Positions 1 through 64,000 of a stretch of DNA of 64,000 nt are shown piece after piece. The notes under the pieces are model-generated. The model was not told the DNA's origin and ran no database searches. It was given only the letters and a program-made list of their open reading frames with translations. Origin of the DNA: Microvirga terrae (GTDB lineage: Bacteria > Pseudomonadota > Alphaproteobacteria > Rhizobiales > Beijerinckiaceae); NCBI RefSeq assembly GCF_013307435.2, contig NZ_CP102845.1, positions 3,718,001-3,782,000 of the forward strand. The letters are read 5' to 3'. A program made the translations under genes and the position numbers. Each line of letters opens with the position of its first letter. Position 1 is the first letter of the stretch.

Positions 1-1341
1 GATGGGCGCGTCTATCACGAGGCCGGCGCCAGCGAGGCGCAGGAACTCGCGGCCGTGCTCGCGACGGGCATCGCCACCTTGCGGGCGCTCGAAGCGCAAG
101 GTCACTCGCTCGATGCGGCACGCCGGGCGCTGTCCTTCCTCCTCGTGGCCGATGCGGACGAGTTCCTCACCGTGGCGAAGCTGCGGGCGCTTCGCCGCCT
201 GTGGGCACGCTTGGAGCAGGCCTGCGGCCTCGAGCCGAAGCCGATCCGCCTGCACGCTGAGACCGCCTGGCGCATGACCACCCGGCGCGACCCTTGGGTG
301 AATATCCTGCGCACGACGATCGCCGCCTTCTCCGCCGGCATCGGCGGGGCGGACGCGATCACCGTGCTGCCCTTCACGGCCGCGCTGGGCCTGCCCGATG
401 CCTTCGCCCGCCGGATCGCGCGCAACACGCAGCTGATCCTGCTCGACGAGTCGAACCTTGCCCGCGTGGCCGACCCGGCCGCGGGCGCGGGCGGCTTCGA
501 GACGCTCACGAACGCCTTGTGCGAGAAGGCCTGGAGCCTGTTCCAGGAGATCGAGCGCGAGGGCGGCATTCTGGAAAGTCTCAAGGCCGGCATGCTCCAG
601 GCCCGCATCGCGGCCGTGTGCTCCCAGCGGGAAAAAGCCATCGCCACCCGCCGGGAGCCGATCACCGGCACGAGCGAGTTCCCGAACATCCATGAGGCCG
701 ATGTGGCCGTGCTGCTGCCGATGCCCGCAGCCGAGGCGAACCCGGCCCCCACGGCGTCGGCCTCGTCTCCCGCGTCGACCGAGACCGACTTCGCATCTGT
801 CGTCGCCATGGCCGGACAGGGCACGCCCCTGATCCAGCTCGTCGGCACCGCGGCCGGCCCGGCGCCCGTCTCCATCGCGCCCCTGCCGTCGATCCGGACG
901 GCCGAGCCGTTCGAGCGCCTGCGCGACCGCGCGGACGCCTATCGCGCCCGGACCGGGGAACGCCCGAGGATCTTTCTCGCCAATCTCGGGCCGATCGCGG
1001 CCTTCACGGCCCGGGCGACCTTCGCCAAGAATTTCTTCGAGGCCGGCGGCATCGAAGCCGTCACGAACGACGGCTTCTCCGACAACGACAGGCTCCGGCA
1101 CGCCTTCGCGCAAAGCGGAGCCCGGCTGTCCTGCATCTGCTCGACGGACGAGATCTACGAGCAACATGCCGCCGCGGCGGCCGAAGCTCTGCGCGCCGCA
1201 GGATCGACCCTCGTGGCTCTGGCGGGACGACCGGGCGAGCGGGAGGATGCCTGGACCCGGGCCGGGATGACCACCTTCATCTTCGCCGGGTGCGATGCTC
1301 TCACGATCCTGGGCCAGGCTCTCGACGAGGCCGGCGCCTGA
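1..1341 (+). CDS. Methylmalonyl-CoA mutase small (beta) subunit, 5' partial
   Basis: The reading frame is open from the first base of the window, so the start lies upstream; 446 codons are visible. The protein resembles the non-catalytic small subunit that pairs with the large subunit encoded downstream at 1932 to interconvert methylmalonyl-CoA and succinyl-CoA in propionate metabolism. The barrel part contains the RNTQLILLDESNLARVADPA stretch typical of mutase chains. The C-terminal flavodoxin-like region has LGPIAAFTARA where a cobalamin-binding chain would carry D-x-H-x-x-G, which is the normal state for small subunits. A small exported-protein gene separates it from the large-subunit gene, which is unusual because the pair is normally adjacent. 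Confidence 0.93.
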   Translation, partial: DGRVYHEAGASEAQELAAVLATGIATLRALEAQGHSLDAARRALSFLLVADADEFLTVAKLRALRRLWARLEQACGLEPKPIRLHAETAWRMTTRRDPWVNILRTTIAAFSAGIGGADAITVLPFTAALGLPDAFARRIARNTQLILLDESNLARVADPAAGAGGFETLTNALCEKAWSLFQEIEREGGILESLKAGMLQARIAAVCSQREKAIATRREPITGTSEFPNIHEADVAVLLPMPAAEANPAPTASASSPASTETDFASVVAMAGQGTPLIQLVGTAAGPAPVSIAPLPSIRTAEPFERLRDRADAYRARTGERPRIFLANLGPIAAFTARATFAKNFFEAGGIEAVTNDGFSDNDRLRHAFAQSGARLSCICSTDEIYEQHAAAAAEALRAAGSTLVALAGRPGEREDAWTRAGMTTFIFAGCDALTILGQALDEAGA

Positions 1342-1388
1342 CGCGGCGGGACGTTTCCTGACCTCGCGCAAAGCTGAAACCCCAGGCC

Positions 1389-1413
1389 GGAACCCGCTGA
1401 AAAGCCTCACGTT
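1389..1413 (+). promoter_or_regulatory. Candidate EcfG (general stress sigma) promoter
   Basis: GGAAC at 1389-1393 and CGTT at 1410-1413 are separated by exactly 16 bases, matching the alphaproteobacterial EcfG consensus. It ends 35 bases before the start codon of the exported protein at 1449. Confidence 0.7.
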
Positions 1414-1448
1414 GGTTCAGCCCATTCCTTCTTGCTGTGGAGCGTTCC

Positions 1449-1817
1449 ATGCGTATGATGTCCTGGCTCGGCGCGGCGGCCTTGTCCGCCCTTGCCCTCG
1501 CTCCCGCGGCCCGCGCACAGGCCAACCGGTTCGACGGCAACTGGAGCGTGGAGGTCGTGACGGAAAAAGGCGCCTGCGACCGGGCCTACCGCTACGCAGT
1601 GGTCGTCCAGAACGGCCGGGCCCGTTACGGCGGACCGGAGAACTTCAACGTGAACGGCCAGGTCCAGCCGAACGGCTCGGTCTCGGCAAGCATCTCGCGC
1701 GGCCAGGACCGGGCCAACGTGTCCGGCCGTCTGTCGGGCAATACGGGCCGCGGCACGTGGTCGACCTCGGGTGGACGGGTCTGCTCGGGCTATTGGAACG
1801 CGGAGAAGCGGGGGTGA
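1449..1817 (+). CDS. Small exported protein of unknown function, probably stress induced
   Basis: Encodes about 122 residues. The N-terminus MRMMSW is followed by a hydrophobic Ala/Leu segment and an Ala-x-Ala cleavage site (ARAQA), so a Sec signal peptide is clear. The mature part is short, rich in Gly/Ser/Asn with two cysteines, and looks like a small beta-rich periplasmic domain (FDGNWSV, GRGTWSTSGGRVCSGYW); I do not recognise a named family. ATG 1449 is preferred over the in-frame GTG at 1437 because GGAG lies at 1439-1442, at the right distance. A perfect EcfG-type promoter precedes it, which suggests general stress control although it sits between the two mutase subunit genes. Confidence 0.8.
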   Translation: MRMMSWLGAAALSALALAPAARAQANRFDGNWSVEVVTEKGACDRAYRYAVVVQNGRARYGGPENFNVNGQVQPNGSVSASISRGQDRANVSGRLSGNTGRGTWSTSGGRVCSGYWNAEKRG

Positions 1818-1931
1818 CGTTCCTCCACCGGTCCCGTCTCCGACCATGCGCCGATAGCATCCCTGTGCCGGATGCCCTAAAATGACGCCCATCACCGTGT
1901 TTCATTCGTCAAGGGTACCCGTTTCAAGGCC

Positions 1932-4097
<2,166 letters not shown>

Positions 4098-4291
4098 CGC
4101 CGCCCCGGGAGGATCGTCACCGCGCTCGCACCCGGTGCCGCAGGCATTGGCGGATCGCTCACGTCTTCACCGTTAACACTGCCTTCATCATCGACCGCGA
4201 ATAGGTACTTCCACCTAATTGCCCGTGCTCCCATCCGTGAGAAACATATCTCAAAGACCAAGTTTTTCATCGATTACTTTGCGGAGCACCG

Positions 4292-5479
4292 ATGTCGCTC
4301 AATCTCGACGGATATTCACTGACCTTCTCTGACGAATTCGCCGGCTCCTATCTCGATACGTCGATCTGGGGCACGCAATACTGGTGGGGTGGCCGCACGC
4401 TCGCGAGCAATGGCGAGATGCAGTATTTCGCCGACCGCTCGACGCCCGTCATTCAGCAGAACCCGGCACTCGATCCCTTCTCCATCGTGGCGGATCCGAG
4501 AGAAGCCGGGGACGGCGTCCTGACGATCACGGCGCGGCCCTCGCCCGATCCAGGTCTGACCGACGGGCTCCCCTACGTCTCGGGCCTCATCAACACCCAT
4601 GGCACCTTCTCGCAGACCTACGGGTACTTCGAGATCTCGGCCCAGGTGCCGTCGGGCCAGGGATTATGGCCCGCCTTTTGGCTTCTGCCGCAGAGCGGCA
4701 ACTGGCCGCCGGAGATCGACGTCCTGGAACTCCTCGGCCACGATCCCGCAACCTACTACGTCGGGTCTCACTGGACCGACAGCCGCGGCGGCCATTTCTA
4801 CGACACGCAGGGCATCTCCGCCGGGGTCGATCTTTCGCAGGACTTCCACGCCTACGGCACCCTTTGGACGGCCGATTCCATCACCTTCTATCTCGACGGG
4901 ACGGCGGTCTACTCCATGCAGATGCCTGCGGGCATGAGCGAGCCCATGTATCTGCTCGCCGGACTGGCCGTCGGCGGCAACTGGCCGGGCGCGCCCGACG
5001 AGACGACCCGGTTCCCGGCGGAGTTCAAGATCGACTACATCCGCGCCTGGTCGCTCGACACGCCATCGTCGATTCCGACGACCACGCCCAGCCTGAAGGG
5101 AACCTCCGGGGCCGACCTTCTCGTCGGCGACGCGAATGCGAATGCCTTGAACGACATCGTCTTCGCCTATAGCGGCAACGACACGCTCGAGGGCCTGAGA
5201 GGCAACGACACCCTGGCGGGCGGCCATGGGGCCGACACGTTCCTCTACCGGACAGGGCCGAGCGGGAACGACGTCATCGTCGACTTCGACCCCATGATCG
5301 GCGACGCGGTTCGCGTCACGAAGGCCATCCTGGGCCAGAAGAATTTCTCCGGCCTCTACCGGATGATCAAGGACAACCCGGCCGGCGATGCGGTCCTCAA
5401 GCTGGCGGATGGCGGCTCGATCACGTTCGAGGGCGTCAGCAAGGCGCAGCTCGGTTACGACGACTTCTTCATCGTGTGA
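4292..5479 (+). CDS. Family 16 glycoside hydrolase with RTX-like C-terminal secretion region
   Basis: 395 residues. Residues 1-260 are a GH16 jelly-roll; the catalytic signature EIDVLE is at 141-146 (nucleophile Glu141, assisting Asp143, acid/base Glu146), so it should cleave beta-1,3 or mixed-linkage beta-glucans or an endogenous exopolysaccharide. There is no N-terminal signal peptide. Instead, residues 270-330 contain Gly/Asp-rich calcium-binding repeats (SGADLLVGD, GNDTLEGLRGNDTLAGG) and an end typical of type I secretion substrates. This architecture is known from rhizobial ExsH/PlyA-type enzymes that trim exopolysaccharide outside the cell. GCGGAG precedes the ATG. No secretion genes are adjacent. 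Confidence 0.92.
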   Translation: MSLNLDGYSLTFSDEFAGSYLDTSIWGTQYWWGGRTLASNGEMQYFADRSTPVIQQNPALDPFSIVADPREAGDGVLTITARPSPDPGLTDGLPYVSGLINTHGTFSQTYGYFEISAQVPSGQGLWPAFWLLPQSGNWPPEIDVLELLGHDPATYYVGSHWTDSRGGHFYDTQGISAGVDLSQDFHAYGTLWTADSITFYLDGTAVYSMQMPAGMSEPMYLLAGLAVGGNWPGAPDETTRFPAEFKIDYIRAWSLDTPSSIPTTTPSLKGTSGADLLVGDANANALNDIVFAYSGNDTLEGLRGNDTLAGGHGADTFLYRTGPSGNDVIVDFDPMIGDAVRVTKAILGQKNFSGLYRMIKDNPAGDAVLKLADGGSITFEGVSKAQLGYDDFFIV

Positions 5480-5507
5480 CCTTGCCGCGGGCGGGCACGG
5501 CGTCGTG

Positions 5508-6479
5508 CTACGACCGCTCGATCGCCCGCTTGATCACCTGCTGCACGTCCTTGTTCGTCAGGAACAGGTCGTGGTTGACGATGCCGCCGCCGAACTCCGA
5601 GGCGTCGGCCACGCGCACGCCGAGGGATTCGAGCCGCTCGCGATCGGCCGCGCCAGCCCGGATGATGCCGCCTGCAAGACGGCTCGAAACGGCGAGCGCC
5701 CGGTCGTTGGTGGAGCTGATGACGGTGATCTTCTTCGCGTCGGGACCGAGACGCTCGAGGCCGCGGGCGAAGAGGTCGATGTCGATGTCGGGGGCTGCCA
5801 GCACCACGGCGCCAATGCGGTCCATGGCGTTCTCGCCGCCTGAGGCGCGCAGCATCCGCAGGGTCTCGAGGGTGAGCAGGGTGCCCATGCTGTGGGCCAC
5901 GATGTGGATCCGCCCGCCGCTCGGGGTCTTGGCGATGGCGGTCAGCAGATCCTCGAGGGCGTCGCGGGACCACATGGCGCTTTCGCGATCGGCCACATAG
6001 CTGAAGGTCGAGGCTGCGGACGGCCAGGTGAACAGGCCCGTGACCCCGGCGAACTTGATGCCCTCAGACAGGTCGATGGTCGACGTCGCGGCCGTCTCGA
6101 AGCTCTCGCGATAGCCGTGAATGTAGAGCAGCAGGTTGTGCCCGAAGGCCGCCTGGGCGAAGGCCTGAGCGGCATTGCTGTGATCGACGTTCTCGACCTT
6201 CGCGATGCTCCAGCCGCTGCTCCCGATGAAGGAATCCGACGGCGGCTTCAGGCGCGCTTCCGCGAAGACGAGGTCCGCCGAGCGCTCGCTGCTGAACCAG
6301 GGCTTCTTCGGCGGATCGCCCACCGGCAGCCGCGTGGTCGCCACGAGGAGTTTCGGATCCCGGGCGAGACCGACCTGCGACGAGACCGGGCTGGTGAGGG
6401 CCGAGTCCTCTCCGAGGCATCCGGACAGGGCAAGGCCGGCAAGGCAGACGAGAGCAAGGCGCGAAAAGGGAAAGAGCAT
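5508..6479 (-). CDS. Outer-membrane/periplasmic lipoprotein, alpha/beta hydrolase of the DUF900 family
   Basis: 323 residues from the ATG at 6479. That start gives a compact lipoprotein signal, MLFPFSRLALVCLAGLALSGC, with lipobox LSGC; upstream in-frame starts (6530, 6569) would put a polar extension before it. The rest matches the esterase/lipase group with DUF900: ARDPKLLVATTR, then FVEARL-like strands, LLYIHGYRESF, and the nucleophile elbow AHSMG. A catalytic His may lie in the C-terminal SRLAGG/VNHDLFL region. The substrate is unknown. It is convergent with the GH16 gene, 28 bases apart, and divergent from the DUF3750 gene. Confidence 0.88.
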   Translation of the reverse strand: MLFPFSRLALVCLAGLALSGCLGEDSALTSPVSSQVGLARDPKLLVATTRLPVGDPPKKPWFSSERSADLVFAEARLKPPSDSFIGSSGWSIAKVENVDHSNAAQAFAQAAFGHNLLLYIHGYRESFETAATSTIDLSEGIKFAGVTGLFTWPSAASTFSYVADRESAMWSRDALEDLLTAIAKTPSGGRIHIVAHSMGTLLTLETLRMLRASGGENAMDRIGAVVLAAPDIDIDLFARGLERLGPDAKKITVISSTNDRALAVSSRLAGGIIRAGAADRERLESLGVRVADASEFGGGIVNHDLFLTNKDVQQVIKRAIERS

Positions 6480-6652
6480 GAGGCCGGGTTTCAAGAGACA
6501 AGGGGGCAACGCTGTTTTGTCCTCGATCATGGCATGCGCAAGGCAGAGGACCGTCGATGACCCGTTCAAGCAGGAAGACGGTAAACCAATGGTGAACGAC
6601 GGCGTCCCCGTGTCGCCTTGATGGTGCGCCGGCGCATCCGTACTTTTGCGTG

Positions 6653-7411
6653 ATGCTTGCCTTCCTGTCCCGTGTCCTCCTCGTCATTGTCGGCCTGTTT
6701 GTCCTGCCTCTCGGGGCTCATGCGCTCTGGTGGGCGATGCGCGACGACGTGGCGCCGAGCTGGCGCGCGGCGGATTGGTCGAGCGCGAAGCTGCTGCCGG
6801 CCGCATCCGAAGCGCCTCAGGCCATTGTGGCCGTCTATGCGGCGCGGGTCGGCCGCTGGCGCGGCATCTTCGCCCACCACACCTGGGTGGTCGTGAAGGA
6901 GGCCGGCGCACGCACCTATACCCGCTACGACAAGGTCGGCTGGGGCAGCCCGGTCCGCACCAACGGCTGGGCGCCGGACGGCCGCTGGTTCGGCAACGCG
7001 CCGCATCCGGTCGTCCTGATCGAGGGAGAGGCGGCGGAACGGCTGATCCCGCAGGTGCGCCAGGCGGTGGCGAGCTATCCCTACCAGACCTTCGGCGCCT
7101 ACAACGCTTGGCCGGGTCCGAACTCGAACACCTTCGTGGCCCATGTGATGCGGTCTGTCCCGGAACTCGGCGCGGCGCTCCCGCCGACGGCCCTCGGCAA
7201 GGACTGGCAGCCGTGGCGGGACATGGTCGGCCTGACGCCAAGCCGCACAGGCATCCAGATCTCGCTCGGCGGCTATGCGGGCCTCGCGCTCGGCTGGGTT
7301 GAGGGCATCGAGATCGATTTCATGGGGCTCGTCGCCGGCATCGACCTGCGCCGCCCCGCCGTCAAGATTCCCGCCTGGGGACGAATCGGCATGGACCCGA
7401 TCACCTGGTGA
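6653..7411 (+). CDS. DUF3750 family protein
   Basis: 252 residues. An N-terminal hydrophobic helix (LSRVLLVIVGLFVLPLGAHAL) is either a membrane anchor or an uncleaved signal. The family core follows: AARVGRWRGIFAHHTWVVVK and the strongly conserved YNAWPGPNSNTF. The pattern of a His-His-Thr-Trp segment and a Asn/Ser-rich loop resembles a peptidase-like or NlpC-like fold, but no function is established for the family. A GTG codon at 6650 directly precedes ATG 6653, and either could initiate. It stands alone between divergent and co-directional neighbours. Confidence 0.85.
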   Translation: MLAFLSRVLLVIVGLFVLPLGAHALWWAMRDDVAPSWRAADWSSAKLLPAASEAPQAIVAVYAARVGRWRGIFAHHTWVVVKEAGARTYTRYDKVGWGSPVRTNGWAPDGRWFGNAPHPVVLIEGEAAERLIPQVRQAVASYPYQTFGAYNAWPGPNSNTFVAHVMRSVPELGAALPPTALGKDWQPWRDMVGLTPSRTGIQISLGGYAGLALGWVEGIEIDFMGLVAGIDLRRPAVKIPAWGRIGMDPITW

Positions 7412-7490
7412 ACGCGGCACCGAGACGCTTCCCGTCTCGCTGAGCGCATCGTTCGACGCAGACCCGGAGGGCCGCGTCAGCGAAATCCGA

Positions 7491-7518
7491 GTCCACTTTT
7501 GCGCACGATGCGCTAAAG
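7491..7518 (+). repeat. Dispersed 28-bp motif, copy 1 (before meaB)
   Basis: Reads CCACTTTT, then GCGCACGATGC and GCTAAAG. It ends 8 bases before the meaB start. Related copies lie at 17698-17725 (reverse strand), 17791-17820 and 34145-34172, all pointing toward a gene start, so a promoter or regulator-binding role is possible. Confidence 0.55.
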
Positions 7519-7525
7519 CTCTCCC

Positions 7526-8512
7526 ATGACCGGGGGCTCGCAGCGAAAGACGGAGATTACGGCCGAAGCCGTGGCAGGGGGCGACCGCGCTGCGCTCGCG
7601 CGCGCCATCACCCTGATGGAATCGCGCCGCCAGGATCATCGCGAGGCGGCCCGCGCGCTCCTGCAGACGCTGATGCCCCGCACCGGCCGGGCGGTGCGCA
7701 TCGGAATCACCGGAGTGCCTGGCGTCGGCAAGTCCACCACCATCGATACCTTGGGGGCGATGCTCACAGAACGAGGGCACAAGGTTGCCGTTCTGGCGGT
7801 GGACCCCTCCTCCACCCGCACGGGCGGCGCGATCCTCGGCGACAAGACCCGCATGGCCCGGCTCGCGGCCGATCCCAACGCCTTCATCCGCCCCTCGCCG
7901 TCCTCCGGCACCCTGGGCGGCGTCGCGGCCAAGACCAGGGAGACCATGCTGCTCTGCGAGGCGGCCGGCTTCGACGTGATCCTGGTCGAGACGGTGGGGG
8001 TCGGACAATCCGAAACAGCGGTCGCGGACCTGACCGATTTCTTCCTCGTGCTCATGCTGCCCGGCGCGGGCGACGAACTTCAGGGGATCAAGAAAGGCAT
8101 CCTGGAGCTCGCCGACCTGATCGCCGTCAACAAGGCGGACGACGCGGGCGCGAAGGCCAAGGCGGCCGCCGCCGAGTACAAGGCCGCGCTGCACATCCTG
8201 GCGCCGGCCTCCGCCACCTGGACGCCGCCCGTGCTCACGATCTCGGGACTGACAGGCCAAGGGCTCGACGAGGTCTGGGACAAGGTGAAGGACCATCGCG
8301 CACGCCTGGAGGCCACGGGGGAGCTCGCCGCCAAACGCCGGGCACAAGACACGAAATGGATGTGGGCCCTCGTCCATGAGCGCCTGTACGAGCGCCTGCA
8401 CCACGATCCCGCTCTGCGCCGGCGCGTGCCGGAGCTCGAACGGGCCATCGCGGACGGCACCCTGTCGCCGACCGCTGGGGCGATCGAGATCGCGACGCTG
8501 CTGGGACTCTAG
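7526..8512 (+). CDS. meaB: Methylmalonyl-CoA mutase-associated GTPase MeaB
   Basis: 328 residues, the normal size for the MeaB/ArgK GTPase that gates adenosylcobalamin loading into and protects methylmalonyl-CoA mutase. The P-loop GVPGVGKST is at about residues 66-74; downstream come VLAVDPSSTRTGGAILGDKTRM (switch region), VETVGVGQSE (G3) and NKAD (G4). The C-terminal helical dimerisation arm ends at the stop. It acts on the enzyme encoded at 1-1341 and 1932-4097 and is separated from them by three unrelated genes. No clear Shine-Dalgarno sequence is visible before ATG 7526; the 28-bp repeat motif lies almost directly against the start. Confidence 0.95.
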   Translation: MTGGSQRKTEITAEAVAGGDRAALARAITLMESRRQDHREAARALLQTLMPRTGRAVRIGITGVPGVGKSTTIDTLGAMLTERGHKVAVLAVDPSSTRTGGAILGDKTRMARLAADPNAFIRPSPSSGTLGGVAAKTRETMLLCEAAGFDVILVETVGVGQSETAVADLTDFFLVLMLPGAGDELQGIKKGILELADLIAVNKADDAGAKAKAAAAEYKAALHILAPASATWTPPVLTISGLTGQGLDEVWDKVKDHRARLEATGELAAKRRAQDTKWMWALVHERLYERLHHDPALRRRVPELERAIADGTLSPTAGAIEIATLLGL

Positions 8513-8541
8513 CGCCAGCCATGCTCACAGGTCCACGCCCT

Positions 8542-8624
8542 CACCGGCCTTATGCCGGTGGCTCCGCACCTCTCCGGCGCAGCACTCTTCCGAGCGGGAT
8601 AGCCGGGACGAGCCCGGCCATGAC
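8542..8624. repeat. Intergenic paired-hairpin repeat, copy 1
   Basis: Hairpin B (CACCGGC/GCCGGTG, 8542-8560) is followed after 42 bases by palindrome A (CCGGGAC..GCCCGGCCATGAC, 8603-8624). The same two units with the same 42-base spacing occur in inverted orientation at 38578-38658. It lies between meaB and the DUF4239 gene. Confidence 0.7.
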
Positions 8625-8737
8625 GTGACGAGCCGATGAATCCTGACGCCCCTATCCGGAATTCCACCTGATCTTGCGCGCGAAAACCGCTTCACTGGAT
8701 AGGTGCCCGACGGGCACCCGCAAGAGCGAACCGCGTC

Positions 8738-9529
8738 GTGATCGATCGGCTGCATCAGCTGCCCATTTTCATGGGCGCCGTCATCGTGTGCCTTTTCTTC
8801 CTGGTGCCGACCCTGATCGGTTCGGTGCTGCTGCAGCCTGCGGTCGGACGCCTCCTGCGCGACGAGCGGGACCCGAACACGATCGTCGGTCTGCTCCTGA
8901 ACGCCTTCACCCTCTATTACGGCGTTCTCCTCGCGCTGCTCTCGATCGCGGTTTTCGACAATTACGGTAAGGCGGAGGATGCGGTCGGGCGGGAGGCGTC
9001 CAGCGTCATCGCCCTCTACCGCACCTTCAGCGGCTATCCGGAACCCCTCCGTACCGCCCTGTCGGACAATCTTCGCCAATATGTGGACGAGGAAACCGGC
9101 CCGGGCTGGTCGTTCCAGCGCAGCAACCAGGCATCGACCCGTGGAACGCTGCTGGTGGACCAGCTGAGTCGCCAACTCATGGCCTTCAGGCCCAATCGGG
9201 ATGCGGGCGAGGACCTGATCCATCAGGCCGCCCTGCGGATCTTTGAGGACTTCATCGAGCAGCGCCGCCTGCGCATCCAGGCGGCCGGGACCAGCGTGCC
9301 CAAAGTGATCTGGTCGGTCGTCCTGGCGGGCGCCGCCCTGAACGTCTTCATCCTCTGGCTGTTCGACCTGAAGCGGACGACGCATTTCCTGCTGGGAGGC
9401 GTCCTCATGATCTTCGTCGGGCTGGTCGTCTACATGGTGGGCGTCCTCGACCGGCCGTTCCATGGCGCGCATGGGCTCAAGCCCGACGACCTCCTCCACG
9501 CCCGCCAGCAGATGAATCCGAGACCGTGA
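8738..9529 (+). CDS. DUF4239 family integral membrane protein
   Basis: 263 residues with four predicted membrane segments: 10-32, 48-74, and two near the C-terminus (VIWSVVLAGAALNVFILWLF and FLLGGVLMIFVGLVVYMVGV). The central part is a soluble helical region (VGREASSVIALYRTFSGYP) characteristic of DUF4239, a bestrophin-like family of unknown function. The start is a GTG with no strong ribosome-binding site, so the exact start is uncertain. It is convergent with the asparaginase gene, 8 bases apart. Confidence 0.82.
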   Translation: MIDRLHQLPIFMGAVIVCLFFLVPTLIGSVLLQPAVGRLLRDERDPNTIVGLLLNAFTLYYGVLLALLSIAVFDNYGKAEDAVGREASSVIALYRTFSGYPEPLRTALSDNLRQYVDEETGPGWSFQRSNQASTRGTLLVDQLSRQLMAFRPNRDAGEDLIHQAALRIFEDFIEQRRLRIQAAGTSVPKVIWSVVLAGAALNVFILWLFDLKRTTHFLLGGVLMIFVGLVVYMVGVLDRPFHGAHGLKPDDLLHARQQMNPRP

Positions 9530-9537
9530 GACCCGGC

Positions 9538-10551
9538 TTAGATCGCTCCCAGGACCTCGGAGGCCAGGCGGATCCGCCCGACCTCGATCCCGTTCCAGTT
9601 CTTGAGCACGGGCTGAGCCAGCTCCTCGACGGCCCGGCGCTCCCCGGTGTCCAGGTTGAGGAAGCGCAGCACGAGACCGGCCATCATGGCCTCGGCCGCG
9701 CGGCTGTTGCCGTCCTCGGCCTTCAGGGCAACTCCGTAGCCGAGGTCGGGAAAGGACGCGCAATAGACGCCCTCGGCCCCGACCTTCACGAAGGCGCGCT
9801 CGCCGAGAAGCTCCATCAGCCTGGTGTCGAAGCGGCCCGTGCCGGCGACCATGAAGGGGTGGCGTGCCACGGCCCGGCGGATCCAAGCGGAGGCGGCTCT
9901 TCCATCACCCGGAAGGCCACTCCCGGTGCCGAACCGGGCGAAGCCGAACGCGAGCGAGGGCAGCGGGATCGCATAGGTAGGGATCGAGCAGCCGTCGATG
10001 CCGCTCTTCTCGACCGTGTGGCAGGCGCCGGTGATCTCCTCCAGGGCTTCGCGCACGCTGCGCTGCACCGGGTGGTCCGCCAGCACGTAGCCCTTCGGGT
10101 TCTGCCCCTGACCGCAAGCCAGGCAGACGAAGCCCGCATGCTTGCCAGAGCAGTTGTTGTGGAGCGCGCTCGGAGTGCCGCCCGAGGCGGCGAGCGCCCG
10201 GTTCGCCGCCTCACCCATGGGCCAGTGCACGCCGCATTCCAGGCAGCCGGCATCCTGCCCGGCCTTGGCCAGCATGGCCTTGGCGGTCGCCACATGCTCG
10301 GGCTCGCCCGAATGGGACGCGCAGGCCAGCGCGATCTCTTCGTCGGTCAGCCCGTATTTGTCCGCAATGCCGCTCTCGACCAGCGGCATCGCCTGAAGCG
10401 CTTTCACGGCGGAGCGCGGAAAAACGCGCCTGTCGACATCGCCAATCGACAGAACTGTGGCCCCTTCGGAATCCACCACCGAGACGCTGCCCCTGTGGCG
10501 CGACTCGACCAGGTTCCCGCGGGTGACCTCGACAAGAAAAGGATTGTTCAT
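9538..10551 (-). CDS. L-asparaginase, Rhizobium etli (class 3) type
   Basis: 337 residues from ATG 10551 (MNNPFLVEVTRGNLVES). It belongs to the asparaginase family of R. etli that is unrelated to the E. coli enzymes and structurally close to serine beta-lactamases. The motif PRSAVK matches one Ser-Lys pair, and HNNCSGKHAGF supplies the cysteine/lysine site that binds zinc in characterised members. It hydrolyses asparagine to aspartate and ammonia in the cytoplasm; no signal peptide is present. An earlier in-frame start at 10590 would add 13 residues without a supporting ribosome site. Confidence 0.92.
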   Translation of the reverse strand: MNNPFLVEVTRGNLVESRHRGSVSVVDSEGATVLSIGDVDRRVFPRSAVKALQAMPLVESGIADKYGLTDEEIALACASHSGEPEHVATAKAMLAKAGQDAGCLECGVHWPMGEAANRALAASGGTPSALHNNCSGKHAGFVCLACGQGQNPKGYVLADHPVQRSVREALEEITGACHTVEKSGIDGCSIPTYAIPLPSLAFGFARFGTGSGLPGDGRAASAWIRRAVARHPFMVAGTGRFDTRLMELLGERAFVKVGAEGVYCASFPDLGYGVALKAEDGNSRAAEAMMAGLVLRFLNLDTGERRAVEELAQPVLKNWNGIEVGRIRLASEVLGAI

Positions 10552-10720
10552 CAATGCCCCGTTTGAAAAGCGGCGGTGTTGTGGAGGCACTTATTCCAGA
10601 AGTCAAAGGGGGCATTGTTGCAAAAGCCAAAAATGGTGCCCCGGAATGGTCTGCCGGCGCGGGTTGCTGTGAAGCCCGCGCCACTCTAAACCCAAGGTTG
10701 GAACAAACAGGGAGTCTCTG

Positions 10721-12025
10721 ATGCGTGTTGCGATGATCGGAGCGGGCTATGTGGGGCTGGTGTCGGGCGCCTGCTTTGCTGATTTCGGGCACGAGGTCTG
10801 CTGCGTCGACAAGGAGCCGGCCAAGATCGAGGCGCTCAACCGGGGCGCGATCCCGATCTTCGAGCCGGGCCTGGACGATCTCGTGGCCAAGAACGTGCGC
10901 GAGGACCGCCTGACCTTCACCACCGATCTGGCGCAGGCCGTCAAGAGCGCACAGGCCGTGTTCATCGCGGTCGGCACCCCGTCCCGGCGCGGCGACGGCC
11001 ATGCGGACCTGTCCTATGTCTACCAGGCCGCCCGCGACATCGCGGCCGCCATGGACGGCTACACCGTGGTGGTGACCAAATCGACCGTGCCGGTGGGCAC
11101 CGGCGACGAGGTCGAGCGCATCATCCGCGAGACCCGGCCCGAGGCCGAGTTCGCCGTGGTGTCGAACCCGGAGTTCCTGCGCGAAGGTGCAGCGATCGCC
11201 GATTTCAAGCGCCCGGACCGCATCGTGGTGGGCACCGAGGACGAGCGCGCCAAGGACGTGATGACCGAGCTCTACCGCCCGCTCTACCTCAACCAGTCTC
11301 CCCTGCTCAGCATGTCCCGGCGCACGGCCGAGCTGACCAAGTATGCCGCCAACGCGTTCCTGGCCACCAAGATCACCTTCATCAACGAGATCGCCGATCT
11401 GTGCGAGCAGGTGGGCGCCAACGTGCAGGACGTGGCCCGCGGCATCGGCCTCGACAACCGGATCGGGGCGAAGTTCCTTCATGCCGGCCCGGGCTATGGC
11501 GGCTCGTGCTTTCCCAAGGACACGCTGGCCCTGATCAAGACCGCGCAGGACCACGAGGCGCCGATGCGCATCGTCGAGACGGTGGCGGCGGTCAACAGCC
11601 AGCGCAAGCGCGCCATGGGCCGCAAGGTGATCGCCGCCTGCGGCGGCTCGGTGCGCGGCAAGACCGTGGCGGTGCTCGGCCTGACCTTCAAGCCCAACAC
11701 CGACGACATGCGCGATGCGCCCTCCATCGACGTGATCACGGCGCTGCAGGACGCCGGGGCCCGGGTGAAAGCCTATGATCCGGAAGGCATGGAGGCGGCC
11801 CGGTCGGTGCTGACCGACGTGGCCTATGCCCGGGATGCCTACGATTGCGCCCGCGGGGCCGACGCCCTGGTGCTGGTGACCGAATGGGACACGTTCCGGG
11901 CCCTGGACCTGTCGCGCCTGAAGGCGACGCTGGCCGCCCCGGTGGTGGTGGACCTGCGCAACGTCTACCGCCCCGAGGAGATGCGCCGCCACGGCTTCAC
12001 CTATGTCAGCATCGGACGCCTCTGA
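10721..12025 (+). CDS. UDP-glucose 6-dehydrogenase
   Basis: 434 residues. It oxidises UDP-glucose to UDP-glucuronate with two NAD+, giving a precursor for acidic polysaccharides and lipid A modification. The N-terminal Rossmann motif GAGYVGLVSGACFADFGHEV is intact, as are NPEFLREGAAI and the catalytic cysteine motif GPGYGGSCFPKDT at about residues 256-268. The C-terminal UDP-binding domain contains GLTFKPNTDDMRDAPS. Preceded by AGGGAG. Monocistronic here; it could feed either of the two glycosyltransferase regions of this window. Homologues are called ugd, udg or rkpK. Confidence 0.96.
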   Translation: MRVAMIGAGYVGLVSGACFADFGHEVCCVDKEPAKIEALNRGAIPIFEPGLDDLVAKNVREDRLTFTTDLAQAVKSAQAVFIAVGTPSRRGDGHADLSYVYQAARDIAAAMDGYTVVVTKSTVPVGTGDEVERIIRETRPEAEFAVVSNPEFLREGAAIADFKRPDRIVVGTEDERAKDVMTELYRPLYLNQSPLLSMSRRTAELTKYAANAFLATKITFINEIADLCEQVGANVQDVARGIGLDNRIGAKFLHAGPGYGGSCFPKDTLALIKTAQDHEAPMRIVETVAAVNSQRKRAMGRKVIAACGGSVRGKTVAVLGLTFKPNTDDMRDAPSIDVITALQDAGARVKAYDPEGMEAARSVLTDVAYARDAYDCARGADALVLVTEWDTFRALDLSRLKATLAAPVVVDLRNVYRPEEMRRHGFTYVSIGRL

Positions 12026-12071
12026 GCGCAGCCCCTGGGACCTTCGGCCGGCCGGGCCCTCCCCGTCCTCA

Positions 12072-12093
12072 CCGGGACAAGCCCGGCCATGAC
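12072..12093 (+). repeat. Intergenic palindromic repeat, unit A alone
   Basis: CCGGGACAAGCCCGGCCATG plus AC, 22 bases and almost identical to unit A of the paired repeats at 8603-8624 and 38578-38598. Located between ugd and the Lrp-domain gene, without a clear unit B. Confidence 0.65.
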
Positions 12094-12187
12094 GCCGTGT
12101 CAGGTTGAACCACAGAGGTTCTCACCGGCGTGCTCCCGTGCCATATCTCCCTGATCCTCACGTTTCAGACGACGCTCCGGAGACCCC

Positions 12188-12424
12188 ATGCAGACCTTCT
12201 TCGTCGAGATCAAATGCAAGCTCGGCAAGACCTACGCGGTCGCCAATGCCCTCGCCGACCGGGAAATCGCGTCGGAGATCTACTCGACGGCGGGCAATTA
12301 CGACATTCTCGCTAAGTTCCATGTGGATGACGGGGTCGATATCGGCCATTTCATCGCGGAGAACGTGCAGGTCATCCCGGAGATCGCCGACACGCATACG
12401 ATCATCACGTTCAAGGCGTTCTGA
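12188..12424 (+). CDS. Stand-alone Lrp/AsnC ligand-binding (RAM) domain protein
   Basis: 78 residues that correspond entirely to the AsnC_trans_reg/RAM beta-alpha-beta-beta-alpha-beta domain (FFVEIKCKLGKTYAVANALADR, IYSTAGNYDILAKFHVDD), without the helix-turn-helix of full regulators. Such single-domain proteins form dimers and can bind small molecules or partner with full-length Lrp proteins. CCGGAGAC precedes the ATG. No operon partner is obvious. Confidence 0.88.
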   Translation: MQTFFVEIKCKLGKTYAVANALADREIASEIYSTAGNYDILAKFHVDDGVDIGHFIAENVQVIPEIADTHTIITFKAF

Positions 12425-12507
12425 AACCCTGGCCCTGCCAGGTGATTCCAAGCACAGCCCGGAGACGGCACCCGCGATAGGATAGAGGCTCCTTCAAGGA
12501 GGAGCCG

Positions 12508-13173
12508 ATGGCATCTCATACGGACTGGCGCGAGGTCTACGACTTCTGGTTTCCTGTCGACCTCTCGGAGGCCGACGTCGCGGCGCACTGGCAGATGCTG
12601 GCCTGGTGGATGCGCGGCGGAGCCAATGCGGAGCTGCATCGGTTCGCCCCCCTGGTGCGTGCGGCCAGGGCCGGCGAACTCGACCGCTGGCGATCCACGC
12701 CGCTCGGTCGGCTGTGCCTGATCATCGTGCTCGACCAGTTCCCACGCGGCCTCTTCGCCGGCGCGCCGGACGCCTATTCCTCCGATCCGGAGACGGTGAG
12801 GTTGGCCGAGGAAGGGTTCGATAACGGGCACTACGACGCCCTGACGAGCCCTTACGAAAGGTTCTTCTATTTCCTTCCGCTGGCCCATGCGGAAGGTCCG
12901 GACCATCTGGAGCGGATGAGGCGCATCGTGGCCATCTCGGAACAGGCCCTCGACGAGGCTCCGGAGCACCTCAAGCCGGTCTGGCAGTTCTCCCTCAGCC
13001 AGGCCCGGGCCAATTTCGACATCATCGCCCGTTTCGGCCGCTTCCCGCACCGGAATCCAGTCCTCGGACGCCACTCGACCCCCGAGGAACTGACCTACCT
13101 GGCCAAGGGCGATTTCGTTCACACGCGCTCGCTGCCGGCCTCCGCGTCGTCGGCCATCAGCGCGGTCGGATGA
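12508..13173 (+). CDS. DUF924 family protein
   Basis: 221 residues. Family signatures are VYDFWFP near the N-terminus, a FAPLVRAARAGELDRW block, IIVLDQFPRGLF and YERFFYFLPLAHAE. DUF924 proteins are all-helical, TPR-like and uncharacterised. A strong Shine-Dalgarno sequence (AAGGAGGAG) precedes ATG 12508. It converges with the transglycosylase gene, 16 bases apart. Confidence 0.9.
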   Translation: MASHTDWREVYDFWFPVDLSEADVAAHWQMLAWWMRGGANAELHRFAPLVRAARAGELDRWRSTPLGRLCLIIVLDQFPRGLFAGAPDAYSSDPETVRLAEEGFDNGHYDALTSPYERFFYFLPLAHAEGPDHLERMRRIVAISEQALDEAPEHLKPVWQFSLSQARANFDIIARFGRFPHRNPVLGRHSTPEELTYLAKGDFVHTRSLPASASSAISAVG

Positions 13174-13189
13174 GGTTCGGGCGCAGCCT

Positions 13190-14284
13190 TTACTGCACGA
13201 GCGGCGATGCGTCGGCCGACACCTCGGTGCGCTCGGTCTGACGGGAGATTTCGGCCAGATAGGGGCCGATGCCCTCGTAGCGGTCGAGGCGGCGGACGAT
13301 CTTCGAATCGATCTTGTTGTAGAGCTCCGCCACGCTGACCGAACGGCGCTTGCGCCCCTTGCCTTCCGTGAACAGCCCGGCATTGGCCTTCGCGGCCCTC
13401 GGGAACAGCTTGGAGGCCTTCATGTTCGGGTCCTGGTCGAGGACCTCGAGGAAGCGCACGGCGCTGGAGGCGCCCAGGAAATGGGCCAGATAGAGCTCCG
13501 CCTCGGCCAGCTCCCGCTCGCCTTCCGCCTGCAACGCCCGCTCCACGTCCTTGATCAGCTCGCCGGCCATGAGGGCCGAGAAATATGGATCCGTGCGCAG
13601 GCTCATGATCCACTCCCGGTGCTTCGGACTCACCTCCAGCTCACCGTTGACGTAGCTGATCGCGTCCGCAGCGGCCCCGAACCCGTAATCGGCCGCATGG
13701 GCGTAGATGGTCTCGATCCAGGTGCTGTCGATAAACTGGAACAGCCCTTGGGCGGACGACGTCGGCGCCTTGGCCTCGGGAGAGAGGCTCGATTCCACAT
13801 CCGCCAGGGTCATCATGTAGACCGGGTCGACCCCCGTCGCATGAGCGGCCTTCAGGATGGAATGCACGAGCCAGCGCGGCACGGTGCGACCGTTGAAGGG
13901 GATCAGCTCATCCGGATCGCCTGCTGTCTCGTCCGCCAGTTCCTGCGGCGCCGGCTTGACCGCGTGGGGTTTCTTGAACGTGAACGCACCCTCGAGGATC
14001 GCCTTGAAGAGGCCCGGCTCCTTCAGGAGCTTCGGGGTGAAGTCCATTGACGCGGTGATGAGCGAGCCGGTGGTGAGCGGCTGCTCGGCCGGGGCCGCGA
14101 CGGGTCTTGCCAGAAGGGCGCTCGGGAGGGTGGCGACGGCCGCGGGTCCGGCTGCCAAGCCCTGAAGGCCCAGCATCAGGCCCGCGGCCAAGGTGAGGTG
14201 AATGAAGCGGCGATGTCCGGACTTGCGCACATCCGCAACAGGCTGCGGAACCGCGCACAGCAGCGTTCTCGCGTTACTCATCAT
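13190..14284 (-). CDS. Exported lytic transglycosylase (SLT domain)
   Basis: About 364 residues. After a positively charged N-terminus, an Ala/Leu/Gly membrane segment (FIHLTLAAGLMLGLQGLAAGPAAVA) acts as signal peptide. Residues 135-260 form a goose-lysozyme-like SLT domain: LADVESSLSPEAKAPTSSA supplies the catalytic Glu in ADVES and is followed by QGLFQFIDSTW. It would cleave peptidoglycan glycan strands in the periplasm, forming 1,6-anhydro ends. Residues 60-130 are a low-complexity linker. Three overlapping start codons (GTG 14287, ATG 14284, ATG 14281) are possible. Monocistronic. Confidence 0.88.
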   Translation of the reverse strand: MMSNARTLLCAVPQPVADVRKSGHRRFIHLTLAAGLMLGLQGLAAGPAAVATLPSALLARPVAAPAEQPLTTGSLITASMDFTPKLLKEPGLFKAILEGAFTFKKPHAVKPAPQELADETAGDPDELIPFNGRTVPRWLVHSILKAAHATGVDPVYMMTLADVESSLSPEAKAPTSSAQGLFQFIDSTWIETIYAHAADYGFGAAADAISYVNGELEVSPKHREWIMSLRTDPYFSALMAGELIKDVERALQAEGERELAEAELYLAHFLGASSAVRFLEVLDQDPNMKASKLFPRAAKANAGLFTEGKGRKRRSVSVAELYNKIDSKIVRRLDRYEGIGPYLAEISRQTERTEVSADASPLVQ

Positions 14285-14455
14285 CACTAATCCCGCAACA
14301 GCCCGACCTGATGACCGGGCCTTCCCTTGTGTCGTTCTGGGACAAGGGTTGACGGGTAGATGTGACGAGAATCGGTCAGCTTGGCCATAAGAAGTAGGAT
14401 TTTGCTAACCGTGTCGGCATTTTCCCCGAAAAAATCTCAGGGGTTGGCCGGAAAT

Positions 14456-14899
14456 TTAGGATGACTGCGCGACAAGCTGCGCGTTCGTCCGCTCGAGGCG
14501 CTTCGCCAGCTCCCGCATGATCGCCAGGGACATCTGCGGGAACTGGGCCAGAAGCTCGAGGAAGACGCGCTTGTCGATTCGCAGGGCCGTGGTCGGCTCG
14601 GCCGCCATGATCGTGGCGGAGCGCGGCGTGTCCGACAGGATACCCATCTCACCCACCAGGGCGTTGCTCCCGAGTTCGGCCACCTGGATGTCGCCACCGG
14701 GCGTGTTGAGCAGGACACTCGCCCGGCCGTCGAGGATCACATAGGCGGCGTCGGACGGATCGCCCTGGGAGAAGAAGCGCTGCCCGTTGGAGAACTGCAC
14801 CCGCTCGCTCGTGAAGGCGAGGAGCTTCAGGCGGGCCGGATCCACATCTCGAAACATGGGCACCTGCCGCAAGGACTGAACCTCTGTCTCAAGCGTCAT
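14456..14899 (-). CDS. Single-domain cyclic nucleotide-binding protein
   Basis: 147 residues made of one Crp/CAP-type cNMP-binding beta-roll and a C-terminal helix, with no helix-turn-helix. The phosphate-binding cassette is present as LVGEMGILSDTPRSATI, keeping the Gly-Glu pair and the Arg that contacts the cyclic phosphate. It probably senses cAMP or cGMP and passes the signal by protein contact. Its ATG overlaps the stop codon of the upstream ABC exporter gene (ATGA, 14896-14899), so the two are translationally coupled and likely act together. Confidence 0.9.
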   Translation of the reverse strand: MTLETEVQSLRQVPMFRDVDPARLKLLAFTSERVQFSNGQRFFSQGDPSDAAYVILDGRASVLLNTPGGDIQVAELGSNALVGEMGILSDTPRSATIMAAEPTTALRIDKRVFLELLAQFPQMSLAIMRELAKRLERTNAQLVAQSS

Positions 14900-17616
14900 G
14901 CCACCTCTCCTGTTATCCTCTGTGCGGCAGCCGACTCGGGCCTGGCAGGCCTGGGAGCCGGAGCGGCCGTCTTGTCCGTGATGATTTGTCCGTCGCGGAA
15001 GCGCAACTGAACATCGAAAGCGCCTGCCTGTCGATCATTCGGAAGGACCATGAACAGGCTTTGTTGGTCGAGGAACTCGAGCAGCAGTTCGAGCAGCTGC
15101 TGGCTGCGGGCTTCATCGAAGGGCGCGAAGGCCCCGTCGATGACCAGGATGTCCGGACGCTTGACCAGGCAGCGCACGAGATTGACGCTCGCCCGCTCCT
15201 GCGGCGACAGGAGCCTGCCCGCCGTGCCGACCTGGTAGTCGAGGCCGATCCGCTCGATACCCTCCAGAAGATCGAGCTCCCGGACCACTGTTGCGATGGC
15301 CTCCGCGACACGGGCGCGGGCATTGGCCACCTGATAGCTGACGCGTCCGAACAGGAGGTTGTCCCGGAGTGGCGCCGCCGCGCAGTAACGCTCGGGGTCG
15401 AGGAACTCCACGCCATCGGAACCGGCCTTTTCGAGAACCTCGCGGACAAGAGCCCGCGCCTCCACGATCCGAGCCGTCAGCTGGCTGTCCAGGAGGCCGA
15501 GGCGGTGCCGGGCCTCGACATAGGCGAGCGGCAGCGCCAGAAGCCGCGTCCGGTCCTCCCGCCTCAGGGTGCCCTCGCCCCTGCCGTGCCGGCGCAGGAT
15601 GGCCTCGAATTCGGATAGCTCGTCGGCGCCGATGAAGGAAAACTGCTCGAACAGGGAATGGCCGGGGGGCAGACCTTCGAAGATCTCGGTCATGGTCTCG
15701 GCGATCTGCAGGCCCATGCGGACGAGATCGTCGGTCAGACCGGCTCGGTCGATGGCGCTGCGGAACTGGCCGTTCTCGGCGAGATTGCGCCCCCTGAACT
15801 CCTCCGAGATCGGCACCCCGAAGAGAAGATTCTCGGCGATGGTGGCCTGGCTGTTGTAGCGATCCGGATCGAAGGGCTCCACGAGATCGGCCATGCCGTT
15901 CGACAGGAACGTCTCGCGCAGGCGCCGCCGGGCTTCGACGACGCGCTCCGCGAGAGCCAGATGGCGTTCGGGATCGATCCTGCCCGCGAGGCCGAACAGG
16001 TAGACGGTGTCTCCCATGCCGATGCGGTCCAGGAGATCGAGGAGGATGCGGTCGAGATCGTTCTCGTCCCTTGCGCCGACCCGCTCGTAATCCACCCAGC
16101 GGTCGCCGATGCTCTCGATCGGATTGCCCGTCTTGAACGCTTCGGCGATCCGCCGGTCCATCTCCTTCTTCTCCTCCTCCGAACGGGCCAGGGGCTTCGT
16201 CCGGAGGCCGTAGATCAGGTTGTCGCGGATGCTGCCGGGAAACAGGATGGGATCAACCCCCGCATAGGCGATCCGACGCCCGATCACGGGAACGGACAGC
16301 TGGGTGAGGTCGCGCTCCCCGATCCGGATCTGCCCACTGAACTCCGACATGCGGCGGGCCAGGATGCGCGCCAGGGAGCTCGCGGCCGCCCCGCCGTTGG
16401 ATATCAGGGCGACGCTCGCAGGCAGAGTGACGGCGAAGGCGCCTCCTTCGATGATCATGTCGCCATGGGGGCCCGCCACGCGGATATCCTTGGCCACGAG
16501 CTCGCCGACCAGGGGCTGATCCTCCTCCGCCTCCTCGCGAGCCTCGAGCTGCGGCACGAGCCGCTCCTCGGCGAAATGCTGGGTGACCTGATCGTATTTC
16601 ACCTGAACGTCGAGACGCTGCTGGTCCCAGTCGATCAGCTCCTTCAAGGGCGGAGGCAGCTCCCGATAGGCGCCGATGACCGCGACGAGCTGGCCGATGT
16701 CGAGGGTGCCGCGCAGGGCGAAATAGCCGCCGATGGCGTAGAAGAAGAAAGGCGTCAGCTGCGCCAGGAAGTTGTTGAGCGATTTGACGAAGAACTTCCG
16801 GTTATAGATCTTGAGCCGGATGGTGAAGAGATTGAACAGCCGGTGTCCGATCTCCGCCCGCTCCCAATCGTAGGCATTGTGGACATGAACGACCTCGATG
16901 CCGTCCTGGACCTCGGCGATGCGCCCCGCCAGCTGACGGGAGGCGATCTGGCGCTGCTTTCCAAGGCGGAGGAGCTCGCGCCGCAGCTTCGGAATGATCG
17001 TGAACTGGACGGCGATCACCGCCAGGGCGATCAGTCCGAGCCACACGTTCTGGATCATGATGAAGGCGAGCGCCGTGATCGCCTGCATGCCCAGGAAGAT
17101 CGGGGTGATGAACGCATCCCCGATGAAGCCGCCGATCGGTTCGACCTCATCCTTGATGATCGTTGCGGTCTCTGAGGCTTTGACCGTGCGCAGGGCATCC
17201 GGGGTGAACCGGAGCACCATGGAGAACAGGTCGAAGCGCATCCGCCGGAGCATCCGCTCGCCCAGCACGCCCTTGGCCACGTTGATCCAGTACTTGAACG
17301 CCCCGTTGACGATGACGAAGAACAGGAACAGGGTCGAGAGGCCGAAGAGCAGACCGAGCCGGCCGACCTGGAAGCCCTGGAAGATCTCCAGAGTGCCGCC
17401 CCCGAGCCATTTCGGCCATCCATAGCTGAGATGGAGGAACGGAGCGGTGGCGTTGCCGTCCCTGAAGGCTTCGCCCTGGATGGCCTGGTTGACGATCTGC
17501 CGGGGCAGATCCAGGGACATGAAGTAGAACGGCAGAGAAGCGAGCACTACGGCGCAGACGATGAGCTGGTCGCGCTTGGAATGTGTCCAAATATACCTGA
17601 AGAGGCTCTTTTCCAT
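14896..17616 (-). CDS. ABC exporter-like membrane protein with degenerate, expanded ATPase domain
   Basis: 906 residues from ATG 17616; an upstream TTG at 17673 would add 19. Residues 15-330 hold an ABC-exporter type transmembrane domain with about six segments. The nucleotide-binding domain (from about 370) has lost every catalytic motif: Walker A reads VALISNGGAAASSL (402-415) with no lysine; the signature is LSPQERAS (803-810); Walker B is ILVIDG (823-828) with Gly in place of the catalytic Glu; the switch histidine position reads LPND. Between Walker A and the signature lie about 390 residues instead of about 100, with three Q-loop-like segments (453-470, 581-600, 738-757). It is probably inactive as an ATPase or works by another mechanism. 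Coupled to the cNMP-binding gene and divergent from glycosyltransferase genes, which suggests a glycan export or surface role. Confidence 0.85.
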   Translation of the reverse strand: MEKSLFRYIWTHSKRDQLIVCAVVLASLPFYFMSLDLPRQIVNQAIQGEAFRDGNATAPFLHLSYGWPKWLGGGTLEIFQGFQVGRLGLLFGLSTLFLFFVIVNGAFKYWINVAKGVLGERMLRRMRFDLFSMVLRFTPDALRTVKASETATIIKDEVEPIGGFIGDAFITPIFLGMQAITALAFIMIQNVWLGLIALAVIAVQFTIIPKLRRELLRLGKQRQIASRQLAGRIAEVQDGIEVVHVHNAYDWERAEIGHRLFNLFTIRLKIYNRKFFVKSLNNFLAQLTPFFFYAIGGYFALRGTLDIGQLVAVIGAYRELPPPLKELIDWDQQRLDVQVKYDQVTQHFAEERLVPQLEAREEAEEDQPLVGELVAKDIRVAGPHGDMIIEGGAFAVTLPASVALISNGGAAASSLARILARRMSEFSGQIRIGERDLTQLSVPVIGRRIAYAGVDPILFPGSIRDNLIYGLRTKPLARSEEEKKEMDRRIAEAFKTGNPIESIGDRWVDYERVGARDENDLDRILLDLLDRIGMGDTVYLFGLAGRIDPERHLALAERVVEARRRLRETFLSNGMADLVEPFDPDRYNSQATIAENLLFGVPISEEFRGRNLAENGQFRSAIDRAGLTDDLVRMGLQIAETMTEIFEGLPPGHSLFEQFSFIGADELSEFEAILRRHGRGEGTLRREDRTRLLALPLAYVEARHRLGLLDSQLTARIVEARALVREVLEKAGSDGVEFLDPERYCAAAPLRDNLLFGRVSYQVANARARVAEAIATVVRELDLLEGIERIGLDYQVGTAGRLLSPQERASVNLVRCLVKRPDILVIDGAFAPFDEARSQQLLELLLEFLDQQSLFMVLPNDRQAGAFDVQLRFRDGQIITDKTAAPAPRPARPESAAAQRITGEVA

Positions 17617-17697
17617 TGCCCAACGGTTACCACTTCTGTACGCCTGGATGAACCTCTTTCCGATCTCGGGCAATGCCTTATTTGATCGATAGGGACC

Positions 17698-17725
17698 TTA
17701 GCGCGTCGTGCGGAAAAGTGGATCC
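17698..17725 (-). repeat. Dispersed 28-bp motif, copy 2 (before the ABC exporter)
   Basis: On the reverse strand it reads TCCACTTTTCCGCACGACG and then CGCTAAGG, closely matching the copy before meaB. It points toward the ABC exporter start at 17616, 82 bases away. Confidence 0.55.
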
Positions 17726-17790
17726 GGTCGTCCGCCCCCAGCGATGTGCTACTTATAGGAGGGAGCATCGGAATCCATCCCAAGCGTGCA

Positions 17791-17820
17791 AAATCACCTT
17801 TGGATCCGATACTCTTGAAG
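17791..17820 (+). repeat. Dispersed 28-bp motif, copy 3 (before the first glycosyltransferase)
   Basis: A weaker copy: ATCACCTTTGGATCCGATAC then CTTGAAG. It points toward the glycosyltransferase start at 17879. Together with copy 2 it makes a divergent pair in this 262-base intergenic region. Confidence 0.4.
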
Positions 17821-17878
17821 GTAGAGAAGGCGGACGGGTCGGCGTTCGACCCGGCAGACTGACCGTAGGGGCAGCCGC

Positions 17879-19153
17879 ATGGCAGACCTGGTGAAGGACT
17901 TCGATCAGGACGCAGGTCCTTCCCCGGTGCAGCCCGTGAGCGGCCGCGGAACCCGTGTTCTCATCTACAGCCACGACACCTTCGGCCTCGGGCATCTTCG
18001 CCGGTCGCGGGCGATCGCGAACGCCATCGTCCAGAGCCATCCAGACACCTCGGTGGTCATCATCTCGGGCTCGCCGGTCATCGGCAATTTCGAGTTCGAC
18101 AGCGGCGTCGACTACATCCGCATCCCGGGGGTCACGAAGCTGCCGGACGGGGATTACCGCAGCCTCAACCTCAATGTGGAGCTGGATGAGGCCGTCGGCC
18201 TGCGCCAGGCCCTCATCCTTCAAGCCGCCAAGGCTTTCAAGCCGGACGTGTTCATCGTCGACAAGGAGCCGACCGGATTTCGCGGCGAGGTCGTGCCGGC
18301 GCTCGATTACCTCAAGGCAGCCGGATGCCGCCTCGTGCTCGGCATCCGCGACGTGATGGACGAACCGGCTCTTCTCGTTCCGGAATGGGAGCGCAAGGAC
18401 GCCAAGGACGCCCTCATCCGCTATTACGACGAGATCTGGGTCTATGGCCTCAAGGACGTTTATCAGCCCCTCCAGGCCCTCAACCTCCCCGCTCACGTGG
18501 AGGAGCGCATCACCTATACCGGCTATCTGCGCCGGGACGTGCCGCCGACCCCGTCCCTGACCCGCTATCCCAAGATCACGAAGCAGCCATTCGTCCTGGT
18601 GACCACCGGCGGCGGGGGCGATGGCGACGACCTGATCGACTGGGTGATCTCGGCCTACGAGGCCGACGCGGAGCTCGATCAGCCGGCTCTGATCCTGTTC
18701 GGCCCCTTCATCGACCGGGACAAGCGCCGGTCCTTCGTGGAACGCATCGCCAAGCAGCCGAAGCTCGACGTGATGTCGTTCGACAACAAGATCGAACGGC
18801 TCATGAAGAAGGCGGACGCCATCGTGGCCATGGGCGGGTACAACACCTTCTGCGAGGCCCTTTCGTTCGACAAGCGCACACTCATCGTTCCGCGCACGCG
18901 TCCCCGCCTCGAGCAGTATATCCGGGCCGTCGAAGGCGAGCGGCTCGGGCTGGTGAGCATGCTCAGCGACTACAAGGAGCCGCGCACGCCCGAGCGCATG
19001 GCCGCCGCCCTTCGATCCCTGTCATCGCAGCCGCGCCCGTCGGAGGTGACCGTCCCGGGCCTTCTCGACGGACTCGACCGGGTCCAGGAACGCCTCAGGG
19101 CCTTGACGGATCCACGGGCGCCGTTCGCCACCTATCACCAGGCGGCCGAGTAA
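17879..19153 (+). CDS. Predicted glycosyltransferase, MurG-like (GT28 fold)
   Basis: 424 residues. The N-terminal Rossmann domain starts after a 20-residue tail: VLIYSHDTFGLGHLRRSRAI has the Gly-His-rich loop of MurG-like enzymes. The C-terminal domain has FVLVTTGGGGDGDDLI and AMGGYNTFCEALSFDKRTLIVPR, the nucleotide-sugar binding motif of the GT28 C-terminal fold. It resembles the COG4671 predicted glycosyltransferases; donor and acceptor are unknown. It is the first gene of a co-directional four-gene run, and the next begins 8 bases after its stop. Confidence 0.9.
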   Translation: MADLVKDFDQDAGPSPVQPVSGRGTRVLIYSHDTFGLGHLRRSRAIANAIVQSHPDTSVVIISGSPVIGNFEFDSGVDYIRIPGVTKLPDGDYRSLNLNVELDEAVGLRQALILQAAKAFKPDVFIVDKEPTGFRGEVVPALDYLKAAGCRLVLGIRDVMDEPALLVPEWERKDAKDALIRYYDEIWVYGLKDVYQPLQALNLPAHVEERITYTGYLRRDVPPTPSLTRYPKITKQPFVLVTTGGGGDGDDLIDWVISAYEADAELDQPALILFGPFIDRDKRRSFVERIAKQPKLDVMSFDNKIERLMKKADAIVAMGGYNTFCEALSFDKRTLIVPRTRPRLEQYIRAVEGERLGLVSMLSDYKEPRTPERMAAALRSLSSQPRPSEVTVPGLLDGLDRVQERLRALTDPRAPFATYHQAAE

Positions 19154-19161
19154 TCGCCCCC

Positions 19162-20433
19162 ATGCTCGCCTCAATGAAAGCCCGGCGCATCGCCATCGTG
19201 GTGAAAGGGTATCCACGCCTCTCGGAAACCTTCATCGCCCAGGAGATTCTGGCCCTGGAGCAGCGCGGTCTTGACCTTGAGATCTGGTCGCTCCGCCATC
19301 CGACGGAGCGGGCCGTGCATCCGATGCACAAGGCGATCAAGGCGCCCGTGACCTATCTGCCGGAATATCTCTACGAGGAGCCCCTGCGCGTGCTGCGTGG
19401 CGGCGTCTGGAGCCTGAGGCAGAAGGGTTTCGGACGCGCCATGAGGGCATTCTGGGGCGATCTGAAGCGCGATTTCACCGCCAACCGGGTGCGCCGCCTC
19501 GGCCAAGCGTTCGTGATGGCCAGGGAGATGCCGGAGGATGTCGGTCACCTGCATGTGCATTACCTGCACACGCCGGCGTCCGTCGTCCGGTACGCCGCGC
19601 TGCTCACGGGCCGGACTTGGACCTTCTCGGCTCATGCCAAGGACATCTGGACGACCCCCGACTGGGAGAAGCGCGAAAAGATCGCGGAGGCACTCTGGGG
19701 TGTCACCTGCACGGCGCAGGGTGCCGGCAATCTCCAATCGCTGTCCCGGCCCGAGCGCGTCTCGCTCGTCTATCACGGGCTCGATCTCTCGCGCTTTCCG
19801 TCGCCTCCGGAAGGCCGCCCCGCCAGGAACGGCGTGAACCCGCGCGATCCGGTGCGCATCGTGTCCGTCGGGCGGGCCGTGGCGAAGAAGGGCTACGGCG
19901 ACCTGATCAAGGCGCTCGCGGCCCTGCCGCAGGACCTCCACTGGCGCTTCGCGCATGTGGGCGGCGGAGAGCTGCTCGCCAGCCTGAAGAAGCAGGCCCA
20001 GGAGGCCGGAATCGCCGACAGGGTGGCGTTTCTGGGCGCGAAGGCGCAGCCCGACATCATTTCCCTTCTGCGCGAGGCCGACCTGTTCGTACTGCCCTCC
20101 AAAGAAGCCCGATCGGGCGATCGGGACGGTCTGCCGAACGTGATCATGGAGGCGGCGAGCCAGGGGCTTGCCATCGTGGCGACGGACTTCGCCGGCATCC
20201 CGGAATTCATCCGCGACGACCTGGAAGGCCGGCTCGTGCCGCCGGGCGATTGGGAGGCCTTGTCCAACGCCGTCAATCTCCTCGCCCGCGATCCCGAGCG
20301 CCGGAAATCCCTTGGCGACGCGGCTTTCTCGCGCCTGCGGCGGGAGTTTTCCATGGAAGGCGGGATCGACGTGCTGGAAGCCCGGCTGCGCGCCGTGACG
20401 CAGAGCCCGACACGAGAACCGGAGCGCGTGTGA
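19162..20433 (+). CDS. Glycosyltransferase family 4 protein
   Basis: 423 residues. GT4 features include RIAIVVKGYPRLSETFIAQE at the N-terminus, YHGLDLSRF before the linker, VSVGRAVAKKGYGDLIKA at the start of the C-terminal Rossmann domain and PSKEARSGDRDGLPNVIMEA, which holds the E-x7-E donor-binding motif. The LSETFI pattern is common in colanic-acid type transferases. ATG 19162 is chosen because it follows the preceding stop by 8 bases; ATG 19174 is an alternative. Its stop overlaps the GTG start of the next gene. Confidence 0.92.
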   Translation: MLASMKARRIAIVVKGYPRLSETFIAQEILALEQRGLDLEIWSLRHPTERAVHPMHKAIKAPVTYLPEYLYEEPLRVLRGGVWSLRQKGFGRAMRAFWGDLKRDFTANRVRRLGQAFVMAREMPEDVGHLHVHYLHTPASVVRYAALLTGRTWTFSAHAKDIWTTPDWEKREKIAEALWGVTCTAQGAGNLQSLSRPERVSLVYHGLDLSRFPSPPEGRPARNGVNPRDPVRIVSVGRAVAKKGYGDLIKALAALPQDLHWRFAHVGGGELLASLKKQAQEAGIADRVAFLGAKAQPDIISLLREADLFVLPSKEARSGDRDGLPNVIMEAASQGLAIVATDFAGIPEFIRDDLEGRLVPPGDWEALSNAVNLLARDPERRKSLGDAAFSRLRREFSMEGGIDVLEARLRAVTQSPTREPERV

Positions 20434-21560
20434 CCCCCGCGCGGCCCATTGCGTTCTACGCTCCCTTGAAGAGCCCGAACCACCCCCTGCCCTCGGGCGA
20501 CCGCACCATGGCGCGCCTGCTGATGAAAGCTCTCGGCGGGGCGGGCTTTTCGCCTTTCCTCGCCAGCGAGCTGCGGACCCTCGATAAGGCCGGCGACCGG
20601 GAGTGCCAGGACGATCTCCGACGGCGCTCGCTGGCGGAAGCCGATCGCCTCATCGCCCGCTACAGGGCAATGCCCGGCGCGATGCGACCGCGTCTGTGGT
20701 TCACCTACCACGTCTATTACAAGGCGCCGGACTGGATCGGCCCACGCGTCGCCGAGGCTCTCGGCATTCCCTACGCCGTTGCCGAAGGCTCGCGGGCGGC
20801 CAAGCGCGCCCGGGGATCCTGGACGCTCGGACATGAAGGGGCGGAAGCGGCCCTCGACCGGGCCGATGTGGTCTTCGTGATGACCGCGCATGATCGGGAG
20901 GCCTTGGAGCGGGCGAAGCCGCAGCGGCAGGGTCTGGTGGATCTGCCGCCGTTTCTCGACCTGCAGGACTGGCCGGCACCGCCCTCCCGCCCATTGCCGG
21001 AAGCCGCGCCGCGCCTCCTGACGGTGGCGATGATGCGGGAGGGCGACAAGCTCGCCTCCTACCGCATTCTGGCCGTTGCCCTGGAGCGACTCCGGCACCT
21101 GCCCTGGACCCTGGACGTCGTCGGTGACGGCGAGGCCCGCGACGAGGTCGCACAGCTTTTCTCCGACATGGCGCAGCGCGTGCGCTTCCATGGGCGGATC
21201 GACAGCAAGGCCGATCTGGCGGCGTTCTACGGGGCGGCCGATCTCTTTGTCTGGCCGGCCGTCAACGAGGCCTACGGCATGGTGCTGCTGGAAGCGCAGG
21301 CTCTGGGCTGCACGGTGGCTGCAGGTGCGTATGGCGGGGTCGCCAGCGTCGTGCGGAACGGCGAAACCGGAACTCTCACGCCCCCGGGCGACCCCGTGGC
21401 CCTCGCGGGAGCGTTGAGCGATCTTCTAGGGGACCGCGGACGGCTGCGGGATCTCGGCGCCAACGCGTTGCGGTTCGTCCGGCAGGAACGCGGCCTCGAT
21501 CATGCTTCTTTGCGCTTGCGCAATGCGCTCCAACCGCTCACGGATGAGGCGGGAGAATGA
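20430..21560 (+). CDS. Glycosyltransferase family 4 protein (GTG start)
   Basis: 376 residues. The GTG start at 20430 overlaps the preceding gene's stop (GTGTGA). The N-terminal domain has FYAPLKSPNHPLPSGDRTMA, and the C-terminal domain VAMMREGDKLASYRILA, LDVVGDGEARDEV and PAVNEAYGMVLLEAQALG, the usual GT4 donor-sugar motif. It most resembles phosphatidylinositol mannosyltransferase-like GT4 enzymes. Its ATGA overlap with the next gene shows translational coupling. Confidence 0.9.
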   Translation: MTPARPIAFYAPLKSPNHPLPSGDRTMARLLMKALGGAGFSPFLASELRTLDKAGDRECQDDLRRRSLAEADRLIARYRAMPGAMRPRLWFTYHVYYKAPDWIGPRVAEALGIPYAVAEGSRAAKRARGSWTLGHEGAEAALDRADVVFVMTAHDREALERAKPQRQGLVDLPPFLDLQDWPAPPSRPLPEAAPRLLTVAMMREGDKLASYRILAVALERLRHLPWTLDVVGDGEARDEVAQLFSDMAQRVRFHGRIDSKADLAAFYGAADLFVWPAVNEAYGMVLLEAQALGCTVAAGAYGGVASVVRNGETGTLTPPGDPVALAGALSDLLGDRGRLRDLGANALRFVRQERGLDHASLRLRNALQPLTDEAGE

Positions 21561-23497
21561 CCGTGCGCGTTCTGATCGCCGTCACGCATCTGTTGGGCGC
21601 AGGCCACCTGACGAGGGCCGCCGCTCTCGCACGGGCCTTCGCACGGGAAGGGCACGAAACCACCCTCGTAACGGGCGGAAGCCCAGCCCGGCTGCCCGAT
21701 CTGGGCACCGTCACCCTCGTTCAGCTGCCTCCCGTGCGAACGGTCGGAACGGATTTCAGGACGCTGCTCGACGAAGACCTCGAACCCGTGGATGCAGCCT
21801 ATCTCGAAAGGCGCCGCACCCTCCTTCTCGACACCCTGACGACCGTCCGGCCCGACATCCTCATCACCGAACTGTTTCCCTTCGGGCGGCGCGTTCTGGC
21901 CGATGAGTTCTGCGCGCTGATCGAGGCTGCGCGCGGCGCGGATCCGAGCCCGCGGATCGTGTGCTCAATCCGGGACGTGCTGGTGCCGTCCTCCAAGGCG
22001 TCGCGGATCGCCGAAGCCCATGAACGCGTGCTCCGGCATTACGACGCGGTCCTCGTCCACGGCGACCCGGAGCTGGTTCCCTTGGAAGCCTCGTGGCCCC
22101 TGGACGAGCAGGTCAGACCCCTCATCCGCTACACCGGCTACGTGGACGAGAACGAGAGCCCGGTGCCGGAGACCCGCCGGCACGGGATCGTCGTCTCAGG
22201 CGGGTCGAGCGCGGCGAGCCTGCCGCTCTACCGCGCCGCCCTCGAGGCAGCCCAGGAGATCACCGACCGGCCCTGGCGTATCCTCGTCGGCCGGAGCGTC
22301 GCCGATTCCAACTTCCGTGAGCTTCGGGCCGGCGCTCCGGCTCATGTCGCCGTCGAGCTCGCGCGGCCCGACTTCCGGACTCTGCTCGCCGGCGCCGAAC
22401 TATCCGTGAGCCAAGCCGGGTACAACACCACCGTCGACCTGCTGCGGTGCGGCGTGAGGTCGGTCCTCGTGCCTTTCGAGGCCGGCCAGGAGACGGAACA
22501 GCGTCTGCGGGCCGAGCGCTTGGCGGCCCTGGGCTTGGCTGAAATCCTGCCCGAGGCGGATCTGTCGCCGCCGAACCTCGTTCGGGCGATCGGGCGCGCG
22601 CTGTCATGGCCATCGTCCCGGAGGCCGGCCGTGTCCAGCGACGGCGCCCGCCGGACGGTCGCCTTGGCCGAGAGCCTCGTGCAGTCCCGGCCAGCCCTTC
22701 ACCGGGCCATCGACTGGTCGCCTCTCGACCAGGCGCTCGACCGAGCCCAGGATCGGGATTGCCCCGTCGGCTTCTGGTGGCGGGACGACGATGCGGTGGC
22801 CGATACGCCCGAACTCGACCGGCTCCTCGGCCTTGCCCGCCGGTACGATGCCGGGATCGGCCTCGCGGTCATCCCGAGCGGCATCGAGGCTTCCCTTGCG
22901 GTCCGACTGGCGGAGGAGAACAAGGCCTTCGCGCTCGTCCACGGATGGAGCCATGCCGATCATGCGCCAGCGGGCGAGAAGAAGGCGGAATTCGGCCCTC
23001 ACCGCACGCTGGACGAGATGACGGCGGAACTGGAACGGGCCCTGCACGCGGCGCGCCAGCTCCTCGGATCGAGGCTCCTGCCCGTCTTCGTGCCACCCTG
23101 GAACCGGATCGCCCGGGATCTCGTCGCGATCCTGCCGGGCCAGGGATTTCGGGCGATATCGACCTTCAACGACCGGATGTCCGCCTATCCCGTGTCAGGT
23201 CTCCTTCAGATCAACACCCACGTGGATCCCATCGACTGGCACGGGACGAGAAGCCTGGCCGATCCGGCCCTGATCATCGCCAATCTCGCCAACGCGGTCG
23301 AGCGGCGCGCGATGGGCCGGGCGGACCGCGGCGAGCCGATCGGGTTCCTGACCCATCATCTCGCTCATGACGACGTCATCTGGTCGTTATGCGAAAGGCT
23401 TATCGCCCATCTCGCCGCCAGAGGCATACGTTTCCTGTGTCCAGATGCCTGTTTCGACTTGGAAACAAGATCACAATTGAGATCTAATGGGATCTGA
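21557..23497 (+). CDS. Fusion of a MurG-like glycosyltransferase and a polysaccharide deacetylase-like domain
   Basis: 646 residues. Residues 1-370 are a MurG/GT28-like transferase: VLIAVTHLLGAGHLTRAAAL, GIVVSGGSSAASLPLY and SQAGYNTTVDLLRCGVRSVL, parallel to the first gene of this run. Residues 395-646 resemble NodB-type deacetylases: GFWWRDDDAVAD (metal-binding Asp pair), LVHGWSHADHA (His-x3-His), FVPPWNRI (arginine-containing motif) and GFLTHHLAHDD (C-terminal His). A transferase joined to a deacetylase suggests sugar addition and N-deacetylation of the same product. It overlaps the preceding gene by four bases and is last in the run. Confidence 0.87.
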   Translation: MTVRVLIAVTHLLGAGHLTRAAALARAFAREGHETTLVTGGSPARLPDLGTVTLVQLPPVRTVGTDFRTLLDEDLEPVDAAYLERRRTLLLDTLTTVRPDILITELFPFGRRVLADEFCALIEAARGADPSPRIVCSIRDVLVPSSKASRIAEAHERVLRHYDAVLVHGDPELVPLEASWPLDEQVRPLIRYTGYVDENESPVPETRRHGIVVSGGSSAASLPLYRAALEAAQEITDRPWRILVGRSVADSNFRELRAGAPAHVAVELARPDFRTLLAGAELSVSQAGYNTTVDLLRCGVRSVLVPFEAGQETEQRLRAERLAALGLAEILPEADLSPPNLVRAIGRALSWPSSRRPAVSSDGARRTVALAESLVQSRPALHRAIDWSPLDQALDRAQDRDCPVGFWWRDDDAVADTPELDRLLGLARRYDAGIGLAVIPSGIEASLAVRLAEENKAFALVHGWSHADHAPAGEKKAEFGPHRTLDEMTAELERALHAARQLLGSRLLPVFVPPWNRIARDLVAILPGQGFRAISTFNDRMSAYPVSGLLQINTHVDPIDWHGTRSLADPALIIANLANAVERRAMGRADRGEPIGFLTHHLAHDDVIWSLCERLIAHLAARGIRFLCPDACFDLETRSQLRSNGI

Positions 23498-23528
23498 TGC
23501 GTTATGCTCATAGATCCTGGAGGAGCAT

Positions 23529-25394
23529 ATGGAAGCGCCACTCCTGTCGGTTCGCCAGCTGACAGTTGACTTCAACACCGACGCCGGGGACTTCCGCGCG
23601 GTCGACGGCCTGACGTTCGACATTCCCAAGGGGAAGACGGTGGCGCTCGTCGGCGAGTCCGGCTCGGGCAAATCGGTCACCGCGCAGGCCATCCTCCAGA
23701 TCCTGTCGAAGAAGGCCAGGATCACCAACGGATCGATCCTCTTCAACGATCCGGCGAACGGGGGCAGCGTCGATATCGCGGCGCTCGCGCCCGAGAGCGA
23801 CGCCATGCATGCCCTGCGCGGCGGGCGCATTGCCATGATCTTTCAGGAGCCGATGACATCCCTGTCGCCGCTCCACACCATCGGCGACCAGATCTCCGAG
23901 GCGCTGATGATCCATTCGGACGTGGATCAGACCAAGGCGAACCAGAGGACCGTGGACGTGCTGGCCCGGGTCGGCTTTCCCGATCCCAAGCGGGCCCTGA
24001 CGACCTACCCGTTCGAGCTGTCCGGCGGGCTGCGCCAGCGTGCCATGATCGCCATGGCGCTCATCACACGCCCGGCCCTCCTGATCGCGGACGAGCCCAC
24101 GACGGCGCTCGACGTGACCACGCAGGCTCAGATCCTCGATCTCATCAAGGAACTCCAGATCGAGACGGGCATGTCGGTGCTCCTCATCACCCACGATCTC
24201 GGCGTGGTCGCCAACGTGGCCGATGAGGTCGTGGTCATGTATCGCGGGAAGATCATGGAGGCCGGCTCCCGGGAGAACATCTTCCGCAACGCGCAGCATG
24301 CCTATCTCCAGGCGCTCATGCGGGCCGTCCCGCGCTTCGCCATGGGCGAGAACGAGCGGCTGACGCCGATCCGCGAGGTGAAGAGCGCGGCTCTCGCATC
24401 CGCCGGCGCTCCGCAGCGCATCCAGCCCAACGGCCCCATCCTGAAGGCCGAGCATCTCACCAAATGCTTCACGCTCCGGTCGGGCTGGTTCTCCGGCAAG
24501 ACGCAGCAGATCCGCGCGGTCAGCGAAGTCGATCTCACCCTTCCTGCCGGGAAAACCCTGGGGCTCGTGGGTGAATCCGGATGCGGCAAGACCACCGTGT
24601 CCAAGATGATCATGCGGGCCCTGACGCCCAATGCGGGCCGCGTCCTCTTCGACGACGGCACGGGTCCGAAAGACGTGCACAAGCTGGAAGGCGATGCGCT
24701 GACGGCCTACCGTCGTTCGGTGCAGTTCATCTTCCAGGATCCGTTCTCGTCGCTCAACCCGCGCATGACGGTCTACGAGCTTCTGACGGAGCCCCTGCGC
24801 ATCCACGACATCGGCACTTCGGACCAGCGCTACGAGCGGGTCAAGCAGCTCCTCGACATGGTCGGGCTCGATCAGCGCTCGCTCAGACGTTACCCGCATT
24901 CCTTCTCCGGCGGCCAGCGCCAGCGCCTCGGGATCGCGCGGGCGCTTGCCCTGGAGCCTCGCGTGCTGCTCTGCGACGAGCCCGTCTCCGCTCTCGACGT
25001 GTCGGTGCAGGCCCAGGTGCTCAACCTGCTCAAGGATCTGCAATCGGCCCTCGGATTGTCCTACCTCTTCGTGTCCCACAATCTCGCCGTGGTGGACTAC
25101 ATCGCCGATACCATCGCGGTCATGTGCCGGGGCTATATCGTCGAGGAGGCGCCGAAATCCTCCCTCTTCCGCAATCCGGTTCATCCCTACACGCAGGCGC
25201 TTCTCGCCGCCGTGCCGGATCCGGACATCGATCGCCCGCTGGACTTCGCCAAACTGCGGACCGGCCGCTTCTCGCAGCCGTCGGAATGGCCCGAGCCGTT
25301 CCGCATCAAACCCGGCGAGTTCGGCCACATGAAAGAGATCGAACCTGGCCACAAGGTTCGTCTGGGGCACCTGACAGCCCGGGAGGCTGCGTGA
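23529..25394 (+). CDS. Oligopeptide ABC importer, double ATPase subunit
   Basis: 621 residues with two complete ABC ATPase domains. Domain 1 has Walker [16 protein letters not shown], signature [15 protein letters not shown] and Walker [14 protein letters not shown]. Domain 2 has [30 protein letters not shown] and [13 protein letters not shown]. Each ends with the C-terminal oligopeptide-transporter tail ([22 protein letters not shown]). It powers uptake of peptides or related opines with the three genes downstream; organisation is that of YejF-type fused subunits. A strong GGAGGAG precedes ATG 23529. Its TGA overlaps the ATG of the binding-protein gene (TGATG form). Confidence 0.95.
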
Positions 25395-27307
25395 TGCTGA
25401 TCCGTATCAGACCAAGACCGTTCGTCCTCGCTGCCGCTCTCGCATGGCTGGCATTGCCGGCCCTGGCGCAGGATTTCAAGGACGCTCCCTTCTTCGCCGA
25501 GCAGGTGAAGGACAAGAAGCTGCCGCCTCTGGCCGAGCGGCTGCCGAAAACCCCCATCGTGGTCGACGCGGCGGGCCAGTATGGCGGCGACATGGTCACC
25601 CTGGTGCCGCGGCCGCGCGACATCCGCTACATCTCGACCTACACCTACACGCGGCTCGTCGGCTACGACCGCACCCTGCATCTCAAGCCCGACCTGCTCG
25701 AAAAATACGAGAACGAGGACGACCGGGTTTTCACCTTCACCCTGCGCGCCGGTCACCGCTGGTCGGACGGCTCGCCCTTCACGGCGGAGGATTTCCGCTA
25801 CTACTGGGAGGACGTGGCCCAGAACGCGGATCTCTCGCCCGCCGGCCCGCCCGAATTCATGCTCGTGGACGGAAAGCCCCCGCGCTTCGAGGTCCTCGAC
25901 GAACGGACGGTGCGTTTCACCTGGGACAAGCCCAATCCGCGATTCCTGCCGCAGCTCGCCGGATCCCTCGATCCGGGAATTTACCGCGCCTCCACCTATC
26001 TCAAGCAGTTCCACGCCAAATATGCCGACAAGGCGGCCCTCGACGAGAAGGCCAAGCAGCAGAAGCTGAAATCCTGGGCCGCCCTGCACAACCGCATGGA
26101 CGACATGAAGGAGCAGACCAACCCGGCCCTGCCCACGCTCATGCCCTGGCGCGTCATGAACGCGGCGCCGGCCAACCGCTTCATCTTCGAGCGCAATCCC
26201 TATTATCACCGGGTCGACCACCAGGGACAGCAGCTGCCCTATGTCGACCGGCTCATCATGGATGTTTCGGCCCCCGGCCTGTTCGCGGCCAAGGCCAATG
26301 CGGGCGAGCTCGATCTCCTGTTCCGCGGCCTCTCCATGAGTGACATTCCGGTCCTGAAGGAGGGTGAGAAGGCCAAGGGATACACCACCCTGCTCTGGCC
26401 CTATGCGCGCGGCACGGAACTTGCCCTCTATCCCAATCTCAACACGGTGGATCCGGTCTGGCGCCAGCTCAACCGGGACATCCGCTTCCGCCGCGCCCTG
26501 TCGCTCGGCATCGACCGCAGGACCCTGAACAACGCGCTGCTGTTCGGGCTCGGCACCGAGGGTAACAATACGATCGTGGCGGAAAGCCCGCTCTTCTCGG
26601 CCGAGCTGCGCACGGAGAACGCCGGGTACGATCCGCGCGAGGCCTCCCGGCTTCTCGACGAGATCGGCCTGACGAAGCGCAACGGCGCCGGCATCCGCCT
26701 GCTGCCCGACGGACGCGAGCTGGAGATCATCGTCGAAACCGACGGCGAGAGCAGCCTCGTGGTCGACGGTCTGACCCTGATCGGCGAATTCTGGCGCGAG
26801 ATCGGCGTCAGGCTCTTCGTGAAGCCCCAGGACCGGACCGTCCTGCGCAACCGCTCCTATGCAGGCCTGACCGTCATGGTCGCGGCCCCCGGCCTCGACA
26901 ACGCGATCCCCACGGCCATCATGCCGCCGACCGAACTCGCTCCCATGCGCCAGGACAACTACACCTGGCCGAAATGGGGCCAGCACGTGGAAACGAAAGG
27001 CAAGAACGGCGAGCAGGTCGATATCCCGGAGGCGCAGCGCCTTCTCGATCTCTACACGACCTGGATGAACACCGGGAACCGGACCGTGCAACGGGACGTC
27101 TGGACCGAGATGCTGCGCAACCACGCCGAGAACCAATGGTCGATCGGCACCATCTCCGGCGCCCTGCAGCCGATCGTCGTCCGCAACGGCCTGCAGGGGC
27201 TCCCCGCCAAGGCGCTCTACAGCTGGGAGCCGACCGCGATGCTCGGCATCTATCGCCTGGACGAGATCCATTGGAACAAAGCCGCCGGCAAAGAGGCCCG
27301 CCGATGA
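25394..27307 (+). CDS. Extracellular solute-binding protein, family 5
   Basis: 637 residues with a Sec signal peptide (FVLAAALAWLALPALAQ). The mature protein follows the dipeptide/oligopeptide-binding pattern: TFTLRAGHRWSDGSPFTAED, the family signature, then NPYYHRVDHQGQQLPYVDR and RFRRALSLGIDRRTLN. It captures the substrate in the periplasm for the permeases encoded next. The length and the YHRVD segment resemble the YejA/AppA-like group rather than classic OppA. It overlaps both neighbouring genes by a few bases. Confidence 0.94.
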   Translation: MLIRIRPRPFVLAAALAWLALPALAQDFKDAPFFAEQVKDKKLPPLAERLPKTPIVVDAAGQYGGDMVTLVPRPRDIRYISTYTYTRLVGYDRTLHLKPDLLEKYENEDDRVFTFTLRAGHRWSDGSPFTAEDFRYYWEDVAQNADLSPAGPPEFMLVDGKPPRFEVLDERTVRFTWDKPNPRFLPQLAGSLDPGIYRASTYLKQFHAKYADKAALDEKAKQQKLKSWAALHNRMDDMKEQTNPALPTLMPWRVMNAAPANRFIFERNPYYHRVDHQGQQLPYVDRLIMDVSAPGLFAAKANAGELDLLFRGLSMSDIPVLKEGEKAKGYTTLLWPYARGTELALYPNLNTVDPVWRQLNRDIRFRRALSLGIDRRTLNNALLFGLGTEGNNTIVAESPLFSAELRTENAGYDPREASRLLDEIGLTKRNGAGIRLLPDGRELEIIVETDGESSLVVDGLTLIGEFWREIGVRLFVKPQDRTVLRNRSYAGLTVMVAAPGLDNAIPTAIMPPTELAPMRQDNYTWPKWGQHVETKGKNGEQVDIPEAQRLLDLYTTWMNTGNRTVQRDVWTEMLRNHAENQWSIGTISGALQPIVVRNGLQGLPAKALYSWEPTAMLGIYRLDEIHWNKAAGKEARR

Positions 27308-28323
27308 TCCGCTTCCTGTTGCGTCGCATCGTCACCATGGCGGTGACATTGCTGATCATATCGGCCTTGATCTTCTTCATCATCAAGCTGCCGCCTGGGG
27401 ACTTCCTGTCCAACCAGATCGCCGAATTGCGGGCCCAGGGCGAATCGGCCTCCGTCGCGAAGGCCGAATTCCTCATCAAGCAGTACGGGCTCGACAAGCC
27501 CGCCTGGCAGCAATACCTGGTCTGGGTCGGCGTCATGCCGGGACCGAACGGCTTCTCCGGCCTGCTTCAGGGCGACTGGGGCTGGTCCTTCGAGTACGAC
27601 AAGCCCGTTGTGGAGGTGGTCGGCGATGCCCTGTGGCTGACGCTCCTCGTCAATCTCGCGGTGGTGATCTTCATCCACGTGGTGTCGATCCCGATCGCGA
27701 TCTACTCGGCGACGCGGCAATATTCCGTGGGCGACTATCTCGCCACCTTCATCGGCTATATCGGACTTGCGACCCCGAGCTTCCTGCTCGCGCTGATCCT
27801 GCTCTATTACATGAACCGCTGGTTCGGCGTTTCGATCGGCGGGCTCTACGACGCAGAATATGCGGGCGAGCCCTGGACCTGGGCCAAGACGCAGTCCCTG
27901 TTCTCGCATCTCCTTGTCCCGACCGTCGTGATCGGGCTCGGCGGAACGGCCGCCATGATCCGGCGCATGCGGGCGAACCTGCTCGACGAGCTCGGCAAGC
28001 AATATTATGTGACCGCGAAGGCCAAGGGCCTCGGCCCCACCAAGGCCCTGCTGAAATATCCCTTCCGCATGTCGCTCAATCCCTTCATCGCCGATATCGG
28101 CAATCTCCTGCCGCATCTGGTATCCGGCTCGGTTCTCGTGTCCCTGGTCTTGAGTCTTCCGACCGTGGGGCCGATCCTGCTGAGCGCGCTGAAGAGCCAG
28201 GATCAGTTCCTGGCCGGGTTCATCCTCATGTTCGTCGCCATGCTCACGGTCGTCGGCATGCTGATCTCCGACCTCCTGCTCGCCTGGCTTGATCCGCGCA
28301 TCCGGATGGGAGGCGGGCGATGA
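27304..28323 (+). CDS. Oligopeptide ABC importer permease, DppB/YejB type
   Basis: 339 residues, starting at ATG 27304 inside the ATGA overlap with the binding-protein gene. It begins MIRFLLRRIVTMAVTLLII, the standard start of DppB-type permeases, has six membrane segments, and contains the EAA loop (TAKAKGLGPTKALLKYPFR) that docks onto the ATPase. Its end overlaps the next permease gene by four bases. Confidence 0.95.
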   Translation: MIRFLLRRIVTMAVTLLIISALIFFIIKLPPGDFLSNQIAELRAQGESASVAKAEFLIKQYGLDKPAWQQYLVWVGVMPGPNGFSGLLQGDWGWSFEYDKPVVEVVGDALWLTLLVNLAVVIFIHVVSIPIAIYSATRQYSVGDYLATFIGYIGLATPSFLLALILLYYMNRWFGVSIGGLYDAEYAGEPWTWAKTQSLFSHLLVPTVVIGLGGTAAMIRRMRANLLDELGKQYYVTAKAKGLGPTKALLKYPFRMSLNPFIADIGNLLPHLVSGSVLVSLVLSLPTVGPILLSALKSQDQFLAGFILMFVAMLTVVGMLISDLLLAWLDPRIRMGGGR

Positions 28324-29483
28324 ACACGGCCATCACCTCCAAGCGCCATTACGTCGATCCGGCGCCCTTCGATCCCGGCAAGACCGAGCCTGTCGGGGCC
28401 GAGAACGAGAGCTTCTACCGCGCCTCGTCCTGGCAGCTGATGTGGTGGAAGTTCCGTCGCCACAAGGTGGCGGTGGCGGCGGCCTTCGTGCTCCTGTTCT
28501 TCTACGCGATCGTGCCCTTCGTCGAGGTGATCGCGCCCTACAACCAGACCAAGCGCCACGGGGATTTTCTGTACGCGCCGCCGCAGGGCATTCATCTGAT
28601 GCATGAAGGCCGCTTCGTCGGCCCCTTCACCTATCCCTACAGCTACAGCTTCGACCTCGAGAGCTTCCGGCGCGTCTACACGCCCGATACGTCGAAGCCA
28701 CAGCCCATCCGGTTCCTGTGCAGGAGCGACGCCTATCAGTTCTGGGGCCTCTGGCAGATGGATGTCCATGTCGTCTGCCCGCCTGAGAACGGCACCATGT
28801 TCCTGCTCGGCACCGACCGGCTCGGGCGCGACCTGCTCTCGCGCATCATCTACGGGGCGCGAATCTCGCTCACCATCGGGATCGTCGGCATCGCGGTGTC
28901 GTTCGCACTCGGCCTCTTCTTCGGCGGTCTTGCCGGCTATCTCGGCGGATGGGTCGACCATGTCATCCAGCGCATGATCGAGATCCTGCGCTCGCTCCCG
29001 GAGCTGCCCCTGTGGCTCGCGCTCTCGGCCGCCCTCCCGGCGAACTGGAGCCCGATCCTGGTGTTCTTCGGCATCACGATCATCCTCGGCCTGCTCGACT
29101 GGCCGGGGCTGGCCCGCGCGGTGCGCTCGAAGTTGCTCTCCCTGCGCGAGGAGGATTTCGTCAAGGCGGCGGAACTGATGGGAGCGTCCAAGCAGCGCAT
29201 CATCGCGCGCCACCTCATCCCGAACTTCATGAGCCACCTCATCGCCTCGGCGACCCTCTCGATTCCCTCCATGATTCTCGGCGAGACGGCCCTCTCCTTC
29301 CTGGGCCTGGGCCTGCGCCCGCCCGTGACGAGCTGGGGCGTGCTGCTCAACGAGGCGCAGAACCTGGCAGCCGTGCAGCTGCATCCCTGGCTGCTCTTCC
29401 CGATGGTGCCGGTCGTGATCGTGGTGCTCGCCTTCAACTTCATGGGCGACGGCCTCAGGGACGCGGCGGATCCCTACCATTAG
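28320..29483 (+). CDS. Oligopeptide ABC importer permease, DppC/YejE type
   Basis: 387 residues. A cytosolic N-terminal stretch leads into the first membrane helix (KVAVAAAFVLLFFYAIVPF). A long periplasmic insertion follows before LGTDRLGRDLLSRIIYGARISL, the hallmark of DppC-type subunits. The EAA loop is AAELMGASKQRIIARHLIP. The insertion makes the protein longer than the usual 300 residues. Last gene of the transporter operon. Confidence 0.95.
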   Translation: MNTAITSKRHYVDPAPFDPGKTEPVGAENESFYRASSWQLMWWKFRRHKVAVAAAFVLLFFYAIVPFVEVIAPYNQTKRHGDFLYAPPQGIHLMHEGRFVGPFTYPYSYSFDLESFRRVYTPDTSKPQPIRFLCRSDAYQFWGLWQMDVHVVCPPENGTMFLLGTDRLGRDLLSRIIYGARISLTIGIVGIAVSFALGLFFGGLAGYLGGWVDHVIQRMIEILRSLPELPLWLALSAALPANWSPILVFFGITIILGLLDWPGLARAVRSKLLSLREEDFVKAAELMGASKQRIIARHLIPNFMSHLIASATLSIPSMILGETALSFLGLGLRPPVTSWGVLLNEAQNLAAVQLHPWLLFPMVPVVIVVLAFNFMGDGLRDAADPYH

Positions 29484-29548
29484 CCAGTTGTCCTTGACGT
29501 ATAGGAATGCGAGACACCCTGAATCCATAGCGATGGCAGAGGTGTTTC

Positions 29549-30496
29549 GTGGCCGAGTACCGGATTGAGGCTTCCCCGGAGACCATTCACTGGGGTTATT
29601 TCGACGCGAATCTCAAGCCGCTGCTGACGGTCGATCCCGGCGACACGGTCACGATCTCGACCGTGTCGGGCGGCCCGGAGGCGATGCCACCGGCGCCGTT
29701 CGTGATCCCGCAGGCACTCACCGACATCCATGCGGCCCACAGGCCGAAACTGCCGGGCCATATCTGCACGGGGCCTGTCGCCGTGCGGGGTGCCAAGGCC
29801 GGTCAGGTTCTCGAAGTCCGCATCAAGGACATCGCGCTGCATTACGATTGGGGCTTCACCTATTCCGCGCCCCAGAAAGGAGCCCTGCCGGACGATTTCG
29901 ACGAGATCCACGTGATGAATATCCCGCTCGACCGGGGGCGGATGACCGGCCGGCTGCCGTGGGGCCTCGACCTACCTCTGAAACCGTTCTTCGGCGTGAT
30001 GGCGGTCGCGCCGCCCGCCGCCTGGGGGGCGCTCAGCACCCTGCCCCCACGGCGCAACGGCGGCAACCTCGACAACAAAGAGCTCGTTGCGGGGACGACC
30101 CTCTACCTGCCGATCCACATGGACGGCGCCCTGTTCTCCGTCGGCGACGGGCACGGCGTTCAGGGCGACGGCGAGGTCTGCGTGACGGCGATCGAGACGG
30201 GCCTGATCGGTACCTTCGAGCTGCACCTGCGGGAGGACATGCATCTCACCTGGCCCATGGCCGAGACGCCCACGCATGTCATGACCATGGCGTTCGACCC
30301 AGATCTCGACGATTGCGTGGTCATCGCGCTGCGCAGCATGATCGACCTGATCGCCGCCCGCACGGGCATCGCCAAGGCCGAAGCCTACGCCCTGTGCAGC
30401 CTCGCGGCGGACTTGCGCATCACCCAGGTGGTCAACGGCAACAAGGGCGTCCACGTGATGCTCGACAAGAGCCTGCTGCAGAAGGCGCAGCGCTGA
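29549..30496 (+). CDS. Acetamidase/formamidase family protein
   Basis: 315 residues from a GTG preceded by GAGGTG at a good distance. It matches the FmdA/AmdA amidohydrolase family: PGDTVTISTVSG, HICTGPVAVRGAKAGQVLEV, GNLDNKELVAGTTLYLPIHM and DGHGVQGDGEV. Members hydrolyse formamide or acetamide to ammonia and the acid. It follows the peptide importer by 65 bases and could use an imported amide, but this is only context. Confidence 0.92.
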   Translation: MAEYRIEASPETIHWGYFDANLKPLLTVDPGDTVTISTVSGGPEAMPPAPFVIPQALTDIHAAHRPKLPGHICTGPVAVRGAKAGQVLEVRIKDIALHYDWGFTYSAPQKGALPDDFDEIHVMNIPLDRGRMTGRLPWGLDLPLKPFFGVMAVAPPAAWGALSTLPPRRNGGNLDNKELVAGTTLYLPIHMDGALFSVGDGHGVQGDGEVCVTAIETGLIGTFELHLREDMHLTWPMAETPTHVMTMAFDPDLDDCVVIALRSMIDLIAARTGIAKAEAYALCSLAADLRITQVVNGNKGVHVMLDKSLLQKAQR

Positions 30497-30587
30497 TCCC
30501 TCAGGGACTCCATTACCTGCCGGGTAATTTCCTTCGCTTCCGTGCGCGGCCATTCTGGTCATCAGAATCGAAGCGGAGGAGACGACG

Positions 30588-30959
30588 ATGAAGCTCAGCG
30601 ACACTCTCAAGGCGGCCGCCAATCGCGGAAACCAGAGTGATCCGGTGACCTTCGTGGTGACGATCAGCCTGAAGCCCGATTGCGAAGAGGCCTTTCTCGA
30701 CCTTCTGATGCCGGTGCTCGATGCCATGCGCCACGAGACGAGCTTCATCAATGCCGTTCTGCATCAGGATCCCGAGGATCCGACCCGGTTCATGATCTAC
30801 GAGACCTGGTCCGACCTCGACGACGTGGTCGAAGTCCAGATGCACCGGGACTACCGCAAGGCCTATTGGGAACGGCTGCCCGAGCTTCTGCGCGAGCCGC
30901 GGCAGATCCAGACCTGGAAACCCATACGTCGGGACTTCGCGTTTTTCGCCGGATGGTGA
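30588..30959 (+). CDS. Antibiotic biosynthesis monooxygenase (ABM) domain protein
   Basis: 123 residues. The ABM ferredoxin-like domain covers residues 18-105 (VTFVVTISLKPDCEEAFLDLL, TSFINAVLHQDPEDPTRFMIYETW). Such small dimeric proteins include quinol monooxygenases and haem-degrading enzymes; the specific activity cannot be deduced. AGCGGAGGAG lies just before the ATG. Convergent with the DUF763 gene, 9 bases apart. Confidence 0.88.
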   Translation: MKLSDTLKAAANRGNQSDPVTFVVTISLKPDCEEAFLDLLMPVLDAMRHETSFINAVLHQDPEDPTRFMIYETWSDLDDVVEVQMHRDYRKAYWERLPELLREPRQIQTWKPIRRDFAFFAGW

Positions 30960-30968
30960 GCCAGTGCA

Positions 30969-32201
30969 TCATGCAGGCGGCGGTTCGTCCCCGAACACGG
31001 AGCGGCCGCCGTAGGCATGCGACTTGGCGCGCTCCTGCCGGATATGCTCCTCCACATCGGGCCCGCTGGCATGGCGTTCCAGCTCGCGAGCCTGATCGTC
31101 GAGGCGCTTCAGGGCGAACAGCTCCTCCTGCTGCCCGAGCTTTGCCTTCTGGACGGCCGATTTCAGCACCCGGATGGTTTCATCGTAGACCCGGACGGGA
31201 ACCGGATAGGGATGCCGGTCCTTGCCGCCATGGGCAAAGGAGAAGCGGGCCGGATCGCTGAAGCGGCAGGGTGTGCCGTGAACGACTTCGGCCACCATGG
31301 CCAGCGCCTGCACGGTCCGCGGCCCGACGCCCGGCGTCATCAGAAGATCGGGAAAATCCGCCGGGCCTCGATCGGCTGCCGCCGCAAGGCTCCCGTGCAG
31401 CCGTCGCAGCACCACGTCCTTGGCGCGAACGTCGTGGTGCTCGGGCATCACCAGATGCGGCAAAAGGGGTTGTGGCGCAGGCTCCGTCTCACGCTCCTCG
31501 AGAGCCAGGAACTTGCGGGCGATGCCGTCGGGTCCGAGGGAATCGAGAATGTCGATCTGGGCCTTTCGGGAGGCCGCCGCGCGGCGGTCGGTGAGGTTGA
31601 CGATCGTGCCCTGCCCCTTGCCGTCGATCGCCGAATGCGGCTCGTCGACGAAGCTCTCCAGATCCTCGGACAGCCAATGGTAGCGGCGAGCCTGCCGCGA
31701 GGCATCGTTCATGCCCTGCTGGACCACGGCCCATCGGCCGTCGTCCGTGACGATGAAGCCGTGAAGATAAAGGTCGAAACCGTCCTGGATCGCCGCGCTA
31801 TCGACCTTGGCCACGAGCCGGCTGGCGTCCGCCAGAGCCGCGCCGTCGAAGCCGACGCGCTCACCAATGGCGATCAGCTCATGGGGCGTCTGGCGCGAGT
31901 GTTTGCCGCGCCCGCCGCAGACATGGATCCCGAGTTCCTTTGAGAGCGGCGTGAGTCCGCGTTTCAGGGCCCCGATGACGCTGGTGGTGATGCCCGAGGA
32001 ATGCCAATCCATGCCCATCACGGCGCCGAACGACTGGAACCAGAACGGATGAGCGAGCCGGCGCAGCAGTTCGTCGCGTCCGTAGTGATGCACGATGGCC
32101 TCGCTCACCACACCGCCCAGGCGCGTCATGCGGTCGGCCAGCCATTTCGGCACATGGCCGGAATGCAGCGGCAGATCGGCGCTTCCAGCGCGCTTGGCCA
32201 T
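30969..32201 (-). CDS. DUF763 family protein
   Basis: 410 residues. The sequence begins KRAGSADLPLHSGHVPKWL and contains GAVMGMDWHSSGITTS, VCGGRGKHSRQTP and HGFIVTDDGRWAVVQQGMN, all characteristic of DUF763, a family found in archaea and scattered bacteria and sometimes near DNA repair genes; there is no known activity. A helix-hairpin-helix-like stretch (LLMTPGVGPRTVQALAMVAEV, about residues 285-305) hints at nucleic-acid contact. AAGGAG precedes ATG 32201. Confidence 0.9.
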   Translation of the reverse strand: MAKRAGSADLPLHSGHVPKWLADRMTRLGGVVSEAIVHHYGRDELLRRLAHPFWFQSFGAVMGMDWHSSGITTSVIGALKRGLTPLSKELGIHVCGGRGKHSRQTPHELIAIGERVGFDGAALADASRLVAKVDSAAIQDGFDLYLHGFIVTDDGRWAVVQQGMNDASRQARRYHWLSEDLESFVDEPHSAIDGKGQGTIVNLTDRRAAASRKAQIDILDSLGPDGIARKFLALEERETEPAPQPLLPHLVMPEHHDVRAKDVVLRRLHGSLAAAADRGPADFPDLLMTPGVGPRTVQALAMVAEVVHGTPCRFSDPARFSFAHGGKDRHPYPVPVRVYDETIRVLKSAVQKAKLGQQEELFALKRLDDQARELERHASGPDVEEHIRQERAKSHAYGGRSVFGDEPPPA

Positions 32202-32280
32202 GAAGTGTCTCTCCTTTGGGCGTGGCTCGTACCGCAGATTCTATGCCATGGGCTGGACGCGATGGGCCATTGCGCAAGAA

Positions 32281-32302
32281 AAAGGCGCCCGAAGGCGCCT
32301 TT
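32281..32302 (-). terminator. Rho-independent terminator of the RNA helicase gene
   Basis: A perfect 9-bp stem (AAAGGCGCC/GGCGCCTTT) closes a 4-base loop; on the reverse strand the loop reads TTCG and the stem runs into TTTTTCTT. It lies 9 bases after the stop codon at 32311. Confidence 0.88.
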
Positions 32303-32310
32303 GACGATTG

Positions 32311-33792
32311 TTACCGGCGGCGGGGGCTCTTTTCGAGCCACGCCACCTGGGCTCCGTCACCGCGGCGTCCATCCTGGCGGTTGGAGGCCGGCTTGCCCTG
32401 AGCGGGTCGTTGGCCCTGGGCCGGGCGCTGGCCCTGCGCGGGCCGCTGCTGATTCCCGGTCGGCTGTCCGCCCTGCGGCTGAGCGGTGCCACCCGGCTTT
32501 CCGCCGCGTCCACGACGGCGCTTCGGACCGCGTTCGGCGTTCGGGTCGGCGCTGCGCGGCTGGCCGTGGCCCTGATGCCCGCGGGCATGGGGTGCCGGAC
32601 GTCCGCGCTGCGGCTGCTCGCGACGCTGCTCGGACGCCTCGCCGGCCGCCGGCGCGGCCGGCAGGCCCTCCGGCAGCGGCATGACCGGAACCTTAAGCCG
32701 CGTCAGCTTCTCAATGTCCTTGAGATACGCCTTTTCCTCGTCGTTGCAGAACGAGATGGCGAGACCCGTCGCGCCAGCGCGGGCCGTGCGGCCGATGCGG
32801 TGGACGTAGGACTCCGGCACGTTCGGCAGGTCGTAGTTGATGACGTGCGTCACGCCCTCGACGTCGATGCCACGCGCGGCAATGTCAGTCGCCACCAGCA
32901 CCCGGCAGGAGCCGTCGCGGAAGCCGGCGAGCGCACGCTCGCGCTGCGGCTGGGACTTGTTGCCGTGAATGGCCGCTCCGGCGATGCCGGCCTTGTCGAG
33001 GCCGCGCACCACCTTGTCCGCGCCGTGCTTGGTGCGGGTGAAGACGAGGACGCGGTCGATGGACGGATCGCGCAGGAGCGTTTCGAGCAGCACCTGCTTG
33101 CGGTTGGTCTGCACGAACATGACGCTCTGCTCCACGCGCTCCGCGGTCGTCGCCACCGGGGTGACGGCCACATGGGCCGGGTCGCGCAGGAAGGAATCGG
33201 CCAGCGTCGAGATCGTCTTCGGCATGGTGGCCGAGAAGAACAGGCTCTGGCGCTCCTTCGGCAGCAGGGTCACGATGCGCTTCAGGGCATGGATGAAGCC
33301 GAGATCGAGCATCTGGTCGGCCTCGTCGAGGACGAGGATCTCGATATCACGGAGCGACAGGGACCGACGGTCCACCAGGTCGATCAGGCGGCCCGGCGTG
33401 GCCACGAGCACGTCGACGCCCTGGGCGAGCGCCTTCTCCTGACGGGAGATGGTGACGCCGCCGAACACCACTTCCGTGGTGAGGCGCAGGTTCCGGCCAT
33501 AGGCCTTGAAGCTGTCGGCGATCTGGCCCGAGAGCTCGCGGGTCGGGCTGAGCACGAGCACGCGGGGGCTCTTGGGCTTGCGCGGCTTCGGGTTCGCGTT
33601 CAGGCGGTGGAGGATCGGCAGTGCGAAGGCGGCCGTCTTGCCGGTGCCGGTCTGGGCGATGCCGCAGACGTCTCGGCCGTCCATGGCATAGGGAATGGTC
33701 TGGGCCTGGATCGGGGTGGGCTTCTCATAGCCCTCGGCCGCCAGGGCCTTCAGGATCGGCTGGGCCAATCCGAAATCGGTGAAGAGTGTCAA
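32311..33792 (-). CDS. DEAD-box ATP-dependent RNA helicase, RhlE type
   Basis: 493 residues. All helicase motifs are present: F-x(n)-Q motif (PTPIQAQTIPYAM), motif I AQTGTGKTAAF, motif II VLDEADQM, motif III SATMPKTI, motif VI HRIGRTARAG. The 120-residue C-terminal tail is rich in Arg, Gly, Gln and Pro and has three repeats of QRPAQG, as expected for an RNA-binding, disordered tail. It unwinds structured RNA in ribosome assembly, decay or cold adaptation. The start appears to be TTG (33792); no nearby ATG or GTG in frame gives a complete protein. Confidence 0.94.
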   Translation of the reverse strand: MTLFTDFGLAQPILKALAAEGYEKPTPIQAQTIPYAMDGRDVCGIAQTGTGKTAAFALPILHRLNANPKPRKPKSPRVLVLSPTRELSGQIADSFKAYGRNLRLTTEVVFGGVTISRQEKALAQGVDVLVATPGRLIDLVDRRSLSLRDIEILVLDEADQMLDLGFIHALKRIVTLLPKERQSLFFSATMPKTISTLADSFLRDPAHVAVTPVATTAERVEQSVMFVQTNRKQVLLETLLRDPSIDRVLVFTRTKHGADKVVRGLDKAGIAGAAIHGNKSQPQRERALAGFRDGSCRVLVATDIAARGIDVEGVTHVINYDLPNVPESYVHRIGRTARAGATGLAISFCNDEEKAYLKDIEKLTRLKVPVMPLPEGLPAAPAAGEASEQRREQPQRGRPAPHARGHQGHGQPRSADPNAERGPKRRRGRGGKPGGTAQPQGGQPTGNQQRPAQGQRPAQGQRPAQGKPASNRQDGRRGDGAQVAWLEKSPRRR

Positions 33793-34209
33793 AGTGGTAA
33801 CGTCTTTCGAACGGATGCGGTGAGCCGCAAAGCAGGTTCGGCTTGATAAAGCAAAGGCGCTTCAGGGCTCTTGAGGCGAGAGCCCGCGTGATGGGGCCGT
33901 CGTATGATTGAGCGATTGAAGAAGGGGACCGGGGTCTTCGCCGTTCCGCGAATATCCGTCACGCAGTCCCGCTCAAGCGTTCCGATTGCCGGACGCCGTC
34001 GCCTGCCGTGCATATGGGGGCTAAAAGCCTATCCGTCAACCTCTGGCGCATCGGGAGGGAAAAGGATCCGGTTTTCGCCGGCGGGCCCTCCTGGCCTGCC
34101 CAGGACGGGCGCGGGCCTGAGAAGGTGCATCCCATCGTTCCAAAGTTCACTTTTGGGTCTGATGCTTTAGGGCTGACACCGAGGTCTCGACAGGGATAAG
34201 ACTGGATTC
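33793..34209. other. 417-base intergenic region between helicase and MFS genes
   Basis: A divergent intergenic region with no credible ORF. It includes copy 4 of the dispersed 28-bp motif at 34145-34172. The helicase side may contain a long leader, as is common for DEAD-box genes, but I see no specific structure. Confidence 0.5.
34145..34172 (+). repeat. Dispersed 28-bp motif, copy 4 (before the MFS gene)
   Basis: GTTCACTTTTGGGTCTGATG then CTTTAGGG. It points toward the MFS start at 34210, 37 bases downstream. Confidence 0.5.
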
Positions 34210-35445
34210 ATGTCCGCCCCCGCCCGCATGCCCTGGGCCTTTGTCTCCGCTCTGTCTCTGAACGTGCTGATCTCCTACGGCACGATATTCTATGCCTTCG
34301 CCTTGTTCGTCGAACCCATGGGCCGGGAGCTGGGCTGGGGCAAGTCGGAGCTGATGGCGGCCTATTCCCTGGCGCTGGGGACTTCGGCCTTCTGCGCCGT
34401 GCCGGTGGGACGGCTCATCGACCTTGGCTATGGCCGGGCGGTGATGACCGGCGGGTCCCTCCTCGCCGGAACCCTTCTGATGCTCTGGTCATGGGTCGGA
34501 AGCTACCCCGCCTTCGTGCTGATCTGGATCGGCATGGGGATTGCCATGAGCACTGTTTTCTATGAACCGGGCTTTGCGGTCCTGACCCGCAGGCTCGGAT
34601 TCATGGCCCGGCGCGGCATCACCTTCATGACCCTGGTCGGGGGCTTCGCCAGCACGGTCTTCATTCCCATCACGCATCTGCTGATCGAGCATCTGGGCTG
34701 GCGCAATGCCCTGCTCGTTCTGGCCGCTTTCAACATCGTCATCTGCGCGGCCCTGCATGCCCTGACGATCCCGAGCGCCCCGCCCAGGACGCCGCCTCAT
34801 CCGGATGCCGGACCGGCCCATCCTTCTCCGGCACACGCCCGATGGGTCCTCCGGCGAATGTCCTTCTGGTGTTTTGTCGCCTCGTCCGTCCTGCAGGGGG
34901 TCATCGCGGCGGGATTGCCGATCCACCTGATTCCACTTCTCGTCGAGAAGGGCTTCTCGCTGGAGATGGCCGTCGCCGCGTTCTCGCTCATCGGGCCCGC
35001 GCAGGTCGTCGGCCGGTTCGCCATGGCCTTCGGGGAACGCGCCTTCGGCATGAAGGGTCTCGGCATCATCGTGCTGACCCTGGGCCTTCTTGCCTTCGCG
35101 CTTCTGCCCTTCACTCCGGTGAGCTTCTGGCTCGTGGCGGTTTTTGCCCTCCTGTTCGGGGCCTCGAACGGGATGATGACGATCGTCCGGGCCCTGCTGC
35201 CGTCCGAGCTGTTCGGGCGCGAGAGCTACGGCACGGTCCAGGGCATGATCGCCATGCCGGTCCGGCTGACCACGGCGGCCGCCCCTTTCGTCTTCGGGGC
35301 GCTCTGGGCTTGGTGGGGAGGCTATGCGGCCGTGATGGCTCTCTGCCTGGGCATGTCCTGTCTTGCGCTCGGCTTCTTCATCCTTGTATTGGTGTTTCAA
35401 AAGGGGCCTGAAAGCCCTGAGAAACCCCTTGCGTTAGACGGCTAA
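34210..35445 (+). CDS. Major facilitator superfamily transporter
   Basis: 411 residues with 12 predicted membrane helices and a central cytosolic loop (residues 185-215, Pro/His-rich). The loop between helices 2 and 3 is GRLIDLGYGRAVMTGG, the MFS G-x-x-x-D-R-x-G-R-R-like motif. It looks like the monocarboxylate/oxalate-formate antiporter type (UMF or ACS families), but the substrate cannot be predicted. It lies 54 bases before glpD without sharing its obvious function. Confidence 0.9.
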   Translation: MSAPARMPWAFVSALSLNVLISYGTIFYAFALFVEPMGRELGWGKSELMAAYSLALGTSAFCAVPVGRLIDLGYGRAVMTGGSLLAGTLLMLWSWVGSYPAFVLIWIGMGIAMSTVFYEPGFAVLTRRLGFMARRGITFMTLVGGFASTVFIPITHLLIEHLGWRNALLVLAAFNIVICAALHALTIPSAPPRTPPHPDAGPAHPSPAHARWVLRRMSFWCFVASSVLQGVIAAGLPIHLIPLLVEKGFSLEMAVAAFSLIGPAQVVGRFAMAFGERAFGMKGLGIIVLTLGLLAFALLPFTPVSFWLVAVFALLFGASNGMMTIVRALLPSELFGRESYGTVQGMIAMPVRLTTAAAPFVFGALWAWWGGYAAVMALCLGMSCLALGFFILVLVFQKGPESPEKPLALDG

Positions 35446-35499
35446 AGAACTCATGTGCTGAGCGGCAGAATCGCTTGGCTTTGATGAAAGACGAGTTTC

Positions 35500-37020
35500 G
35501 TGACGACAGTGACTGATCTTCTGATTGTGGGCGGCGGCATCAACGGTGCAGGCATCGCGCGCGACGCTGTGGGCCGGGGACTCTCGGTCGTGCTCTGCGA
35601 GCAGGGCGACCTGGCCGGCTACACCTCATCCGCCTCCACCAAGCTGATCCATGGCGGCCTGCGCTACCTGGAATATTACGAGTTCCGGTTGGTGCGCGAG
35701 GCCCTGTTCGAGCGCGAGCGCCTGCTGGAATCCGCCCCCCACATCATCTGGCCGCTGCGCTTCATCCTTCCCTACGAGAAGGGCATCCGCCCGGCTTGGT
35801 TTGTGCGCCTGGGCCTGTTCCTCTACGATCATCTGGCGCCGCGCAAGAAGCTGCCGGGCACCGAGGGGATCAAGCTGACCCGGCACCCGGCCGGCCAAGC
35901 CCTGAAGCCCGGCTTCGACACCGCCTTCGTCTATTCGGATTGCTGGGTCGAGGACAGCCGCATGGTGGCGCTCAACGCCCTCGACGCCTTCGAAAAGGGT
36001 GCCGACATCCGGGTCCGGACCAAGCTCGTCTCCGCCCGGCGCGACGGCGATCTCTGGGTCGCCAAGCTTCAGAACGTGGACACGGGCGAGGTCCAGGACA
36101 TCCGCGCCAAGGTCATCGTCAATGCCGGCGGGCCTTTCGTGGCCGACGTGCTCAACGCCAAGCTCGGCCTCAACACTACGAAGAACGTGCGCCTGGTGAA
36201 GGGCAGCCACATCGTCGTGCCGAAGCTCTTCGACACCAAGGAAGCCTTCATTCTCCAGAACACGGACAAGCGGATCGTCTTCGCGATCCCCTACCAGGAG
36301 AAGTTCACCCTGATCGGCACCACGGACATCCCGGTCGAGTCGGTTCCGGACAAGAAGGTCGAGATCAGCCAGGACGAGATCCAGTACCTCTGCAACGTGG
36401 TAAACCACTTCTTCAAGAAGCAGGTGACGCCGGCCGACGTGGTCTGGACCTATTCCGGCGTGCGGCCGCTTTTCGACGACGGATCCTCCAACGCCTCCGC
36501 CGTGACCCGCGACTACGTGTTCGACATGGACGCTCCACAGGGCCAGGCGCCGGTGCTGTCGATCTTCGGCGGCAAGATCACCACGTTCCGCAAGCTCGCC
36601 GAGCACGCTCTCGACGAGCTGAAGGCCTATTTCCCGACCATGAAGCCCGCCTGGACGGAAGACGCCAAGATGCCGGGCGGCGACATGCCGAATGCGGATT
36701 TCGACCGCTTCTTCGCCACGGTCCGTCAGCGCTGGCCTTTCCTGCCGGAGCCCCTCGCCCATCGCCTGGCCCGTGCCTACGGCACGCGAATCGAGGAGCT
36801 TCTGGGCTCCGCGACGTCCATGGGCGATCTCGGGGAGGATTTCGGCGGCGGGCTAACGGCCGCGGAGGTCGATTATCTCGTGCGCCGCGAATGGGCCCGC
36901 ACGGCCGAAGACATCCTCTGGCGCCGCTCCAAGCTCGGCCTGCATGTGCCGGTTGACGCCCCAGCCAGGATCGATGCCTACTTGACCACGAAGAACGCGG
37001 CCTCCGTCGCCGCGCAATAA
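35500..37020 (+). CDS. glpD: Aerobic glycerol-3-phosphate dehydrogenase
   Basis: 506 residues from a GTG start. The FAD-binding motif DLLIVGGGINGAGIARDA is at residues 7-24, followed by SSASTKLIHGGLRYLEYYEFRLVREAL, the family signature. It oxidises sn-glycerol-3-phosphate to dihydroxyacetone phosphate and delivers electrons to quinone at the inner membrane. The glycerol kinase gene follows 30 bases later, giving a glycerol catabolic pair; no glpR repressor or glpF channel is seen nearby. Confidence 0.96.
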   Translation: MTTVTDLLIVGGGINGAGIARDAVGRGLSVVLCEQGDLAGYTSSASTKLIHGGLRYLEYYEFRLVREALFERERLLESAPHIIWPLRFILPYEKGIRPAWFVRLGLFLYDHLAPRKKLPGTEGIKLTRHPAGQALKPGFDTAFVYSDCWVEDSRMVALNALDAFEKGADIRVRTKLVSARRDGDLWVAKLQNVDTGEVQDIRAKVIVNAGGPFVADVLNAKLGLNTTKNVRLVKGSHIVVPKLFDTKEAFILQNTDKRIVFAIPYQEKFTLIGTTDIPVESVPDKKVEISQDEIQYLCNVVNHFFKKQVTPADVVWTYSGVRPLFDDGSSNASAVTRDYVFDMDAPQGQAPVLSIFGGKITTFRKLAEHALDELKAYFPTMKPAWTEDAKMPGGDMPNADFDRFFATVRQRWPFLPEPLAHRLARAYGTRIEELLGSATSMGDLGEDFGGGLTAAEVDYLVRREWARTAEDILWRRSKLGLHVPVDAPARIDAYLTTKNAASVAAQ

Positions 37021-37050
37021 GGGTTGGGGCAAGAAGGGTTGGGGAAGGAC

Positions 37051-38547
<1,497 letters not shown>

Positions 38548-38577
38548 GCTTCGAGCATCCTGTTGGAGCCCTGTCTT

Positions 38578-38658
38578 GTCATGGCCGGGCTGTCCCGGCC
38601 ACACCAGTCATCTGACGCGCACCGCCAGTCGTATCTGCATCACCGGCACAAGGCCGGC
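38578..38658. repeat. Intergenic paired-hairpin repeat, copy 2 (inverted)
   Basis: Unit A (GTCATGGCCGGGCTGTCCCG, 38578-38598) is followed after 42 bases by unit B (CACCGGCACAAGGCCGGC, 38641-38658). This is the mirror image of the element at 8542-8624 with the same internal spacing. Located between glpK and the HIT gene. Confidence 0.7.
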
Positions 38659-38728
38659 AACGACATGAAGTGAGCGCTGTTACGGGCCGGGTTCAAGCGG
38701 CAGCGACGACGTGCAGGGCCGCCGCCTG

Positions 38729-39154
38729 TCACGCCGCGGGCAGCGCGGCACGGATCCTGGACGCGAGTTCGGTCAGGATCTCGGGCTTTTCCATCTGGCC
38801 CGTATGGGGCTTCAGCGCCACGCCCTCGAAGCGGGGGATCACATGGAAGTGAATGTGGAAGACCACCTGTCCGCCGGCGCTCTCATTGAACTGCTGGATC
38901 GTCAGGCCGTCGGCCGAGAGCGCCGTTTTGGCAGCCTTCCCGACGATCTGAACGGCCTTCGCCAGCTCGGCCAGATCGTCGGGATCGACGTCGAAGAGGT
39001 TGCGGGCCTTGTTTTTCGGGATGACCAGCACGTGCCCGTCCCCTCGGGGCATGACGTCCATGAAGGCCAGGATCCGGTCTGTCTCGTAGATTTTGTGGCA
39101 GGGAAGCTCGCCCCGTAGGATCTTCGCGAACACATTGCTGTCGTCGTAGGTCAT
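38729..39154 (-). CDS. HIT family hydrolase
   Basis: 141 residues. The histidine triad motif HIHFHVIPR is at about residues 110-118, and RILAFMDVMPRGDGHVLVIPK is the other conserved block. HIT proteins of this bacterial type hydrolyse nucleoside phosphoramidates such as AMP-lysine or adenosine polyphosphates in the cytoplasm. Monocistronic. GAGAGGGCGGG lies before the ATG. Confidence 0.94.
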   Translation of the reverse strand: MTYDDSNVFAKILRGELPCHKIYETDRILAFMDVMPRGDGHVLVIPKNKARNLFDVDPDDLAELAKAVQIVGKAAKTALSADGLTIQQFNESAGGQVVFHIHFHVIPRFEGVALKPHTGQMEKPEILTELASRIRAALPAA

Positions 39155-39538
39155 CCCGCCCTCTCTTCCTGCGATACGAAGGTTGCAGGCGCCCGCCCAC
39201 GAACACCCGCGACGAGCCTTTTACAGGCATCACGGGTGATAATCATCTCTTTCGGTCACAGCGAGGACGGTCCCTCCGAGAGTCCTCACCGTCTTGCGCA
39301 AAAGGACCCTTCTCAGTTCCGGACAGGCGAGGATCTACTACTTACCTTCGCCACGACCTTATTCGCAAATAGAACGCATCGGAGGAACTGGTATCGAGGT
39401 AAGTACCTTTTTGGTTCTTATTCCCACGGACAAGTTGTTGCCACGTTTCCGCGGCTTAAATCTCTCTGCTAAGCGTAACAATTCGACGCATTTGAATATT
39501 TTCGTGAAAATTTTTGCAAAGGTTCGATCAAACCTACC
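39155..39538. other. Intergenic region upstream of the KGG gene
   Basis: About 384 bases with lower GC content than the flanking genes, between divergent HIT and KGG genes. Open frames here have no coding character. The only clear signal is the EcfG-type promoter that follows it. Confidence 0.5.
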
Positions 39539-39563
39539 GGAACCATCGAATCCCCTTGCGGTT
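39539..39563 (+). promoter_or_regulatory. Candidate EcfG promoter of the KGG gene
   Basis: GGAAC at 39539-39543, then 16 bases, then GGTT at 39560-39563. The -10 element differs from CGTT by one base. It ends 35 bases before the ATG of the KGG protein, a family typical of stress regulons. Confidence 0.6.
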
Positions 39564-39598
39564 GAAGAAACACGGACACCATTGATAAGGAGGCATAA

Positions 39599-39790
39599 AT
39601 GGCAGGTGGTTCGACCTCGAAGCGTGGCTTCGCGTCGATGGACTCTGACCGGCAGCGCGAGATCGCAAGCAAAGGCGGTAAAAGCGTTCCGGCCGAGAAG
39701 CGGTCTTTCTCCCAGGATCGCGAACTCGCCTCGGAAGCTGGCCGCAAGGGCGGTCAGGCCTCGGGCAACACCCGCGGCAACCAGGAGTAG
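39599..39790 (+). CDS. Small KGG-repeat stress protein
   Basis: 63 residues: a hydrophilic protein with KGG motifs (ASKGGKSVPAEKRSFSQDRELA and AGRKGGQASG), like GsiB/YciG-type general stress proteins. It has no membrane segment. AAGGAGG stands directly before the ATG (39588-39594). A candidate EcfG promoter precedes it and a terminator follows at 39815, so it is a single-gene stress unit. Confidence 0.88.
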   Translation: MAGGSTSKRGFASMDSDRQREIASKGGKSVPAEKRSFSQDRELASEAGRKGGQASGNTRGNQE

Positions 39791-39814
39791 TTCTTTTCCG
39801 ACAACGATTGGTTT

Positions 39815-39835
39815 AGGGGCCGCTGGACGGCCCCT
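39815..39835 (+). terminator. Rho-independent terminator of the KGG gene
   Basis: Stem AGGGGCC/GGCCCCT with a 7-base loop, followed by TTACTTTTTG. Confidence 0.8.
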
Positions 39836-39870
39836 TTACTTTTTGAGGTCTTCATTGGCTTACCGCAATC

Positions 39871-40773
39871 TCAACCGGATCGCGCCGCTGACACGGCCCT
39901 CTTCTCCAACAGCGACAGGGCCGTAGCGGCCAGCATGATGCCCATGCCGAGACCTTCCGCCCAGCCGAACGGTTCATGGGCGTAAGCCACTCCGGCGGCA
40001 ACCGCGATGATCGGACTGATGAAAGAATAAAGTCCCGCCCGAAAGGCGCCCCAGTCACGCACGAGCCCCAGATAGATCCAGAAAGCGACCAGCGAGCCGC
40101 CCAGCACCAGGATCCCCAGGCCGGAAAGGGCCCTCGGGTCGGACAGCGCCGCGAAATATGCGGGATCATATCCCTCGATCGCGAAGGAGACCGGGACCAG
40201 CGCAACGCCGCCGATGAGGCTCTGCCAGAAGGCGAGGATCAGCGGCGGCATGGCCAGGGTCAGCGGCCGGCTGATCACCGAACCCCATGCGTAGGACACG
40301 GTCCCGATGGCAACGGCGATGAGGCCGAAAACCGGCGTGGCGCCATCCTGAGCGGAGCCCGTTCGACCGGAGAAGAGAAGGGCAAGACCCACAATCCCGA
40401 ACCCGATAGCCGCGACCCTTCGCAGTGTGATCCGCTCCTGCCCGTAGAGCGCTCCGATGATCACCAGGAAGATGGGCATCAGGGACAGATTCACGATGGC
40501 GGACAAACCGCTCGGCGCCCTCGCGACGCCCCAGAACAGGAAGCCGTAGCAGCCGGTCGTGATCAGCAGGGAGGCAGCCACGATGCGGCTGAACCCGCCG
40601 GACCGGACAGGAAGGCCCTGAATCTGCGCGACCAGGAGAAAGCAGGGTGCTGCGAGGAGGAAGCGCATCGCCGCGAGAAAGATCGGCGGGACCACCTCCG
40701 AGGCAACCTTCATCGGCAGCCAGGTCAAACCCCAGATGAGCGCCATCAGGGCGAAAGCTGCGATGCGCCTCAC
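39871..40773 (-). CDS. DMT superfamily (EamA) transporter
   Basis: 300 residues with ten predicted membrane helices in two EamA repeats (LMALIWGLTWLPMKVASE opens the first, GTVSYAWGSVISRPL the second). The family exports amino acids or other metabolites; the substrate is unknown. A GTG at 40773 is the likely start, without a strong ribosome site. Transcribed alone. Confidence 0.9.
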   Translation of the reverse strand: MRRIAAFALMALIWGLTWLPMKVASEVVPPIFLAAMRFLLAAPCFLLVAQIQGLPVRSGGFSRIVAASLLITTGCYGFLFWGVARAPSGLSAIVNLSLMPIFLVIIGALYGQERITLRRVAAIGFGIVGLALLFSGRTGSAQDGATPVFGLIAVAIGTVSYAWGSVISRPLTLAMPPLILAFWQSLIGGVALVPVSFAIEGYDPAYFAALSDPRALSGLGILVLGGSLVAFWIYLGLVRDWGAFRAGLYSFISPIIAVAAGVAYAHEPFGWAEGLGMGIMLAATALSLLEKRAVSAARSG

Positions 40774-40915
40774 GCGAGAGACCCGATGACGGCCATTCCT
40801 GATTCCGGAAGATTGGGCTGCGAAGACCGTTATCGTGGCAGCGGGAGAACGATTTGAACAGATGGACGGCAGGAGTCTTTGTAGGAAGACACCGGTTTGG
40901 AGCCAGAACCCTGGG

Positions 40916-41464
40916 CTAGTGCCTCAGGTTGCGCCCCACCTTGCCCGGGGCGGCCTCGACAAGGACCTCCTCGGAAGATCCTGTCCCCATCATGGCTCTG
41001 AATTCAGGCAGGCTCGGAAGCACGAACACCAGCCCCCCTGCATCCATGTGTCGAACGATCTCCCCGGTCAGAGCTCCCATGAAATGGAGCGACGCGACAT
41101 CCAGGAGCGTCGCGGCGTCGACGGCCAAGTCGGACGCGAGGTTGCGCGAGGAGGCGATCAGGGTGAGCAGGCAGAACTCGTCCAGGCTCCCATGACGGGA
41201 TCCGACAGGACGATAGGAGAACGGTCTGCCGCGCTGGCGCGTCAAGGCGAAGGCCAGCAGAAGGGCGTCCGAGACGATGGCCTTGGCGGCGTCAGGCCCA
41301 GTGTGGGCGGTCAGTCCATGCTCGGGCCCGTCGAGAAGAGCCAAGTCATATTGATCCTCGAGGAGGTCGAGCGACCGGAAAACGTCGATGACGGGTACGA
41401 TGCTCGGATGGAGCAGGACCGCAACGGTCCGTGGCGCATTCGAGCATGGGAGCACTTCAAGCAT
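40916..41464 (-). CDS. Protein of unknown function, second gene of a probable stress operon
   Basis: 182 residues with a regular hydrophobic pattern (TVAVLLHPSIVPVIDVFRSL, EFCLLTLIASSRNLASDL, GALTGEIVRHMDAGGLVFVL) suggesting an alpha/beta or helical cytosolic domain. I recognise no family. It starts 13 bases after the stop of the small gene at 41478-41714, which has an EcfG-type promoter. Its frame remains open for 14 codons upstream of ATG 41464, so a frameshift linking the two genes is conceivable but not shown. Confidence 0.62.
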   Translation of the reverse strand: MLEVLPCSNAPRTVAVLLHPSIVPVIDVFRSLDLLEDQYDLALLDGPEHGLTAHTGPDAAKAIVSDALLLAFALTRQRGRPFSYRPVGSRHGSLDEFCLLTLIASSRNLASDLAVDAATLLDVASLHFMGALTGEIVRHMDAGGLVFVLPSLPEFRAMMGTGSSEEVLVEAAPGKVGRNLRH

Positions 41465-41477
41465 CAGAGAACAGACC

Positions 41478-41714
41478 TCAGATATGCGGGCGGCTTCCCG
41501 TCGGCACTACATGCGGCAAGGCGGGAACGAGAAGATGCCTCCTCAGCAGCAGCGGACAGGTGACCTCGTCCTGCGAGCAGACCGGGATGATTCCGCTGAG
41601 CATGGAGGCCACGGATGTCTTGTCCCGAGGCGGGGAGCTGGAGGCGAGCCGGGAGAATTCGTCCGGAAGCTCTTCCTGACAGAGAACCGCGTCCAGTTCG
41701 TTCGTGGCAGTCAT
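41478..41714 (-). CDS. Small protein of unknown function under a candidate EcfG promoter
   Basis: 78 residues from ATG 41714 (MTATNELDAVLCQEELPDEFSRLA). The overlapping ATG at 41720 is less likely because GGAGGAA would touch it, while it is 8 bases from 41714. There is no membrane segment. The N-terminal half is acidic and helical; the C-terminal part is less protein-like, which leaves open a disrupted gene. A perfect EcfG promoter starts 39 bases upstream. Confidence 0.58.
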   Translation of the reverse strand: MTATNELDAVLCQEELPDEFSRLASSSPPRDKTSVASMLSGIIPVCSQDEVTCPLLLRRHLLVPALPHVVPTGSRPHI

Positions 41715-41752
41715 GATCATTTCCTCCGCATTCTCATCGTGCTTGGAACGGC

Positions 41753-41777
41753 AACGTATGCGTCAACCCTCGGTTCC
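41753..41777 (-). promoter_or_regulatory. Candidate EcfG promoter of the unknown two-gene operon
   Basis: On the reverse strand GGAAC (41777-41773), 16 bases, CGTT (41756-41753). It points to the start at 41714. Confidence 0.7.
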
Positions 41778-41886
41778 TTGTGCGGCAACAAGTCCGGTCG
41801 CGCCTGGGAGAGCGAACCCAGCCGGGGGATGCGTCGCGCCCGCTTGTCGGCATGGGCGCGACGGGTGGGCGCCGCACACAGCAAAA

Positions 41887-41912
41887 CGGCGCCTGAGTGA
41901 CCTCAGACGCCG
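41887..41912 (-). terminator. Terminator of the PRC-barrel gene
   Basis: An 11-bp stem with one mismatch (CGGCG.CTGAG/CTCAG.CGCCG) around a 4-base loop, followed on the reverse strand by TTTTGC. It lies 27 bases beyond the stop at 41939. Confidence 0.78.
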
Positions 41913-41938
41913 CCTGCCGGCAGAAGCCGCGATTGCGG

Positions 41939-42670
41939 TTACTGCTTCGGAGCCGTGGTGGTGCCGGTCGTCGAACGGTTGGCGCTGTTGTCGCCGTCCT
42001 CATCGAAAGCCGGAGCAGCCTGGAGCTCGGCCTTCGTCATCCGAAGAACCACGCGCTCGGGTTGGTTCTGGTTGCTCGACGAGGTGTTCGCCGCGGTGTT
42101 GGTCGAGCCGGCCGTGCCGGAACCCATCGTGGTCGTGTTGCCCGTGGTCGCCGTCGAGCCGGCTGTCGAACCCGTGGTGTTCACGTTGTTGTTGCCGCTG
42201 CGGCTGCTGTCCATGGCCTGCGCCTGCTGGCTGGTCATGAACTCGAGCGACTTGAACGGAACGGCCACATCCTTCTCGCCGATGCCGAGGAAGCCGCCCA
42301 CGCCGACGACGGCCGCCATGATCTGACCGTTGCGGTCCAGGATCACGTCATTGATGTCGCCGATCGATTCGTTGTTGGCGCTGACCACCTTGGTGCCGAT
42401 CAGATCGGACGCCATGACGTGGTTCGTTTCCATCTTGGTGATGAACTGACCCTGCATGGCGCTGTTCTGGCCCATGGTGGTCGTGGACTGCGCCGAAGAG
42501 GAAGATCCGGAGGCACCTGGCTGCATGGCCGGCGAGCCCGTGGTGGTCGAGCCCGCGCCAGAAGCAGCCGGGCGATCGGTCGGAGCCGACGGGGACGAAG
42601 TCTGTGCGAGTGCGGGCGCGGCCGCAAAAGCCGTCACGACAAGGCAAGCCGCCATATGCTTCTTCAGCAT
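41939..42670 (-). CDS. Exported PRC-barrel domain protein
   Basis: 243 residues. Signal peptide HMAACLVVTAFAAAPALAQ, then a Ser/Thr/Gly/Pro low-complexity linker, a PRC-barrel domain at about 80-150 (VMASDLIGTKVVSANNESIGDINDVILD, VAVPFKSLEF), and a Thr/Gly/Asn-rich tail. PRC-barrel proteins in the periplasm of rhizobia are common stress-induced proteins with no defined activity. An EcfG promoter with a perfect match begins 61 bases upstream. Confidence 0.9.
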   Translation of the reverse strand: MLKKHMAACLVVTAFAAAPALAQTSSPSAPTDRPAASGAGSTTTGSPAMQPGASGSSSSAQSTTTMGQNSAMQGQFITKMETNHVMASDLIGTKVVSANNESIGDINDVILDRNGQIMAAVVGVGGFLGIGEKDVAVPFKSLEFMTSQQAQAMDSSRSGNNNVNTTGSTAGSTATTGNTTTMGSGTAGSTNTAANTSSSNQNQPERVVLRMTKAELQAAPAFDEDGDNSANRSTTGTTTAPKQ

Positions 42671-43038
42671 TGCTTATTTCTCCTGAGGATCGGTTAAAAT
42701 CGCGTTGTGCACCGAAGTGCGCGGGGATGTAACGCGCAGCCCCAGCCTCCGTTCCGAATATCCGCTGGATCAAGCTAATGTTATCGGCGTCTATATTCCG
42801 AAACTCTAAGATGAATACTTATTAATATTTTATGGCGGCAAAGTACCTGTGCCGCCTGCACGCTGACAGGCAACATCAACCATGCCGATAACGGCAACCG
42901 TCCTGACGATGATTGGTTCCGGCCGGATCGTGCGACCCGGGCTGCCCGCCGCTGAAGGGATGCAACGGACCAGACCGAACGACAGCCGGCTCACCGGAGA
43001 AGCCGCTCGCCCGATGCGAGATGCCGGACATCAACTCC
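42671..43038. other. 368-base region between two stress genes
   Basis: It contains the EcfG promoter of the PRC-barrel gene (42731-42755). The rest, including the AT-rich stretch around 42790-42835, has no ORF with coding character and no recognisable structure. Confidence 0.5.
42731..42755 (-). promoter_or_regulatory. Candidate EcfG promoter of the PRC-barrel gene
   Basis: Reverse strand GGAAC (42755-42751), 16 bases, CGTT (42734-42731). Confidence 0.78.
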
Positions 43039-43560
43039 TCAGGACAGCGACTGCTCGAGGAAAGCGAGGCAAAGGCTCGGCATCCGGTTGGCGCTCGCCT
43101 TGGCAAGCGGGGAGACGTCGCCGACACAGCCGATGGGGTTGCGGCTCTTCGGCTTCTGGGTTTGGTTCTGCGGAGCCTCATTGCCCTCCTGGCGGCGGAC
43201 CGGGTGCTGTGCAACCGGGCCCTGCACCTCCTCCTTGAGGGTCACGACCGGCAGGTCCGTGTCCCGCGCGAAGGTCGTGGTGCCGGAGCGGGGATCCGAC
43301 TTGTAGAGCACCTTGCCTTCCTGGTCCCGCAGGATCACGGCAGCGTTGGACACGCCGACCAACTCCACGATCGAAACCGCTGCCGGCCTGCTCGACGGAA
43401 CAGGCGCCGCGATCCGATCGCCCCTCACCGAGACTGGAGCCGCGAGAGCCAGGGCTTCCGACTGCACCAGCGGAGACATGGTGAAGGACGATGGTGCGAA
43501 GCTTCCGGCCACGAAGAAAGCCCCAGCCAATCCGACCAAAGCTACAGGTGTGCGGAACAT
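43039..43560 (-). CDS. Exported protein of unknown function, probably stress induced
   Basis: 173 residues. A signal peptide or anchor is clear at the N-terminus (VALVGLAGAFFVAGSFA). The middle part has VELVGVSNAAVILRDQEGKVLYKSD and TTTFARDTDLPVVTLKEEVQ, a small beta-rich domain. The C-terminus ends with NPIGCVGDVSPLAKASANRMPSLCL, a two-cysteine tail that recurs in rhizobial hypothetical proteins. No activity is known. An EcfG promoter lies 41 bases before the start. Confidence 0.8.
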   Translation of the reverse strand: MFRTPVALVGLAGAFFVAGSFAPSSFTMSPLVQSEALALAAPVSVRGDRIAAPVPSSRPAAVSIVELVGVSNAAVILRDQEGKVLYKSDPRSGTTTFARDTDLPVVTLKEEVQGPVAQHPVRRQEGNEAPQNQTQKPKSRNPIGCVGDVSPLAKASANRMPSLCLAFLEQSLS

Positions 43561-43600
43561 CCCTCTCTCCTGCTATCCCAGCTCAACTATTCGAAAAAAC

Positions 43601-43625
43601 AACGCGACCATTTCTTTGATGTTCC
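43601..43625 (-). promoter_or_regulatory. Candidate EcfG promoter of the exported protein gene
   Basis: Reverse strand GGAAC (43625-43621), 16 bases, CGTT (43604-43601), directed to the start at 43560. Confidence 0.78.
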
Positions 43626-43673
43626 TGCCTCATTCCCTAGGAGCGAAGAATAAAAAGTGGGGTAAAAAAGCTG

Positions 43674-43699
43674 GGAACCTTTGTTTTCGATAGGGCGTT
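43674..43699 (+). promoter_or_regulatory. Candidate EcfG promoter without a protein gene (sRNA promoter)
   Basis: GGAAC at 43674-43678, 17 bases, CGTT at 43696-43699. It points into an 80-base region that ends in a rho-independent terminator and has no ORF. Confidence 0.7.
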
Positions 43700-43705
43700 C
43701 TTAAA

Positions 43706-43786
43706 GTACCGGCCTCCTGGTCCTCCCCGCATTCCCCTTGTGCATTGGCCGGCACCTAAGACGGGCTCATCAGCCCGTCTTTTTTT
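43706..43786 (+). ncRNA. Candidate EcfG-controlled small RNA with C-rich loop
   Basis: About 80 bases between a candidate EcfG promoter and a strong terminator, with no open reading frame. A 6-bp stem CCGGCC (43709-43714) / GGCCGG (43747-43752) presents a 32-base loop rich in C (TCCTGGTCCTCCCC), complementary to Shine-Dalgarno sequences. The second hairpin is the terminator. This layout recalls the stress-induced sRNA GsrN of Caulobacter and the CCUCC-loop RNAs of Rhodobacter. The start position is inferred from the -10 element. It runs toward the 3' end of phyR, and the two terminators separate them. Confidence 0.62.
43759..43786 (+). terminator. Rho-independent terminator of the candidate sRNA
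   Basis: Perfect 9-bp stem AGACGGGCT/AGCCCGTCT with a 4-base loop and a run of seven Ts overlapping its end. No protein gene on this strand precedes it. Confidence 0.9.
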
Positions 43787-43812
43787 GTGCCTATACGTCA
43801 TGATAAAAGAAA

Positions 43813-43833
43813 AGCCCGGCCAACGGCCGGGCT
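43813..43833 (-). terminator. Rho-independent terminator of phyR
   Basis: Perfect 9-bp stem AGCCCGGCC/GGCCGGGCT with a 3-base loop, followed on the reverse strand by TTTTCTTTT. It lies 30 bases beyond the phyR stop. Confidence 0.9.
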
Positions 43834-43863
43834 ATTACTTGGTAATCCTATCAGCCTGAGGGA

Positions 43864-44670
43864 TCAGGCCGTTGCAGCACGGGGCTCGCGGCGCCGGGCG
43901 CTCTGCTGGAAGAAGAGGGCCTGGCTGATCACGGCCGAGACGTTCGCCGGCTGGAACGGCTTGGCGATCAGGAAGGCGGGCTCGGGCCGCTCGCCGGTCA
44001 GGAAGCGCTCGGGATACGCCGTGATGAAGATCACCGGAACTTCGAAGGCCTTGAGGAGGTCGTTGACCGCATCGAGACCCGAGCTGCCATCGGCCAGCTG
44101 GATATCGGCCAGGATCAGGCCGGGCTGCTTGGCGGAAGCGAGCTTGACGGCTTCGGTCCTCGTGCGGGCGACTCCCGTCACGTTGTGGCCGAGGCCCTCG
44201 ACCAGAGCCTCGAGGTCCATCGCGATGAGAGGCTCGTCCTCGATGATGAGGATGTCCGTTGCCATATCGGCCGCAAGCTCCCGTCCGGCCTCGTCGACGA
44301 GTTCACGGACGGTCTTCGTGTCGACGTCGAGGATCTGGCCGACCTCCTCCTCTCCAAAGCCCTCAAGGCAGGACAGAAGGAAGGCCTGACGGGGAAGCGG
44401 GGTAATCTGGCCGAGACGGACCTCCGCCGGCAGGTCGCGCTGGATCTGCTCGCTGCGTCCGTTCACCGACAGGGAATTCCAGATTCGGGTAAAGACCTGA
44501 AAGAGCTCGACCTTCACGTTTCCGGAAGGACCGATGGTCTCGGGCTCGCTCACGAGGGTTTCGAGGGTGGCGGCCACATAGGCGTCACCAGCCATCTGGC
44601 TGCCTGTGAGCGCGCGCGCGTAGCGGCGAAGATACGGTAAATGCTGGACGACAAGCTGCGCTGTCGACAT
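43864..44670 (-). CDS. phyR: General stress response regulator PhyR
   Basis: 268 residues from ATG 44670, which has AAGGGGAAGCG upstream; an in-frame extension to 44808 would run through the divergent promoters and is rejected. Residues 1-130 mimic an ECF sigma factor (VQHLPYLRRYARALTGSQMAGD, LPRQAFLLSCLEGFGEEEVGQIL). Residues 140-260 are a receiver domain (ILIIEDEPLIAMDLEALV; phospho-acceptor Asp in LILADIQLADG; Lys in AKPF). When phosphorylated it binds NepR and frees EcfG. Divergent from nepR-ecfG with its own EcfG promoter; no PhyK-type kinase gene is in the window. Confidence 0.97.
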   Translation of the reverse strand: MSTAQLVVQHLPYLRRYARALTGSQMAGDAYVAATLETLVSEPETIGPSGNVKVELFQVFTRIWNSLSVNGRSEQIQRDLPAEVRLGQITPLPRQAFLLSCLEGFGEEEVGQILDVDTKTVRELVDEAGRELAADMATDILIIEDEPLIAMDLEALVEGLGHNVTGVARTRTEAVKLASAKQPGLILADIQLADGSSGLDAVNDLLKAFEVPVIFITAYPERFLTGERPEPAFLIAKPFQPANVSAVISQALFFQQSARRREPRAATA

Positions 44671-44719
44671 TCGCTTCCCCTTAACTGTGCTTTTGGCTCG
44701 TTGTACTGACGGACCATTA

Positions 44720-44744
44720 AACGCGGCGAAGCTGCGAAAGTTCC
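44720..44744 (-). promoter_or_regulatory. EcfG promoter of phyR
   Basis: Reverse strand GGAAC (44744-44740), exactly 16 bases, CGTT (44723-44720); 50 bases before phyR. Confidence 0.85.
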
Positions 44745-44750
44745 ACGGAT

Positions 44751-44775
44751 GGAACCGGGCGCAGCAACCAGCGTT
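44751..44775 (+). promoter_or_regulatory. EcfG promoter of nepR-ecfG
   Basis: GGAAC (44751-44755), exactly 16 bases, CGTT (44772-44775); 78 bases before nepR. Its -35 element stands 6 bases from that of the phyR promoter, forming the inverted repeat GTTCC-N6-GGAAC. Confidence 0.87.
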
Positions 44776-44853
44776 ATTGCTCGAAAACGAATATATGGAT
44801 ATTGCCAAGATTGGCTATCCCCCTGAAAAAATTGGGATGGCAAGGGGACGAAG

Positions 44854-45087
44854 ATGACGGTCGATAAGGGGAACAAGCTTGCTCGGGCCATTCTGGATAC
44901 ATCCGTGAACGACAAGGACGATAAGCTTGCCAACGACCCCAAGCTCGACAGCGGCAGTCAGAAGCGCATCGGCGACCAACTTCGTGCCATGTATGACGAA
45001 CTGATGCAGCAGCCTGTGCCGGACCGTTTCAAGGAACTGCTCGATCAGCTGGACAAGAAGAACGGGGGGAAGGAGGGGTCTCAATGA
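44854..45087 (+). CDS. nepR: Anti-sigma factor NepR
   Basis: 77 residues. The conserved NepR core is GSQKRIGDQLRAMYDELMQ followed by QPVPDRFKELLDQLD, with flexible charged ends. It binds EcfG and prevents it joining RNA polymerase until phosphorylated PhyR takes its place. AAGGGGACG precedes the ATG, and its stop overlaps the start of ecfG (ATGA, 45084-45087), which keeps the two proteins in balance. Confidence 0.96.
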   Translation: MTVDKGNKLARAILDTSVNDKDDKLANDPKLDSGSQKRIGDQLRAMYDELMQQPVPDRFKELLDQLDKKNGGKEGSQ

Positions 45088-45629
45088 CCCCAGAACCTGA
45101 ACCGGAGTTACGGGAAGCCCTTCTCGCAGCGGTTCCCAGCCTTCGCGCCTTCGCCATCTCGCTTTCGGGTCAGGTCGACAGGGCGGACGACCTTGTTCAG
45201 GACACTCTCCTCCGGGCCTTGGCCAATCTGCATCGGTTCGAGCCGGGAACGAACCTGAATGCGTGGCTCTTCACCATCCTTCGCAATCTTTTCCATTCCG
45301 AGTACCGCAAGCGGCGTCGCGAGGTCGAGGATCCCGACGGCTCCTATGCAGGGCGCCTGAAGGTTCAGCCCGAACAGGGCTCTCACCTGGATTTCGAGGA
45401 TTTCCGCAGCGCGCTCGCCAAGCTCCCGTCCGACCAGCGCGAGGCTCTGCTTCTGGTCGGCGCATCCGGCTTCTCCTACGAGGAGGCCGCGCATATCTGC
45501 GGCTGCGCCGTCGGGACGATCAAGAGCCGCGTGAACCGTGCCCGCTTTCGCCTCGCGTCCCTGCTGAACGTCGAGGACATCGAAGACCTCGGTCCCGACA
45601 GCATGACAAGAGCAGCCCTGCAGGGCTGA
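45084..45629 (+). CDS. ecfG: ECF sigma factor EcfG (general stress sigma)
   Basis: 181 residues. Region 2 is DRADDLVQDTLLRALANLHRF with GTNLNAWLFTILRNLFHSEYRK; region 4 is LPSDQREALLLVGASGFSYEE and AAHICGCAVGTIKSRVNRAR. It directs RNA polymerase to GGAAC-N16-CGTT promoters, including its own. It overlaps nepR by four bases and is followed by a terminator hairpin. Confidence 0.96.
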   Translation: MTPEPEPELREALLAAVPSLRAFAISLSGQVDRADDLVQDTLLRALANLHRFEPGTNLNAWLFTILRNLFHSEYRKRRREVEDPDGSYAGRLKVQPEQGSHLDFEDFRSALAKLPSDQREALLLVGASGFSYEEAAHICGCAVGTIKSRVNRARFRLASLLNVEDIEDLGPDSMTRAALQG

Positions 45630-45670
45630 CCGTTCCCCTCTCCTTTCCCGATCGTCATCTCCTCAACGAG

Positions 45671-45695
45671 AACGCCGCCCTTGCGAGGCGGCGTT
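45671..45695. terminator. Hairpin between ecfG and the DUF1328 gene
   Basis: Perfect 9-bp stem AACGCCGCC/GGCGGCGTT with a 7-base loop. It lacks a long T-run on either strand but lies between the convergent 3' ends, as a two-way terminator would. Confidence 0.6.
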
Positions 45696-45733
45696 CGTGA
45701 CCTCGACACCTGATCGGCGTCACGGGGCCAACA

Positions 45734-45907
45734 TCACATGGGGCTTCGTCCCCGCAGCAGACCGATCACGGCCGAGATGGCGAAAAGAACGATCGCCACG
45801 AAGAAGATCAGCTTCGCAATCTCGACAGCCGTGCCGGCAATGCCGCCGAAGCCGAACAGAGCTGCGACCAGAGCGATGATGAGAAAAGTGACTGCCCAAC
45901 CGAGCAT
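45734..45907 (-). CDS. DUF1328 small membrane protein (57 residues)
   Basis: Translating the reverse strand from ATG 45907 gives 57 residues, [20 protein letters not shown] and so on, ending LLRGRSPM before TGA. Two membrane helices and the [18 protein letters not shown] segment match the DUF1328/YtjA family of stress-associated inner-membrane peptides. A GAGGTAAC sequence precedes the ATG. An EcfG-type promoter with 17-base spacing starts 52 bases upstream, so it belongs to the stress island. Confidence 0.9.
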
Positions 45908-45958
45908 GGTGTTACCTCGCTGAATTTACAATCGACTGTAAGCCGACGATGTTCAAAC

Positions 45959-45984
45959 AACGCCAAGCGCGACTGTAGGGTTCC
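45959..45984 (-). promoter_or_regulatory. Candidate EcfG promoter of the DUF1328 gene
   Basis: Reverse strand GGAAC (45984-45980), 17 bases, CGTT (45962-45959). Confidence 0.7.
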
Positions 45985-46050
45985 AATCGGAGCACGCTCA
46001 ACTGTGTTCATCCACCGTTCAAAGGTATTCGGGCAGGCTTTCTTTCACAT

Positions 46051-46075
46051 GGAACCTGCCCCTAGCCCATACGTT
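46051..46075 (+). promoter_or_regulatory. Candidate EcfG promoter of the small membrane protein gene
   Basis: GGAAC (46051-46055), 16 bases, CGTT (46072-46075), ending 27 bases before ATG 46103. This placement rules out the longer ORF beginning at 46004 as the natural protein. Confidence 0.75.
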
Positions 46076-46102
46076 TTCCAGATCACTTGGGAGAGATGGT
46101 CG

Positions 46103-46306
46103 ATGACTCGTTCGGTTGCCCTTCGCGCATTCTGTATCTTTGCGGTTGTTACTGTCCTGGCGGCGATGACTGGTGCGGCGTCTCAAGTCGAAATTGCAGA
46201 AGTCCTTTTCGTTCTTGGCGGGTCTCTGTCGGCCGTCATGCTTTTCTTCGCCTGGGCGACGCCGCAGCAAAGCCTCGTCCCTGTTCGCGTCCGCCGCAGA
46301 CGCTGA
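46103..46306 (+). CDS. Small two-helix membrane protein of unknown function
   Basis: 67 residues (MTRSVALRAFCIFAVVTVLA...) with two membrane helices (ALRAFCIFAVVTVLAAMTG and IAEVLFVLGGSLSAVMLFFAW) and an Arg-rich C-terminus (RVRRRR). The start at ATG 46103 is set by the candidate EcfG promoter 27 bases before it; GGGAGAG is somewhat distant at 46089. No family is recognised; it fits the pattern of small stress-induced membrane proteins. Confidence 0.7.
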   Translation: MTRSVALRAFCIFAVVTVLAAMTGAASQVEIAEVLFVLGGSLSAVMLFFAWATPQQSLVPVRVRRRR

Positions 46307-46328
46307 CGCGCTACTCGGTGCTTACAGA

Positions 46329-46353
46329 AAGGGCGGCCCTTTGAGCCGCCCTT
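46329..46353. terminator. Hairpin terminator between the small membrane protein and SDR genes
   Basis: Perfect 9-bp stem AAGGGCGGC/GCCGCCCTT with a 7-base loop followed by CCCTTTTC on the forward strand; the SDR gene ends 7 bases away on the other strand. Confidence 0.75.
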
Positions 46354-46359
46354 CCCTTT

Positions 46360-47220
46360 TCAGGATTCCGTCGCATCCCCGCCATTCGGGTGCAGGACCG
46401 AACCTGTGATGTAGGAAGAGTCCTCGCACGCCAGGAACAAGTATGAAGGCGCGACCTCGTTCGGCTGCCCTGGACGCTTCAGGGGTGTGTTGGCACCGAA
46501 CTGCTTCACCTTTTCGACCGGGAAAGTGGATGGAATGAGGGGCGTCCAGATGGGTCCTGGAGCCACGCCGTTGACCCGGATCCCGTCGCCAGCGAGCTTC
46601 TGGGCCAGAGAGCGCGTGAAGGCGACGATCGCGCCCTTGGTGGCGCTGTAGTCGAGAAGGTCGGCGCTGCCGCGGTAGGCCGTCACCGACGTGGTATTGA
46701 TGATCGCAGCGCCCGGCTTCAGATGCGGCATGGCTGCCTGCACCATATAAAAGTAGCCGAAGATGTTGGTGCGGAAGGTGCGATCGATCTGATCCGGCGT
46801 GATCTCGCCGATATCCTTCTTCGGATGCTGCTCGGCCGCATTGTTGACGAGGACGTCCAGCTTGCCGAAGCGCCGGACGACCTGCTCGACGGCAGAGCGG
46901 CAGAAGCCGGGATCGCCGACATCGCCGGCGATGGTCAGGCATGCCCGCCCTTCCCGTTCGACCAGTCGCTTCGTCTCCTGCGCATCCTCGCCCTCGTTCA
47001 GATACAGGACCGCCAGATCGGCTCCCTCGCGGGCGAAGAGAACGGCAGTCGCCCGCCCGATGCCGCTGTCGCCGCCGGTGATGAGCGCGACCCTGCCCTG
47101 CAACCGGCCGCTGCCGGGATAACGGGGCTCGTATTCGGGTCGCGGGGTCATTTCGGTCTCGTGTCCAGGCTGCCGGTCCTGCGTTTGGGGAGGAACGGTC
47201 TGCGTCTGCTCGGAGCTCAT
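46360..47220 (-). CDS. SDR family oxidoreductase, general stress type
   Basis: 286 residues. A 40-residue Gln/Pro/Glu-rich tail precedes the Rossmann fold: RVALITGGDSGIGRATAVLFA (cofactor motif T-G-x3-G-I-G), then NNAAEQH, and the catalytic YSATKGA (Tyr and Lys) with an upstream Ser. It closely resembles YghA/YdaD-type stress reductases that use NADP(H) on aldehydes. An EcfG promoter lies 92 bases upstream at 47312-47336, which fits the regulon role of YdaD-like proteins in other bacteria. Confidence 0.92.
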   Translation of the reverse strand: MSSEQTQTVPPQTQDRQPGHETEMTPRPEYEPRYPGSGRLQGRVALITGGDSGIGRATAVLFAREGADLAVLYLNEGEDAQETKRLVEREGRACLTIAGDVGDPGFCRSAVEQVVRRFGKLDVLVNNAAEQHPKKDIGEITPDQIDRTFRTNIFGYFYMVQAAMPHLKPGAAIINTTSVTAYRGSADLLDYSATKGAIVAFTRSLAQKLAGDGIRVNGVAPGPIWTPLIPSTFPVEKVKQFGANTPLKRPGQPNEVAPSYLFLACEDSSYITGSVLHPNGGDATES

Positions 47221-47295
47221 GGCATCATTCCGTCAAAGAAGAGGATGCGGGCCCCCGACCGGCCAGGATGGAGGTCAGGTCTCCAAAGAAGCGAA

Positions 47296-47320
47296 GCCCG
47301 CGTTGGGGCTCAACGCGGGC
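47296..47320 (-). terminator. Hairpin at the end of the NCS2 permease gene, overlapping an EcfG promoter
   Basis: Perfect 9-bp stem GCCCGCGTT/AACGCGGGC with a 7-base loop, 33 bases beyond the permease stop and on the way to the SDR gene in the same orientation. No U-tract follows, only TTCGCTTC. Its distal arm contains the -10 element of the SDR promoter. Confidence 0.5.
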
Positions 47321-47336
47321 TCCAATTGCCTGTTCC
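47312..47336 (-). promoter_or_regulatory. Candidate EcfG promoter of the SDR gene
   Basis: Reverse strand GGAAC (47336-47332), 16 bases, CGTT (47315-47312). Confidence 0.65.
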
Positions 47337-47352
47337 TGAGAAAGGGCCGGCG

Positions 47353-48684
47353 CTATTCCGCCGGGTGTGGACGCTCGGCGGTTTCAGGCGTCATCCGCAG
47401 GATGTGGTAGAGAATGATCGCCCCGAAGGTGGCCGTGCCGATGCCGTCGAGGGTGAAGCCTCCGACGTTCAGCTTGAAGTTTCCGGCCCCGAGGACCAGC
47501 GCGACCGCCACGGTGATGAGATTGCGCGGGTTCGAGAAATCGACCCGATTCTCCACCCAGATCCGACCGGCCGTCGCGGCGATGAGCCCGAAGACCACGA
47601 TGGACAGGCCGCCGAGGACCGGCCCCGGAATGGTCCCGATGAAGGCGCCGAACTTCGGAGACAGCCCGAGGAGAAGCGCGAAACCGGCCGCGATGATGAA
47701 GACCAGCGTCGAGTAGATGCGGGTCACCGCCATCACGCCCATGTTCTCGGCATAAGTCGTCATGCCCGTGCCGCCCGCCGCGCCCGACAGCATGGTGGCG
47801 AGACCGTCGCCCATGAAGGCGCGGCCGAGATAGGGATCGAGGTTGCGGCCCGTCATGGCGCCGATGGCTTTGATATGCCCGAGATTCTCCGCCACCAGGA
47901 TGATGGCCACCGGGGCGATGAGGCTGATGGCTCGCGCGTCGAAGACCGGGCTCTGGAAGGTCGGCAGGCCGAACCACGCGGCCTGGCCGATTTTCGTGAA
48001 GTCGATCGGCTGTCCGAGGCCCAGGATGTTGGCACAGATGTAGTAGATCAGGTAGCCGGCGGCGCCGCCGATCAGCACTGGCAGGCGGCGCATCGTTCCC
48101 GGCGCATAGACCGCCACGAAGCCCACCGCCACCACGGTGGCGAGAGCGATCCAGCGGGCGAAGTCGCTGCCGGCCTGGTTGTCGGGCGTGACCCCAGAGG
48201 CGCTGTTGATCGCGATCGGTGCGAGCACGAGGCCGATGGCCGCCACGATGGCGCCCGTCACGACCGGAGGCATCAGCCGTTCGATCCAGCGGTGTCCCGC
48301 CAGCTGGACCACGAGGCCGATGAGGAAATAAAGGGCACCAGCCGCGATGATGCCGCCGAGCGCCAGGGGAATGTTCCCGTTGGGGCTGCCGACGCTCGCG
48401 CCGGTGGCCACGAGAACGGGCCCGATGAAGGCGAAGCTCGAGCCGAGATAGCTCGGAACTCGACCGCCGACCACGAAGAAGAAGATGATGGTGGCAAGGC
48501 CTGAGAACAGGATCGACACGTTGGGGTCGAAACCCATGAGGATCGGTGCGAGCACGGTCGCGCCGAACATGGCGACCACATGCTGCAAGCCTACGACGAT
48601 CATCTGGCCGGTCGGCAGCCGCTCATCCGGCATGATGATGCCTTCGGTCTTCAGGCTCCATCGCGGCAGGAAACTGTCGGACAT
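47353..48684 (-). CDS. Uracil/xanthine permease, NCS2 family
   Basis: 443 residues from ATG 48684, which follows GGGGGAG; the in-frame start at 48720 is weaker. About 14 membrane segments. NCS2 signatures include QHVVAMFGATVLAPILMGFDP, VGGRVPSYLGSSFAFIGPV and NLGHIKAIGAMTGRNLDPYLGRAFMGDGLA with the following GGTGMTTYAEN. The QHxxAMF start and the E-N-x-G-H-x-x-A segment point to the uracil/UraA subgroup, a proton symporter in the inner membrane. Divergent from the esterase gene. Confidence 0.94.
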   Translation of the reverse strand: MSDSFLPRWSLKTEGIIMPDERLPTGQMIVVGLQHVVAMFGATVLAPILMGFDPNVSILFSGLATIIFFFVVGGRVPSYLGSSFAFIGPVLVATGASVGSPNGNIPLALGGIIAAGALYFLIGLVVQLAGHRWIERLMPPVVTGAIVAAIGLVLAPIAINSASGVTPDNQAGSDFARWIALATVVAVGFVAVYAPGTMRRLPVLIGGAAGYLIYYICANILGLGQPIDFTKIGQAAWFGLPTFQSPVFDARAISLIAPVAIILVAENLGHIKAIGAMTGRNLDPYLGRAFMGDGLATMLSGAAGGTGMTTYAENMGVMAVTRIYSTLVFIIAAGFALLLGLSPKFGAFIGTIPGPVLGGLSIVVFGLIAATAGRIWVENRVDFSNPRNLITVAVALVLGAGNFKLNVGGFTLDGIGTATFGAIILYHILRMTPETAERPHPAE

Positions 48685-48848
48685 GAATACTCCCCCAGGA
48701 TATGGCTTATCGAGCAGCACCGTAGACCCGCGATCCCGGGAATGGCTAGGTGAGATAAGGACTTATTAACCGCCGCGAGAGCCTGGATTCTGGACAAGTG
48801 CTCTCTTGGCCGCCACATCATGCCCCATTGCGACGGATGAGGATGACC

Positions 48849-49868
48849 ATGCGCAAAGATTACGACGTTCCGGAAGGCATGCTTCACACCCTCTGGCTCG
48901 ACAGCCAAAGCCTCAAGGGGAATCTTCTCGGGGATCCCTCCCGTCGCCGGATCGACGTCTATGTGCCGGCAGGTCAAGACGGCCGGAACCTGCCCCTCCT
49001 CGTGGATCTCGTGGGCTATACGGCAGGCGGCCCAGCCCATACCAACTGGAAGAACTACGGCGAGAACGTGCCCGAGCGCCTCGACCGCCTGATCGGCACG
49101 GGCGCCATGCCGCCGGTCGTGGTGGCCTTTCCCGACTGCTTCACGCGTCTGGGCGGCAATCAATATGTCGACAGTGCCGCCATGGGTTCCTGGGAGACGT
49201 TCCTCGTGCGCGAGATGCTCCCCTTCGTCGAGGAACGCTTCGGCTGCGGCGGGGATGGGCGCCGCGGCGTCTTCGGCAAGAGTTCGGGCGGTTACGGCAG
49301 CATGGTCCATGCCCTGCGGCATGGCGGTTCCGTTTGGTCAGCGGCGGCTTCCCACTCGGGAGACGTCGGATTCGAATATCTCTATCACCTCGGCGAGTTC
49401 GCCGGGGCGCTGCGCCACCTCGTGGACCACGGCATGTCCATCGAGGCTTTCCTGCGCAAGTTCGAAGCTGGTCCGAAGGCCAAGGATAAGGATTGGCATG
49501 TGCTGATGCTCCTCGCCCAGGCGGCGAGCTTCGATCCGGACCCAAGTCAGTTCTACGGTGTTCGCCTGCCGGTGGATCTGCAGACCTGCGAGGTCATCGA
49601 GGAGCGCTGGGCCAACTGGCTGCGCTGGGACCCCCTGCGCATGGTCGATCGTCCTGAGCTTCAGGAGAACCTGCGCAAGCTGAAGGCCTTCTACATCGAT
49701 TGCGGCGACATCGACCAATACAACATGGTCTACGGCTCCCGGATCATGCACCGGAAGCTTGAAGCCGCCGGCATCCCCCACACCTACGAGGAATTCCACG
49801 ACGACCATTCCTCGGTCGATTACCGCATGGACATCAGCCTCCCGCTCCTGGCCGAGGCGCTGTCCTAA
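48849..49868 (+). CDS. Alpha/beta hydrolase of the esterase D/enterochelin esterase type
   Basis: 339 residues. IDVYVPAGQDGRNLPLLVDL begins the fold; the nucleophile elbow is GVFGKSSGGYGSM (Ser in G-K-S-S-G-G), and a late acid-His pair is likely in DCGDIDQYN and FHDDHSSVDYR. Such cytoplasmic esterases act on acyl or siderophore esters; the substrate is unknown. ATG 48849 is chosen because GAGG stands 7-9 bases before it; upstream ATGs at 48837 and 48843 are possible. Confidence 0.85.
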   Translation: MRKDYDVPEGMLHTLWLDSQSLKGNLLGDPSRRRIDVYVPAGQDGRNLPLLVDLVGYTAGGPAHTNWKNYGENVPERLDRLIGTGAMPPVVVAFPDCFTRLGGNQYVDSAAMGSWETFLVREMLPFVEERFGCGGDGRRGVFGKSSGGYGSMVHALRHGGSVWSAAASHSGDVGFEYLYHLGEFAGALRHLVDHGMSIEAFLRKFEAGPKAKDKDWHVLMLLAQAASFDPDPSQFYGVRLPVDLQTCEVIEERWANWLRWDPLRMVDRPELQENLRKLKAFYIDCGDIDQYNMVYGSRIMHRKLEAAGIPHTYEEFHDDHSSVDYRMDISLPLLAEALS

Positions 49869-49967
49869 AACACCGACTCCGATCCACGGTCTCCGGACCG
49901 GATGCCGGACCCGGCGCAGGTCACGAGCGTTGAGGTCGGGCCGCCGCGGCGGGCATGCCGCCCACCG

Positions 49968-51809
49968 TCAGATCACGAACAGGTGGGAGGCGGACAGTTT
50001 CAGGTTCTTGGAGAGCGTCGCAATCTCGGCGGCCTCGTGCCTGGAGCCAGATCCATCGGCGTCGTAGAGGAGCACGCCCTTCTCCCTGTCGTGGATGACA
50101 TAGTCGTCCTTGTCCCTGGCCTTATCGCCCACGGTGAAGAACTTCGACGACAGCTTTGCCGGAGATACCTCCGAGCCTTGCTTCCCGAGTTTCGTGAAGA
50201 TCCTGTTGTCGAGGTAGATCCGATCATACTTCACGTTGAAGTCGGCGATCCGGTCGATATTGGCGCCTGTCGCCTTTGACGTGAACGCGAAGGCGTCCTT
50301 GCCGGCGCTGCCGTGCAGATAATCCTTGCCGTCGCCGCCATAAAGGATGTCATCGCCTGAGCCGCCGTAGAGTTTATCGGCAGAACCGCCACCCTTCAGA
50401 ACGTCATGACCCGCTCCGCCATAGAGGACATCGTCACCGGTTCCACCCGACAGGCTGTCGTTCCCGGCACCGCCGGAGAGCGTATCCTTGCCGCGACCGC
50501 CGACCAAACTTTCACCGCCAACCACGCCTTCATTGGGGACTGTCGGGTTGTCGGCCGCATTGTCGGTCACGTCGATCGTAAACGTCTTTTCCAGATAAAG
50601 CCCTCTGCGGTCCGTCACTCGGATAACAACCTGATGGGTCTGCGCTTGCTCAAAGTCGAGCTTAGCGCCATCGGCCACGACCAGTCTGTCGCCCACGATT
50701 TTGAACCGTCCGTCCGCATCGTCGACGAGGGAATACCGAAGGGTCGGGGTATCACCCATATTCCGGTCTCCTGCTGTCAGCCAGCCTACATAGGTGTCGG
50801 CTTTGGCACCCTCCTCGATCTTACCGTAGATGAGATCGAGGACCGCAGGAGCGTCGTTGGCGTTCTCCAGGATCATCGATGACTGCGTCACGCGTCCACC
50901 GGCGTCGGTGACACGAATATCTACAGCAGCCTCGGCAGCCGGAAGGTAGCCCTGGCCATTGCTTCGGAACGCGATCGCTCGCAGAACCTCTGTGACGCGC
51001 TCAGGCGTCGCATCGTTGTTGAAGTTGAATGAGAGGGAGATGAAGTCTTCGCAGGTGCCGATCAGAACGCCGTCGACGTAGACCGCTTTGGTTCTAAAGC
51101 TGCTTGTCTCATAGGTGACGCGATCGGAGGCGGTAAGGAAAAAGATGCCCTCCACATCGTGCTGGCCCAAATGCCTGAAGCTCACTTCAAGTGACCGGAT
51201 CGCCCCCCGATCGTCCGTGATGACGGCATCGCGGCCGACATCAATGAGAGTGTACTGCCCGCCGGTGACGATAACCCGGTCCCCGCCCAAGCCAGCAATT
51301 TGGGCCTTTTCATTGACTGTGGTGTCTCCCGTGGCATCAGTGATGCGGTCGATCCCCTGGTTGTGCAGGATCAGTCGCTGTGCATTGGTTAGGTTGACGT
51401 CCTCGAGAACCAGCCCATCGTTGTCGGAGCCCATGCCCCACAGCAGATGCGCGACATCGAAGCTGTCAGCCTGCACGGTCATTCCATCCGAGATCAGTTG
51501 GATACTCTGAAATCCCAGAATGGATTTGCCCGTCAGGTCTACGGTCGGGCCGGAAAGATACAGGTAATTGTAGCCCGTACCGCCGTCGATGCGTTGAACA
51601 TCGGCAAGTTGGGAGCCGGCAATGGAGATCGTGTCCTCGCCCAATGTGCCCTGGATGATTTCGAAACCTGTGAAGTCAGCGGCCAGGGAGATGTTAAAGT
51701 ATCCACCTCCCTTAAGCTGGAAGGTGTCCTGACCTGCTCCACCGTCAAAGCTTCTATTCTCGATTTCGTAACCGTAAGCGTAGACGATATCGTCGCCGTC
51801 TGCATTCAT
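49968..51809 (-). CDS. Large RTX protein with a cadherin-like domain
   Basis: 613 residues from ATG 51809, chosen because AGGGGCGG precedes it and because longer starts add Cys-rich, unlikely sequence. It begins directly with Gly/Asp-rich repeats (SFDGGAGQDTFQLKGGG), then beta-helical repeats with IDGGTGYNYLYLSG, a cadherin-like module (NDAPAVLDLIYGKIEEGAKA through VTDRRGLYLEKTFTIDV, about residues 320-425), and eight or more calcium-binding nonapeptides (GGRGKDTLSGGAGNDSLSGG) at about 440-520. It ends LSASHLFVI, typical of type I secretion substrates. No signal peptide. Likely a secreted calcium-dependent adhesin; no transporter genes are near. Confidence 0.9.
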   Translation of the reverse strand: MNADGDDIVYAYGYEIENRSFDGGAGQDTFQLKGGGYFNISLAADFTGFEIIQGTLGEDTISIAGSQLADVQRIDGGTGYNYLYLSGPTVDLTGKSILGFQSIQLISDGMTVQADSFDVAHLLWGMGSDNDGLVLEDVNLTNAQRLILHNQGIDRITDATGDTTVNEKAQIAGLGGDRVIVTGGQYTLIDVGRDAVITDDRGAIRSLEVSFRHLGQHDVEGIFFLTASDRVTYETSSFRTKAVYVDGVLIGTCEDFISLSFNFNNDATPERVTEVLRAIAFRSNGQGYLPAAEAAVDIRVTDAGGRVTQSSMILENANDAPAVLDLIYGKIEEGAKADTYVGWLTAGDRNMGDTPTLRYSLVDDADGRFKIVGDRLVVADGAKLDFEQAQTHQVVIRVTDRRGLYLEKTFTIDVTDNAADNPTVPNEGVVGGESLVGGRGKDTLSGGAGNDSLSGGTGDDVLYGGAGHDVLKGGGSADKLYGGSGDDILYGGDGKDYLHGSAGKDAFAFTSKATGANIDRIADFNVKYDRIYLDNRIFTKLGKQGSEVSPAKLSSKFFTVGDKARDKDDYVIHDREKGVLLYDADGSGSRHEAAEIATLSKNLKLSASHLFVI

Positions 51810-52021
51810 GTCTAGCCGCCCCTGACGGACCGCGGAAAACGAGACACGGCCCTTCCCCAGGAACCAACATACCCTAGCGTAAGGGACAGGAAAAGGTTCT
51901 TGCCACGCCCTGCAACATAGGTGCAATGCTGGCGAATGCCTGCCGTAGCCCGACCATGTTCTCTACGGGATCAAGGGCAACTCTCAGATCCCAACCGCCG
52001 ATCTCTTCCCCAGAGATCGCA

Positions 52022-52969
52022 TCACGCCCCGCCCGGCTCGTCCTCGGTGGGCAGTTCGCAGTGGTTGTGGATATGGGTGGCCGCAAGCGCTGCATGTCCC
52101 ATGCCCACCACGATCTGATCGAGGCCGCGGACGATGTCGCCGGCGGCATAGAGCCCTTTGACGGTGGTTTGGCAATGGCTGTCGACGGTCAGGGCGCCCG
52201 ACTTGTCATGCTCGGCACCGAGTGCGATGGCGAGGTCCGAGCGGTAGGTCAGCCCGAGGGCCGAATAGAGCACGTCGAACCGGTGCTCCTTGCCGCCCAT
52301 ATGCACGGCGGAGATCCGATCCTCCTCCATGTCCAGGGACTCGACGGGCGTTTCCATGATCTTGATGTCGTGCTCCTCAAGCCTCCCCCGCTGCTCGGGG
52401 GTCAGTTCGAGGGGTTGACCCAACGTGAGCAAGGTCACGTCGCGGGAATAGGTGCGGGCGATGAAGACCGCCTCCCCGATCCCGTGAGAGCCGTACGCGA
52501 TGACGGCGATCTTCCGATCCCGGGACTCATAGCCGTCGCAGATCGGACAATAGCGCACGATTCCCCGTTGGACGGCGTTGGGCACATCCGGCAGATCGGG
52601 CTCGATGTCGACGGAGCCCGTGGCCAGCACCACGCGCTTGGCCGCAATCTGGCTCATGCCGCCATCGTTGTCCTCCACGACCGCAATAAATCGGTCCGGC
52701 TGCTTGCGAAGGCCCGTGACCCGCCCTGTCTGGATCGTCGGCCCGTACTGCTCCAGATTGGTCCGGGCGCGGGCCAGGATGTCCCTGCCGGAGATCCCTT
52801 CCGCAAAGACCGGGATGTTGTGGCTGGTCGGGATCCAGGCTGCCCGCGGCGTGCCGCTGTCCACCACCACGAAGCGGCGCTTGAAGCGGGCGAGATACAG
52901 CGCGGTCGTCAGCCCCGCCGGTCCGCCGCCGACGATCAGGCAATCCAGAATGTCTCCGTTCGACCCCAT
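52022..52969 (-). CDS. Thioredoxin reductase-like FAD oxidoreductase
   Basis: 315 residues. FAD motif LIVGGGPAGLTTALYLARF at 11-29; redox-active pair Cys141-Pro-Ile-Cys144 in RYCPICDGYE; the second nucleotide-binding loop is YGSHGIGEA, which departs from the usual G-x-G-x-x-A of NADPH-binding TrxB. It reduces a disulfide protein or acts as a ferredoxin/NADPH-dependent flavoprotein. The changed loop makes the electron donor uncertain. Monocistronic. Confidence 0.88.
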   Translation of the reverse strand: MGSNGDILDCLIVGGGPAGLTTALYLARFKRRFVVVDSGTPRAAWIPTSHNIPVFAEGISGRDILARARTNLEQYGPTIQTGRVTGLRKQPDRFIAVVEDNDGGMSQIAAKRVVLATGSVDIEPDLPDVPNAVQRGIVRYCPICDGYESRDRKIAVIAYGSHGIGEAVFIARTYSRDVTLLTLGQPLELTPEQRGRLEEHDIKIMETPVESLDMEEDRISAVHMGGKEHRFDVLYSALGLTYRSDLAIALGAEHDKSGALTVDSHCQTTVKGLYAAGDIVRGLDQIVVGMGHAALAATHIHNHCELPTEDEPGGA

Positions 52970-53046
52970 TCCCGCGCAATCCTCCCGCTAGCCTCATAGG
53001 AGGCACAACACCTGAAGGCAGGAAAAGATCGCCACGGCGAAGCCAG

Positions 53047-54468
53047 TTAGCGGCTACAGTTATCCTCGACACGGATGATGTCGTCCTCGCCCGTGTAGCG
53101 GCCGATCTGGATTCCGATGATTTCCAATGGGACGCGACCCGGATTGGAAAGGCGATGCAACGCCCCCATCGGAATATAGGCTGCCTCCCCCTCCCGTACG
53201 AGCGTGGTTCTCCCTTCGACCGTCACCTCCGCGCTCCCATGCAGGACCACCCAGTGCTCGGCCCGGTGATGATGCCGCTGCGGCGAGAGCCCCGCGCCGG
53301 GATTGACCACGATTCGCTTGACCTGGAAGCGGGAGCCGCGATCCATCGTCTCGGACCACCCCCACGATTGATCCGCGCGGACGGGTTCAGTGGCTTCGGG
53401 GCGCTGGTTAGCGCGCAGCGACGCGACGAGATCCTTCACAAGATCCGGGCGCTTTCGTGCAGCGACGAGCACCGCATCCGGCCTAGTGACCACCACGATG
53501 TCGTTAAGGCCTGCCACGGTCGTGAGAATGCCGTCACTGTCGATGAGGCTGTTGCGAGACTCGGTCACTTCCACGTTGCCGCGCAGGCAATTGCCTCTCT
53601 CGTCTCGGGGCGAGGCATTCCACAAAGCCTCCCAGGTTCCGATATCCGACCAGGAGAAGGAAACCGGGATGACAGCGGCTCGGTCCGTATGCTCCATCAC
53701 GGCATAGTCGATGGACGTCTTCGGTGCGAGCTCGAAGGAACCCTCGTGCAGGCAGAGGGAGTCCTGATCCTCAGCGGCCCTTTAAAGCGCTTCCCGGGCT
53801 GCTGCGAGGATTTCCGGCTGGAAGCGCGCTAGCTCGTCCAGCATCACGTCGGCCCGAAACATGAAGATCCCACTGTTCCAGAGGTAGCCTTGCTCGATAT
53901 AGCCTCGGGCGGCGAACCCATCGGGCTTCTCGATGAAATTGTCGACCTTGAAGGCCGCTGTCCCATCGATGGGTATTCCCGGGCGTATATAGCCATAGCC
54001 CGTAGCCGGATCCTGCGGCACCAGGCCCAGGATCATGATATGCCCCTGTCTCGCTGGCTTGATCGCTGCCTCGCATGACATCAAGAATGCCTCGGCGTCG
54101 TCGATCACATGATCCGCGGGGACGATCAGGAGGATCGCCTCTGGGTCGCTCGATGCGGCGTGACAGGCCGCGACCGCGATCGCCGCTGCGGAATCCCGTT
54201 GAACCGGCTCCAGGACCATAGCGGCTCCCGCGCCGATCTGCGCCAATTGATCCGCTGCGGCGAACTTGGCGGCTTTGCTCCGGATGATGACGGGCTGAGA
54301 GAATTTAGCAGGTGATGCGACGCGCTGAACGGCCATCTGAAAGGTGGAATAAGGCCCCAGCAAATTGATGAAAGGCTTAGGTCTGCTGTCCCGCGAGGCG
54401 GGCCAAAGACGTGCGCCTGAACCGCCACAGAGAATGACGGGAATGATCCGGGAGCTGCCCTCGCTCAT
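53047..54468 (-). pseudogene. manC: Mannose-1-phosphate guanylyltransferase / mannose-6-phosphate isomerase, interrupted by an in-frame TAA
   Basis: A type II bifunctional enzyme (GDP-mannose synthesis) of exactly normal total length: 474 codons from ATG 54468 to TAA 53047, but with an internal TAA at 53784-53782 after codon 228. The N-terminal part has GGSGARLWPASRDSRPKPF and FIEKPD. Just after the stop, the same frame continues RAAEDQDSLCLHEGSFELAP and reaches TSIDYAVMEHTD and the cupin LSPQRHHHRAEHWVV. There is no frameshift, so one base change restores it. It could be a recent pseudogene, a sequencing error, or be expressed as two parts. GDP-mannose would feed the neighbouring glycosyltransferases. 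Confidence 0.88.
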
Positions 54469-54759
54469 GGCGAACCTTCTTTCGACCGATGATCCACATC
54501 CCAGGATAGCAATATAGTTGCATCAATCCGTCTTTCATAGGACCCGTATCTGGCACGCGGCTCGGACCGGAGGCCTGATCAGCCCTCGACCTCTCGAACA
54601 CCCCGGTTGACCTCGAGTGAAGTCTGCAACCGCGGCTTGAAACCACGCCGCGGGCCGCCTCTCTTTGCAGATCAGCACAACAGAGCTATAGGTTTCGATC
54701 TTACCGACAATCCCCCTGTTTAGCCGTGCCAACAGGCACTCGGGATGTGATCCTCACGA

Positions 54760-56652
54760 ATGAGCATTGCACAGAACCTCAAGCGTATCCTTCCGACTGA
54801 GGCGCGAACCCTCATCAAGCGGAAATTCCCGGAGCCGGTCAGGAAGCTTGCGATCGGGTTAGATTCCATTCCCCTCGTGTTGAACGGCCAAGCCTGGGAA
54901 AGATTTCAGCAGCCCAACCCCAACCGCGAGCCGCACCCCCTGTTCTCCAAGATCTGGTCAGGCTTCGGAGAGCGGGCCGCTAGAGAGCTCGAGCTTTCCA
55001 AACCGCTGGCTCAAAGGGATCGTGCCACCTTGGCCGCGACGGCCTGGTCCCTCGCGAAGTGGTACGCCTATAATGGAAACCACGTCGCCACGCTCGAAAA
55101 CCTGGTGCTCATGACGGCGGCGTTCCCCCGAATGCGACGCAACGTCTACACTCAGCTCATGATGGTTGAATGCCTGCTTCGCCTCGACCGCCCGGACGAA
55201 GCTCAGGCATGGCTGCAATGGGCCTCGAAACACACGAGGATGCGGGCGGAGTTCTATTTCTCGGTCGCGAATATTTGCCATGCGCTGGCAAGCCGGGCCG
55301 GGTCGGTGCGCTCCGCCGATGCCGAACGCCTGGCTTGGCTGAACAAGGTCTACGAGGAAGGCGGATTTTCGAAGGTCAGCCTGGTCAACGACGATGCGCC
55401 CTTGAGCATCGAGAACCTCACCGTTGCTCATCCGCGTCCTACGGAGGCTTCCGCGAAGCTCAGCGTTCTTGTTCCCGCCTACAACTGCGCCGATACTCTC
55501 CCGATCGCTCTGAACAGCATCCTCAATCAGACGTGGCGCAACCTGGAAGTCCTCGTTGTCGATGACAGGAGCCCGGATGAGACCTGGCGGGTCATCCAGG
55601 ACTTTGCCCAGCGGGATCAGCGCATCATTCCACTGCGGCATGATCGGAATGGAGGCGCATACGCCGCGAGGAATACGGCACTGTCCCACGCCACGGGCGA
55701 TTTCGTCACTGTTCATGATGCCGACGACTGGTCGCACCCTGAAAAGTTCGCCGCGCAGATGCTTCATGCAACATCCCACCCAGAGGGCATCAGCACCACG
55801 ATCGGCGTCCGGGTCTCCACGGATCTCCGGTTCGACGTGAAGGCCAATATGGCCGGAATGCTGATGGAGAACACCTCCTCGCTGCTCGTGAAGAGGCAGA
55901 CCCTTGCCGACCTCAGCGGTTGGGACGCCACTCGGCTCGGGGCCGATTCGGAATTGTACGAGCGTATCCGGGCACGGCACAATCTCGTGGCGAACAAGCT
56001 TTATCCCGCAACGCCTCTGACGCTGATCCTGTTCAGCGGTTCGTCCCTAACCCAGACCAAGGCCGCCGGGATCGCAACCGTGAACTACGGCGCGCGACGC
56101 CAATACAAGGAAGCTTATCGCTTCTGGCACGCCACGGAGATGGCGAAACCCGAGCCCGATCTTCGCATGACGCCTGACCGGCGCTTTCCGGCTCCCCGGA
56201 TCATCCTGGGACATCGCGAGCCGATCCAGGACCTCGACGTCGTCGTGGTCGGGAACTTCGCCGATGCGGCGCGCCCCTTCGAGCAGGATGTCGGCCGCTG
56301 GCGGAAGCTGTCGGAGGCAGGCCTGAAGCTCGGCCTCGTTCATTGGCCGACCTTCAGGCGGGCCGAGGCGAACATCATGCCCCCGGTCCGCGCTGCCATC
56401 GCGGCGGAACTGGTCGAGAACATCGTTCCCGGCGAAAACGCGGCCTGCAGAGCCGCGATCCTTCTGGATTCCACCCTCCTCGACGATCCTCCGTCGCCAT
56501 TGCCGACTCTGTCGGCCGGACGCCTCTACATTGTCGGCGAGACCGCGCCTTCGACCCTCCAGGCTGAGGCCGCGGCACGCTATTTCGGCTGCGCCCCGGT
56601 CCTCGTCCGCGAGGACCGTGTGATAGATGCGTTGAACGGCCTCAAGCCCTGA
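54760..56652 (+). CDS. Glycosyltransferase with N-terminal helical region and GT2 domain
   Basis: 630 residues. The first 220 are helical and repeat-like (TPR-like). A GT-A fold GT2 domain starts at 234 (LSVLVPAYNCADTLPIALNS) with metal-binding D-A-D-D at 320-323 (VHDADDWSHPEK). Residues 500-630 form a separate Rossmann-like region (IQDLDVVVVGNFADAARPFE). It is paralogous to the convergent gene at 56642-58225 and overlaps its 3' end by 11 bases. The sugar donor is unknown; GDP-mannose from the neighbouring manC is one possibility. Confidence 0.9.
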   Translation: MSIAQNLKRILPTEARTLIKRKFPEPVRKLAIGLDSIPLVLNGQAWERFQQPNPNREPHPLFSKIWSGFGERAARELELSKPLAQRDRATLAATAWSLAKWYAYNGNHVATLENLVLMTAAFPRMRRNVYTQLMMVECLLRLDRPDEAQAWLQWASKHTRMRAEFYFSVANICHALASRAGSVRSADAERLAWLNKVYEEGGFSKVSLVNDDAPLSIENLTVAHPRPTEASAKLSVLVPAYNCADTLPIALNSILNQTWRNLEVLVVDDRSPDETWRVIQDFAQRDQRIIPLRHDRNGGAYAARNTALSHATGDFVTVHDADDWSHPEKFAAQMLHATSHPEGISTTIGVRVSTDLRFDVKANMAGMLMENTSSLLVKRQTLADLSGWDATRLGADSELYERIRARHNLVANKLYPATPLTLILFSGSSLTQTKAAGIATVNYGARRQYKEAYRFWHATEMAKPEPDLRMTPDRRFPAPRIILGHREPIQDLDVVVVGNFADAARPFEQDVGRWRKLSEAGLKLGLVHWPTFRRAEANIMPPVRAAIAAELVENIVPGENAACRAAILLDSTLLDDPPSPLPTLSAGRLYIVGETAPSTLQAEAAARYFGCAPVLVREDRVIDALNGLKP

Positions 56653-58225
56653 CGGGCCGCGCGGGGAGAAGATTGTCCGGAACCGGAAACGGGCGCGTCT
56701 CGAGGGGGAATGGCATATGGAGGCTCTTCGTCGTCTCGTGCCAGAGCCCGAAGGACCGGCGATAGGCGCTGCGCGCGGGACTGAAGAGCCCCAACTCGCT
56801 GTCGATGGCGAAGACTCCGCCGCCCGAGAGCGTCCCTTCGGACCAGTTCACGAACGACAGCAGCTTGTCGATCCTCACGATGCTCCGGCGCCCGAAGGCC
56901 CGTTCCATCCGCAGATGGAACTCGCCATCGCCGGCGGCCCGGACCGAGTCGTACCACCCGATCCTGGCCATCACCGCGTCCCGCCTGTACATCAGCGATG
57001 ATGCATCCGGTCGAAGATAGCCGTTCAAGGCCCTGAACCCGCGCCCGCGGGAGCAGCGGATGTGCTCGACCCAGGTCGCGACCGCCGACCGGTTTCGTTG
57101 CAGTTCGGCGACGGCCGTCGCGATCTTCTGGGGGTGAGCCCAGTCGTCGGCATCCTGATTGGTGACGAATTCGCCCGTCGCGGCCGCCAGGGCCGCGTTC
57201 CGGGCCACGAAGGCGCCCGAGTTCCGCTCCAGGGTGATCAGGCGAAACCGCGGATCGGCGTCGCAGAACCGGGTGGCGATCAGGGCTGTTTCATCGTCGC
57301 TGCTGTCGTCGACGACGATGACCTCGAAATCCCGGTACGTTTGGCTGCGCAAGGATTGCAGCGCGTAGGAAAGGGTTTCGGCGCTGTTGTAGGCGGGCAT
57401 CAGGATCGAGACCAGCGGTCCCCGCGCCGGCGCCGCGGGTTCGGAGGCCGCTCGGAGATTGTCGCAGGAGAGCGGCGCGTGCGCATCCTTCAGGGCGATC
57501 GGGTCGAGCCCCTGCCTGGCAAGAACGGCATTGATGCCGTCCAGCTGGAGGTCGTAGCGGCCGCCCCAGAAATGAAGCTGCGCATCGAGAATGTCGATCT
57601 TGGTCTTGTTCCTGTCGCTGCGCGCCTCCCGCCTCAGCACGGCCTCGAGCGCCTGCGCCTCTGGAACCATGCCGCCGGAGCGCAGATGATGGGCGCATTT
57701 CAGGATGATGTCGAAATGGCTGGCGGCCAGCGAAGGGCCATGGTCCAGGATACGCTTCACCACGGCCTGGCCGATGGTCGGGCCCCGGCCCTCGGCAAAC
57801 AGGTATACCTTCGCCAGGAACGCCGCGGCCTCCTCGCTGTCCGGCTCCTCCAGAACCGACCCGATGATGTGCCCGACGGCCTCGGAGCGCTTCAGATTGG
57901 CCGCGGCGAGGAGGTAAAGATGCCGGCAATCGAAATCCTTCCTGGGCTCTGCGGGCATCGCCTCGTAGGTCCGGGCGAGCTCCTCGAACCGGTGGGCCGC
58001 GAGGAGCGCGTTCAGAAGCGCGCGCCATGCCCGCAGCGTCTTCCGTTCGACCCCGGCAAGGTAGTCCGCGGCCTGGTTGAAATTGCCCGCCTCGAGAAGC
58101 GTTCCGGCCCGGCCCAGTACCGCCGTCCCGCGGTTCGGCGACATCCCCCTCAGCTGAAACACCGCCCTTCTGAGAAGATCGCTCTGCTTGAGGCGAACTG
58201 CGGCTCGCCGGAGAAGGTGTTTCAT
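56642..58225 (-). CDS. Glycosyltransferase with TPR-like N-terminus and GT2 domain
   Basis: 527 residues from ATG 58225; a GTG at 58270 would add 15. Residues 40-250 are helical TPR-like repeats (LNALLAAHRFEELARTYEAMP, EAAAFLAKVYLFAEGRG). GT2 domain from about 272: VSILMPAYNSAETLSYALQS, VIVVDDSSDDET, D-A-D-D at 358-361. The C-terminal segment (LSFVNWSEGTLSGGG and YRRSFGLWHETT) aligns with that of the gene at 54760, so the two are paralogues in tail-to-tail orientation. No good ribosome site is seen before the ATG. Confidence 0.88.
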   Translation of the reverse strand: MKHLLRRAAVRLKQSDLLRRAVFQLRGMSPNRGTAVLGRAGTLLEAGNFNQAADYLAGVERKTLRAWRALLNALLAAHRFEELARTYEAMPAEPRKDFDCRHLYLLAAANLKRSEAVGHIIGSVLEEPDSEEAAAFLAKVYLFAEGRGPTIGQAVVKRILDHGPSLAASHFDIILKCAHHLRSGGMVPEAQALEAVLRREARSDRNKTKIDILDAQLHFWGGRYDLQLDGINAVLARQGLDPIALKDAHAPLSCDNLRAASEPAAPARGPLVSILMPAYNSAETLSYALQSLRSQTYRDFEVIVVDDSSDDETALIATRFCDADPRFRLITLERNSGAFVARNAALAAATGEFVTNQDADDWAHPQKIATAVAELQRNRSAVATWVEHIRCSRGRGFRALNGYLRPDASSLMYRRDAVMARIGWYDSVRAAGDGEFHLRMERAFGRRSIVRIDKLLSFVNWSEGTLSGGGVFAIDSELGLFSPARSAYRRSFGLWHETTKSLHMPFPLETRPFPVPDNLLPARPVRA

Positions 58226-58420
58226 CGGGGGACGGTCAGCCTGCTGCACATGGGGCGCGAGACTTATCACCCGGGCCGACGTCGGGGCAAGCGTTCCGCC
58301 TCCAGGCGCCCCGCCCCTCGGCGGCTGCCGGCCGGCTGGCCCTTCATTGACTTTGGGGTATTTCTGTTACAGGCCATTGACGCCAGAGGGCCTGGGCGGC
58401 CCCGCCCGCCATAGACCACC

Positions 58421-60622
58421 ATGGAAACGATGAGAGCTCTTCTGAAGGCCGCGCTATCCAGGATCCCTCGGCCAGTGAAACGGGCGATCAGGGCGATCGT
58501 GCCGGACCGTATCGTCACGATGGCTGCCCCGCCCGTCCAGGCGCCGCCTGCCGCCCCGGCCCCGAAAGTGCCGCCGCGGAAGGACATAGCACGCCTCCTC
58601 TTCGACGCCCGGTGGTACCTCGGCCAACATCCTGAGGCGCCAGCCGATCATGAGGAGGGGTATCGGTACTATCGGTTGAACGGGAGGTCGGCGGGCCACC
58701 GGCCGAGCCCGCTTTTCGCCGACCTGCGCCTTCCCTCGCGCATGAGGCTACCGCAGGAACATCTCTTCCGCGCGACGAGCTCCCCGATTCTCTCCCGCAT
58801 GCCGCCGACGCGCTATCTGGAGCTCTACCGTTTGAGAGAGAAGCGCACGGTCCATCGCCCCAGTAGCACGCTTGCCGAATATCTCCGGCGCGCCATGATC
58901 AAGCCCGACCTGATCGGACCCGATCTGACCGAGTATGACCTGCGTGTCGTCGCATACATGGACGGCGAGAAGACGAGGTTCTCCGCGGATGACAGCGGAG
59001 CCTCGCCAGCAGACCTGGTCTCCATCGTCCTGGTCGCCAGGGCTGAGGTCGGACTGCTGGACGACACGATTGTCTCAGTTCTGATGCAATCCTACGAGAA
59101 CTGGGAGCTGATCGTCGCGAATGTCGGTGATGACGCGGATATCGCCGCCCTCGTGCGCCGGTTCGACGATGACCGGATCAAGCTGCTGCCGCTCGATAGG
59201 CCCGCCACGCCCGGTCGGGCGCGGAATGCCTGTGTCGCAGCCTCATCGGGAAATCTCGTCGCCTATCTCGACCCGAACACCCTATGGGATCCCGACTGCC
59301 TGTGCGTCCTGCGCAACTGCATGCGCGCGACAGGCGCCCGCGCGAGCTACGGAGCGCAGATCGTTTGGAACGGCTTCGACGCCGATGCCCGCCTGGGCTG
59401 GTCCTTCAAATCCATCCGGTTCTCGCCGTTCAACCGCAGCCTGATCGAGAACCTCGACTATCTGTCAACGACAGTTCTGGTCCATGACCGCTCCCTGCTC
59501 GACGAGCTCGGGCCCTTCGACGAAGCGTTGAGAGGTCACGTCGATTGGGACTGGATCACGCGGATGACCGAAGCAGCGCGCCCGACAGCGGTGCCATGCC
59601 TGCTCGGCCACCATTTTCTGCCGTACCGGGATGAGGACCAAGCGTCCGAGAGCACCGCTGAAACCGCAGCGGGCGATCAGGACGGTGAAGAGGCGGCTCT
59701 TCACGAGGCCAGAGCTCGGCTGGTCGCCAGGGCAGACTGGTCGCAGCTCTTCGTGACCACTGACGGGACCGAACACCTGGCGCACTCGATCAGCCGCTCG
59801 GTGCGGAGCGCTCGAAGGGGAAAGCTGGCAGGCCTGCCTGTCGAGCGCGTCCAGATCCTCATCCCTAACTACGAGTCCCTTGGCGAACTCGAGATGTGCC
59901 TCGCCTCCATCGCCGAGCACACCCTCACCCCCTACGACGTGCTGGTGGTCGACAACGGATCGTCCGACGAGACCTATGAGCGTCTCGAAGGCATGATCGC
60001 GTCGTTCGGCCATGCCAGCCTCCTCCGCGAGACCACGGCCTCCGGCTTTTCCTTCGCGGTCAACCGGGGCCTTGCCGAGATCGCCGACAGGAACGACAAG
60101 GTCGTCATCCTGAACAACGACACCCTGGTGACGCCCGATTGGCTCGACGAGCTGAGATACGTGCTGGTCAAACACGAGGACGCGGGCATCGCCGTCCCCC
60201 GTCAGGTGATCCCGGCCGGGACCAAGGCCCTCAAGCTTCACATGCCGGCGGCCGACGCCCGACTGGAATGCGACATCAACCTCTCGAGCCAGCACGACAA
60301 TATCTTCAATCCTGACTTCGACCCGGACGACAACCTCGTCGAGTTGAGCTATGCGCCCCTCTTTTGCGGCCTAATCCGCCCGGAGACGATCAAAGCCCTC
60401 GGGGGCCTCGATCAGCGTAACGGTCCGCACTACCGGTCAGACTGGATCTTCTGCGAAGCGCTGCGGCGGGTTCTCGGTCGGAGGATCATCTACACGCCGT
60501 ACAGCAAGGTTTATCATTTGCAGGGGGTGGCAACCGAAAAGCGGATGTCCTCTACAGGAGTTGGTCCGGAACCAAATCGAGCTAATTCGACGAATCCCAA
60601 TTCTGGAGACATAAATCAATGA
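58421..60622 (+). CDS. Large glycosyltransferase with two GT2 domains, the first degenerate
   Basis: 733 residues. A FDARWYLGQHPEAPADHEEG and YRYYRLNGRSAGHRPSPLF block (60-100) is a recurring N-terminal module of polysaccharide transferases. GT2 domain 1 (199-400) has VSIVLVARAEVGLLDDTIVS but LDPNTLW where D-x-D is expected, so it may be inactive. GT2 domain 2 (476-700) has VQILIPNYESLGELEMCLAS, VVDNGSSDET and ILNNDTLVTPDWLDEL with N-N-D in place of D-x-D, as in rhamnosyltransferases. The N-terminus is basic and amphipathic. The gene is followed by a 761-base low-GC region. Confidence 0.88.
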   Translation: METMRALLKAALSRIPRPVKRAIRAIVPDRIVTMAAPPVQAPPAAPAPKVPPRKDIARLLFDARWYLGQHPEAPADHEEGYRYYRLNGRSAGHRPSPLFADLRLPSRMRLPQEHLFRATSSPILSRMPPTRYLELYRLREKRTVHRPSSTLAEYLRRAMIKPDLIGPDLTEYDLRVVAYMDGEKTRFSADDSGASPADLVSIVLVARAEVGLLDDTIVSVLMQSYENWELIVANVGDDADIAALVRRFDDDRIKLLPLDRPATPGRARNACVAASSGNLVAYLDPNTLWDPDCLCVLRNCMRATGARASYGAQIVWNGFDADARLGWSFKSIRFSPFNRSLIENLDYLSTTVLVHDRSLLDELGPFDEALRGHVDWDWITRMTEAARPTAVPCLLGHHFLPYRDEDQASESTAETAAGDQDGEEAALHEARARLVARADWSQLFVTTDGTEHLAHSISRSVRSARRGKLAGLPVERVQILIPNYESLGELEMCLASIAEHTLTPYDVLVVDNGSSDETYERLEGMIASFGHASLLRETTASGFSFAVNRGLAEIADRNDKVVILNNDTLVTPDWLDELRYVLVKHEDAGIAVPRQVIPAGTKALKLHMPAADARLECDINLSSQHDNIFNPDFDPDDNLVELSYAPLFCGLIRPETIKALGGLDQRNGPHYRSDWIFCEALRRVLGRRIIYTPYSKVYHLQGVATEKRMSSTGVGPEPNRANSTNPNSGDINQ

Positions 60623-61383
60623 GATTGAGGCAACTCTCCCGTAATTGCAGCCTAGCAACTTAAGGGTTTCGCGGGATATCGGGCTGCATACAAAAATAAA
60701 ACTTGGATTTAGTCCATGATGAGAGCACCTATCAACGAAGGTCACAAGCTTGCCGAGCAGATAATCACGATTGACTCTATTATTAACGCGGATGTCATTA
60801 ACTGACATCCATGAGGCAAGACGCTGATCGGCAATATATACAATCAACAATCTGGCATTTTTTCTTTAATCCGACAATGGCTGCATTCATACGGCTCTCA
60901 TGAGCTAAAGCGCTAGGGCAACAGCATAAACGGCATCAAAAAATATTGAATCGATGCACTCAATGCGGTCCAACTCCAGATTATGATCTGGCTTTGTCGA
61001 GTTGCGACTTGCCGCCGGTTCAGGAGTTCTCGATTCAATCTACTGACACAGCGAAGCAGAGACGATTTGTCAGACTGAGTGAGACCTAATCTTCGATCGA
61101 AGTAAGCCCTTGAAATATCGAGATCTTTGTCTGACACCGTTCCGATGCCGAACGTATCGCCATGATTGCTCAAGCGACGAAATTGGGCTATGCCCCGCAT
61201 GAAAATAAGGCATCTGCCAGCAAGGCGCGACACTCAGCCGTGCGGATCGCTTAAAAAGGGATTACTCGGGGCAACAAGCATGAAGTCCGCTCGGCAGACT
61301 TTTCCACGCGTAGTTTTGGTTTCCCTATTGCGCTGCCGCAACCTGAATTTGGATTAATTTCCCAACACCAATACGGCCTAGAA
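60623..61383. other. 761-base low-GC intergenic region
   Basis: A visibly AT-rich stretch between two glycosyltransferase genes. Short frames on the reverse strand (the longest being 60913-61233, about 106 codons) lack a ribosome site and have no recognisable homologue, so they may be chance or a decayed gene. No hairpin terminator or repeat is evident. Confidence 0.45.
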
Positions 61384-64000
61384 ATGAAGCATTCGCACGA
61401 ACAGATGAATAGCCTGAAGTTGACGATCCCGACCAAGTACGGCCGCGTATCCTATTCACAGGATGATCTAGTCTGCGAGTCGTTGAAGCTTTACGGCGAA
61501 TGGGCGGAGGTTCAAGTCCGATTGTTTCAAGAACTTCTGCAACCGGGAGATGTCGTTCTCGAATTCGGCGTTCGCGTCGGCACATCAACGCTCGCTCTGG
61601 CACGGAGCGTCGCGACGGAAGGCACCGTCCATGCCTATGAGTTCGCCGGCGCAGCGCTTGATGCACTCAGTTCGACGGTTGTGGAGAATGGCACTGCGAA
61701 CGTCGTGGTGAACGAACTCGACGAACGTTTCCGGCGAAGCTTCGCGCCAAGTTTGCCTGTCGCCACGGATGTCGCTCCCACTAATACAATCGGTCATACC
61801 GCCATCGACAACGTCGCGCTGATCAAGCTCGATGTCACAAGGGTAGACTCAAGACTACTGGCCGACCTTTACCAGTTGATTTCACAACACAAGCCTCTGA
61901 TTTTTGTAAGTTTTGAATCCCTTGAGGAAGCATACTCGGCATTCTCTGAGATACAAAGACCAACCTATCGAGCTTACTTTGTTGCGACACACGCATTCAA
62001 CAGAGACAACGTTTCCAAAGCTGCCGACAATATCTTTGGGTCATCAATGGATTGCGGCATGTTGTTTTGCCCATCCGATTTCGTGTTTGAAGATGCCAAT
62101 AGCGCCACCGGTGCCATCAAGGTTCTCGCATTAGAATCATTCGAGGATCTCGCGACTGCATTCCTATCCGTGCCCCGCCATGGGGATCGAACGCCTTTCG
62201 ATCGCGCACCGAAGATTTGGCGCGACGAGTTGGCGCGCCTCCGTTTCCAGGTTGCCGAAGCGAACGTCCGTTTCGACGAGGCATCCTCCGGTCTCGCCCA
62301 CGCCGGGACGGCGCTAACGACTAACGCCGATCTCCGGTCAAGGCTAAAGAAAAGCGACGCCAAGCTTAAGGCATACAAGAAGAAGCTGAAGGCTCATGAG
62401 GCGCTCATTCACGATCTCTACAACTCCACGTCTTGGAAATTCGCGCGCCCTGTTCGCGCCGCGCGGAAAGCCGTTGCTGCTCTGCGCCTGAGAACGACTG
62501 GTCTCTTTCACCGACAGGCCGCAACCGAAGTATCCCTCCCGGCGTCGAAGCCGAAAAACGCCGCACATAGGCAGGAGCAATCGATTACCTACCTCGATCA
62601 GGAGGTGAATGGGATCACGGAGGATACTGACAACACGCCTCGGAAGGTTGAGGTTCCTGCTCCTCCGAGCCGAGAGGCTTGGGAAAGGCTTGCCCGGGAG
62701 TTTGAACGGAGATCTCCCCAGACCCCAACTCTCGACATCGTCGTTCCCGTTTACGGCCAAGCCCGTGAAACTCTGAACTGTCTCTTCCACGTCCTGAATG
62801 CGCCGCAGAGAACAGCCTATGACCTCGTTGTTATCGACGACTGCGGGCCCGATCCGGAGCTTTCTCTGGAACTGGAAAAACTAGCGTCTCGAGGGCTTAT
62901 CAGCCTCCTCAAGAACGAGGTGAATCTCGGATTTGTTGCCAGCGTAAATCGTGGCATGGCACTGCATTCCGACCGTGATGTCTTGTTGCTGAACTCGGAC
63001 ACCGCGGTTTATGGAAATTGGCTCGACAGGATCGTTGAATTCGCTGGATCCAATGCGAAGATCGGGACGGTCACTCCCTTATCGAACAACGCAACGATCT
63101 GCAGCTATCCCAAGTTCGTCAGCGATAATGATGATATGCTGGAACTCGATGATGCGACCCTCGATCAAATCGCAGCAAGAGTAAACGCCGGCAAAAGCGT
63201 CGAGATTCCGACAGCCGTCGGTTTCTGCATGTACATCAGCAGAGCCTGCCTCGACGAAGTCGGCCTCTTTGACGTCGCGAACTTCGGACGTGGCTATGGT
63301 GAAGAGAACGACTTCTGTCGGCGCGCGGTCAAGAAGGGCTGGAGCAATGTGCTCGTCGGAAACGTCTTCGTCCGGCACTACGGCGGGGTCTCATTCAAAG
63401 AGTCAAAGAGGGCCTTGGTTCAGGAGGCTGAAAAGCGCATGCAGGCGCTCCACCCGGAATACTTCCCGACCGTTCGAGAATTCATTCGCAATGATCCCGT
63501 CCTAGAAATCCGCGAGAATCTCGATTTTGAGCGTCTCCGTCGACACTCGCAGGCGAAAGGACCTGCGATGCTCTTTATCACGCTCGGAAGGGGTGGCGGA
63601 ACCGAGCGACACGTGCAAGAAATGCAACAGGCCCTGCGGACTGAGGGTGTTTCGGTTTTCACCCTCAGGTCCGATCCGAGACAGCCAGGCTCGCTGCGAT
63701 TCGACAACCAGGATCTGCGTGATGTCCCTAACCTGCCGAACCTCAGCACACCTTACGACCCCAAGACCCTGATCAGAATCATCGATCGGCTGAATATCAA
63801 GCATATTCACGTGCAGCATCTAGCAGATGCCGGCGATGGCGCTGAGCATATGATTCGAGAGGCCGCGCACAGGGCCGGCATCCTCTACGATGTCACCGTG
63901 CATGATTACATGTATGTTTGTCCTCGTATCACTCTGACGAGCCATTCAGGTGTGTATTGCGGCGAGCCCGAGGCAGCGATGTGCAATGTATGCATCTCAA
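61384..64000 (+). CDS. Very large multidomain glycosyltransferase (FkbM-like + coiled coil + GT2 + GT4), 3' partial
   Basis: The frame is open for 872 codons to the window end. Residues 1-220 resemble an FkbM-type methyltransferase, but the SAM loop reads VLEFGVRVGTSTLALA, deviating from the usual DVGANIG. Residues 280-345 are coiled coil (LKKSDAKLKAYKKKLKAHEA) ending in STSWKFARPVRAARK, a motif often found in long surface-glycan transferases. A GT2 domain starts near 449 (LDIVVPVYGQARETLNCLFHVL, then LLLNSDTAVYGNWLD and GYGEENDFCRRAVKKGW). From about 723 a GT4-like domain begins (AMLFITLGRGGGTERHVQEMQ). Codon usage in the first part is more AT-rich than elsewhere in the window, which suggests transfer. 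Confidence 0.88.
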   Translation, partial: MKHSHEQMNSLKLTIPTKYGRVSYSQDDLVCESLKLYGEWAEVQVRLFQELLQPGDVVLEFGVRVGTSTLALARSVATEGTVHAYEFAGAALDALSSTVVENGTANVVVNELDERFRRSFAPSLPVATDVAPTNTIGHTAIDNVALIKLDVTRVDSRLLADLYQLISQHKPLIFVSFESLEEAYSAFSEIQRPTYRAYFVATHAFNRDNVSKAADNIFGSSMDCGMLFCPSDFVFEDANSATGAIKVLALESFEDLATAFLSVPRHGDRTPFDRAPKIWRDELARLRFQVAEANVRFDEASSGLAHAGTALTTNADLRSRLKKSDAKLKAYKKKLKAHEALIHDLYNSTSWKFARPVRAARKAVAALRLRTTGLFHRQAATEVSLPASKPKNAAHRQEQSITYLDQEVNGITEDTDNTPRKVEVPAPPSREAWERLAREFERRSPQTPTLDIVVPVYGQARETLNCLFHVLNAPQRTAYDLVVIDDCGPDPELSLELEKLASRGLISLLKNEVNLGFVASVNRGMALHSDRDVLLLNSDTAVYGNWLDRIVEFAGSNAKIGTVTPLSNNATICSYPKFVSDNDDMLELDDATLDQIAARVNAGKSVEIPTAVGFCMYISRACLDEVGLFDVANFGRGYGEENDFCRRAVKKGWSNVLVGNVFVRHYGGVSFKESKRALVQEAEKRMQALHPEYFPTVREFIRNDPVLEIRENLDFERLRRHSQAKGPAMLFITLGRGGGTERHVQEMQQALRTEGVSVFTLRSDPRQPGSLRFDNQDLRDVPNLPNLSTPYDPKTLIRIIDRLNIKHIHVQHLADAGDGAEHMIREAAHRAGILYDVTVHDYMYVCPRITLTSHSGVYCGEPEAAMCNVCIS

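Follow-up and report, generated by a model that had tools for sequence, protein, structure and literature searches.

The window analyzed here, a stretch of 64,000 nt from Microvirga terrae, harbors the phyR-nepR-ecfG locus of the general stress response (GSR). Directly beside phyR lies a short unit at positions 43674-43786. The features of the unit and of its neighborhood are:

43674..43699, plus strand, sigma-EcfG-type promoter GGAAC-N17-CGTT (read directly, motif enrichment, kept in orthologs)
43705..43786, plus strand, predicted small RNA of about 82 nt (fold, no ORF, conservation)
43709..43714, plus strand, 5' arm of the outer stem, CCGGCC (compensatory changes across the family)
43725..43744, plus strand, conserved core CCCCGCATTCCCCTTGTGCA, proposed pairing region (conservation and complementary leader sites)
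43729..43743, plus strand, inner hairpin GCAU-UCCCCUU-GUGC within the loop (predicted fold; 100% of cells paired, nearly invariant)
43747..43752, plus strand, 3' arm of the outer stem, GGCCGG (compensatory changes across the family)
43758..43786, plus strand, intrinsic terminator (stem-loop 43758-43781, then a T tract to 43786; kept in relatives)
43813..43833, minus strand, convergent phyR terminator (terminator scan)
43864..44670, minus strand, phyR, the convergent neighbor (Pfam PhyR_sigma2, PhyR_sigma-like, Response_reg)
44854..45087, plus strand, nepR (Pfam NepR)
45084..45629, plus strand, ecfG sigma factor (Pfam Sigma70_r2, Sigma70_r4_2)

The initial annotation had proposed a non-coding unit beside phyR with GGAAC-N17-CGTT at one end and a terminator at the other, close to a convergent phyR terminator. 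Direct reading, the ORF list and a terminator scan confirmed the unit, and the phyR terminator was found on the opposite strand. The GGAAC element is located at 43674-43678 and is followed by a 17-base spacer and CGTT at 43696-43699; the putative 5' end of the RNA was set to 43705, 6-9 bases past the -10 element. None of the listed reading frames of at least 60 aa covered positions 43700-43786, and one frame on the plus strand stops at 43693, within the promoter. The GGAAC-N16/17-CGTT motif occurred 10 times in the window compared to 0.79 ± 0.90 times in shuffled sequence, and nine of these motifs surrounded the stress locus (41.7-47.4 kb). Terminator-like sites between 42500 and 45500 were not more common than expected by chance (3 versus 2.9), and the terminator call is therefore based on position and conservation.

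A second EcfG-type promoter (GGAAC-N16-CGTT, 43601-43625, minus strand) points away from the RNA. The gene behind it (43039-43560, minus strand) encodes a secreted-looking protein of 173 aa with no Pfam match. Since the two EcfG-type promoters point in opposite directions, they may drive the small RNA and this gene as a divergent pair within the GSR. Another EcfG-type promoter motif (42731-42755, minus strand) precedes a gene for a PRC-barrel protein (41939-42670, minus strand).

The 82-base RNA folded with -32.6 kcal/mol (z = -4.68), and 0 of 200 shuffled sequences folded as well. The outer stem encloses a 32-base loop (43715-43746) that includes the C-rich sequence CCUCCUGGUCCUCCCC. This loop had been described as exposed. 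It is indeed C-rich, but part of it is predicted to form the inner hairpin at 43729-43743 and it is not wholly open. Rfam 15 gave no match in the window; the best sub-threshold score over the unit was 17.5 bits, compared to a gathering cut-off of 79.

A BLASTn search with 141 bases matched the unit in 36 of 61 genomes, namely its own and 35 of 36 other Microvirga genomes, and in none of 24 genomes from elsewhere in the order. The core CCCCGCATTCCCCTTGTGCA and the outer stem were identical in all 36 Microvirga orthologs. GGAAC-N16/17-CGTT was present in 34 of them, with CATT (L036) or TGTT (L032) in place of CGTT in the other two. The initial annotation had made conservation in close relatives a test of the unit; BLASTn and alignments showed that promoter elements, hairpin and terminator were kept in relatives, while the promoter spacer and the upstream DNA drifted. 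With model R1 the RNA was found in 45 of 46 Microvirga genomes, the sole exception being an assembly of 780 contigs (G026).

Within the family, the core pattern (at most 2 mismatches) was present in 32 of 248 genomes, among them 15 of 15 Microvirga, 14 of 15 Methylobacterium (including Methylorubrum; g33) and both genomes of a third genus, g60, which includes a record named 'Rhizobiales bacterium YIM 77505'. In one g38 genome the pattern matched at two sites that did not resemble the RNA. An exact antisense 18-mer was present in 46 of 49 Methylobacterium genomes. A metagenome-assembled genome (MAG) labelled Beijerinckiaceae (L123) also carries the RNA. Of 297 genomes drawn from across the order, six had model matches, namely that of M. 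terrae and five Methylobacterium; because only 18 candidates per genome were scored, with strict filters, absence elsewhere is weak evidence with regard to diverged forms. Phages showed no match to the RNA. Among plasmids, there was one match in M. bullatum, at a place with no annotated gene in a record with a single annotated feature overall. A Rhizobiaceae-labelled MAG (L088) encodes a PhyR with 98% identity and next to it the RNA in its Microvirga form; this MAG is probably a mislabelled or mixed bin. The expectation that an RNA of this kind is not recognizable by sequence alone did not hold: within Microvirga and Methylobacterium it is easily recognized, because the 20-nt core hardly changes.

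The location next to phyR is also conserved. Among 80 named loci read (from at least 118 stretches), phyR was present in 68. It was convergent to the RNA in every one of these, and the near end of the phyR match was 124-575 nt away from the core. The 12 loci without phyR comprised three chance matches (Alysiella, Phycisphaerales and Micrarchaeota), five paralogs, and four copies of the phyR type that had no phyR in their stretch (L090, L105, L109, L141).

The RNA is a member of a multi-copy family. R1 gave 71 matches in the 45 Microvirga genomes, corresponding to 26 extra copies in 15 genomes, with seven copies in one of them (G007). Most extra copies showed few or no changes in the core and had different stems and terminators, and many had their own GGAAC-N-CGTT/ATT promoter. 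The outer stems of paralogs were, for example, CGGCCCGT/ACGGGCCG or GGACCCGTC/GACGGGTCT around the kept core. Some paralogs showed variation in the core or lacked an EcfG motif. A promoter was not found by pattern in 54 of 175 distinct core contexts; those listed include antisense leader sites, chance matches, near-consensus promoters (L032, L058) and promoterless paralogs. One paralog segment that was cut before the terminator (L199) did not fold better than shuffled sequences (z -0.55).

Covariation of the stem was analyzed in alignment A3, which holds 34 of 38 copies; the near-duplicates L054, L084, L109 and L145 were omitted, and MAFFT shifts L200 and L207 by one column in the stem. Changes on both sides were seen in four of the eight pairs of the outer stem. 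The number of cells changed on both sides was 32 versus 12.9 ± 2.5 in shuffles (0/500), slid controls reached at most 4, and the covariation score was 0.195 versus 0.088 (0/500). Two of five measures did not exceed the shuffles: pairs with changes on both sides (4 versus 3.5; 253/500) and further pair types (11 versus 11.1). The inner hairpin GCAU/GUGC was paired in all cells. Since it hardly varies, the data are consistent with this hairpin without proving it. A subgroup (L207, L341-L343) has GCAC/GUGC, a change from U-G to C-G.

Seven Microvirga copies (L200, L207, L338, L339, L341-L343) have an enclosing stem and a variant core, and no EcfG motif was seen. Most of them have CCATCT in the upstream stretch, perhaps another control site. 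The genome of M. terrae itself contains a possible relative (G000:C4:17973; L074, L330) on a 39.7-kb contig, and this copy is possibly plasmid-borne. It carries GCAAC-N16-CGTT, a core that differs in its last letter, an enclosing stem and a terminator, and adjoins an ORF that by eye resembles a serine recombinase. It folded only moderately better than shuffled sequences (z -2.41, 5/200) and was not listed by R1.

In Methylobacterium, the complement of the core was found in the leader of a conserved gene. Three Methylobacterium loci (L077-L079) and one g60 locus (L075) encode homologous proteins that look secreted, and in each the core occurs in antisense ahead of the likely start. The L077 and L075 proteins share 29% identity (E = 4e-12) and a similar C-terminal motif. 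The L077 protein has a sub-threshold Pfam match to PepSY_2, the L075 protein has no Pfam match, and relatives, mainly from Methylorubrum, are labelled hypothetical, PepSY-domain or YPEB-domain proteins. We therefore refer to a PepSY-like gene. It was present in all 45 Methylobacterium genomes, and the core was complementary to its 5' leader in all 45 as well as in one g60 genome. In 33 of these genomes, the antisense 18-mer (at most 2 mismatches) was located upstream of the PepSY-like match at a distance of no more than 250 bases; the leaders of the other 12 (G253, G303, G289, G307, G309, G311, G217, G318, G294, G322, G108, G324) carry variants such as GCACGGAGGGAAUGCGGGG. The reversed pattern matched in 3 of 49 genomes.

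All 46 leaders (the 45 and L075) fit the anchor pattern. The best loop-leader duplex beat 30 of 30 shuffled loops in 44 leaders, with L225 (1/30 shuffles as good) and L229 (4/30) as exceptions; the 46 leaders are not independent, since orthologous leaders share ancestry. Entropy was below 1 bit in 16 of 19 site columns versus 6 of 71 flanking columns, part of the site being fixed by the anchor pattern. The middle GG and the last G of the site, which are outside the anchor-fixed letters, were kept in 93-100% of rows. Cofolding of the RNA with a leader gave -16.7 to -31.1 kcal/mol, and five of seven leaders beat all 40 shuffled targets (exceptions L231, 2/40, and L318, 1/40); the RNA used was a same-genus copy, sometimes from another genome than the leader.

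The position of the site relative to the gene varied. At L209-L216, a second site was located directly before the likely start codon, flagged in seven of these eight loci and with a similar stretch there in L212; at L075, the single site has this position. Elsewhere among the Methylobacterium loci compared, it was about 100-160 bases upstream of the likely start. All start codons of the PepSY-like gene are predicted ones. A scan of the region ahead of the gene in 47 loci (up to 800 bases, shorter in 15 loci; L318 and L329 represent one gene) showed no EcfG-type promoter in 45 of them. In L223 and L232, an EcfG-type motif with a 15-base spacer is present.

Other targets were also looked for. 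In the whole window, no site was better than those of five shuffled loops, except for the antisense strand of the RNA itself, and the search for a conserved extended target in Microvirga yielded nothing beyond the copies of the small RNA. The protein search found no PepSY-like gene in Microvirga. Alignment gave weak matches (E ≥ 1.7e-6) in G006, G007, G008 and G011, no clear ortholog among them, and no site complementary to the core was present near these matches. In Methylobacterium, an ORF that looks like TadE/TadG by eye (L204) overlaps a two-mismatch site in one genome only and was treated as chance; seven other two-mismatch sites (L331-L337) had no gene in common. A 2016 study on PhyR of Methylobacterium extorquens (PMC4814048) left post-transcriptional effects unexplained, including the accumulation of sigma-EcfG3 without change in transcription, and named a small RNA as a possibility. 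Across five Methylobacterium genomes, 28 EcfG-paralog leaders were scanned and gave no ortholog-shared site; the leaders L285 and L290 singly beat all 60 shuffled loops. The scan gave no support for direct pairing of the small RNA as an answer to the sigma-EcfG3 accumulation. This result is weak, because it relied on guessed start codons and treated EcfG3 together with the other paralogs.

The promoter motif, the structure, the conservation and the complementarity are supported directly by the sequence. Taken together, they make it quite likely that the unit encodes a trans-acting small RNA of about 82 nt that is driven by sigma-EcfG, base-pairs via the core of its loop and is a functional counterpart of GsrN. 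Under stress, PhyR would free EcfG from NepR, and RNA polymerase with sigma-EcfG would then transcribe the unit. The first hairpin would display the 20-nt core, part of it folded into an apical hairpin whose loop is UCCCCUU, and the second hairpin would act as terminator. The inner hairpin would open and the core would form a duplex with mRNA leaders, one target in Methylobacterium being the leader of the PepSY-like gene. Any role of Hfq would be part of the same prediction. The RNA thus probably adjusts the message for a PepSY-like secreted protein during stress. A block of translation would be the likeliest effect at L209-L216 and L075, because pairing there would take place immediately ahead of the likely start codon; at the other Methylobacterium loci, with the site about 100-160 bases upstream, the effect could be of either sign. 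More speculatively, the sibling RNAs could use one targeting loop with different promoters and so bring several signals to the same mRNAs, as a post-transcriptional arm of the GSR in Methylobacterium. This idea builds on the diversity of promoters: EcfG motifs accompany the copy beside phyR and many paralogs, but none was seen at L200, L207 and L341-L343.

The loop could also act as a general anti-Shine-Dalgarno element, masking G-rich ribosome binding sites of many mRNAs with no particular target. We consider this unlikely. The loop does include a C-rich tract, and for the C-rich loop of GsrN, pairing to G-rich sites of many co-purifying RNAs is reported as a prediction (PMC5869019). However, GCAUU and UUGUGCA would be needless for a non-specific C tract, yet they are kept across genera and in most paralogs and are the very letters that the leader sites match. 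The CCUCC-type anti-Shine-Dalgarno loop proposed initially thus stands as a C-rich loop, but it is more than a CCUCC tract, because the complementarity that was found uses CCCCGCAU and CUUGUGC. A function of the core as protein-binding or sponge element, with the match in the PepSY leader being a decoy or due to another cause, would agree with the conserved inner hairpin and with the lack of a conserved extended site in the Microvirga search. It appears improbable, since what occurs in the leader is the core's reverse complement and not the core itself, which indicates pairing of loop and leader. Decoy action by the PepSY leader is possible.

The RNA might instead affect phyR, either by readthrough of its terminator antisense to the phyR 3' end or by convergent transcription that tunes phyR. 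The convergent orientation in all loci with phyR would fit this, but two opposed terminators separate the RNA from phyR, the conserved part is the loop and not the overlap, and paralogs without phyR in the stretch read still keep the loop; we regard such interference as very unlikely. As the RNA gene is predicted from sequence, the unit might also be taken for a conserved DNA element or for motifs that came together by chance, but this is hardly credible given that compensatory stem changes, promoter motif and terminator are kept together. We thus favor a base-pairing small RNA. Compared to the initial annotation, the multi-copy family with a shared core and the complementarity of this core to the PepSY-like leader are new.

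No description of this RNA was found in the open-licence literature, to which the search was confined. Judged by its predicted anatomy, the unit can be classed as GsrN-like under the working definition of PMC5869019: a near-consensus sigma-EcfG site lies upstream, the phyR-nepR-ecfG locus is close, and the predicted 5' hairpin has a C-rich loop. Like GsrN of Caulobacter crescentus, it combines a sigma-EcfG promoter, a 5' hairpin with C-rich loop, a terminator and proposed pairing to G-rich mRNA sites. Most GsrN relatives are likewise located near the GSR locus, C. crescentus itself being the exception (PMC5869019). The fixed 20-nt core with its inner hairpin, the multi-copy siblings and the PepSY-like candidate target set the RNA apart from GsrN as described there. 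According to the same source, BLASTn matches of GsrN are confined to Caulobacteraceae, and GsrN-like RNAs were predicted mainly by position in Rhizobiaceae, Brucella, Bradyrhizobium and Rhodopseudomonas; its main text does not mention Methylobacterium.

Among 30 PhyR loci of the order (including that of M. terrae), three others had a C-rich hairpin and a terminator behind an EcfG motif, about 110 bases (L257) or about 1.4 kb (L268, L274) away from phyR. Their sequences differ from the RNA of Microvirga and Methylobacterium, with a faint similarity in the loop of L268. They are candidate GsrN-like RNAs in other families of the order.

As in SmelA075/SmelA099 and RS0680a of Rhodobacter, the loop motif is kept, stems vary and several copies per genome occur, and for those RNAs an anti-Shine-Dalgarno action is proposed (PMC3927594). 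They are described as having two to four hairpins with the anti-Shine-Dalgarno motif in each, CCUCCUCCC in SmelA075/A099. In contrast, the unit has a single C-rich hairpin and lacks CCUCCUCCC, and thus has no tandem CCUCCUCCC hairpins. By description it also resembles Bsr6 of Brucella, an sRNA that depends on RpoE1, the sigma factor of the GSR, and whose promoter contains the RpoE1 box; the role of Bsr6 is reported as unknown (PMC12772402). The RNA described here is a concrete candidate in nearly all Microvirga and Methylobacterium genomes examined, with a defined pairing region and one candidate target, and extends GSR-linked RNAs with a C-rich loop to these two genera with a sequence of their own.
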